Virus record (IMG/VR): IMGVR_UViG_3300023116_000175
Span: 1-33,452 of that record
Source: a virus
Length of the DNA stretch: 33,452 nt
Reading direction: 5' to 3' (one strand)
Made by a program: the position numbers and the translations under genes. Below the pieces are notes generated by a model. It was given only the letters and a program-made list of their open reading frames with translations. It searched no databases and was not told the DNA's origin. Positions 1 through 33,452 of this stretch are shown one piece after another; within the stretch, counting starts at the first letter, position 1; the number at the start of each line of letters is the position of its first letter.

Positions 1-29
1 CTTCGAGGGTAACCTTCCGAAACTCTAAA

Positions 30-512
30 TTAGGACCCGTTGTGTTTTGAAATCAACCTGCACCAATCTAAAAACTCGTCTTGGAGCATTGTTGTTTTCA
101 TTCTGTTCACAGTGCGATGAACCAACTGCAAATTGGCAATATCATGCTTTCCGCCTTTTTCCAGAGCGACAATGTGATCACATGAAACGTTTTCTGGAGT
201 TAATTCAACACCCGAAAGCGAACAGATATATTCTTGCTTTTCCAAAAGTTTGAATAGATCTGCTGCCTTTATGCTTCTAGTTCTTTTCTTAGAGACCTCA
301 CGTGTTGATTTTTGCTCGCGTTGTTGCACCACCTTCTCCATTTGCTGTGGCGTGTTCTCGCGTTTGCTTGGTTGACGCATCTTTCCATCGCAACCGTAAA
401 ACTCAAATGACTCTTGTTGGCGTTCACGTTTTTCTGTTGCACCGATCTCTTGCGAACCGTTTTTTCTCTGTCTCTTAGTCCGACTGCTATACTCTGTAAT
501 TTCTTTTCCCAC
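30..512 (-). CDS. HNH endonuclease
   Basis: Putative phage HNH nuclease of 160 aa. The C-terminal half has the fold's signature: a Cys-x-x-Ser-Gly strand near residue 93, a DH pair (CDHIVALEKGG) near 111, and the downstream Asn of NLQ plus a basic NRMKT helix. The first 85 residues are charged and low in complexity. The start is GTG at 510-512, with an AGGG Shine-Dalgarno (SD) 8 bases upstream; the frame is closed by a TAG at 540-542, so it cannot start much earlier. It overlaps the preceding ORF by 244 bases in another frame, which is abnormal for this compact genome. If the molecule is circular, this gene lies about 85 bases before terL, where HNH proteins commonly assist packaging cleavage. 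The region is AT-rich compared with the capsid genes. The HNH call is fairly sure; a packaging role is inference. Confidence 0.75.
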   Translation of the reverse strand: MGKEITEYSSRTKRQRKNGSQEIGATEKRERQQESFEFYGCDGKMRQPSKRENTPQQMEKVVQQREQKSTREVSKKRTRSIKAADLFKLLEKQEYICSLSGVELTPENVSCDHIVALEKGGKHDIANLQLVHRTVNRMKTTMLQDEFLDWCRLISKHNGS

Positions 513-718
513 TTTGTTTTCCCTAATTGCCTCGCGCGACTATTTATAGATTGCACGGCTTTGAATAACGAATTATTCCAGTCAAGCAATGAAATTGCCT
601 TTAGCAGCCCGTCTGGGTTTTGCTGTGCATAGGTGCATTGTAAAAGTAATATTTTGTTGTTTCGGACGTAGTAATACTTGCCCTGATCTTCAAGCACATA
701 TATCTGTTTGAGCTTCAT
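269..718 (-). CDS. Unknown protein, long overlap with HNH gene
   Basis: ORF of 149 aa with no recognised family. It begins with ATG one base after the stop of the fibre gene. Residues 1-70 look like a genuine folded segment (aromatic-rich, alternating hydrophobic and charged). The last 80 residues run antiphase to the HNH gene and are Arg/Lys/Asn-rich, as expected of a shadow frame. Either both genes are translated with a 244-base overlap, or the true product ends or shifts early. The HNH frame is the -1 frame relative to this ORF, but I found no canonical slippery heptamer in the correct phase. By position it might include a small-terminase or tail-tip function, but nothing in the sequence shows that. 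Confidence 0.5.
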   Translation of the reverse strand: MKLKQIYVLEDQGKYYYVRNNKILLLQCTYAQQNPDGLLKAISLLDWNNSLFKAVQSINSRARQLGKTKWEKKLQSIAVGLRDREKTVRKRSVQQKNVNANKSHLSFTVAMERCVNQANARTRHSKWRRWCNNASKNQHVRSLRKELEA

Positions 719-719
719 T

Positions 720-1997
720 CTACGGTCTGTCCGTGTACGTTTGCTTCACGACCATCTCGCCAACCACCAGCGTAATTACTCGACCGCTTGCTAAAGTCGC
801 TTGGACGTCGTACTTGTAGCGTCCAGACATGATTTCGGTGTCAGTGTTTGTCAACTCCATACGAAACGCCTGCGTCCCTGTAGGCTGCGTAACGGTTGGC
901 GTAACCGACAGCGAGTCCATGTTGTTCTTCGCTGTAAACTTGAGCGTCGCACCTGATAGGCTTGGCCACTGGTCATCCGTTGTGCCTGTCCAGGTAATCG
1001 CACGCGAGTCGCTTGCACTGTAGTCATCACCTCGGACGATCGTGATCGTCGTGCCATCCTCTGCAATCACGCTACTGATCGTAACGTCGGTGCCACCGAT
1101 GCCAGCAATCACAGCATCCGCGATCGCTGCTTCGTCAACATCGGCTGTGGCCGTCGCGTCCACGCTGTTTGGATTGGTGAATGTCAGTTGATCGGTCTTG
1201 ACCTTGATCGCGTCCACGTTCAGATCGACCGTATCTATGCTGGATTGGCTTGCCAACGATGATACATCTGCTTTCAATGCGTCTGCGTTAGTGCCGGAAA
1301 CGAAGTAAGAATAAACACTCGCCGCTGTGATGTCGTTGAGTGCTGCAATGCTTGCTGCGGTTGCAAGTCCCGAGACATCGGCTTGGCTTGCTGTACGAGA
1401 TGCAGCGTCAGTTGTAACGGAATTAGTTACAGTTCCGACGGTCGTGACATTGGCGACAGTATCCGTTGCAGGATCGAAATTATTCAACGCAGCGATAGAC
1501 GCAGGGATGTCGGTTCCTGTATCGACGAGGATTGCCGCAATGCTTGCGTTATCAGGTGCAACTGTATTAGCACCATCGGTTCCACGCATGTCAGTGTTGG
1601 TCGTCGTTGTGGCTACCAAGGTGACGTTGGACACAGCACCGCCGGAAGTCGTGATTGCACCACCTGAAACGATGTCTGTTGCGGCTACTGTGGATCTCGT
1701 ACTTACAGCCACATCGAGATTCGTTAAGTCAGCATCAATCGTGTAAACGTTAACCGTTTGCGTCACAGCACCAGTCAAAACGAACGAGAACACGATATGA
1801 TCCCCGTTTGTCTCTGCTTGTGATAATGCAACTGACCACTGACCGTTGCCTTCATGCACTGCGGTCGCGGTTGTTTGTGCCTGTGTACCACCGTCGATTG
1901 TGTAATAGACGACTGGCGTACCTGTGATAACATCGCTTCCGTCAGTCTTGCTGATAGCTTGGAACGCAACGTATTGACCTGTTGTGTTTTTTCTCAC
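720..1997 (-). CDS. Tail fibre/shaft-like structural protein
   Basis: About 425 aa, rich in Ala, Thr, Val and Asp. The middle carries repeated short motifs (for example DNASIAAI, ATAASIAALND) typical of extended phage fibre or shaft proteins. The C-terminal 110 residues form a beta-rich unit beginning VRGDDY, similar in style to BppU-type baseplate or receptor-binding N-domains. I chose GTG at 1995-1997: it overlaps the LamG gene's TGA as GTGA and has an AGG 9 bases upstream. The longer TTG start at 2036 would overlap the previous gene by 43 bases. It probably sits at the distal tail and contributes to host attachment. The exact receptor role is inference. Confidence 0.6.
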   Translation of the reverse strand: MRKNTTGQYVAFQAISKTDGSDVITGTPVVYYTIDGGTQAQTTATAVHEGNGQWSVALSQAETNGDHIVFSFVLTGAVTQTVNVYTIDADLTNLDVAVSTRSTVAATDIVSGGAITTSGGAVSNVTLVATTTTNTDMRGTDGANTVAPDNASIAAILVDTGTDIPASIAALNNFDPATDTVANVTTVGTVTNSVTTDAASRTASQADVSGLATAASIAALNDITAASVYSYFVSGTNADALKADVSSLASQSSIDTVDLNVDAIKVKTDQLTFTNPNSVDATATADVDEAAIADAVIAGIGGTDVTISSVIAEDGTTITIVRGDDYSASDSRAITWTGTTDDQWPSLSGATLKFTAKNNMDSLSVTPTVTQPTGTQAFRMELTNTDTEIMSGRYKYDVQATLASGRVITLVVGEMVVKQTYTDRP

Positions 1998-2764
1998 TGT
2001 AGCGTACCTGCTAATTGAGTCGCCTGATTTGCCCAATACGGATTAAATGCTTGTGCGGTGGAGATCCGTACCGTTTGCTGTTTACGCTCAAACGGTGCTG
2101 ATGGGTTGAGGTAGATGCTTTTGATCTGACCATCAGAAATAGAACGATTGAAATACCTAACATCTGCAATGCTTCCGTTTAGTCTTGTTACGGATGCTGC
2201 ACCAGAGTTTCTACCAAAGTGCCATACTTGAGACGATGATGCGAAAGATCCACGAGCATAGGTATCCTCTAAATTTCCATCAACGTAGATGTATTGAGTC
2301 GAGCCATCATACTTGATCGCAACGTGCTGCCAATAACCACTTATGTTAGTAGTGCTTTTGGCTCCGGCGTCACCTGTGCCGAGTCGTTGAAAATAAAACT
2401 TGTTAGGTGCTGCACTTTTATGAAGGTTGAGAGTTACGGAGTTATTGAGACCGTGTTCGAATATCCTTGCAAAGGTGTCTGATGCTGCGTAATTTATCTT
2501 AACCCAGCAACACATCGTGAACGTATAAAACCGTTCTACCGATGCGGTTTGTATTTCGGTGTTCGAGAAGTCTACGGCGTGCCGTTTAGTCTTTTCGCAG
2601 TAGGAATAGATAGGACTTCCGGCAGTCCATTCGCCATGCAGCTTGTTTGAACTGTCAACGAATTTTGAAGTGTCAACGCAATTAGCAGACCACCACGAAC
2701 GCAAGCCAGCGTTTAACTGGCTCTGCGTATCTATTTGTAACGATGATGGCTTAATCAGATTCAA
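1994..2764 (-). CDS. LamG/concanavalin-like domain protein (tail)
   Basis: About 256 aa. It carries a laminin-G-like jelly-roll domain from about residue 20 to 220: a WW pair after LNAGLRS, the strand FTMCCWVKI, GYWQHVAIKYDG followed by YIYVDG, and the closing RYFNRSISDGQI segment, all classic LamGL landmarks. In phages such domains bind surface glycans. I prefer the TTG start at 2762-2764, just after the previous stop, with AGAGG 9 bases upstream and an LIKP-type N terminus common to phage LamG proteins. An ATG at 2833 would create a 68-base overlap. The gene is visibly more AT-rich than its neighbours, suggesting separate acquisition. Likely role: glycan recognition at the tail tip. Confidence 0.75.
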   Translation of the reverse strand: MNLIKPSSLQIDTQSQLNAGLRSWWSANCVDTSKFVDSSNKLHGEWTAGSPIYSYCEKTKRHAVDFSNTEIQTASVERFYTFTMCCWVKINYAASDTFARIFEHGLNNSVTLNLHKSAAPNKFYFQRLGTGDAGAKSTTNISGYWQHVAIKYDGSTQYIYVDGNLEDTYARGSFASSSQVWHFGRNSGAASVTRLNGSIADVRYFNRSISDGQIKSIYLNPSAPFERKQQTVRISTAQAFNPYWANQATQLAGTLQ

Positions 2765-2765
2765 C

Positions 2766-3254
2766 TTACTGAACCTCTGGCGGAACCGGCGTAAGAATGA
2801 ACTTATGGCTATCAGACGTTCCAAGCAAAGCATCAGCAGTGTTGTTATGGATCACTGGTGATACATAACGCTGAGTAATATGACAGACTCCACTGATGAT
2901 TAGGTTATCAGCAGCAGTCGTTGTTTGAACTGATGCAGCACCGAGGAATAGCAGGTTAGGGAGATCGTCTGTAGATCCTGCTGCGTCCGATGTCCCAACG
3001 TCACCATCGACATAAGTTCCGTCAGAAAAAGCTAGGTACAGATCGACTGTTTCACCTACAACCGGTGCAGTATCAAAGCCATAAATGACTAGCTTCCACT
3101 GATACTGATCTGCTCTAGGTGCAGCACCTAAGTCACCTTGTGCGCCAACACGAACACCATCGGCTGCAAGTGAGCCGAGATCCATTGTGTAGTCACCACC
3201 TGTGTCCGTCCAAGTCTTTGCGGTTTCTTCGTTGATGTAGACTTTGTTCGCCAT
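2766..3254 (-). CDS. Conserved phage structural protein, unknown
   Basis: Unrecognised protein of 162 aa, acidic and beta-rich, with no signal peptide or membrane segment. It contains repeated Gly/Asp/Thr turns and a hydrophobic core stretch QWKLVIYGFD. Start ATG with AGGAG 9 bases upstream. It lies directly before the LamG protein and after another small conserved protein, in the block between the lysis genes and the fibre. The composition and context suggest a virion or tail-tip component. No enzymatic motif was found. Confidence 0.5.
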   Translation of the reverse strand: MANKVYINEETAKTWTDTGGDYTMDLGSLAADGVRVGAQGDLGAAPRADQYQWKLVIYGFDTAPVVGETVDLYLAFSDGTYVDGDVGTSDAAGSTDDLPNLLFLGAASVQTTTAADNLIISGVCHITQRYVSPVIHNNTADALLGTSDSHKFILTPVPPEVQ

Positions 3255-3256
3255 GT

Positions 3257-3718
3257 TTATAGACTCCTAGCTTGTTCGATGGTTCCTGCTCGCACTGAGC
3301 CTAGTGTTAGTTCGTCTGCACGAGAGATAGATTCCTCCGCAAGTGCGTCGATGCTCGCTTTGTCTGCTGCCGATAAAACACCGTAGGCAACGAGTGCATT
3401 GAGCATCGCAACACGATCCGGCAGGTTAAGATCAAGACTTGTGTTGTCTCGCATGATCATCTGCTCTGCTGTGATGCAGAGTGCAGCACACTGCTCGTCA
3501 GCATTTGCTTTGCCTTCTTCAATCTTGATGATTCTCGGACGATCACCACTGCTGGCTTGTCCAGACCATGCAAGAAGTTCTGCTGAACCAATCGCATTGA
3601 TTCGCGTTCTGTTGAGTGCGTTGATCTCCTCTGCTGCTGCTTCGGAGTTTGCTGAGTATGCACCTGTCACCGGATGACCGGCATCAAGTTCTGCTTTTAG
3701 TGCTTGTAGGTTTGCCAT
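3257..3718 (-). CDS. Conserved small helical phage protein, unknown
   Basis: Helix-rich 153 aa protein beginning MANLQALKAELDAGHPVTGA. The opening LKAELDAGHPVTGAY and the NRTRINAI segment resemble a small protein that I associate with tail-tip/lysis regions of planctomycete prophages. It has no membrane segment or catalytic motif. ATG overlaps the holin-like gene's stop as TAATG, implying translational coupling. Many acidic residues and the VAMLNALVAYGVL segment suggest an oligomeric structural or accessory role. Function unknown. Confidence 0.5.
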   Translation of the reverse strand: MANLQALKAELDAGHPVTGAYSANSEAAAEEINALNRTRINAIGSAELLAWSGQASSGDRPRIIKIEEGKANADEQCAALCITAEQMIMRDNTSLDLNLPDRVAMLNALVAYGVLSAADKASIDALAEESISRADELTLGSVRAGTIEQARSL

Positions 3719-3954
3719 TATTTAATGTTCCTTAGTTCTTCAGCGGTCGGGTCGATCTTCAAAACGGCTTGCCATAACGAACGTCTGTCCTCGCGACATT
3801 CAGTAATCTCGTTTGAAAGCCTTTCGTTGACTTCCTTCTGCATTGCAGACTGGCTTTTGTAAAGATGGACGACTGCTGTGGACAAAGCACCAACTCCGCC
3901 AACGAGTGCGGTTGTCAGTGTCATGGGGTCGAGGTTTGCTAGGAGTTCAATCAT
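3718..3954 (-). CDS. Small membrane protein, holin-like
   Basis: 78 aa. One transmembrane helix lies at about residues 11-31 (MTLTTALVGGVGALSTAVVH), followed by a charged, probably coiled-coil cytosolic tail of about 45 residues. This is the layout of small single-pass phage holins or lysis accessory proteins. It overlaps the exported-protein gene (ATGA) and the next gene (TAATG), and sits two genes from the papain-like peptidase. The holin role is inferred from topology and context only. Confidence 0.5.
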   Translation of the reverse strand: MIELLANLDPMTLTTALVGGVGALSTAVVHLYKSQSAMQKEVNERLSNEITECREDRRSLWQAVLKIDPTAEELRNIK

Positions 3955-4172
3955 CGGTTTCGCAGTCGCTTAAACAGGTTTCGGACGGGTCGCTTCGGGT
4001 TGCTCTCGATGGCTTGCTTTGGCTCGCACTTCGGCTGCTCGATCACTTCGACCTGGACGGTTCTTTCTCGTCTCAAATCCTTGATGATCTGTCGCTCGAC
4101 GCCTGGCGTTGCCTGAGTATCAAACGGAAAAAAGACGACGATCAGCATCGCCGCCAAAATGATGTTCTTCAT
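3951..4172 (-). CDS. Small exported basic protein
   Basis: 73 aa. The N terminus is a clear signal sequence: Lys2, a hydrophobic run at about residues 4-16 (IILAAMLIVVFFP), and a possible cleavage site near TQA-TP. The mature part is short and strongly basic, ending in an Arg-rich helix (RNLFKRLRNR). It sits between the peptidase and the holin-like gene, with ATGA overlaps at both ends. A spanin-like or lysis-accessory role is possible; no lipobox was seen. Confidence 0.45.
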   Translation of the reverse strand: MKNIILAAMLIVVFFPFDTQATPGVERQIIKDLRRERTVQVEVIEQPKCEPKQAIESNPKRPVRNLFKRLRNR

Positions 4173-4906
4173 GCTTCCTTCCGAGCTGTAACGTGTCTAA
4201 TGGCGATGGCTTCGTATGGAATCGCTTTTGATCCCCAGATAATTCCGTAGCCGTTATGCTCTCCGCCGCTGCTCCACTTGGTTCCCCAGCTATTCGCGAT
4301 GATCAGACCGATCTGCCTCGAGCGATCCAGGACTGCACCGACAGCACACACCGCGTGACGCCACCAGGACAACGCGATCGCAACGGCACATGGCTGCGGC
4401 CCGATCAACGCTGACACCACACCGTCCAGGTCACTGCGTCCGAACTCCTCGAACTCGGCCAGTTTGTGTTTTGCAGCGTTGGCTTGCTGATCCCTGCTCC
4501 ACCTGTATGACTTTGTGAACTCCGGCAGCACGCTTTCTTCGCAGACGCCGAACTCCTGAACGTACCTGGCACCCTCGAGGACGTAACCGCCGCGATTTGC
4601 TCCTCGCTTGCCTTTGTATGCTGTTGCGTAGGCGTTCAGATGAACGTGGCCGACACCCTGGCGAGCATAGGCGTTCTTCATTCCGGCGATCACGGAATAC
4701 TGCCAGCAATAGTTTGTGGACTTCTGGCTCATGATCATCGCCTGGTGACGCTTGTGCCAGTGAACCGGCTGGCCTTTGACTTCATTCAAGAAGTCGATGC
4801 GGTCTTTCCATTCATGCGACGGTAGACGCTCTCCGCTGTATTCGCGGAACGTGCAGAACGGGGTTTCGCTCTCGTAATCTCGTAGCTCGTAGCCTTTACC
4901 ATCCAC
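4169..4906 (-). CDS. Papain-like (C1) cysteine peptidase, putative lysin
   Basis: Cysteine protease of about 245 aa. The catalytic triad is readable: Cys67 in NYCWQYS, His184 in WWRHAV, and Asn205 in ANSWGTKW, the standard C1A order. The spacing from Cys to His and the WGxxW box match papain-type enzymes, but there is no signal peptide or obvious propeptide. I chose GTG at 4904-4906 because a strong GGAGG lies 8 bases upstream. The longer ORF reads about 58 extra residues in the shadow of the preceding gene. It is flanked by three membrane/exported proteins in what looks like a lysis cassette, so it may act as the endolysin or as a tail/entry protease. Peptidase assignment is firm; lysin is inference. 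Confidence 0.8.
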   Translation of the reverse strand: MDGKGYELRDYESETPFCTFREYSGERLPSHEWKDRIDFLNEVKGQPVHWHKRHQAMIMSQKSTNYCWQYSVIAGMKNAYARQGVGHVHLNAYATAYKGKRGANRGGYVLEGARYVQEFGVCEESVLPEFTKSYRWSRDQQANAAKHKLAEFEEFGRSDLDGVVSALIGPQPCAVAIALSWWRHAVCAVGAVLDRSRQIGLIIANSWGTKWSSGGEHNGYGIIWGSKAIPYEAIAIRHVTARKEA

Positions 4907-5651
4907 CGGCGATTTCCTCCATCTCCTGAATACTCTCAGGTGCATCAAGGATCTCGATCTGGCCGTTTTGGTAATACAGCACCAGCACGTTGTCATCATC
5001 CGGTGCGGCTTGCATCGCTTGGCCGACCCACGCTTCCGCCACTTCCTGATCTTGGTGCGATGAATACATCCGACGCTCAACGCCTGCTTTCTGCATCATG
5101 TCCTCGACCAGGACAGATGACGCGACAGCGAGCTGGCCATCCGTGGCCGTTTCGGGATCGACAGAGAAAAGGATTGCAGCCGGTTTGCTGGTGATTACAT
5201 CAACGCGGTCGGGTATGACGTTGATCAGAGAATCCCAGATCGACTGCAACTGACCACCAGACCACAACACCCAAGAAAGGATGATCACGGCCAGTGGTCG
5301 CCAATCCCATGACTCGCCGTCATCGGGGGGACGATTATTGTTCTTCGTGATGAAGTCTCGAGCGGTTGCTGCGAGCTTTTTCAGTTGTTCCGCTGCGAAT
5401 GTCAGCATCGTCTCGACGTGCGGAAGAACGCCAGACACGATTGCGATCGTCGCGATTCCGACCATTTGCAAGAACGAAATGACCGCAGATCCGATCGCCA
5501 CCCATAGCTGAGTGTTGCTGAAACCGTCCTGGTCATCGCGGCCACTGCGAAGCCAGTCCAGCCAGCCGTCACGGTATAGCACCCAGGCAAGCCAGAGTGT
5601 GCCAGCACCTACGATCACTTGGAAGGTCTTATTCTCGGTGAGCTTAGTCAT
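4896..5651 (-). CDS. Multi-pass membrane protein, lysis region
   Basis: About 251 aa. Three hydrophobic segments: near residues 10-25 (VIVGAGTLWLAWVLY), 48-75 (two-part, around AVISFLQMVGIATIAIV), and 118-135 (LAVIILSWVLW). The last 110 residues are soluble and acidic, with a QNGQIEIL strand near the end. Start ATG at 5649-5651 with GAGG 6 bases upstream, overlapping the previous TAA by 8 bases. A TTG at 5666 is possible. It immediately precedes the papain-like peptidase with an 11-base overlap. It may form or regulate a membrane lesion or anchor the peptidase; the family is not recognised. Confidence 0.55.
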   Translation of the reverse strand: MTKLTENKTFQVIVGAGTLWLAWVLYRDGWLDWLRSGRDDQDGFSNTQLWVAIGSAVISFLQMVGIATIAIVSGVLPHVETMLTFAAEQLKKLAATARDFITKNNNRPPDDGESWDWRPLAVIILSWVLWSGGQLQSIWDSLINVIPDRVDVITSKPAAILFSVDPETATDGQLAVASSVLVEDMMQKAGVERRMYSSHQDQEVAEAWVGQAMQAAPDDDNVLVLYYQNGQIEILDAPESIQEMEEIAGGW

Positions 5652-5928
5652 CGCCTTCCTCGCCAACGGAGAATAGACGCTTCTCGAGCCACCGTTCCAG
5701 CAGTTTGATCGCTAGCCTGGTCATCAGAGAGATCACTAGAGCTTCCCAGCCGAATCCGACTGGCTTTCCACGCATTGCACGCTGATCTTTGATGCGCTCA
5801 CGCACTCGCTCTTTGGCGATCTTCAGACGTTCTTCTGGCGAGCGTGCGTTGTCCTCGGCATTGATCTCATTCCAGACCCTTGCCGCAATACGTTTAGCAC
5901 TGGTCTTTTCGCCACGACCCAAGAACAT
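5644..5928 (-). CDS. Small protein with amphipathic/hydrophobic C-half
   Basis: 94 aa. The N-terminal 55 residues are highly charged and helical; a hydrophobic stretch WEALVISLMTRLAIKLL at about residues 61-77 could be membrane-associated. It is the first gene after a 91-base intergenic region holding a perfect TTGACA hexamer and TTTGCTT repeats. Start ATG with GGTGA just upstream. It is the promoter-proximal member of the lysis/tail-tip block. Function unknown. Confidence 0.5.
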   Translation of the reverse strand: MFLGRGEKTSAKRIAARVWNEINAEDNARSPEERLKIAKERVRERIKDQRAMRGKPVGFGWEALVISLMTRLAIKLLERWLEKRLFSVGEEGDD

Positions 5929-5975
5929 AAATCACCCGACGTTTGTGGTTCACCTTCCCACAGTTTCGAGCGGCT

Positions 5976-6023
5976 GATTTGCTTGTCAAACAGATGTTTT
6001 GCTTGGTTTGCTTAGTTTGCTAA
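5976..6023. repeat. TTTGCTT direct repeats, candidate operator/promoter
   Basis: Four copies of TTTGCTT-like sequence in the gap between the HExxH gene and the lysis block: 5976-5985, then three nearly tandem at 5996-6005, 6006-6014 and 6015-6023 (period 9). Between them, on the minus strand, a perfect TTGACA lies at 5984-5989, although the hexamer 17 bases downstream is a poor -10. The arrangement suggests binding sites for a regulator upstream of the lysis/tail-tip genes. No function is proven. Confidence 0.45.
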
Positions 6024-6361
6024 TTCTCAGAAAATAGCTCGCCGATAACGTAGCGATCCATCAATTCAAAAAGTCCAGGATTGTCCACGAACAATGTCAG
6101 CAACAGAGGTGCGAGCCGCGTGACGTGATCTTCTTCCTCGTCCTTGCTGCTGAACGCAGCGACAGACCAGAGTGCGTGCAGACACTCGTGCATCAGTGTC
6201 TCGATGACCTGGCTCGGATGCTGATCGACGTTGATCCGCATCGTTCCGTGTCGGTAGCAGAACAGTCCATCGGCTCCGATGCTGTCGGCTTCCTTTTGGT
6301 CAATGCTGATGACTTTGACGTCCAGGTGACCGATCTTGATGTTGTCTGGAATGGTGATCAT
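6020..6361 (-). CDS. HExxH-motif protein (metallopeptidase-like)
   Basis: 113 aa. A zinc-binding-type motif HECLH is present at about residues 58-62, in the context IETLMHECLHALWS. An acidic stretch with EEDH follows about 15-20 residues later and could supply the third ligand. Proteins of this size with HExxH are frequent in phages and relate to small SprT/ImmA-like metallopeptidases, but only the core helix is recognisable. No SD is obvious. It is the last gene before the repeat-containing intergenic region. Substrate unknown; it may have a non-proteolytic role. Confidence 0.55.
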   Translation of the reverse strand: MITIPDNIKIGHLDVKVISIDQKEADSIGADGLFCYRHGTMRINVDQHPSQVIETLMHECLHALWSVAAFSSKDEEEDHVTRLAPLLLTLFVDNPGLFELMDRYVIGELFSEN

Positions 6362-6416
6362 GGGACGGCTGGTTTGCTCGTGATGCTTTAAGAGGTCGAT
6401 TGCGGGGTAGCCGCTG

Positions 6417-7427
6417 TCACGTCGCGAAAACCTCGCCGTCGTGGATGATCATGTTCTGCACCTGGTAGTGACCACGCTCGCCGACAGTGACGATGGCGAA
6501 GCCGTGATTCCACCTGTTGATCGTTGCGTACTCTGGCTTCAGGTCGCAGAGACATCCGAGCGAGTAACATGGCACCAGTCGCTCGTCGATTCCGGTTGTC
6601 TCAACGTGCGTCGATGTCCTGTGCCAATGGCCCACCATCGCAGTTCCGGCGACTCGCAGATAAACGCCACGACCGATGTTCACCGGATCAGTCAGTCCCC
6701 TGGGTAGCTCGTGGCCGTGTAGTAGTGGCAGCTTGCCGAGATGGTATTCCTGCTTGGACTGGATAAACTTCCACTTGTGATCTTTCAGCGGCAGGATGCG
6801 GTCGAGCCGAAAATCCTCCATTCCCACCAATGCTGGCGCACGCTGGTAGAGGTAGCTGTGATATCGTTGCTCGTGATTGCCTACCTTGAACACGCGAACC
6901 GAGTCCGGCCCGAAGTGCTTGTTTAGCTCGCCAATGACCTCGGCACCGATCTTCAGTTCGTCCTCTGGATTCCTGGCTCGAGGATCTTGATCCCAGCGGC
7001 TCAGGCGATAGAAGTCCATGAAGTCGCCATTGAGAACCAGATGCTCGCATCCAGCGTCGATTCCTGCTCGCAGAGCTGATTCCAGTGCTTTCTCGCAGTG
7101 ATAGGGAACGTGCAGATCAGAAAGCACCAGGTACTTACCAGGCGTGCGGATCTTTACCGGCTTTTGTACCTGTTTGAGTCCCTTCGGAAAACTGATTGAC
7201 TTTGGCTTGCCGTGTTCGCGGACGTGTTCATCGTCCGCTAGAGTTTCTCGCTGTCGTTTGCCAACCGCTCCTCGCTGGTATCGCAGCCGAGTCCTGGCGA
7301 CTTCCACTGACTTGAACTCGTGTGGATACTTCTCATGAAGCAGCCTTGCCAGCGTGCGAGTGTCCGCGTCTGGATAGTCACGCAGCATTTCGCGGACGAC
7401 GTTTGGTTTGTCTTTTCTTTTTGCCAC
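6417..7427 (-). CDS. Metallophosphoesterase with N-terminal helical domain
   Basis: 336 aa. Calcineurin-like phosphoesterase motifs appear in order: D-x-H (SDLHVP, Asp104/His106), GDFMD (Asp135), GNHE (Asn184-His185), a GHE box (HGHELP) and GHWH near the C terminus. This is a complete two-metal site. The first 90 residues are a basic helical region with an HTH-like RTLARLLHEKYP segment. Start GTG at 7425-7427, with AAGGAG 8 bases upstream, is preferred over the GTG 18 bases earlier. Such phage enzymes may act on nucleic acids, nucleotides or phosphoproteins; the HTH-like part hints at a nucleic-acid substrate. Catalytic class sure, substrate unknown. Confidence 0.8.
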   Translation of the reverse strand: MAKRKDKPNVVREMLRDYPDADTRTLARLLHEKYPHEFKSVEVARTRLRYQRGAVGKRQRETLADDEHVREHGKPKSISFPKGLKQVQKPVKIRTPGKYLVLSDLHVPYHCEKALESALRAGIDAGCEHLVLNGDFMDFYRLSRWDQDPRARNPEDELKIGAEVIGELNKHFGPDSVRVFKVGNHEQRYHSYLYQRAPALVGMEDFRLDRILPLKDHKWKFIQSKQEYHLGKLPLLHGHELPRGLTDPVNIGRGVYLRVAGTAMVGHWHRTSTHVETTGIDERLVPCYSLGCLCDLKPEYATINRWNHGFAIVTVGERGHYQVQNMIIHDGEVFAT

Positions 7428-7477
7428 CGGCTCGACTCCTTGCACTGAGTCTCACACGCGATTGGCATCCGTCAAAC

Positions 7478-7699
7478 TTATGCTTTGCTGTCTTGCTTCT
7501 CTGTTCCTGCTTGGCTTGAGTAGCGTTCCCAGAACTCATCGACGGCCTGCTGGTCAGTCCTTATGCAAGCACGAGAACCACCTGGAACGATGTATCCTCG
7601 CAGCATCCCAGCAACGATCCAGTTGCGAACCGTCTGGGTGCTTACCCCCAACTGTTTCGCTGCATCTCTGGTGGACAGGGGATTTCTTCTGGTATCCAT
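7478..7699 (-). CDS. MerR/excisionase-type HTH protein
   Basis: 73 aa. It begins with the pattern LSTRDAAKQLGVSTQTVRNW at residues 8-27, the HTH_17 signature of excisionases and AlpA/MerR-like proteins, followed by a wing (GYIVPGGSRACIRTD) and a short helix. Start ATG with a strong GGAGGT 9 bases upstream. The start lies inside the preceding gene (58-base overlap). It may regulate transcription or direct excision together with the distant integrase. No cofactor domain is present. Confidence 0.7.
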   Translation of the reverse strand: MDTRRNPLSTRDAAKQLGVSTQTVRNWIVAGMLRGYIVPGGSRACIRTDQQAVDEFWERYSSQAGTEKQDSKA

Positions 7700-7887
7700 A
7701 AGCCATTTACCTCCGCGACGATTGGCGAGTCGTTATTGATTACCCGTCGCGATCGGCGCGTCGCCGGCGACCACTTCTTCCTGATCTCCGCACACATCGC
7801 CTTGATTTCTTCCTGTGTCGGCTCGTGCGGCAGACGATCAAGCATCTGCTCTTGTGTGAACGTGAACTGATTGTAGTGCGTCATCAT
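7642..7887 (-). CDS. Small conserved phage protein, unknown
   Basis: About 81 aa. A central segment TQEEIKAMCAEIRKKWSP followed by RRSRRV is a pattern I associate with planctomycete phage early genes, but no function is known. ATG at 7885-7887 lies 6 bases after AAGG; ATGs at 7893 and 7884 are alternatives. It overlaps the nuclease gene upstream by 50 bases and the HTH gene downstream by 58 bases, each in another frame, so its ends are less sure than its middle. The core ACAAGGATG around 7891-7899 also resembles a CsrA site. Confidence 0.5.
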   Translation of the reverse strand: MMTHYNQFTFTQEQMLDRLPHEPTQEEIKAMCAEIRKKWSPATRRSRRVINNDSPIVAEVNGLWIPEEIPCPPEMQRNSWG

Positions 7888-8290
7888 TGCCATCCTTGTT
7901 TATTTGGCATCCTTTTACTAAGTCCAGGTACTCCCACCAGGTGAGCAGTACCATCGTCTCGCCAGCGTCCGGTCGGAACGCCACTGCATCGACGTTTTCA
8001 TTTGGCAGCAGAAAACTGGCGATCGACTTCCGCCGCTTTGCTTGTATTCGCTTGTCACCAACCACCAGATCGACTTCCTCGTGCAAACCTAGTGACCGGC
8101 CATTCGATGCCCAGGCTCGCTTTGCTTCGAGTCCGCTGTCTTTCGCCTGGTTCACCAGCTCTCGCTCGTAGGCGTTTCCTTTTCGCTTGCTTGGATGTGT
8201 CATGCTTTTTTCCGTGTAGGGACAGTTCTGGCACCCGTGTCCGCAGCAGGTGCCACGGTTCAGCAGGTACTCTCGAGTCAGTGGTGCCAT
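7838..8290 (-). CDS. Cys-motif + PD-(D/E)XK-like nuclease (resolvase-like)
   Basis: About 150 aa. Residues 1-25 contain REYLLNRGTCCGHGCQNCPY, a compact four-Cys motif like that of DUF5522. From about residue 33, KRKGNAYERELV, then EVDLVVGDKRIQAKRRK and a hydrophobic strand, gives E...D...(Q)xK in the order of Holliday-junction-resolvase-like PD-(D/E)XK nucleases. Start ATG at 8288-8290 overlaps the upstream HTH gene by 13 bases; a start at 8371 would lie fully inside that gene. An internal ATG at the domain border could give the nuclease alone. Likely role: DNA processing during replication or recombination. Nuclease call probable; the fusion may be functional or an artefact of start choice. 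Confidence 0.6.
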   Translation of the reverse strand: MAPLTREYLLNRGTCCGHGCQNCPYTEKSMTHPSKRKGNAYERELVNQAKDSGLEAKRAWASNGRSLGLHEEVDLVVGDKRIQAKRRKSIASFLLPNENVDAVAFRPDAGETMVLLTWWEYLDLVKGCQINKDGNDDALQSVHVHTRADA

Positions 8291-8502
8291 CCTGGTGCGA
8301 TCTTGTTCTTTGGTCTGATTCCGTTCGATAGTCGGCCAACGTACATCGCCAGCCTCGGTGATGACGGACATCCTCGCAGCGAGCGTTCCATGTAGCTCCG
8401 CGACCGTCCGACCTTCTCAGCGATCCGCCAGCAGCCGAGTCCGCTGCGATACAGATGCTCGATGTGATACGCCTCGGGACAGTTCAGTGCTGGCCTGCTC
8501 AT
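8278..8502 (-). CDS. Small HTH-like DNA-binding protein
   Basis: 74 aa. Residues 11-40 (EHLYRSGLGCWRIAEKVGRS) read as a Gly-turn helix-turn-helix of the homeodomain-like/resolvase kind, followed by RSYMERSLRG. The C-terminal half is basic. ATG overlaps the previous stop as ATGA, with GAGG 8 bases upstream. A regulator or accessory DNA-binding protein is likely; its targets are not visible. Confidence 0.5.
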   Translation of the reverse strand: MSRPALNCPEAYHIEHLYRSGLGCWRIAEKVGRSRSYMERSLRGCPSSPRLAMYVGRLSNGIRPKNKIAPGWHH

Positions 8503-8795
8503 TTCCAATGCCTCGACCTGTAGTTCCTTCCGTCATTTCCTTTCACGATCGCATCAGCGATCACCGTCCTCGCTGAGTTGCCGAAGTTCCACGGCAGACA
8601 GGTCGATGGCTCGCTCCTGGTCGATGCTCCGACACCCGAGAACGCAGCTCCGTCCGCTGGCCCGAGGATGTGTGCCACGATCCCGCGATCTGCCATCATC
8701 TTGGCTTCCCGCTCTGCGTGTGCCTGGGCCGCTGGTTCGATGCTTGTGCCTGTTGGTGGCATCGCTGCGAGTATGGCCGCCACGATCATGTCCAT
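8499..8795 (-). CDS. Small secreted-like protein, unknown (CAP-like?)
   Basis: 98 aa, start ATG overlapping the T-fold gene stop as TAATG. The N terminus MDMIVAAILAAMPPTGT is hydrophobic and could be a weak signal segment. AHAEREAKMMADRG...HILG followed by FSGVGAST resembles, loosely, short CAP-superfamily-like sequences common in planctomycetes. It has one Cys. The longer ORF starting at 9038 is a shadow of the T-fold gene and is not used. Family uncertain. Confidence 0.45.
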   Translation of the reverse strand: MDMIVAAILAAMPPTGTSIEPAAQAHAEREAKMMADRGIVAHILGPADGAAFSGVGASTRSEPSTCLPWNFGNSARTVIADAIVKGNDGRNYRSRHWK

Positions 8796-9073
8796 TAGTG
8801 CAACTCCTTTTTTCCTTTGCTCACCTCGACCGATGTCTTTGTATTCTGCGAGTGCCTTCCGCTCAGTGTTATCTTGCAGTTGTAAGGAAGCGCAAGAGAT
8901 ATTTCCTTTGCGAGTTCTTCCTGTGTTTTGTTTGTGCCTCGATAAAAATCCAGCAATTCTTCGAGTTCTGATATTTCCAAAAAGTCTGCGGTTTCTACTT
9001 TCACTTCGTAGTAATCCCATCGACCATTGATCGGACAAGTACCGTGTATAATTGCTTCATGGACTGCCTTCAT
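8795..9073 (-). CDS. T-fold protein (QueF/FolE-like), deazaguanine-related
   Basis: 92 aa. It begins with HGTCPINGRWDYYEVKVE (Cys13 in a CPxxG..D context as in QueF-type tunnelling-fold enzymes), then ISELEELLDFYRG, TQEELAKEI and a final strand TLSGRHSQNTKT. That order (Cys strand, helix, TQE helix, GxHS strand) fits a small T-fold unit related to QueF/FolE. The start overlaps the dpdA-like stop by 17 bases, with AAGG 9 bases upstream. T-fold enzymes in phages reduce or decarboxylate 7-deazaguanine bases (QueF-L, DpdL). Its pairing with a DpdA-like gene suggests it tailors the base inserted into phage DNA. Fold moderately supported; reaction is inference. Confidence 0.5.
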   Translation of the reverse strand: MKAVHEAIIHGTCPINGRWDYYEVKVETADFLEISELEELLDFYRGTNKTQEELAKEISLALPYNCKITLSGRHSQNTKTSVEVSKGKKELH

Positions 9074-9698
9074 TTTTGCTTTCCTTAAATAGAGTCGGCT
9101 GATTTTCGTCTGCTACCTGATTAGCGATATTGATCAGCATGTGGTCGTATTTACAAACTCCTGAGCCGTCACAGGAATCGGCTCCGAGACTTGCGTACTT
9201 TCGGTAGCGTTTGATGGTATTCACACGACCGACATGCACATAAATGTCCAATGCTTTTGCTGTCTTAACGATGTCATATGCAGCTGACGAATCCTTAAAG
9301 TCGTCAGTGCCTCCGATAAAAACGTGCTTCATTTCATACCAGTTAAGGTGCATGTCCTCGTGACCGTCTTGCACGACAAAGCACCACTTTTCGCACCAAG
9401 GAAGCATCGGTCGCTCTTGTGTAATCATTCCAAATAGCTCGGACGTTCTTCTTGCACTTCCGACGACATCTGGAACAGCAACAAACAAACACCTGCTCAT
9501 GTTTGGCTTGTTACGTTCAAGCAAACGAAAAAAAGCATTTCGATCGAGTCCGCTGTAGGCACCATTGTCGATTGCGAACTCGCCATCCCATGTCTTGTAG
9601 TTCGTCAAAGGTGTGCAGAGTTGACCGCGAACCAACTGCTCGAACTTCTTTTTTTTGCTTGCCACTTTTTTCGATTGAACATCGAGCAGAAATCTCAT
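9057..9698 (-). CDS. dpdA: TGT-like DNA 7-deazaguanine transglycosylase (DpdA family)
   Basis: 213 aa. Successive motifs fit the short phage tRNA-guanine-transglycosylase-like family: AIDNGAYSG (Asp44), FVAVPDVVG (Asp77), VVQDG (110-112), FIGGTDDFK (128-135), VHVGRVN (154-160), and GADSCDGSG (Asp174/Asp177). These would line a TIM-barrel active site, with one Asp acting as nucleophile when guanine in DNA is exchanged for a 7-deazaguanine. ATG at 9696-9698 overlaps the previous stop (ATGA); the ORF upstream of it is shadow. The classical C-terminal zinc cluster of tRNA TGTs is not evident. Neighbour: a T-fold protein. No QueC/D/E genes are in the window, so precursor would come from the host. 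Superfamily likely; DNA rather than tRNA as substrate is inferred. Confidence 0.65.
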   Translation of the reverse strand: MRFLLDVQSKKVASKKKKFEQLVRGQLCTPLTNYKTWDGEFAIDNGAYSGLDRNAFFRLLERNKPNMSRCLFVAVPDVVGSARRTSELFGMITQERPMLPWCEKWCFVVQDGHEDMHLNWYEMKHVFIGGTDDFKDSSAAYDIVKTAKALDIYVHVGRVNTIKRYRKYASLGADSCDGSGVCKYDHMLINIANQVADENQPTLFKESKNEGSP

Positions 9699-9871
9699 TT
9701 CTCGTCGTACTCCTTCGCTCGTTCCCAAAACACCGTCCCGTCGTCCAGGTAACCAATCAGATACCGTTTGCGTCCAGCGGAATCGGTTACCAACATGCAA
9801 TCGCCAACTACCTGCACCGCATAGAAGCAGATGCAAGCCAGCGTCGATGCTCTCTGCACTAAATCAATCAT
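9695..9871 (-). CDS. Small protein with hydrophobic N terminus
   Basis: 58 aa. ATG at 9869-9871 lies 6 bases after AAGG and overlaps the previous stop by 8 bases. The N-terminal 25 residues are hydrophobic (TLACICFYAVQVVGDCML), followed by a beta-hairpin-like RKRYLIGYLDDGTVFW. It could be a small membrane-anchored or secreted protein. It directly precedes dpdA with an ATGA overlap, so the two are probably co-translated. Function unknown. Confidence 0.45.
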   Translation of the reverse strand: MIDLVQRASTLACICFYAVQVVGDCMLVTDSAGRKRYLIGYLDDGTVFWERAKEYDEK

Positions 9872-10031
9872 TCGCATCCTTCCTATCGAGTCCAATGCAC
9901 CGCAGGCCGTACTGTCGCAGCAGTCGCTTCAGTAGCCACCTGATTCCTCTGATCGCCTCGTCCTCTCGGCAGTTGTATTCAGGGCGAACAGTGATCACAT
10001 ATTCGCTGCGTTTCTTTGTTCGCTTGTTCAT
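9864..10031 (-). CDS. Small conserved basic phage protein (55 aa)
   Basis: Short ORF: start MNKRTKKRSEYVITVRP, middle DEAIRGIRWLLKRLLRQYGLRC, stop TGA at 9864-9866. The motif of a beta strand, then an amphipathic helix LLKRLLRQYGLR, is a pattern I recall from small proteins in planctomycete phage replication regions. ATG at 10029-10031 is immediately preceded by AAGGA, closer than usual. It is the first gene after the repeat-rich intergenic region. It is supported by coding-like sequence and the 8-base overlap with the next gene. Function unknown. Confidence 0.5.
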   Translation of the reverse strand: MNKRTKKRSEYVITVRPEYNCREDEAIRGIRWLLKRLLRQYGLRCIGLDRKDAND

Positions 10032-10054
10032 TCCTTGCACCCTGTGATTCCAAT

Positions 10055-10082
10055 GGGGCGACGGGCGAAGCCGAGTCGCCCC
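10055..10082. other. GC-rich hairpin in intergenic region
   Basis: Perfect 8-bp inverted repeat GGGGCGAC / GTCGCCCC at 10055-10062 and 10075-10082 with a 12-base loop that can itself pair (GGC/GCC). There is no T run on either side, so it is not a classic intrinsic terminator. It lies between the winged-helix gene and the 55-aa gene, abutting a palindrome. Confidence 0.6.
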
Positions 10083-10102
10083 TATATGTATCTACATATA
10101 GG
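10081..10102. repeat. 22-bp perfect AT-rich palindrome
   Basis: CCTATATGTA (10081-10090) and TACATATAGG (10093-10102) form a perfect 10-bp inverted repeat with a 2-base centre. Perfect symmetry and AT richness are typical of an operator for a dimeric regulator or of an unwinding element. It sits between a GC-rich hairpin and a pair of direct repeats. Confidence 0.65.
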
Positions 10103-10114
10103 AGGTAGACACCC

Positions 10115-10148
10115 ATGTCATAGCTAGACGCTTCAGATGTCATAGCTA
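10115..10148. repeat. Two 12-bp direct repeats (iteron-like)
   Basis: ATGTCATAGCTA occurs at 10115-10126 and again, exactly, at 10137-10148; the period is 22 bases, about two helical turns. The second copy includes the stop codon of the winged-helix gene. Paired copies on the same helix face are typical of iterons or operator pairs, here directly beside a probable replication initiator. Only two copies are present. Confidence 0.6.
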
Positions 10149-10517
10149 TTGCGCACCAGTGTCACCCCTCACTTGGCTGTCCTTGTATGTTTTTGAGCGG
10201 ATGATTCGCTTGCTTGGCCACGTTCCGCGTCCCTTCCAGATCGTCTTGATGATGCCTTGGCTTTCCAAGTCATTGATGATCCGAGTGACATGGCGCGGTG
10301 AGACGTTGCAAGCCTCCGCAATTTGGTTGTTTGACTCGTTAAACTCTGTGATTCCCTCTGCTCTCTGTTGGCCCATGAGCCAGCAGTAGAGGATCACAGC
10401 GGTGTAGGTAGCGTTGGGGAGCGTCGGGAGCATGAACGTCGCCAGGTTCTTTCCAGTTCCGAATCTGGTGGTCGCGTCCGCTCGCTTGCTCTTTTTCTTT
10501 TTGTCCTGGTCATCCAT
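10146..10517 (-). CDS. Winged-helix DNA-binding protein, initiator-like
   Basis: 123 aa. After a basic N terminus and the segment LPNATYTAVILYCWLMGQQ, an HTH with wing is clear at about residues 60-100: NNQIAEACNVSPRHVTRIINDLESQGIIKTI followed by a GRG turn. This matches replication-initiator or MarR/GntR-like winged helices. ATG overlaps the helicase stop as TGATG. It follows primase and helicase genes and precedes a repeat-rich region, so origin binding is an attractive guess; autoregulation is equally possible. Confidence 0.6.
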   Translation of the reverse strand: MDDQDKKKKSKRADATTRFGTGKNLATFMLPTLPNATYTAVILYCWLMGQQRAEGITEFNESNNQIAEACNVSPRHVTRIINDLESQGIIKTIWKGRGTWPSKRIIRSKTYKDSQVRGDTGAQ

Positions 10518-11710
10518 CAGAACTCGTTCTCCTCCCCGAAGTCCCATTTCTTGATCGCTGACGAGAACGTCATTTGTGGCTTGTCAAACACCAAGTCGAT
10601 GTCGTTCATTTCACCGTGTCGGTTCTTCACCGCGTTCAGCACAACTTCCCGCACCCGCTCGTCGCTTTCGCTCTCACCCTTGTCTTTCAGCAGGTAGCAG
10701 GCGTCAGCGTTGAACTCGATCTCCCCAGATTCTTTGAAACTGGACATCGAAAGTTGCTCGCCTTTTTTGACCCGCGTCACGCTCGAGAGTGCAAGGATTC
10801 CCCAGTCGTCCATCGCCAGTGTTCGCAGTGTCCCCATGACGTTATTCACACCCACTCGAGGATCATCACCGCCGGCGAACTTCTGCAAATAGTCAATCAC
10901 CAGCAGGCGATTCCTGCCGCCCGTCAGCAGCCCGCAGAGAGCTTCCGTTGTGTACGGTGGCTCCATGATCTCGATACGATCCAAGAGCGGCTGGATGGCT
11001 TCTGCGGCCTCCTCCACTCGCTTCAGTTCGTCCGGCGTGACGTTGGCGAAACGTAGCTTCCCGCCGCTGACCTGCGATCTTCTGGTCAGCTCTCGACGCA
11101 GCAGCACCTCGAACGTCATCTCCGCGTTAGCGATGACCACCCTGGCTTTGCTGTCGTTCTCCAAAAGGCTGAAAACGTACTGCATCACCAGAGCAGTCTT
11201 TCCGGCACCAGGAGGCGCGCCGAGAATCGTGATCTTGCCTGGCCCGCACTCGAAACCGTCAAACGGATCGCCAGCGTCGTACAAGATGTCACCCTCGCCT
11301 CGGTATAGCTTGCCAATCAGTTCGCCGAGCATTCCAACGGGATGACTCAGCGGTGCAGGCTTCGCTGGTGCGACTGCCTGATGGCTCGTTCCGTTCCTAC
11401 GTTCCCACGGTGCAACATCGCTGCCAGCCAGCTCTCCCCGCTCGCCTGGTTGCTTGATTGCATCGTCGATCTTGTGTGCTATCTCGTAATCCGAGAACGG
11501 TGGCTCACATCTCGAGTTGTAGTCATTGGTGATGACGTCGATCGCTTCCTCGCGACTCAGACCGAAACCGATCACCAGTTTGCAAGCCACATTGAAAAAC
11601 TTTCCGTGACCATTTTCGCCGCTGATCGCCGGTTCGCATTTCGAGACATATAGCCTTGCACGATCGACGACCGACATCTGATTGGTCATCTGTTCGCTGT
11701 AAAGCATCAT
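10517..11710 (-). CDS. PriCT + RecA/DnaB-type replicative helicase
   Basis: 397 aa. Residues 20-90 (HGKFFNVACKLVIGFGLSRE, then EPPFSDYEIAHKI) look like a primase C-terminal PriCT domain. From about 150 there is a RecA-fold ATPase: Walker A GAPPGAGKT (164-172), Walker B LLVIDYLQKF with Asp273, then a sensor-like ILALSSV strand and the KESGEIEFNAD motif typical of DnaB-type helicases. Start ATG overlaps the primase stop (ATGA), with GGAGG upstream. The upstream gene supplies the catalytic primase domain, so primase and helicase functions are split between adjacent proteins with PriCT on the helicase side. It would unwind phage DNA during replication. Confidence is high for the ATPase. Confidence 0.85.
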   Translation of the reverse strand: MMLYSEQMTNQMSVVDRARLYVSKCEPAISGENGHGKFFNVACKLVIGFGLSREEAIDVITNDYNSRCEPPFSDYEIAHKIDDAIKQPGERGELAGSDVAPWERRNGTSHQAVAPAKPAPLSHPVGMLGELIGKLYRGEGDILYDAGDPFDGFECGPGKITILGAPPGAGKTALVMQYVFSLLENDSKARVVIANAEMTFEVLLRRELTRRSQVSGGKLRFANVTPDELKRVEEAAEAIQPLLDRIEIMEPPYTTEALCGLLTGGRNRLLVIDYLQKFAGGDDPRVGVNNVMGTLRTLAMDDWGILALSSVTRVKKGEQLSMSSFKESGEIEFNADACYLLKDKGESESDERVREVVLNAVKNRHGEMNDIDLVFDKPQMTFSSAIKKWDFGEENEF

Positions 11711-12387
11711 GCGACGAAATCCTCCAACTTGTAGAGGTTGTCCGGCTCGTAAAACTCGGCGCAGACAGGCTCGCCAGTCAGACGCTTACCACCAGCAACT
11801 CGAAGCATCCTGTCGATGTTGCTCGTGCTGTCTAGCTTTCCACTGCACATCCGACGCAGCCTTTGATTCCATTGCTTCGACAGCTCGGAAATCTCGTTGC
11901 GATGATCTTCGCTTTGAATCCTCACTGGCTTTTCGAGCAGCCAGTAAGCATGGAAACCACCATCGGTTCCCTTGCTGTTTATGATCATCGACGGACGCAG
12001 CGGCATCTGGTTGATCGCCCAGAGTGCATGTGGCCTGGTTACATACTTTCCACCCTTGCCAGCATCGACATCCAGGTGAATCGAAACGATTGATTTGACG
12101 TCTCGACTCGAGCCAACGATGTTCTTCCTGAAACCGCTGGATCGTTTGTTCATCTTGTCAAAGTCCATCAGGTTGACTTTGAAATACACTCCAGCTTCGC
12201 CTGTTACATGCTTTGCTGCCTGCACTAGGTCATCGCCTGATCCGACACTGAAAATGCCTGAAATCTCATTCCGCTGCGATTTGATGAAAACGATCGCACC
12301 GTCACTGCTTTTGCACTTTCCATAAAGGATGTCTAGAAACGCGCAGATGTTTCCGTGTTCAATCACCCTGGCTCTTTCGCAATCCAT
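11707..12387 (-). CDS. Archaeo-eukaryotic-type primase (Prim-Pol-like)
   Basis: 226 aa. The catalytic DxD appears in IHLDVDAG (Asp106, Asp108), followed about 30 residues later by SMIINSKGTDGGFHAYWLL, whose S-x-x and H match the S/G-x-H motif of AEP primases, and later by the conserved NIDRMLRVAGGKR segment. This order is typical of phage/plasmid Prim-Pol domains. Start ATG at 12385-12387 with AAAGG 8 bases upstream is preferred over a GTG 9 bases earlier. It synthesises primers, possibly also short DNA. A perfect hairpin lies just upstream. Confidence 0.8.
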   Translation of the reverse strand: MDCERARVIEHGNICAFLDILYGKCKSSDGAIVFIKSQRNEISGIFSVGSGDDLVQAAKHVTGEAGVYFKVNLMDFDKMNKRSSGFRKNIVGSSRDVKSIVSIHLDVDAGKGGKYVTRPHALWAINQMPLRPSMIINSKGTDGGFHAYWLLEKPVRIQSEDHRNEISELSKQWNQRLRRMCSGKLDSTSNIDRMLRVAGGKRLTGEPVCAEFYEPDNLYKLEDFVA

Positions 12388-12406
12388 CACTACCACCTTT
12401 CACCTA

Positions 12407-12429
12407 GGCGGATGCGTAGAACATCCGCC
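12407..12429 (-). promoter_or_regulatory. Perfect 8-bp hairpin ahead of primase gene
   Basis: GGCGGATG (12407-12414) and CATCCGCC (12422-12429) pair over 8 bp around a 7-base loop in the 60-base gap between the SSB-like and primase genes. The primase SD begins within about 8 bases of its base. No T run follows, so a role in RNA processing, stability or translation control is more likely than termination. Each arm carries a GGA or its complement. Confidence 0.5.
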
Positions 12430-12447
12430 AGACCCGACACCCAAAAA

Positions 12448-13008
12448 CTAGAACGGCGAAGCGTTGGAAATCTTGTCCCACTCAGGCGAATGGCTGATCT
12501 TCTCTTTCATGTAGGGAGAAAGCGTTTCAAAAACGGCTGGGTTGTATTCATCCACATCGAGCGAAAAATAGATCGTCTCGTGCGTCGGCCCAGGTGCGAC
12601 AGTTCCCTTCGGCAGAGCTGCGACGCTGTGAATGTTCGCATAGTTGCGTCCGTTGTTTTCCTCGTGGACGACGTTCAGAAAGCATCCTTTGCCGATCAAA
12701 GACTGCATACTGAATCCCTTTTGCAGTTCTTCGCTTAGGTTCTTACCGAGCCAGCTTTCGACATCTCTACGCAGAGCTGCTTTTTCGTTTGCACTGAACG
12801 TGTAGCTGCGCCCGATGCGAAATGGTTTACCGTCCTCGCCAGTTTCGTGCGGTGTCTCCCATCCGATGTAAATTTTTCGCCGCGTTTTAGTTTCGCCAGC
12901 AAAGGTGTCCTCCTGCGTCCCCTGGTCGATTACCTCGATGCAGACTGCTAGGTGATTACCAGCGGGACATTTTTCAAACGTCGTTGTTGATGGTGCGAAT
13001 AGTTTCAT
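12448..13008 (-). CDS. SSB-like phage replication protein
   Basis: 186 aa. The N-terminal part (CPAGNHLAVCIEVIDQGTQ, then RRKIYIGWETP and FRIGRSYTFSANEKAALR) resembles the OB-like single-stranded-DNA-binding family found in phage replication modules next to primase and helicase, related in style to DUF669. Later KGCFLNVVHEENNGRNYANI gives the last strands. The C terminus is not the acidic tail of bacterial SSB. Start ATG with GAGGAAAGG upstream. It likely coats ssDNA during replication or recombination; assignment rests on pattern and context. Confidence 0.55.
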   Translation of the reverse strand: MKLFAPSTTTFEKCPAGNHLAVCIEVIDQGTQEDTFAGETKTRRKIYIGWETPHETGEDGKPFRIGRSYTFSANEKAALRRDVESWLGKNLSEELQKGFSMQSLIGKGCFLNVVHEENNGRNYANIHSVAALPKGTVAPGPTHETIYFSLDVDEYNPAVFETLSPYMKEKISHSPEWDKISNASPF

Positions 13009-13013
13009 TTGCT

Positions 13014-13283
13014 CTACCTTTCCTCTGTTGTTTCGGATTCATTTACCAATTCGGATGCACGACGAACCCGACCTGTCGTGCGTAATTCGTTGACGATCTC
13101 GAGCCAATCAGATGCCTCGTCATCGCGTCCTCTTTCATAGGCTCGCAGGCACATCAGCATGACGTCGCCCTGCTTGCCATATACTTCAGCTTTCGGATCA
13201 TCCGGCAGGTTGTTCTGACGCTTCGTCAGATCCCATAAAGGTTCAAAATTCCTGCGTCGTTCACCTCTCAGCACTAAACTCAT
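13014..13283 (-). CDS. Small charged protein, unknown
   Basis: 89 aa, helical and charged, with NFEPLWDLTKRQNNL and DVMLMCLRAYERGRDDEASDW as the most ordered parts. ATG at 13281-13283 lies 9 bases after AGGA. It ends 5 bases before the SSB-like gene, whose SD lies inside this gene's last codons, so the two are translationally linked. No recognised family. Confidence 0.45.
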   Translation of the reverse strand: MSLVLRGERRRNFEPLWDLTKRQNNLPDDPKAEVYGKQGDVMLMCLRAYERGRDDEASDWLEIVNELRTTGRVRRASELVNESETTEER

Positions 13284-13298
13284 CAATCCATGTCCTCA

Positions 13299-13553
13299 TC
13301 ACTCGGTGCTAGCCAGCACATCATCGAAACGGCAATAAGCACGACGATCATCGGTGCTAATATCTGAAACAGAAGATCCATGTCGTACATCGCTACATCC
13401 CGTGTCAAAGTTGTCCAGGTATTTCTGCCAGTCGTCTGCGATCGCTCGTATCTGCCGCATCTGATTTTCTCGCTGAGATTCCATCGAAAGAATCAGCGCG
13501 ATGGTCAACGCGAACGGTGCCAAGATTCCTACTCCAATCAATGCAAAAACCAT
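13299..13553 (-). CDS. Small membrane protein, unknown
   Basis: 84 aa. A single long hydrophobic segment at residues 2-24 (VFALIGVGILAPFALTIAL) is followed by a polar cytosolic or external tail with two Cys. ATG overlaps the preceding stop as TGATG, with GAGGA 8 bases upstream. No family is recognised; a role at the membrane during early infection (for example superinfection exclusion) cannot be excluded, but nothing specific supports it. Confidence 0.45.
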   Translation of the reverse strand: MVFALIGVGILAPFALTIALILSMESQRENQMRQIRAIADDWQKYLDNFDTGCSDVRHGSSVSDISTDDRRAYCRFDDVLASTE

Positions 13554-13795
13554 CAATGCAGTCCTCGCTTTATGAAGTCAAAAGACACGCGAGACGCTTC
13601 GTAAAAAGCAGATGCTCGCTCTGCGTGTGACAGGGCTTTTGGCATCTCGTTTGATCGGATAGCTTTTCGCTTGCTGTCGTGTTCCTGGTCACTAAGTTCC
13701 ATCAGCTTTGATGTGATCTCTGCTACTACTGCTCGAACTGCCTCGGCTCTTTTCAGGTATTCCGGCAGTTCTTCCGTTGTTTGTTCTGCGTCCAT
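13553..13795 (-). CDS. Small helical protein, unknown
   Basis: 80 aa, acidic N terminus followed by long predicted helices (AEAVRAVVAEITSKLMELSD). No motif is recognised. Start ATG at 13793-13795 lacks a strong SD. It overlaps the Cys-rich ORF by 104 bases in another frame. Coding quality is better here than in that overlap, so this ORF is probably real. Confidence 0.4.
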   Translation of the reverse strand: MDAEQTTEELPEYLKRAEAVRAVVAEITSKLMELSDQEHDSKRKAIRSNEMPKALSHAERASAFYEASRVSFDFIKRGLH

Positions 13796-13907
13796 TGCAC
13801 TCGCACAAAATTGTCAATCTTCTACATCTCACACATCTGCACCCGTCGCAGATCGTGTTTTCTGTTGTGCCGCCGCATTGAGCGCAGCGGCTCACTTGTC
13901 TGGCCAT
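13692..13907 (-). CDS. Cys-rich zinc-ribbon-like small ORF
   Basis: 71 aa. The first 36 residues contain eight Cys in zinc-binding spacing: CAQC, then CDGCRC, VRC, and CEC. This is unlikely by chance, so a small zinc-ribbon protein is plausible. The last 30 residues, rich in Ser and Arg, overlap the next ORF and look like shadow. No good SD precedes ATG 13907. It may be a transcription or DNA-binding accessory factor, if expressed. Confidence 0.4.
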   Translation of the reverse strand: MARQVSRCAQCGGTTENTICDGCRCVRCRRLTILCECNGRRTNNGRTAGIPEKSRGSSSSSSRDHIKADGT

Positions 13908-13952
13908 CGCGTTACCCGCGCCGTGACGAGTCTGATTTCACGCTCACAAAAA

Positions 13953-14147
13953 TCAGCACGACGCAGGCTTCGCAACGCCTGGTAGTTTGTTTGCGATCTC
14001 CGCTCGCATGATCCTGGCTTTCATTGGTGCCACGATTGCGAGTTTTGTTAGGTTTGCTCTCGAGTTTTCTTGCACGATGACCTCGATCGTTTCACCGGCC
14101 ATCTCGATCAAAACCTTTTCGCCTTGCTTCCTTGAAAGAATCAACAT
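13953..14147 (-). CDS. csrA: CsrA-family RNA-binding regulator
   Basis: 64 aa, the usual CsrA length. It starts MLILSRKQGEKVLI, matching the CsrA signature, continues with beta strands around EVIVQE and KLAIVAPMKARI, and ends RAEI, where Arg48 aligns with the RNA-contacting Arg44 of the E. coli protein. Leu4 and Arg6 are kept. CsrA dimers bind GGA motifs in mRNA leaders to block translation or alter stability. The gene sits in the early region behind the terminator at 14483. The SD is AAGGA, 9 bases from ATG, and the start codon itself lies in a near-consensus CsrA site, suggesting autoregulation. Phage-carried csrA may tune host or lysogeny genes; which ones is unknown. Confidence 0.9.
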   Translation of the reverse strand: MLILSRKQGEKVLIEMAGETIEVIVQENSRANLTKLAIVAPMKARIMRAEIANKLPGVAKPASC

Positions 14148-14158
14148 CCTGTATTTCC
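14144..14158 (-). promoter_or_regulatory. Putative CsrA-binding sites at csrA start
   Basis: The mRNA reads ATACAGGATGT at 14154-14144, one base short of the published SELEX consensus RUACARGGAUGU, and covers the csrA start codon. A second GGA is in the SD at 14156-14158, about 9 bases upstream, so a CsrA dimer could bridge both and block ribosome entry. The sequence match is direct; binding is inference. Confidence 0.55.
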
Positions 14159-14464
14159 TTATTTGTTAAGTTTCCAAACTCTGATCTCGCGGCCATGATT
14201 GGCCATCTGTTCCGAAAAGACTCGCAGACCCGTCCACTTGAAATCCGGCGTCTTGAAAAGTGAACCGGCTGCTGGCCCGAGTCGTGGAAGCGAACGGTTA
14301 TCCAGTTCCGCCGCTACGTCGTCCGCCGTGACCGTCCCCTGGCTTGTCGCTATCTCCTTCGCGATTTCGCGAGCGATGCGAAGCAGCTCTGGCCGCTTCT
14401 CGGCTGCAAGCTCCATCCCTTTCTGCTTGAGTCGCAATGACTCGTCCGTGTCATAAGTTTTCAT
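14159..14464 (-). CDS. Conserved small phage protein, unknown
   Basis: 101 aa. The N-terminal 45 residues are helical (LLRIAREIAKEIATSQGTVT), followed by ADDVAAELDNRS, LGPAAGSLFKTPDFKWTG and a final basic strand REIRVWKLNK. The layout resembles a winged-helix-like small protein recurrent in phage early regions: a helix pair, GxAAGSxF, then an RxIxVWxL end. ATG is 5 bases after GAGGG and only 18 bases after the T tract of an intrinsic terminator, making it the first gene of the replication operon. Possibly a DNA-binding accessory factor. Confidence 0.5.
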   Translation of the reverse strand: MKTYDTDESLRLKQKGMELAAEKRPELLRIAREIAKEIATSQGTVTADDVAAELDNRSLPRLGPAAGSLFKTPDFKWTGLRVFSEQMANHGREIRVWKLNK

Positions 14465-14482
14465 CGTTGCCCTCTATCCATG

Positions 14483-14529
14483 AAAAAACCCCCGCACACC
14501 TGTTGCTGTCACGCATCGAGTGTCGGGGG
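14483..14529 (-). terminator. Rho-independent terminator between lysogeny and early regions
   Basis: On the minus strand, CCCCCGACAC (14529-14520) pairs with GTGTGCGGGGG (14499-14489) with one bulged G, a loop of about 20 bases, and six T at 14488-14483. The GC-rich stem plus T tract is a classic terminator for minus-strand transcripts. The stop codon of the upstream leader ORF (14509-14511) lies in the loop, and the next ORF begins 18 bases after the T run, leaving no room for a promoter. Confidence 0.8.
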
Positions 14530-14727
14530 TAGGTCGATGACCTTTTTGGTCGTTTCCGATGCGTGACGTATCAAGAGTACGCTGCCAATGTCACTAGGCA
14601 ATTCAAAGAGAAGGTCGTTCAGGACGTCCATGTCCGTCGTGTATACGACGGTGATCGCACCAGTGTCCTGGCGTTGTCCTAAGAAAATCTTTTGCGTTTT
14701 TGGTTCTGCGTTTTCGTTCCAAAACAT
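14509..14727 (-). CDS. Small leader ORF ending inside terminator
   Basis: 72 aa, no recognised family. ATG at 14725-14727 follows AGG by 6 bases; a GTG at 14745 is an alternative. The product is soluble (FLGQRQDTGAITVVYTTD, then LLFELPSDIGSVLL) and looks like a real small alpha/beta protein. Its last codons encode the 5' arm of the terminator and its stop is in the loop, so a ribosome finishing this ORF would cover the stem. It could be a regulatory leader as well as a functional protein. Confidence 0.5.
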   Translation of the reverse strand: MFWNENAEPKTQKIFLGQRQDTGAITVVYTTDMDVLNDLLFELPSDIGSVLLIRHASETTKKVIDLPPTLDA

Positions 14728-14840
14728 GATCCACCTGTAATCCACTTCGAGTAAAACTTCGTGTTTTCTCGGTGATTAAGCAGATCGTCCAACGTGCCTA
14801 AGACACGCACTGGATACGCAAAAGACAATGACCGGATGCG

Positions 14841-14891
14841 AGCAGCGGAATCATAATCCGCGTGTCGGGGGTTCGAGTCCCTCTGCCGCTA
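14841..14891 (+). other. attP core: 3' part of tRNA-Met (CAT)
   Basis: On the plus strand the 3' portion of a tRNA is complete: anticodon stem GCGGA/TCCGC (14845-14849, 14857-14861) with 7-base loop ATCATAA giving anticodon CAT and U33; variable loop 14862-14866; T stem GGGGG/CCCTC around TTCGAGT (14867-14883); acceptor 3' arm TGCCGCT plus A (14884-14891). The matching 5' acceptor (AGCGGCA) and D-stem GCTC are absent upstream, so this is not a functional tRNA. Such fragments, next to a tyrosine integrase, restore the host tRNA after integration. Elongator Met is more likely than Ile2; CAT alone cannot separate them. Confidence 0.75.
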
Positions 14892-14915
14892 CTTACTAAA
14901 AACCTAGCAAATAAC

Positions 14916-14938
14916 GGTCGAAAAAAGTTCTCTCGACC
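14916..14938 (-). other. Hairpin after integrase stop
   Basis: GGTCGA (14916-14921) pairs with TCGACC (14933-14938). On the minus-strand RNA the stem can extend inward through A-U and G-U pairs. It begins two bases after the integrase stop. There is no clear T run after it, so it may be a weak terminator or an RNA-stability element. Confidence 0.4.
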
Positions 14939-14940
14939 CT

Positions 14941-16095
14941 CTAGGTGGACACTTGGGATTTGCACATCCCCACCGGAAATCCACCTACATCAGCCATTTT
15001 CTTTGAAAGCGTGTCCTGCTGGACGTCTGCGTAATACCGCAACAGTATTTGACAATCGGCGTGCCGAGTCAATTTCTGTACCTCTTTTACAGATAATCGT
15101 GCGAGCATTTCAACGGCAAAAGTTCGCCGCAAATCATGAGCGGATGCGTATTTAATCAGTCTGCTAGTTCGCTTGGTCACGATCCTCGCGGCTTTCCCAG
15201 CTCCGGCGATCACTCGGCAAAGCCGGTGCGGTGTCTTGTGCCATCCTCGCGTCCCTCTGGCTCGAGCAATCCATTCCAGATCCCCTGGCACCGTCCGCAG
15301 CCAATCGACGGCTCTCTGCGTCAGCGGCACGTCCTCCTCGAGTCCATTTTTTTGGTCGGAGCAAAAAGCGATCACTGGCACCGTCTCGTCGATGTAGGCG
15401 ACGTGTCTGCCTGGGCCATTGTTGAAACTGAGCCGATGGCAATCATCGACCCGCAACCCCATGAACCTGGCCGCGTAGATGGCTCGCACGAACGATTCAG
15501 GATCTTCGCCGGTTTTGAGTAGCGGTTTGCCATTCAGCTCGACGTTGGCCCGTATAGCGGCCACCATGCGATCAATTTCCTCGCCTGTCAGACTGCGACC
15601 ACCAGACACGCTTTCCGCCTTATCTGCTTTTCGCTTTCGCCTTCGCGGTCGCTTGATCGCTGGCAGCATGTCCTGGTCGATCCCCCAGTTTACGATCGCC
15701 CAGATGGTCGCCATGTTGCTGGCAATCGTTGCGGATGCCAGGTCTTCCGTGACCATCTGGCGTTCCACATCTAGCAAGTGCGTCTTGTGCAGACGGCTGC
15801 ACCAGAAATCTCCGTGGATTTTCTCGAACCTGCGAAGCATCGTTTCCGCTTTGTCGATCGCCCGTTTGCCGAGTCCGTGATAGTAGAGCGTCCGCACCTG
15901 CTCCAAGAACTGCGACCATTTCAGATCCACGCCGACAGCGTTCAGTTCATCCTCGATTTCACGCCGAGCATCTTCGATCCGGTTTCTCGTTTTCCGGCCT
16001 TCGTAGCGTCTCTGTCTGGTTCTTCCTGCGAGATCCGTCCAGCGAAACACGATTCCGTCTCGACCGGCCTTGACTGTTTTTACTTTGATTTTCAT
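14941..16095 (-). CDS. int: Tyrosine recombinase integrase
   Basis: 384 aa from ATG 16095 (an upstream ATG at 16128 adds 11 residues). A basic N-terminal beta region (FRWTDLAGRTRQRR) may bind arm sites, a SAM-like core-binding domain spans about 55-145, and the catalytic domain follows. Active-site residues: Arg215 (GLRVDDCHRL), Lys249 (SDQKNG), His320-x-x-Arg323 (AHDLRR), His345 (LTRHAD) and Tyr354 (LLRYY). All six are present, so the enzyme should be active. It would recombine the tRNA-Met fragment 50 bases beyond its 3' end with the host gene. Its 5' end overlaps the excisionase-like ORF by 137 bases, an unusual length. Temperate lifestyle follows from this gene. Confidence 0.9.
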   Translation of the reverse strand: MKIKVKTVKAGRDGIVFRWTDLAGRTRQRRYEGRKTRNRIEDARREIEDELNAVGVDLKWSQFLEQVRTLYYHGLGKRAIDKAETMLRRFEKIHGDFWCSRLHKTHLLDVERQMVTEDLASATIASNMATIWAIVNWGIDQDMLPAIKRPRRRKRKADKAESVSGGRSLTGEEIDRMVAAIRANVELNGKPLLKTGEDPESFVRAIYAARFMGLRVDDCHRLSFNNGPGRHVAYIDETVPVIAFCSDQKNGLEEDVPLTQRAVDWLRTVPGDLEWIARARGTRGWHKTPHRLCRVIAGAGKAARIVTKRTSRLIKYASAHDLRRTFAVEMLARLSVKEVQKLTRHADCQILLRYYADVQQDTLSKKMADVGGFPVGMCKSQVST

Positions 16096-16294
16096 TTTCT
16101 GTAGAAGCGACCCAATCTTTGACAGCATCGAGACAGAACCAATGCGAACCGTTCACGGTTTGGTATAACTCTGGATGCTGTGCAATCCATTTCGGCCAGT
16201 AAGTATCGCTGTAGCCGAAAAGTTCTTTGATAAGATGACCTGGTACGAGTCCATGTTTGACGATCGGGTGATGCCAATCTAATCCATCAAGCAT
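15959..16294 (-). CDS. Excisionase-like HTH ORF overlapping int
   Basis: About 111 aa as an ORF, of which the first 65 look real: LVPGHLIKELFGYSDTYWPK, then LYQTVNGSHWFCLDAVKDWV, resembling an excisionase or AlpA-type HTH with a wing. The rest is basic and antiphase to integrase, so probably shadow. ATG at 16292-16294 follows AGG by 8 bases. If translated to its stop it overlaps int by 137 bases; int is in the +1 frame, so a simple -1 slip would not fuse them. It probably encodes the directionality factor for excision or a repressor of int. Confidence 0.5.
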   Translation of the reverse strand: MLDGLDWHHPIVKHGLVPGHLIKELFGYSDTYWPKWIAQHPELYQTVNGSHWFCLDAVKDWVASTENENQSKNSQGRSRRNRVSLDGSRRKNQTETLRRPENEKPDRRCSA

Positions 16295-16502
16295 ACTTTG
16301 AGCCTGGGTTGCGCGGCCCACTCCGGGGTCGCTTTGGGAAACTGTAGTGACTGCGAGCCTGAGACTTTGGCGAGACGAAGGCTTGCAACTGGTTTGGGGC
16401 CGCGTGACCCACCTTTGATAGTAATCACGACGGTGGGCGATTTCGCCGATCAGCAACGAAAACGACGAAGAATAATGTCCTCGAGAGAATGGACACGTCT
16501 GG
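16295..16502. other. Intergenic region upstream of lysogeny genes
   Basis: 208 bases without a supported gene. They contain a 15-base inverted repeat (TGGGTnnCGCGGCCC, 16305-16319 and 16397-16411 inverted) with two mismatches, and a small hairpin GGCGATTTCGCC near 16437-16448. A promoter for the excisionase/integrase pair is expected here; I see no strong consensus. Confidence 0.45.
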
Positions 16503-17042
16503 TCACTGGCTCAAAAGAACGACTCCGATCCCCATCGGCCCTGGACCCCAGTCCTCGACGAACTCGATCGTGCGATGCTTTTGCTTTAGTTCGTTCCATA
16601 GTGCTGGCACTTGCACTGGTGGCTTTCCGATGATGTCATGAAATGCCACGCACTTAGTAGCCATCGGCGAATACAGCTCCCAGTCATTCCTCACTGCGTC
16701 ATAGGTGTGATCACCGTCGATGAAAATAGCGTCGAACGGGCCGAGCTTTTTAGCGGCTGTTACCATTTCCTCGCTCTGCGATCTGCCAAACAAAAGATGC
16801 GTCTCGCATCCAATCTCATTCAACTTTCTAGCTCTCTTGCGTAGCGTGTCATCGCTGCGACGAACTCCCCATCTTCCGTTAGGGTAATCGACTGCGACAG
16901 CCTTCTTCATAAATGAACCGATTGCTAGAAGTGAGTCTCCGTGTCTTGATCCGATCTCGAGATATGATTCGCAGCCTAACTTTCCGAGTAGGTGAACGAA
17001 TGGGAAAAACTCGCACATCTTTTGTGATTTGAGCTTGGTCAA
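16503..17042 (-). CDS. Class I SAM-dependent methyltransferase
   Basis: 179 aa. Motif I is YLEIGSRHGDSLLAIG (residues 29-44), a charged strand VAVDYPN follows, and the acidic motif FDAIFIDGDHTYDAVRND sits near 103-120. This is the arrangement of Methyltransf_24-type (cephalosporin-hydroxylase-like) enzymes found in sugar-modification loci. The start is TTG at 17040-17042, overlapping the cupin stop (TTGA) with GGAGG 6 bases upstream. It is the last gene of the glycan island, so O- or N-methylation of a sugar is more likely than DNA methylation; no DPPY-type DNA motif is present. Confidence 0.75.
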   Translation of the reverse strand: MTKLKSQKMCEFFPFVHLLGKLGCESYLEIGSRHGDSLLAIGSFMKKAVAVDYPNGRWGVRRSDDTLRKRARKLNEIGCETHLLFGRSQSEEMVTAAKKLGPFDAIFIDGDHTYDAVRNDWELYSPMATKCVAFHDIIGKPPVQVPALWNELKQKHRTIEFVEDWGPGPMGIGVVLLSQ

Positions 17043-17380
17043 TTTAAGCCTCCATGTCCTTCTCGGATAATGTCGTTAGCCGTCATTTCGGCCCAGTAAA
17101 GTTCAAACGCCACCGTCTGCTCGGTAGCTGCAAATCGGTGAAACACACCAGGTGGTACGTCGGTGTATTGTCCGGCAGTTAGGATCGTTATGTCGATCAG
17201 TCCTGATGGCTGCCAAACAGTAATCTCGAGTTCTCCGCTTTCAACCAGAAATCCGTTCCACTTGGTTTCATGCTTGTGCTTGCTGCAATAGCCACCGCAA
17301 TAAACACTGATCCGATGCAGCTCAAACATTGAACTGGCTTTGATAAGTTCGCTTTCGCCCCAGACTTTTCCAGTGATCAT
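17039..17380 (-). CDS. Cupin protein (sugar-metabolism type)
   Basis: 113 aa. Cupin motif 1 is seen as GYCSKHKHETKWNGFLVESGELEI (His at 36 and 38) and motif 2 as PPGVFHRFAA (His82). Two His plus the EGhL-like spacing fit a single-domain cupin of the WbuC/phosphomannose-isomerase or sugar-epimerase style. ATG overlaps the preceding stop as TGATG, AAAGG 7 bases upstream. Within a glycosyltransferase island it probably acts on a nucleotide sugar or sugar phosphate. Substrate unknown. Confidence 0.7.
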   Translation of the reverse strand: MITGKVWGESELIKASSMFELHRISVYCGGYCSKHKHETKWNGFLVESGELEITVWQPSGLIDITILTAGQYTDVPPGVFHRFAATEQTVAFELYWAEMTANDIIREGHGGLN

Positions 17381-18180
17381 CAAAACACCTTTCCGATCGA
17401 GCGTTCTAGTGGTTCTTCAATGTCGATAGAACCAACAGGGATCTGACGACGCAGTACCTCTCGAACGACAGCTCGTGACCCTTCTTTGCGTTGCAGCGGT
17501 GAGTGACCGAGTGCCTGGACAGGACGACCAGCCAATGCACACTCAAACAGAGATGTAGAGTTCGCAGCGATACAGAGCTTCGCATTAGCAACGTGCGGCC
17601 AAATCGTCGATCCACGGTAGTTCGGGAAACGAGTTTTGACGTTCACTCGTCGTTGCAATGGGTGAACCTTCCAGACGACTTTCTCTTTTGGCCACCGTCT
17701 GTCTGCTTCGTTGATAACATCCTGCATCGTGTGAAATGGCGAGTGATTGGTGATCGCATAGTCCTTTGGCAGTTGAAAAAAACCGGAAATCTGATCGCCT
17801 GGTTGTCCAATGTCGATGCCAGGTGCGTATCGCTCGAACTCGTTTTGCAGGTAAAGTTCGTCAGCGTCAGTGAGTTCCGGTACAGGTTCTCCGCGCAGCA
17901 GATCGCCACCGACGCTTCCGTTTTTGCTGATGATGTAATGCGACTTTTGCGATAGGTATCCGACCTCCATATAAAACACAGGCACGCCTGCGGATCGAAA
18001 CTGACCAGCCAGAGCTTTTTCCCTGGCGTTGTTTCCGTTCCAAATAATCAACGCATCGCATGTCGGTGGTTTCCTATCGACGACCAGTTCCGGTTTGTGG
18101 CCTCGCTTCGATAGAAAGTCTCGCAGCGGCTTGGTGTATCTGCGGTGGGCATTTTTACGTTTCCAAATCACGACTCTCAT
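17380..18180 (-). CDS. GT-B-like glycosyltransferase (capsule type)
   Basis: 266 aa from the ATG at 18178-18180, preceded by GGAGGT at 8 bases; the longer ORF upstream is shadow of the previous gene. N-terminal Rossmann half: RVVIWKRKN...ALIIWNG; C-terminal half: VVWKVHPLQRR, then CIAANSTSLFECALAGRPV, the donor-site pattern of capsule/Kdo-type and CMP-sugar-using transferases. It probably transfers a sugar to a phage or host surface polymer. It lies between a GT-A-like gene and a cupin. Confidence 0.6.
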   Translation of the reverse strand: MRVVIWKRKNAHRRYTKPLRDFLSKRGHKPELVVDRKPPTCDALIIWNGNNAREKALAGQFRSAGVPVFYMEVGYLSQKSHYIISKNGSVGGDLLRGEPVPELTDADELYLQNEFERYAPGIDIGQPGDQISGFFQLPKDYAITNHSPFHTMQDVINEADRRWPKEKVVWKVHPLQRRVNVKTRFPNYRGSTIWPHVANAKLCIAANSTSLFECALAGRPVQALGHSPLQRKEGSRAVVREVLRRQIPVGSIDIEEPLERSIGKVF

Positions 18181-18793
18181 GGAAACCGACCTCCTTGATG
18201 ATTCGACGATGTAATCGCTTGTTGCGGAGAAAATGTTCCTTGCTCGGTCGCTTGTGGTGAATGTGGTACAGCGGCCCGTTAAAACGCTTAGTGGCTGTCC
18301 GCCTAAGAAACTCCGTGTCCTCGCATCCCCATCCGTGGAATCTCTCATCCATCGGTGCGTCCATGAAGAAATCGTGCGTCACAACCCAGATGCCTGCCTG
18401 CGCCGGACGCCGCCTTGTTTGCATGAACCAACGTGCCGTGACCTTAGCCGCAGGATCACGATCCAAGATCCATTGCTTTTGAATGACTGACGTTGGACAG
18501 AACCGATTGTGTGGAATCAGCATCAATTCGTCATCCACTTCGTCAACTGCTCGACGTAGCGCATGATCGCACAAAAAGCAGTCTGCATCGCTGATGACGA
18601 TTTTGTGTCCTGGGAATCGTGCTACTGCTCGATTGATAACCTGCGAGCGGTTGAATGGCTTTTTGCTGCTATGCAGTTCGACGTGAACACTGTCATGACC
18701 AAGACGGTGCCGATAGTATCCGCACACCCAATCAAAACCAGCCTGACGGCTTTCGTTTGGCATCCAGGGAATGATGACTTTAACTGGTTGCAC
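18155..18793 (-). CDS. GT-A glycosyltransferase (Glyco_transf_7C-like)
   Basis: 212 aa. The nucleotide-sugar strand contains a DxD, VISDADCFL (near 68-74), and a later FHGWGCEDTEFLRR (near 158-171), the galactosyltransferase C-terminal signature with its catalytic acidic pair. HIHHKR closes the domain. Start GTG, GGAGG 6 bases upstream, two bases after the preceding stop. It would transfer a hexose or hexosamine onto a glycan or protein. Specific sugar unknown. Confidence 0.75.
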   Translation of the reverse strand: MQPVKVIIPWMPNESRQAGFDWVCGYYRHRLGHDSVHVELHSSKKPFNRSQVINRAVARFPGHKIVISDADCFLCDHALRRAVDEVDDELMLIPHNRFCPTSVIQKQWILDRDPAAKVTARWFMQTRRRPAQAGIWVVTHDFFMDAPMDERFHGWGCEDTEFLRRTATKRFNGPLYHIHHKRPSKEHFLRNKRLHRRIIKEVGFHESRDLET

Positions 18794-18794
18794 T

Positions 18795-20021
18795 TTATGC
18801 CTCCACGCTGCTTTTATGTGGAAACTTAGTCTGCAAGAAATCAGAAACCATTCCGTGATACCTAGAATGGATGTGATTCAGGATTGGTTTACTGGTGTCG
18901 ATCTTTTTAGTGTTGCTGACTACTCGACACGTTTTGCGGCCCCAGTCCACACCGCTGGCAGAGTGAAAACTGTTGAAGTAGATACATTCCCAGTTTCGAT
19001 ATTCCTCGAGCAGACGCAGTTGCCGTTCCATCCCTTGCAGCGATTCTGAGACGATAGGCTGTGGCAAGTGCGATGCAAAATCGTAGGTCGGTCGGTTGTG
19101 TTCAAACAGCCAAGCGTAAGCAGTCTGGCGAGTCCTTCCCCAAGCGTTCTGCGGCTTCCATTTCTTATAGCGATCCGGCCAGACGTGCCTGACATATTTA
19201 GGAGTTATGGCGTCACTCATGTCGAACGGGTTGATCCAGTAGAGATCGTCCATCATCCAAACGAACTGCGGCAGTCTTTCTGCTGCGTGCAAGATCCTCG
19301 AGTAACAGTCTTTGAACGCCTGGTGCGGACGCTTTGAAAGTCTTGGTTTCTCGAACATCTCGCCGGTGTACCATTCCGGTCGATCGCCGACGATGTAAAC
19401 CTTTGCGTCAGGATGCCAATGTAAAACGGATCGGATGGAATACTTCAGCTCGTCCCCGACAGCACCGTTTGCGAAGTAAGTCCAAACGAATGGCCAGGTT
19501 GACACCAGAGCATCATTTCCACGCTCTGTCAGATCGTCGATGGTTACTGCTTTTGCCTGGTCGATTGCTTTTCTTACAAGTGACGAAGCGACCGCACGAG
19601 CTGGTCGATCGCCAAAGATGGAAAGCAGTTTGTGTTTGCCTGCCTGGTGTACCAGGTGATCAACGATGTCATCAAACCGATTTGTGCAGCCGGTTACTCC
19701 CCATTCATTCATGCGCCGAGCATAACTGCGGCACGAACACTTTTTGCTTTTGAAAAAACCTGGGATCAGGCTTTCCAGTTCCGTCCCTGGCCCGTTTGCT
19801 GGCGGTCGAGCCGAAGCGAGTCTAGTGATTTGTGAGCTTGGCTCCTCGCCTCGATTCCTGACGGCTGCGAGTGCAATTCCGCCGGTGACTCGGTTCTGTC
19901 CCATTGGTGATGCTTGTTCGATGCAATCCCTGCAAGCAGCTTCGTTGACTTTGTACGGTTCACCGATCAGATGCGTGACGATTTCGCATCTTCCGTCTTT
20001 GTGTCTGTTGTGGCATTGCAT
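18795..20021 (-). CDS. Cys-rich + Stealth/GT-like sugar transferase
   Basis: 408 aa. The first 115 residues hold several Cys clusters (CHNRHKDGRC, CRDC, then KKCSCRSYARRMNEWGVTGC), suggesting a zinc-binding or structural N-domain. From about 175 a transferase-like domain follows: WPFVWTYFANGAVGDELKYS, SIRSVLHWHPDAKVYIVGD, then FVWMMDDLYWINPF with an acidic pair, resembling Stealth/capsular sugar-phosphate transferase or GT-A folds. The SD is GGAG, 13 bases from the ATG, which is distant. It directly follows the Ser-rich protein, which it may modify. Fusion of a Cys-rich module with a transferase is unusual. Transferase class is probable, chemistry open. Confidence 0.6.
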   Translation of the reverse strand: MQCHNRHKDGRCEIVTHLIGEPYKVNEAACRDCIEQASPMGQNRVTGGIALAAVRNRGEEPSSQITRLASARPPANGPGTELESLIPGFFKSKKCSCRSYARRMNEWGVTGCTNRFDDIVDHLVHQAGKHKLLSIFGDRPARAVASSLVRKAIDQAKAVTIDDLTERGNDALVSTWPFVWTYFANGAVGDELKYSIRSVLHWHPDAKVYIVGDRPEWYTGEMFEKPRLSKRPHQAFKDCYSRILHAAERLPQFVWMMDDLYWINPFDMSDAITPKYVRHVWPDRYKKWKPQNAWGRTRQTAYAWLFEHNRPTYDFASHLPQPIVSESLQGMERQLRLLEEYRNWECIYFNSFHSASGVDWGRKTCRVVSNTKKIDTSKPILNHIHSRYHGMVSDFLQTKFPHKSSVEA

Positions 20022-20024
20022 TTC

Positions 20025-20858
20025 TTAAACCGCTCCGCACTCCGTTGTCACGATCTGTCCTTCATACTCACCAGAAAACGTCGGGTGTACGCACTCGCAG
20101 CTCTGACCTGAATCCGCATAGCATCCGTCGTGATAGATGTCCCAACGGAAGAACTGCCCGCTGATGAATACTGCGATGAACTCACAATCGCCACATCCTG
20201 CTGCTTCGGAATTAGATGATGATGACGATGATTGACTTAGGCTCGAGTCACTCAGATAGCTTGCTGACGCAGACTGGCTCTCATAGGCACTCTCTGAAGA
20301 TGGGTACAGAACTTCGGAATATGACAGTGAACTAGGCTCAGAATCACTGAATGACGAACTGCTAAGTGAATCCAGCGATGAATCGCTGTAACTCGACGCA
20401 CTCGACAGATCCGAACTAGCAGCCGATTCACTAGATAGACTCGATGCACTAGATGCAGACGAACTCGAGGACAGAGATGATTCGGACGAACTTGATGACA
20501 GAGAACTAGCTGATGAACTCGAAAGACTAGATGCCGAGCTTTCAGACACGCTAGATGCGGAACTTGACAGTGAGTCGTAAGAACTCGCGGAAGATGCACT
20601 ACTCTGCGAGCTAGACGAAAGACTCGAGAAACTAGCTGATGATTCGCTGCTGCTTGAAAGACTCGACGAGCTGGATGAAAGAGACGAGCTAGATGAAAGA
20701 GACGAACTAGAAGATGAACTGGAAATAGACGAGCTAGAAGCAGACGAACTCGAAAGGCTCGATGCGGATGCAGACGATGAGCTGGACGACGAACTCGATG
20801 ATGACGAACTCGACGAAGAACTAGACGCACAACAGCATTTTGGATTCCGACGGCTCAT
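20025..20858 (-). CDS. Serine-rich tail/adhesin-like protein
   Basis: 277 aa. After a short basic start and a CCC triplet, about 200 residues are almost entirely Ser with Ala, Leu, Glu and Asp, including an 18-Ser run; the last 60 residues are a Cys-rich folded domain (CGDCEFIAVF, then CYADSGQSCECVHP and a terminal TTECGAV). The DNA uses mixed Ser codons, so it is not a simple triplet expansion. ATG overlaps the previous stop (ATGA). Position behind the tail genes and before three transferases suggests an O-glycosylated fibre or adhesin, as in serine-rich glycoproteins. Glycosylation is inference. A reverse-strand or alternative-frame ORF here is shadow. Confidence 0.6.
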   Translation of the reverse strand: MSRRNPKCCCASSSSSSSSSSSSSSSSSSASASSLSSSSASSSSISSSSSSSSLSSSSSLSSSSSSLSSSSESSASFSSLSSSSQSSASSASSYDSLSSSASSVSESSASSLSSSSASSLSSSSSESSLSSSSSASSASSLSSESAASSDLSSASSYSDSSLDSLSSSSFSDSEPSSLSYSEVLYPSSESAYESQSASASYLSDSSLSQSSSSSSNSEAAGCGDCEFIAVFISGQFFRWDIYHDGCYADSGQSCECVHPTFSGEYEGQIVTTECGAV

Positions 20859-21568
20859 CCGCAAGGTGCCTGGATTGCTTCAAACTCGTTTCCGCAGTTA
20901 ATACACCAGCCCTGATCTCCGGTTTTCTGATCGCTCATCAAAGACAGCGGATCGAGCAGACTGATGGTTCCAAAATCGTCACCTCGCCGATCATGCAGTG
21001 TGGCATTTGTCGGGCCAGGTGCAGCGCTGTTCGTTTTCAATTCATAACGCCAGAGGTTCTGGCACTCGCCCATAGAAACGATCGCGTACTCGGTTGTTTG
21101 AATTGTTACACCGGAAAGAATCTTGGCGAATCCGCTGTAACCGGAAACGCACTGAGTCGGCGTCGCGTGATCAATAAAAACATGGGTGTGACTGCTGTCG
21201 GGTGCTGTTTTGAGCTTGACCAAAGCCATGCCAGCGATGGCCACCATTCCACGTTCGTTGCTTGGTGTAGGTTCGGTGTAAACTCCGAGAGCCGATATTG
21301 ATGTATGCCAACTTGGTGATTCCGCAGTAAAGACGGCGGATTCTAGTGCATCAAAAACAGAGTCAGTCGGCCCATCAAAACCACTTAGGACAACCAGGTC
21401 ACCGATGTCACGATTTGAACCGGAATCATTGACGGTCAAGACGGATGTCTGCCACAAACGATTCCCACCAACGCCCTGGCCAGCGGCTTCGGTCGGCAGT
21501 CTGTCCACCAACTGATTCCACTTGCGAGCGCTGATCGGCGCGCCTTTTGTTGCTTTTAGATTCGACAT
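20855..21568 (-). CDS. Virion structural protein, conserved, unknown
   Basis: 237 aa. It starts with MSNLKATKGAPISARKWNQL and continues as a beta-rich Ser/Thr protein; near the C terminus CINCGNEFEAIQAPC could bind zinc. ATG overlaps the preceding stop as TGATG. It lies directly after the tail protein downstream of the tape measure, suggesting a tail-tip or baseplate component. It resembles proteins I associate with planctomycete prophages; function unknown. Confidence 0.5.
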   Translation of the reverse strand: MSNLKATKGAPISARKWNQLVDRLPTEAAGQGVGGNRLWQTSVLTVNDSGSNRDIGDLVVLSGFDGPTDSVFDALESAVFTAESPSWHTSISALGVYTEPTPSNERGMVAIAGMALVKLKTAPDSSHTHVFIDHATPTQCVSGYSGFAKILSGVTIQTTEYAIVSMGECQNLWRYELKTNSAAPGPTNATLHDRRGDDFGTISLLDPLSLMSDQKTGDQGWCINCGNEFEAIQAPCG

Positions 21569-22479
21569 CAAGCACCGATCCTGAGCAGTCCGTGGTTTGC
21601 TGATTCATAAATCTGGTTCACATAAGCAGCACGAGGAGCCATCACCGGCAGATTCGTCGAACTGTCTTTGTCCTTCTTGAACGAGAACCAGATGTAGTCG
21701 TGGCCTTTCTTAGTGATTCCGCTGATGTTTCCAATCGTCATTCCGCTGACGTTTTTCGATGCAGCAAAGGTGAATTGCAAACTTGGATTCTCACCGACCA
21801 CATCCCCAGAAGCACCCATGAACAGCAGCTCGCCTGGTGCAAATGATCCGAACATAGTTCCACTGTTTACCGTCCCCGTCAGATCGGAAATGGTTTTCGC
21901 GTATGCGATGGCCGATGTGATGTAGGTCGTTTTGATCTTTGCTCGAATAGTTATCTTTAGAGCAGGGATGACACGCTGCACACCCTGCGGCTTTCCATCC
22001 TGGACGTCGATCGCGCCATTCATCGGAGGTGCAGATCCGCCGCTCGCTGGGTATGCGGCCTCGGTGTAGCCGTAAGTCTGCATCACTGTCCCGCCGGATG
22101 TGTCGATCGAAATCGTGTATTCGCCAGGCTCAGGCTCTCGCTGCCTGTATTCACCAGTGAAGTTCCATATCCTGTCAGCAACACGTTCTCGAGACAGAGA
22201 AGCCAAAGCCAGTCTGCCATTGTCGAAAATGTTATCTATCGGCCCGCCAGTGATCGTCGGCTCGAGTCCGAGATTAAAAAGAGCAGTTCTGCCGACCGCA
22301 AAGTTATCCGAACCGCACACTTGCCAGGTGATTGATGCGGTGCTTCCACCTGCTGTGTCGGTTCCCTCTCTCGAAGCGATTTCTCGAATCGTCACGCCGT
22401 TGTTTGTGTAAACCGGCCCGCCTGTATAGCTCGTTAAGACAGAACCAAGTTCGAGCGGTGTGTATAAATCAGATGCCAT
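21568..22479 (-). CDS. Tail structural protein (distal tail/hub-like)
   Basis: 303 aa, beta-rich with no membrane segment. The central FAPGELLFMGASGDVVGENP, then LQFTFAASKNVSGM and GHDYIWFSFKKD, form a pattern seen in phage tail proteins immediately after the tape measure. Start ATG, AGG 8 bases upstream. It is probably a distal tail or hub component. No enzymatic motif. Confidence 0.55.
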   Translation of the reverse strand: MASDLYTPLELGSVLTSYTGGPVYTNNGVTIREIASREGTDTAGGSTASITWQVCGSDNFAVGRTALFNLGLEPTITGGPIDNIFDNGRLALASLSRERVADRIWNFTGEYRQREPEPGEYTISIDTSGGTVMQTYGYTEAAYPASGGSAPPMNGAIDVQDGKPQGVQRVIPALKITIRAKIKTTYITSAIAYAKTISDLTGTVNSGTMFGSFAPGELLFMGASGDVVGENPSLQFTFAASKNVSGMTIGNISGITKKGHDYIWFSFKKDKDSSTNLPVMAPRAAYVNQIYESANHGLLRIGA

Positions 22480-22488
22480 TCTTTTGAC

Positions 22489-24489
22489 CTACTCGTTGAA
22501 AATTCCAATGACTCCGCCACCCATGTTCTTCAGGAAGCGATTCATTTGCGCCAACTGACGATTGGCAATTCGTTGCTCCTTTAATGCTGCCGGATCGCTC
22601 ACTTTTTGGATCGGTGGAGTTGCTCCGATCACTGCTGCACCGAAGGCTGAAAAAGTCCCCGTCTGACCTGGACGCTGACCGAGTTCTTCCTGCTTCGTTT
22701 CTTCTGGCTTTTCTGATTCGATGCCGAACTTCTCGTCGGTATCTTTCAAGAACTTGTCGAGAACCTTCGCTAGATCGTCATTTGCTTTTTCGATTTCATC
22801 GCTAGCCTTTGTGTCTTTCGGCTCCTCATCTTTCTTTTTGCCGGCATCACTTTTTGGCTTCTCTTTTTCAGGCACGACTCGATTTCTGCCATCTTCAATA
22901 ATTGCCCGCAGTTCAGCCATTCGGTCTTGTCGTTTTTCTGCGTCGGCTGCACGTTGATCTCGCCTCGATTGCTGGCGTCTGCGAACTTCATCTCCCATCT
23001 CGTATCCAAATCTACGCATAGAATCGAACGGCGAATGGATGCCAAGATTGTTAGTAGCGAACTGCAAGCCTGGGTCTGTTTTCTTTAACGGCACGCGAGC
23101 GCCGATAGTCTTAACGCCGCTGCCAGATGTGAAATGATCGAGTGCGTTTTGATACATCTCGTTGTAAGCGTTTTCAAATCGGCGAACGACGCTTTGCAGT
23201 AGGTCTGCCAGTCCGGTAACCAGATGCGCGATGTCACGACCGATGTTCGATGTTGTGTCGAGAACGAAATCGACGAACGACACCCACGCTGATTTCAGTT
23301 CATCAGTCAGATCGAGCCAGACCAATTCCACAGAAGCAGCGAGAAGATTCCAGGCCCCCTGGATGTCACCGGCTGCTAACGCTTTGCCAATCGCATCCAT
23401 CGACGCTTTCACTGCTTCCGCTAGCGGCCCGAAACGCTCTTTGAAAGCATCTATCGCTCGACCGCCGATGTCGGTGTATTGCACAATCGCATAACCAAGC
23501 GCTGCAACACCAGCTAATGCCAAGCCTACTGGCGAAAGTATTAGGCCAATGCCTTTTGCGAGAACACCAAACGCAATTCCGGCTGCTGTCAGAACTCCGC
23601 CAAGTCCGACTAAAGCGACACCGACACCACCGATGGCGATCATTCCCATTCCCAGAACACGCACCATCTCTTGATTTTCTTTGACGAAGGTTTTCAGAAA
23701 GCCAACGCCGTTGTTTAGATAACCTAAGAAATGAGCGAGCGGATCAAGCAGCGGTGCGCCAAGAGAAACAGCAACGTCGGTCAAAATTGCTTTTAACGCT
23801 TTGAGTCGGTTTGCAAAACTGCCGCTAGTTCGCAACGCATCGCCCTGCGCGGCAGTGGTTCCACGCATGATGATTGTCAGCCGAGCTTGTGCCTTCTGTG
23901 CTTCCGTCGCGGCTTTCGGGTCGATGCTGTTCTGCATCAGTTCTTGGTTGACTGCTGTCTGCGACAGAATCACACCATACTTTTTCATCACTTCGCCGCT
24001 TCCGGTCATCGCGGCCATCAGATCCTCGAAAGTCTTTTCTGGTGACATATTGTTGAAAGACGCCAGGTCAATCGCCAGAGCTGTCAATTCCTTGCTCATG
24101 TCTCTGGCTTTTTCATCCATAACACCCATCGGCACCAGTAAGTCTTGCATACTACTGAGCATCGACATCATGCTTTGCTCGCTGACGCCCATCGCTGTGG
24201 CTGTCGTCTCTCCCCAAGCCTGCATAGATTTGGCTGCGTCACCAAAAACCGTCGTGAACTTTCCCATCGTTTCTTGCATCTGCGATCCAGCTCTGATCGC
24301 AAGTGCCAATGGTGCGGCCATAGCTGCGGAAATAGCACCGCCGAGTCGCATGATGCTTTGGCCGTGACTTTTCAACGAATTAGAAAGCCTGTTCAGATCT
24401 GCCTGCACCCCCTTCGCACCGGCTGAGATCCGGTTTCGGATGCCGATCTCTACATAAGCATTTCCGGCTTTGATGTTTTTAGTTGCCAT
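22489..24489 (-). CDS. Tail tape measure protein
   Basis: 666 aa, the longest tail gene. The TP901-type core is visible: ALAIRAGSQMQETMGKFTT, VFGDAAKSMQAWGE..., then DLMAAMTGSGEVMKKYGVIL. A hydrophobic block at about 270-345 (MGMIAIGGVGVALVGLGG onward) is the membrane-active stretch used in genome entry. The C-terminal 200 residues are Lys/Glu-rich and helical. Start ATG with GGAG upstream. Its length suggests a tail of roughly 100 nm by the usual proportionality, an inference. It is wrapped during assembly by the chaperone pair encoded just upstream. Confidence 0.9.
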   Translation of the reverse strand: MATKNIKAGNAYVEIGIRNRISAGAKGVQADLNRLSNSLKSHGQSIMRLGGAISAAMAAPLALAIRAGSQMQETMGKFTTVFGDAAKSMQAWGETTATAMGVSEQSMMSMLSSMQDLLVPMGVMDEKARDMSKELTALAIDLASFNNMSPEKTFEDLMAAMTGSGEVMKKYGVILSQTAVNQELMQNSIDPKAATEAQKAQARLTIIMRGTTAAQGDALRTSGSFANRLKALKAILTDVAVSLGAPLLDPLAHFLGYLNNGVGFLKTFVKENQEMVRVLGMGMIAIGGVGVALVGLGGVLTAAGIAFGVLAKGIGLILSPVGLALAGVAALGYAIVQYTDIGGRAIDAFKERFGPLAEAVKASMDAIGKALAAGDIQGAWNLLAASVELVWLDLTDELKSAWVSFVDFVLDTTSNIGRDIAHLVTGLADLLQSVVRRFENAYNEMYQNALDHFTSGSGVKTIGARVPLKKTDPGLQFATNNLGIHSPFDSMRRFGYEMGDEVRRRQQSRRDQRAADAEKRQDRMAELRAIIEDGRNRVVPEKEKPKSDAGKKKDEEPKDTKASDEIEKANDDLAKVLDKFLKDTDEKFGIESEKPEETKQEELGQRPGQTGTFSAFGAAVIGATPPIQKVSDPAALKEQRIANRQLAQMNRFLKNMGGGVIGIFNE

Positions 24490-24495
24490 TCGTTT

Positions 24496-25032
24496 TTAAC
24501 TCCCCACCACATTCGCCCAGGGTGAAAGGATGTTTCCCTTTTCTGTTTCTATCTCGAGTGCTGGTGTCATAAACGGACGCGGCGGATAAATTGCCGTTCT
24601 GATGCGTCGTTTCTGTCCAGGACGCAAACGCTTTCTAAGATCGCGTCTGTACCATCTGCCATCTGAAAAAGATTGCGTTTCATGTATGCGAACTTGGTCA
24701 CCTAGCTCCATGATGCCAGGGACAGGAATCGAGCCTGTCGATGTCATGTTCACTTGGTTCAGTTTGACCGGCCCGACAATGCCGCCCTGGATTCGCGGAT
24801 CGTAAGCAAAGAGGATCGTTTTCAGTCCGTATTGCTGCGAATGGATGCTCGGTGGCTTACCTGGCAAAGATGGCTTTTTTCGCCTCCTGAGAAGCGATCT
24901 AGCTCGAGTACGCACGAACGCCAAAGAGCGACTGATGGCTCGTCGTTTTTCTTTGTCGATTGCATTGTGAACGACTTTGCGATCAAAGAAAAAGTCTTTC
25001 ATGTCAAACGTCAGTCGAAATGTTCCTGCCAT
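24496..25032 (-). CDS. HK97 gp10-like/minor tail protein
   Basis: 178 aa, strongly basic. The N-terminal KEKRRAISRSLAFVRTRARSL helix and central PGKPPSIHS, then a late MELGD and a C-terminal PPRPFMTPALE, match the gp10/virion-morphogenesis style of head-tail or tail-completion proteins. It overlaps the chaperone frame's stop by 29 bases; the SD is weak. Its place before the tape measure agrees with a tail-assembly role. Confidence 0.6.
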   Translation of the reverse strand: MAGTFRLTFDMKDFFFDRKVVHNAIDKEKRRAISRSLAFVRTRARSLLRRRKKPSLPGKPPSIHSQQYGLKTILFAYDPRIQGGIVGPVKLNQVNMTSTGSIPVPGIMELGDQVRIHETQSFSDGRWYRRDLRKRLRPGQKRRIRTAIYPPRPFMTPALEIETEKGNILSPWANVVGS

Positions 25033-25731
25033 TCTTTTTCGCCATCAGTTCGCGGTAAATTTTCCCAGGATCGCACGACTGCTTAGTTTGTGTTTTCCGT
25101 AACGGGTGGAAATCGTTACGAGAAAAACGTCCCTGAGCGTGCAGGTTTGCGTTCATCGACAACAGTTCTGCCGTGTGATCCCAATCCGACCGCATCTTGC
25201 TTTCCACTGCAAAATCCAGTTCGCGAATCGTGAACGCCCACGGTTCTAAGCCTGCTAACGCTGCTAACTCGGCGACCCATTGCCATCGTCGCCCAGCATC
25301 ATTTCTTCCATCTCCTTCGTCGCTTGCTCTAAGAGTGAATCGACTTTCCCACTTTTCAGTAGGTCGTCCAATCGTCGCTGCGCTTTTTCCATCGCCTCGA
25401 TCGAGCTTGCGGTTAGGCGAGCCAGTACGGTCTGGCCTAACCTCTGGAAAAAATTTTCCAGTTCTCGCAAGAAAGAGATGCTAGCCGACGCTGCGACTCC
25501 TTCACCATAAAACCGCAGCTCCAACTCCTCTGCGTCGATGCCACGATCCTTTGCCTGTTCCTCGACTAACAAAAAGACAAACGCGAGCCGATCGGTCAGA
25601 CTGTTCATCACTTGCAAATGATGCTGAGTGTCGAGCAGATCCAATCCGAGCTTTTCGCGTAGTTGCCTAACCTTTCCGATCGTCAGAGCGATGTTCCAGG
25701 CTTGTCCTTCAGCGTCTTTGAAACTTTCCAT
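25004..25731 (-). CDS. Tail assembly chaperone, -1 frameshift product (gpGT-like)
   Basis: The downstream frame (stop at 25004) has no suitable early start, yet encodes a conserved-looking domain: RRWQWVAELAALAGLEPWAF, then TIRELDFAVESKMRSDWDHT, and SRNDFHPLRK. It lies in the -1 frame of the chaperone ORF and stays open from 25447 onward. Just after its last upstream stop (TAG at about 25490) sits T TTT TTC, in phase. A -1 slip there would join about 93 residues of the first ORF to about 149 residues of the second, giving a product of about 242 aa. This is the gpG/gpGT arrangement of siphoviruses. A GTG at 25207 could give a short independent product, but would lose the conserved N-terminal part. 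Confidence 0.7.
25264..25731 (-). CDS. Tail assembly chaperone (gpG-like)
   Basis: 155 aa. The opening FKDAEGQAWNIALTIGKVRQLREKLGLDLLD is a typical tail-chaperone N-domain, followed by helices (TDRLAFVFLLVEEQAKDRG) and FLRELENFFQRLG. It binds the tape measure to prevent premature polymerisation. The gene encodes a TTTTTTC slip site at 25453-25447; most ribosomes should continue to TAG 25264. It overlaps the upstream small ORF by 49 bases. Confidence 0.75.
   Translation of the reverse strand: MESFKDAEGQAWNIALTIGKVRQLREKLGLDLLDTQHHLQVMNSLTDRLAFVFLLVEEQAKDRGIDAEELELRFYGEGVAASASISFLRELENFFQRLGQTVLARLTASSIEAMEKAQRRLDDLLKSGKVDSLLEQATKEMEEMMLGDDGNGSPS
25447..25453 (-). promoter_or_regulatory. -1 frameshift slippery heptamer TTTTTTC
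   Basis: T TTT TTC in the zero frame (AAT TTT TTC CAG) of the chaperone ORF, matching X XXY YYZ. The surrounding CTGGAAAA-TT-TTTTCCAG is an 18-base near-perfect palindrome. The -1 frame has no stop from here to 25004. Confidence 0.7.
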
Positions 25732-25928
25732 TCTTTGCTCTCCGGTTTGCTCTCATCTGTTTTGGGTGAACTAACAGCCTGCCGACAGCGCGAGAGCATT
25801 TCGCTGTTTGCATAGACGACCTGGGAACGTGGCCCCGCTCCACTTTGATCGCACCAATCGCGGAGAGCGCCTTTCGGCATTTGCTCCGCGAGGTCTGCTA
25901 GTTCACCTCGTGTAATTGCGTCAAACAT
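25683..25928 (-). CDS. Small protein next to tail tube, unknown
   Basis: 81 aa. The first 50 residues look folded (ITRGELADLAEQMPKGALRD) and the last 30 are Lys/Ser/Pro-rich and overlap the chaperone gene by 49 bases. Start ATG with AGGT 8 bases upstream. It sits between the tube protein and chaperone, a common place for a small accessory tail gene. No family is recognised. Confidence 0.45.
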   Translation of the reverse strand: MFDAITRGELADLAEQMPKGALRDWCDQSGAGPRSQVVYANSEMLSRCRQAVSSPKTDESKPESKEWKVSKTLKDKPGTSL

Positions 25929-25938
25929 TTGACGTTAC

Positions 25939-26421
25939 CTATGGTGTGGTGCCTGTGAGTGCATCGAAGTCCACTGATGCGCCAGCCGATGTGTAAGCGT
26001 CAGCCTTTGCAAACGGGATCGTGACGACAACGCCATCGTTTCCGTTAGCGGTTTCGCTAAACTCACCGAGAAGAACCGGACACTGCCAGCCAGTCGAATC
26101 ACCATCAGTGATCGGGCCGTTCAGATGACCGAGTTCAATGATGTCTCCGGCATCTCGAGCGGTTTCGAGAGCTGAATAAACGCTGTCAGTTCCCTGCTTG
26201 CGAACGTACTCAAAAGAGCCGCTGAATCGCTTGTAGCCAGGAATGTTTGCGGTTTCGCTTGCACCGTGGAACTCGATCTCGGACAGGTTCGGCCCGCGAT
26301 TGATTTGCACGTTCCTGGCTCGAACGATTTCTGTCCAGGTCTGCGATGCGTGCGTCGCACTGTTGTAGTAGAGGTATGTTTCCTTGCCGGAATACGCACC
26401 ACGCGAAAGATCCGATGCCAT
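25939..26421 (-). CDS. Major tail tube protein
   Basis: 160 aa, beta-rich: WTEIVRARNVQINRGPNLSE, FHGASETANIPGYKRFSGSF and a C-terminal VVVTIPFAKADAY strand followed by a DFDALTGTTP-like tail. Size, beta content and position between the terminator and the chaperones are those of a siphovirus tube subunit. Start ATG after AGGAG at 7 bases. It polymerises around the tape measure. Confidence 0.75.
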   Translation of the reverse strand: MASDLSRGAYSGKETYLYYNSATHASQTWTEIVRARNVQINRGPNLSEIEFHGASETANIPGYKRFSGSFEYVRKQGTDSVYSALETARDAGDIIELGHLNGPITDGDSTGWQCPVLLGEFSETANGNDGVVVTIPFAKADAYTSAGASVDFDALTGTTP

Positions 26422-26432
26422 TGGTTAGTCTC

Positions 26433-26903
26433 CTAGTCGTCGGTTGTGTCTTGATAGGTCAAACGAATAAGCGAAAGCCAAATGCCATCGCTGTATAGCT
26501 TTTGTGGATCGAACATGATTGGCTGCTCGATCCCAACGAACCGATGATCTGAAAGACCGGATTTTGCGAGCGCACCATTCGGCGTCCACAGTTCCAAAAT
26601 GTCCTCCATCAGGTCGTCAAAACCGTCGCACGCTGCGACCTCCTGCGAGCGATGCGCACTGGAAACTGATCCGGTCAATGCAGGCGTGACACCGACCACA
26701 CCGATCTCGATGATGATGTTTCTGGTGTCTGGCCCCTGGTCAATTTCCAGCTCTCGCTCTGCAACTCGCACTGCGATCTTTGGCCCAGCGGTTAGTTCTT
26801 CGCGTGTGTAATGCGGCACGATGAACGCCTCGACGGTTTGGCCCGTCAGACGAGAATCGAGTTCCGTTATTACTGCATCACGCAGGTCACTAGCTCGCGA
26901 CAC
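26433..26903 (-). CDS. Tail terminator/completion protein
   Basis: 156 aa. Pattern ASDLRDAVITELDSRLTGQT, then PKIAVRVAERELEIDQG, and late WLSLIRLTYQDTTDD: a mixed alpha/beta protein like phage tail-terminator or completion proteins that cap the tube. Start GTG at 26901-26903 overlaps the head-tail gene by 14 bases. Placement between connector and tube supports the call. Confidence 0.6.
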   Translation of the reverse strand: MSRASDLRDAVITELDSRLTGQTVEAFIVPHYTREELTAGPKIAVRVAERELEIDQGPDTRNIIIEIGVVGVTPALTGSVSSAHRSQEVAACDGFDDLMEDILELWTPNGALAKSGLSDHRFVGIEQPIMFDPQKLYSDGIWLSLIRLTYQDTTDD

Positions 26904-27258
26904 GTTTCACACAATGGATTCGCAGGAAAGTCTTTCGTCCGTCCGAATACTGCCAGGCTGTCCCTTCGGTGCCTGGCAATACGTCATAAACGCTTCCGTC
27001 TGCTTTCTCGATCTGATCCCCTCGCTGCGGCAGAACCGTTGCACTGTCCAGGACAAGCGCTGATGGCTTGACCAGGAAGTCCACTGTCTTGGACAGTGGC
27101 CGGATCTCTCCGGTGGTCGCTACTTCGTCAAACTGCGACTGGCCGACGACTGCGGTGATCGACACATTGGACGATCCACGCCTATAGGTCACCGTTTCAC
27201 CAGCCGCGACGTTCAGCGTCGTAACGTGCGCGGCGAGAGCATCATCGAGGAGCGACAT
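26890..27258 (-). CDS. Head-tail connector/joining protein
   Basis: 122 aa, beta-rich (VTYRRGSSNVSITAVVG, FLVKPSALVLDS, LPQRGDQIEKADGSVYDVLP). The GDxI...Y.VLP pattern is typical of small head-tail joining proteins. ATG overlaps the capsid stop as TAATG. It should assemble at the portal ring to receive the tail. Confidence 0.6.
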   Translation of the reverse strand: MSLLDDALAAHVTTLNVAAGETVTYRRGSSNVSITAVVGQSQFDEVATTGEIRPLSKTVDFLVKPSALVLDSATVLPQRGDQIEKADGSVYDVLPGTEGTAWQYSDGRKTFLRIHCVKRVAS

Positions 27259-28172
27259 TAGGCAACCACTGCCTCGGTTTGCACGATCTGATCACTGACG
27301 ATGATCGGGATGCCTTCGACTTCGGTTGGTCGAGGTGCAGGTGCGCCGGTCGCGTTGGTTGCGGTGCGGCTTTCGCGGAGCAACTTCAGTGCGGTGCGGT
27401 TCATGCAGATGTGCGTCGGCTGAAGCGATGCTGGGAACAGCGACAAAGCCTGGTAGATTTTGTCGTCGTCCAGAGCGGTTTCGACGTTGGCAATACGAGC
27501 TGCGGAATACTTGCTTCCGAGCTGGAGAGCCATGTAAGCAACGATTGGAACGACCCAAGCGTCATAGCGTCCGCTGGCACCTTCAATCATCGACTGGTAA
27601 GCAGATCCGATGTCAATGTTGCCGTTGTCGCCGAACACCGAGCAGATGCCGGTTGCGTCTGGCGTAGCGCGAAGCAGATAGACGCTGGACTGAACACCAA
27701 CGGAAGATCCGCCACCGTCGATCACCATGTCATCGGACAAGCCATTCAGGTCGCCGCTGTTGTATAGGCCATTGAAGCCAGAGGAATCACCGTTGCTGCT
27801 GGTGCCGTAGAACACCTGACGCTCAGCTTTTGCGAAAGCACTTTGCAGATGGCTGCGAGCTTCCATCGAAGCTAGCTCGGAGTTGTAGATCGCTGCATCC
27901 ATGTCGAATGAAGCATCCAAGATTTGCAACGTCTCGGTGATGGTGGTTCGAGCGGTGTAATCGTGATCGCGACCGTCGTTCAGTGAACGGAAGCCAACGG
28001 TCGGCTCGGTGGTCATCTTGTTGTATTTGTGAAGCGTGCCGTTACTGGCTCCGACTGCTGGAAGTGCAGCAAGTACGGGTGCATCACGAAGCAAATCGCT
28101 GATCTCGACGTCTGCGACGTTCTGATCGTTGATCTTTACAAGTTCGCTGATAGGTAGTGGTGTAGATGCCAT
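27258..28172 (-). CDS. Major capsid protein (HK97-fold)
   Basis: 304 aa. It follows the protease/scaffold gene and precedes the connector, the standard HK97 order. Features: a helical N-arm, DASFDMDAAIYNSELASME..., a Gly/Ser-rich loop VIDGGGSSVGVQSSVYLLR, and C-terminal VEGIPIIVSDQIVQTEAVV strands. The size fits a mature subunit without a long delta domain. Start ATG with GAGGA 9 bases upstream. Confidence 0.8.
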   Translation of the reverse strand: MASTPLPISELVKINDQNVADVEISDLLRDAPVLAALPAVGASNGTLHKYNKMTTEPTVGFRSLNDGRDHDYTARTTITETLQILDASFDMDAAIYNSELASMEARSHLQSAFAKAERQVFYGTSSNGDSSGFNGLYNSGDLNGLSDDMVIDGGGSSVGVQSSVYLLRATPDATGICSVFGDNGNIDIGSAYQSMIEGASGRYDAWVVPIVAYMALQLGSKYSAARIANVETALDDDKIYQALSLFPASLQPTHICMNRTALKLLRESRTATNATGAPAPRPTEVEGIPIIVSDQIVQTEAVVA

Positions 28173-28211
28173 TGGTTTAGTTCCTCTTTTTCAGATGTTG
28201 TTTTGGGTTGA

Positions 28212-29342
28212 TCAGTTTTCGCTTTGATTGCTGAAGAAATCAGACAGACGCTTTTTGTCGTTGACTTGTAGTTCGCCGACTTCGATCGGTTCTTCGCCAA
28301 CACTTGCGGCTGCTTCGAGTTGCTCTCTGACAGCACTCAACTCGCCTTTGAGTTGGTCAACTTGCTCAGAAAGCATTTCGCACTGACGACCCAGTGCTTC
28401 CTCGAGTTCGATTCCTTCGCTGAACCATTTCTGGCCGTTCTCCGATCCGAACCGATCGACGTAAGCCGACAACTCAGACAGGAAATCTTCGCGAGTGAAT
28501 GACTCGACGACGGGTGCGGAGTCCGAAGCGACGGCCTCCACGACTTCGGGTTTCTCCGACATCTCAGGTAACTCCTGGTCACGGGGAACGATGGAAAACT
28601 GATGGCGATCGAGCCATCGACGCAAAAACTGACTCGCACGATCGGCATCAACGCCGAACGCCAGAGCCTTTGGTTTGGTATCGCTGAATCCTGCTGCGTA
28701 AGTCAGCAAGTCATCAACGTCGCGAGCGAGTCCTTGGCGATCGAACAATCCCTCTGGATTCGCTGCTGGCTCGTCCACGATGTCCGCTGCTCTGAGCTTT
28801 GCCAGGCGAACATGCGGCAAGTTCCGCAAGTTGTCCTCGTCAGGCGACATGAACGAATCACCGCTGAACTTGGTCATGAACTTTTGCTCTGCTTCCTGAT
28901 CATGCTCAAACACGATCGAAAGACCGGCTGCTGCTGGATCTTCTTCCGCCAGCTTCATGACGTACTCGGCCAAATCGCCTTCCGGCGTTGCGTGTGCTGA
29001 TTGAGCGAAATGCAGATCACCGATGACCTTTTCACCTTCCACTCGCACGTCCTTCAATCTGCCTAGATGCCGGCCCATGCCATCGGCTGACATGCTCGGA
29101 TGAGTGAAACGGGATTTAATTCCGTTGTTGCTCTGGTTGGCGAACTCGGCGACCTGCATCAGCGTCACTTCGTCGATCCACATATCGTGGCCGAGTGCTT
29201 CGCCTTTAGCGATCAACGAAACGCCAGACAGCAATCCTGCGTTGTAATCGCCGTCCACTCGTGACACCTGGACAGGTGCGTCCACGGTTGCACGAGCGCC
29301 TCGGAATAGTGTTTCTTTCACTGGTAGTTCTGGGTGCGTCAT
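28212..29342 (-). CDS. Prohead protease fused to scaffold
   Basis: 376 aa. N-terminal protease-like part: GVSLIAKGEALGHDMWID, KSRFTHPSMSADGMGRHLGR and an ADIVDEPAANPEG box typical of prohead proteases; His80 in FTHP is a candidate catalytic residue. C-terminal third is acidic and helical with a coiled coil (CEMLSEQVDQLKGELSAVRE), i.e. scaffold. ATG overlaps the portal stop (ATGA). It processes the prohead and guides capsid assembly. Confidence 0.65.
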   Translation of the reverse strand: MTHPELPVKETLFRGARATVDAPVQVSRVDGDYNAGLLSGVSLIAKGEALGHDMWIDEVTLMQVAEFANQSNNGIKSRFTHPSMSADGMGRHLGRLKDVRVEGEKVIGDLHFAQSAHATPEGDLAEYVMKLAEEDPAAAGLSIVFEHDQEAEQKFMTKFSGDSFMSPDEDNLRNLPHVRLAKLRAADIVDEPAANPEGLFDRQGLARDVDDLLTYAAGFSDTKPKALAFGVDADRASQFLRRWLDRHQFSIVPRDQELPEMSEKPEVVEAVASDSAPVVESFTREDFLSELSAYVDRFGSENGQKWFSEGIELEEALGRQCEMLSEQVDQLKGELSAVREQLEAAASVGEEPIEVGELQVNDKKRLSDFFSNQSEN

Positions 29343-30754
29343 TCGCCTGCGTCCTCTTGTTGGGGTTGCTGGACTTCCTGCATTGCGAACTCAACCGGCA
29401 CGCCTTTTTCTTCTGCATAAGCGAGCGCCTTACTGATGGCGTCCACGTTGTCGAAGTAATCAGTCCCGGTTGCCCGACAGATCCGCTGCGGCGTGTCGAG
29501 TCCTGCTTTGATGGCCGCGATGTGGCCGTTGATTTCTTTGGATGGATCCCACCAGGGCATCCCGCGCGGCACCCACTCGAACGCGATGTCTGACTGTCGC
29601 ATGTTGGTTGGTAGCACTAAACGGCCACTAGCGATCCAGCTTTGCAGCTTCCACTGGGTGTAATTTCGACGCATCTCGATCTGGTCGTCTCGCTTGTCCT
29701 TGCAGCTCCGCTCGTAATGAAGCCAGGCTGCACGAGAGCCAAAGAAGTTCGTGTGCGATTCGTCGTAGAACGAAAACGGGATGTCCAGCGACTTCAAAGC
29801 CACCTGCAACACCAACTGCGTGAAGTTCTGAAACTCCGTCGATGGTTGCTTACTCTCGATGATCTCGGCTTTCTCGCCTGGATTCAGGTCGATGTATCTG
29901 GTGTCCGATTTGACGAACGCCTGGAAGCCTCGAGGTTCTTCGATCGAATCACCATCTGCGTCGATCGTTCCCTGCTCTGGATCTGCTTCAACCGGAAGCA
30001 CGCTGTCTGGTGAATCACGGTAGAACGCCATCGCAAAGAGTTGCGAGACTTTTGCTTTCGCTAGTGCAAACGAGAAGTTTTCATAGACATCACGCAGCGG
30101 ATTCAGGGCCGATACCAACGGTGACACGCCACGCACCTGGTCGGCTGCGTAACGGTCAAAGAATCCATAGTGGATCAGGTTCGTTGCGTTGACTCGCCTG
30201 GCGAACTCGGTGCTGCTGTAGCCGTCACGCTTGTGGATTCCGTATGCGAGCGGACGACCAAAGCCGTTGATCAGCACTCCGTTGATCCATTGTTCGTTCT
30301 GCGGGATGCGGTTCGGATCACGCACCAGATCAGCCTGAATGCCCTGCATCCGACCGTCGCGGAGTTTGACCAGGAGTGTATCGCCATCGAGAACTCGACG
30401 AGCTTCGGCAAGCCGGAATAGCTTTTCGCGAGTGAACCGGCCAGAGATGTCGGCCCTGGACGGACGCGAATCTTCCGCCATCAGCGTTTCGATCTGCCGG
30501 TTGATTGCTTCGTCCTCGTTCCTACCGTGGAACTCAAACTGAGCTACATAATCCAGATGACGGCGAACCATCCAGCCGGCGAGCGACAGATTGCGAACTA
30601 GATCCGCAGAACTGGCCTGCAATCCTCGATGCTTATTGCCTCGAGTGTGATAATCCTCGCGGTAGACCGCGCGGCTGATCTTTTTGCGACGTCCTTGCGG
30701 CTCGAGAGCATCGTAGCCGAACATCGACTGAATACGGTTTAACAGACCGGCCAT
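29339..30754 (-). CDS. Portal protein (lambda-type)
   Basis: 471 aa. Motifs of lambda-family portals: an early basic region, SADLVRNLSLAGWMVRRHLD, then the glycine-rich DGDTLLVKLRDGRMQ strand, YGFFDRYAADQVRGVSPL, and the late FFGSRAAWLHYER box. ATG overlaps the gpW-like stop as TGATG. It forms the dodecameric vertex for packaging and tail attachment. Confidence 0.9.
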   Translation of the reverse strand: MAGLLNRIQSMFGYDALEPQGRRKKISRAVYREDYHTRGNKHRGLQASSADLVRNLSLAGWMVRRHLDYVAQFEFHGRNEDEAINRQIETLMAEDSRPSRADISGRFTREKLFRLAEARRVLDGDTLLVKLRDGRMQGIQADLVRDPNRIPQNEQWINGVLINGFGRPLAYGIHKRDGYSSTEFARRVNATNLIHYGFFDRYAADQVRGVSPLVSALNPLRDVYENFSFALAKAKVSQLFAMAFYRDSPDSVLPVEADPEQGTIDADGDSIEEPRGFQAFVKSDTRYIDLNPGEKAEIIESKQPSTEFQNFTQLVLQVALKSLDIPFSFYDESHTNFFGSRAAWLHYERSCKDKRDDQIEMRRNYTQWKLQSWIASGRLVLPTNMRQSDIAFEWVPRGMPWWDPSKEINGHIAAIKAGLDTPQRICRATGTDYFDNVDAISKALAYAEEKGVPVEFAMQEVQQPQQEDAGE

Positions 30755-30960
30755 CAGCCACCCCAGATGTTGATGCGTGCTGTTGCTGGTCTTTTGCTGC
30801 GCTGGCTTTGCAGCATTTGCAGGTAGCGATCACGCTCCGCCTTCTTGGTCGCCAGGTTCACTTTCGTGCTGGTGCCATCGGTCGTGACGCTTTCAATGCC
30901 CGCTGAGATTTCTGAATCCAGCGTGCGAATCTTTGTCTCGAGTTCTTCCTGCGTATACAT
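30754..30960 (-). CDS. Head-tail joining protein, gpW-like
   Basis: 68 aa from ATG 30960. YTQEELETKIRTLDSEISAG, then KKAERDRYLQMLQ gives the helix-hairpin-helix plan of gpW-type joining proteins that commonly sit next to the portal. A TTG at 30975 is an alternative start. Its place between TerL and portal supports the call. The C terminus ends Gly-Gly. Confidence 0.65.
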   Translation of the reverse strand: MYTQEELETKIRTLDSEISAGIESVTTDGTSTKVNLATKKAERDRYLQMLQSQRSKRPATARINIWGG

Positions 30961-30971
30961 GCAGGAGATTG

Positions 30972-31274
30972 TCAACCATATTTTGCGATTTGAGACATTT
31001 CAGGAGTACGCAACGCGGACAAAGTTTCCTCGTCGAACTCAAATCGCTGATCGACTCTAGCTTGGCCGCACTTCAAGCAGACGCATCGTGATTTTGTGAG
31101 ACTGACGTACTGGGTGCCGGATGGAATGTTTGACACATCACGCCAGGTTCGTCCTGGCCCTAGCACTTGGCTGTTGCTGTATTTGGATCGCCTGGTGCTT
31201 CCGCATCGCTGGCACTTAGTCGGAATCGTTACTCCCGACGCCTGCTGGTGTGTTTTCCTTTTCGCTTTTGCCAT
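30972..31274 (-). CDS. Zinc-ribbon protein of the packaging region
   Basis: 100 aa. A zinc ribbon is formed by CQRC (residues 21-24) and CLKC (about 67-70), spaced by 40 residues; flanks are basic. ATG at 31272-31274 follows AAGG by 8 bases, after the TerL stop; the longer ORF is shadow. Small zinc-ribbon genes after terL are frequent in such phages. DNA or RNA binding likely; exact role unknown. Confidence 0.55.
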   Translation of the reverse strand: MAKAKRKTHQQASGVTIPTKCQRCGSTRRSKYSNSQVLGPGRTWRDVSNIPSGTQYVSLTKSRCVCLKCGQARVDQRFEFDEETLSALRTPEMSQIAKYG

Positions 31275-31284
31275 CTCAGAATCC

Positions 31285-33396
31285 TTAGAAATCGACGAAC
31301 GAGCGACGTGCTTTTGGTTTTGGACGTGAAACGGGTTGCGTTTGTGCGCCGCCAGGCAACGGAACACCAATCAAAGACGCTGCGACAGTGCAGCCGACGA
31401 ACGTATCGAACCAGTGGTTTTCCTGGTTAGGTCTTTGTTTCCACTGAACGACTGTCCTGCCTTTTGCGGTTGTCGGAATCGGTTCCTCAGCCACCAGATG
31501 ATCGCAATAGTGCGAATGATCGACTCGATGGTTTCCGTACAGTGTCCACTCGCCTGCTGTCTGCCGTTTTTGCATCAAACGTGCCGCTGCGAGTGACTTC
31601 CAGTAGTTAGCGTCGAATCTGATAATCGGCACTCCGCTGACGCTTTCTCGTGGGATGTACCAGCGAGGCCGCTGTGGATTCGGCCCAGCTCGACGCATCT
31701 TTTTTGCGCTGACATCGTATTCGGGCATTGGCTTTTCTGTCGGCCCTATACCGACACCGCGAGATCCATAGCAGACGTTTCCAAAGTTTGACAGTCTGAT
31801 GCCTTTAGAAACTTCCTCTGGCTTGTATCCGATATCGAATAGCATTGCCGCAAGTTGCAAAGTCTCACCATCCGGCGTTGCGTAAACTTTCGAGCCGATC
31901 GTGTCTGCAACATGCTGAACACCGAGAACGATCGCCTCCTCGGAGCTTTCCGCTTTTGTGACGTCTTGCAGCTTCTTCTTGAGATTGTGCATCGAGAAGT
32001 GCGGCAACGGTTGCTCTGGGAATGTTCCATAGTCGATGATCGTCCCTGTAAAGTCATTTTTGATTGCCGCCACAGACCAATACAGAATCGCATCATGGAT
32101 GTCGCAGTGTGCAACGACGGCTGCTGCGTTGTGCGGAATGACATACCGATCAAGTCCGCTAAACCGCTCGCGGACTTCGTTCTTTCTGACTTGGCTGATG
32201 CCTGCTGCCGATGTTCGCTTTGGCTCGTTCTGGCACTCCGACGAAAACACGTCCTCGCCATCGTCGCATAGGATGTTCATCGCGTGCTGGATTGCTGACA
32301 CCTCGCCATCTTCCAGCGGTATAAAGTGCCAGGCTACCTGAGCACCTTCGTCCATCACTTCGCGGTTGTCTAGGTAATACTGCGTCGCTCGCTCGTGTGC
32401 TTTGCGTTGCTCGCCTATCACATCAGGATCGTAGTCGTCACGGATCTGCTTGTATTTCGTTAGCCAATGTGTCTCGATGGCTTTTGGCATTTCCTCGAGC
32501 ATCTTGACCCTAACCGCCTGCCACTCTGGGTGCAGTTTATGGTCGGCCAACTGATCGACCATATCACCATCTGCGATTACGGTTGCATTCATCACAGCCG
32601 CGACCTTCTGGCCGTGACCGCCAAGACGCAGTATCGACTTTTGCAGCGTGTTCATTCGCTTTGCCACCTGAGTTGGTGACATTGCGGATTCGTCGGTCTG
32701 TGGATCGTCGATGATCACAAGATCCGGACGCAGTTGCTTTCCATCTGGTCGTTTGAATCGCATCCCGCGACTGGCTGCGGTGTAACCTTTCGATCGAATG
32801 ATGCTGCCGCTGGCTGGCGATCCTTCTATAGTCGGCAACACGATCGCATCTGCTGTCCAGCCTATGTGCGTCAGTTTTCCCTTGTGCGTCTGCGTCAGGC
32901 ACCGCTGCGGACGTCCCTCGAGTTTTCTGATCGGATGGCAGACCTCAGGAAAGTCATCCATCAGAAGATCGTTTTCTTGCAGCTCCGACTTGATCGAGCC
33001 GATTGCGTCCGATGCGTCGTCACCAGTTGCACCGAACAGCACCGCATAGGAACGATGGCCGTAAAGTGCTGCCCAGATGATCGCGTTCTCGGACTTGGTA
33101 CTTTTGGCAAACCCTCGCGGCTCGCAATTCAATACGCGACCAGATCCAGTGATTGCTCCTTGGATTCGCTCAAGAACGTTGGTTTGTGCCGATCCGAATG
33201 GAGCGAGTCCAGTAGAGTGTGGAAAGTAGGTCTGCTCAAAAAGATGCAGATCGTACTTGCAAGCACGACGTCTTGTCATGTTTACCACCGGCGGGATCTC
33301 GCCGATGTCTGATGCTTTAGCGAATTGCTCTCTACTTCGCTCGCTTTGACGCTTCCGCCTTTTTTCGACTTCGGTCAATGCTGCTTCTGCGATCAA
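31285..33396 (-). CDS. terL: Terminase large subunit
   Basis: 703 aa, at the large end for TerL. Walker A-like NCEPRGFAKST (90-100), Walker B DLVIIDD (225-231), then a coupling region, and a C-terminal nuclease with acidic strand VAHCDIHDAILYW near 435. TTG at 33394-33396 with GGTGA 7 bases upstream; the frame continues upstream as KIDGEHV, so the true start might be slightly earlier. It drives DNA into the prohead and cuts headful or cos ends. No small-terminase gene is identifiable next to it. Confidence 0.9.
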   Translation of the reverse strand: MIAEAALTEVEKRRKRQSERSREQFAKASDIGEIPPVVNMTRRRACKYDLHLFEQTYFPHSTGLAPFGSAQTNVLERIQGAITGSGRVLNCEPRGFAKSTKSENAIIWAALYGHRSYAVLFGATGDDASDAIGSIKSELQENDLLMDDFPEVCHPIRKLEGRPQRCLTQTHKGKLTHIGWTADAIVLPTIEGSPASGSIIRSKGYTAASRGMRFKRPDGKQLRPDLVIIDDPQTDESAMSPTQVAKRMNTLQKSILRLGGHGQKVAAVMNATVIADGDMVDQLADHKLHPEWQAVRVKMLEEMPKAIETHWLTKYKQIRDDYDPDVIGEQRKAHERATQYYLDNREVMDEGAQVAWHFIPLEDGEVSAIQHAMNILCDDGEDVFSSECQNEPKRTSAAGISQVRKNEVRERFSGLDRYVIPHNAAAVVAHCDIHDAILYWSVAAIKNDFTGTIIDYGTFPEQPLPHFSMHNLKKKLQDVTKAESSEEAIVLGVQHVADTIGSKVYATPDGETLQLAAMLFDIGYKPEEVSKGIRLSNFGNVCYGSRGVGIGPTEKPMPEYDVSAKKMRRAGPNPQRPRWYIPRESVSGVPIIRFDANYWKSLAAARLMQKRQTAGEWTLYGNHRVDHSHYCDHLVAEEPIPTTAKGRTVVQWKQRPNQENHWFDTFVGCTVAASLIGVPLPGGAQTQPVSRPKPKARRSFVDF

Positions 33397-33452
33397 AACA
33401 TGCTCACCATCTATTTTGAAAACTGTAGGGAAAAAAAGTTACGGGAATCGAC

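Follow-up and report, generated by a model that had tools for sequence, protein, structure and literature searches.

The window (the whole stretch of 33,452 nucleotides that was analysed) derives from an uncultured virus record and carries a cluster of tail genes on its minus strand. The first of these encodes a major tail protein (25939..26421, minus strand; PHROG 1407, E = 3e-5) and is followed by an 81-aa ORF (25683..25928, minus strand) that has no family match of weight and overlaps the start of the next gene, here designated G. G (25264..25731, minus strand) begins with an ATG, encodes 155 aa and, based on this ORF and 117 distinct homologues, is assigned as a probable tail assembly chaperone read in the zero frame. 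A second coding region, T, lies in the -1 frame relative to G and extends beyond it. T overlaps by 29 nt a 178-aa ORF (24496..25032, minus strand) that has no family match, although a similar ORF also follows T in the near relatives L003, L135 and L144, and next is the gene for the 666-aa tape measure protein (22489..24489, minus strand; PHROG 28, E = 4e-23). In the window and in the relatives checked, G and T are flanked on their upstream side by the gene for the major tail protein and on their downstream side by that for the tape measure protein.

Within G, the sequence T TTT TTC (25447..25453, minus strand) is formed by the last base of codon 93 together with codons 94 and 95. The surrounding codons, GAA AAT TTT TTC CAG AGG, place this slippery heptamer in the X XXY YYZ phase on the minus strand, as read in an earlier note made from the sequence alone, which had located it at 25453-25447 and proposed that it directs a programmed -1 frameshift. 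The -1 frame is closed upstream of the heptamer by a TAG (25481..25483, minus strand) that is 27 nt away, not about 36 bases as that note had it, and is then without a stop from 25480 through the stop codon that ends at 25004, so that the frame is indeed open from the heptamer to 25004. A ribosome shifted at the heptamer would add 147 aa before this stop (25004..25447, minus strand) to give a GT protein of 242 aa, and a homologous extension is present in relatives. The claim that this frame lacks an early start also held, as the first ATG, GTG or TTG after the heptamer is a GTG (25205..25207, minus strand) located within the conserved T domain. No in-phase X XXY YYZ heptamers were found in G beyond T TTT TTC and A AAT TTT, the latter positioned one codon upstream (25450-25456) and overlapping the former. 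Taken by itself, the heptamer in the window is only moderately surprising; the probability of a TTTTTTC within the permissible stretch is 0.14 by synonymous shuffling and 0.007 by codon-order shuffling.

The T domain, defined by an alignment of 57 relatives and recognizable by the motifs RRWQWVAELAALAGL...WDHTAELLSMNANLH...DFHPLR, occupies 25004..25291 (minus strand). In 36 of the 57 relatives this domain matches Pfam PF06223 (Phage_tail_T, the lambda gpT family), with the best of these matches at 8.4e-06 and 26.6 bits, barely above the curated cut-off of 25.9 bits. The T domain of the window itself falls short of a match to PF06223, though it can be aligned with the T domains of the relatives. 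Neither G nor T of the window gave useful results in scans against PHROGs and Pfam, with no match of weight for G in either database, and direct profile comparison (hhalign) with lambda G and lambda T was not significant. The predicted structure of G is compact and mostly helical, with two N-terminal strands and a mean pLDDT of 93. When the models predicted for G and T were used in fold searches, all matches were weak, those of G including proteins named tail assembly chaperone, with no solved tail chaperone among the matches listed. Because these chaperones have no Pfam or PHROGs model, save for the weak T-domain matches, gene callers would presumably miss the T part.

Relatives were sought by family-wide scans seeded with conserved peptides distant from the slip site. 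These yielded 45 loci from genome contigs plus 265 from viral contigs, and 80 of the latter were retained. A tblastn search with G, T and their relatives against phage records found no relatives, and a scan with a DNA pattern, the heptamer plus stem, was too loose and its results were set aside. With the loci found earlier, there are 131 loci with the same layout, encoding 117 distinct G proteins, and nearly all of the 131 have a T-like domain in the -1 frame. The earlier note had suggested the conservation of the heptamer in relatives as a check, and this proved to be extensive. TTTTTTC is present at the homologous codons in 82 of the 117 distinct G proteins, and in 34 of the 43 clusters formed at 70% identity, and U UUY is kept at the site in 115. 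Of the 84 sequences that encode Phe-Phe at the site, 82 use NNT TTT TTC, whereas codon usage would predict this for ~2% of Phe-Phe pairs. When sequences sharing 60-92% identity were compared pairwise, synonymous differences were present in 38% of comparisons upstream but in 3% at the slip site, with 23-28% for the region of overlap; as pairs and sequences are related the counts are not independent events, but the contrast between the upstream region and the site is large all the same. Judged from these sequences, the frequency of TTTTTTC across the relatives is far beyond chance. Two relatives have no U UUY at the site. In L200, there is an A AAA AAA a few codons downstream and, similarly placed in L234, there are C CCT TTG and T TTG GGG.

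A stem-loop that the earlier note did not include is predicted to begin 4 nt after the heptamer (25411..25442, minus strand). Identified by fold energy and supported by the relatives, it has an 8-bp stem in which GGTTAGGC (25442-25435) pairs with GCCTAACC (25418-25411). The 42-nt stretch at the hairpin folds with -17.7 kcal/mol, corresponding to z = -3.4 relative to shuffled sequences. When folding energy was profiled along G in 42-nt windows, the minimum in sequences with TTTTTTC fell directly after the slip site (mean MFE -16.8), and simple stems of -8 kcal/mol or lower follow the site in 85 of the 117 sequences, versus 7, 10, 13, 16 and 23 sequences when five control offsets were examined. 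Across the relatives, the stem is mostly separated from the site by 4-7 nt. RNAalifold detected no compensatory pairs in six near relatives. The exact stem differs between clades and its register is shifted in L189, and the conserved element is therefore a hairpin at a set distance rather than one fixed stem. These predictions point to a stimulatory structure, enriched across the relatives, a few nucleotides past the heptamer.

In 28 of the 117 G proteins, the homologous codons are TTC TGC. This subclade (L137-L143, L150-L170 and others) consists mostly of phages or prophages of Phycisphaerales. The TTC TGC is part of a G GGT TTC in 18 of these sequences whereas, in the remaining ten, G GCT TTC or G TCT TTC precedes the TGC and there is no longer a tandem slippery heptamer. 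In this subclade, too, the profile reaches its greatest stability in the 42-nt windows after the slip site, with a mean MFE of -23.1, and the members inspected have a strong 8-bp hairpin, GCCCGAGG/CCTCGGGC, 7 nt downstream of the site. Frameshifting in the subclade could perhaps depend on slippage of just one tRNA-Phe, on U UUC, with assistance from the strong conserved hairpin, a suggestion that we make tentatively and would rate at somewhat under an even chance.

The locus very probably encodes a tail assembly chaperone pair of the gpG/gpGT type joined by -1 programmed frameshifting, an assignment already made in the earlier note and one now backed by the fact that the heptamer, the -1 frame and the hairpin are all conserved, by the gpT-like domain in relatives and by the gene position. 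Both chaperones of a long-tailed phage would then share one start codon. The majority of ribosomes would read G to its own stop codon, generating the 155-aa protein, while a minority would be delayed by the stem-loop when tRNA-Phe occupies the P site as well as the A site over U UUU UUC. Aided by the hairpin, the tandem tRNA-Phe would slip back by one base to UUU UUU and translation would continue in the -1 frame. The resulting GT would contain 95 aa of G plus the 147 aa of the extension, with about the last 95 aa forming the T domain, and the ratio of G to GT would be set by the rate of the shift. The occurrence and rate of the shift, and the functions of the two products, are inferences. In lambda, G and GT function in tape measure protein binding and in tube protein recruitment (PMC5009743) and, by analogy, the tape measure protein would be coated by G, with the tail tube protein recruited through the T portion of GT.

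T could, alternatively, be translated separately from an internal start, at the GTG at 25207 or at a rare ATT or CTG, with the heptamer being incidental. A start at this GTG would generate a 67-aa ORF, and 16 of 114 relatives do contain a usual start codon in the interval from the slip site to the T motif, but initiation at the GTG would remove the first part of the conserved T domain, and ATG, GTG and TTG are all absent from the same interval in the other 98 relatives. As separate initiation also offers no account of the hairpin or of the selection acting at the slip codons, we consider it very unlikely. It seems slightly less likely again that slippage at the T6 run is by RNA polymerase rather than the ribosome and results in mRNAs that are one base longer or shorter. 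The site is a homopolymer of six Ts, and the run is longer in L144, but T6 is short for transcriptional slippage, and the 18 sequences with GGGTTTC and the 10 others of the subclade have no T6 at the site and yet retain a hairpin at the spacing of ribosomal frameshifting. That the frame break is a sequencing error or a sign of gene decay, with G and T in reality one continuous gene or two unrelated genes, might be suspected from a homopolymer at the break in one uncultured contig, but is hardly credible and is already excluded by the relatives, as the same frame relation is present in more than 100 loci from separate assemblies, including L144 from the genome record NZ_SJPK01000012 of Rhodopirellula solitaria, and the G and T products are both conserved.

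Frameshifting between G and GT, as proposed here, has counterparts in several known phages. With lambda gpG/gpGT, the locus has in common that G and T follow the major tail protein gene and precede that of the tape measure protein, and that the T domain is in the -1 frame; a match to the T-family profile (PF06223) of gpT is present in relatives. The lambda heptamer is, however, GGGAAAG, and lambda G and T, as annotated, have a 19-nt overlap, whereas the window has T TTT TTC and its G extends for ~60 codons beyond the heptamer; the two G proteins have no detectable sequence similarity. The difference from GGGAAAG had been correctly drawn in the earlier note, but U UUU UUC was already on record, as a putative -1 frameshift at UUUUUUC has been reported for 17.5/17.5* of the Bacillus phage SPP1 (PMC6316719). 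As described, SPP1 17.5/17.5* has the same heptamer and the same -1 shift in a chaperone pair called analogous to gpG/gpGT. Slippery runs of T6G, T7G or T7C, with T6G that of P2, have been documented for P2 E/E+E' and the P2-like Smp131 (PMC3931495). As described, these too involve a -1 shift within tail genes, at a slippery run rich in U, but were reported from P2-like myophages. The heptamer itself is therefore not new, given UUUUUUC in SPP1 and T6G in P2; what appears to be new is the protein family and the replacement of the slip site in one subclade. In the literature searched, we did not find this protein family, its breadth or the subclade's slip-site replacement described, in planctomycetes included. 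With this interpretation, the lambda-type G/GT frameshift would extend to phages and prophages of a large group, mainly linked to Planctomycetota, in which the slip site and the hairpin that follows are conserved among more than 100 relatives outside the coverage of named databases. The family also provides a natural series of variants of a single slip site (U UUU UUC, U UUU UUG, G GGU UUC and G GCU UUC) within the same protein context, which should be useful to measure the ribosome's requirements.

The 45 loci in genome contigs are from Planctomycetota nearly throughout, and a planctomycete is the host in nearly all of those among the 131 loci for which a host is assigned. The host of the phage is apparently a planctomycete bacterium. 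Three members, L182, L188 and L147, are in MAGs labelled Nitrospira, Vicinamibacteraceae and Verrucomicrobiae, respectively, possibly as a result of mis-binning or of a broader host range. No tRNA or Rfam families were detected in the window. Elsewhere in the window, a tyrosine-type phage integrase domain (PF00589) is encoded at 14941-16128 (minus strand), and the phage may therefore be temperate. There is also a gene for a DnaB-like helicase (PF03796) at 10517-11710 (minus strand), one for a protein with a Laminin_G_3 lectin-like domain (PF13385) at 1994-2833 (minus strand) and, at 17380-18348 (minus strand), a region with a weak match, slightly below the cut-off, to Capsule_synth (PF05159).
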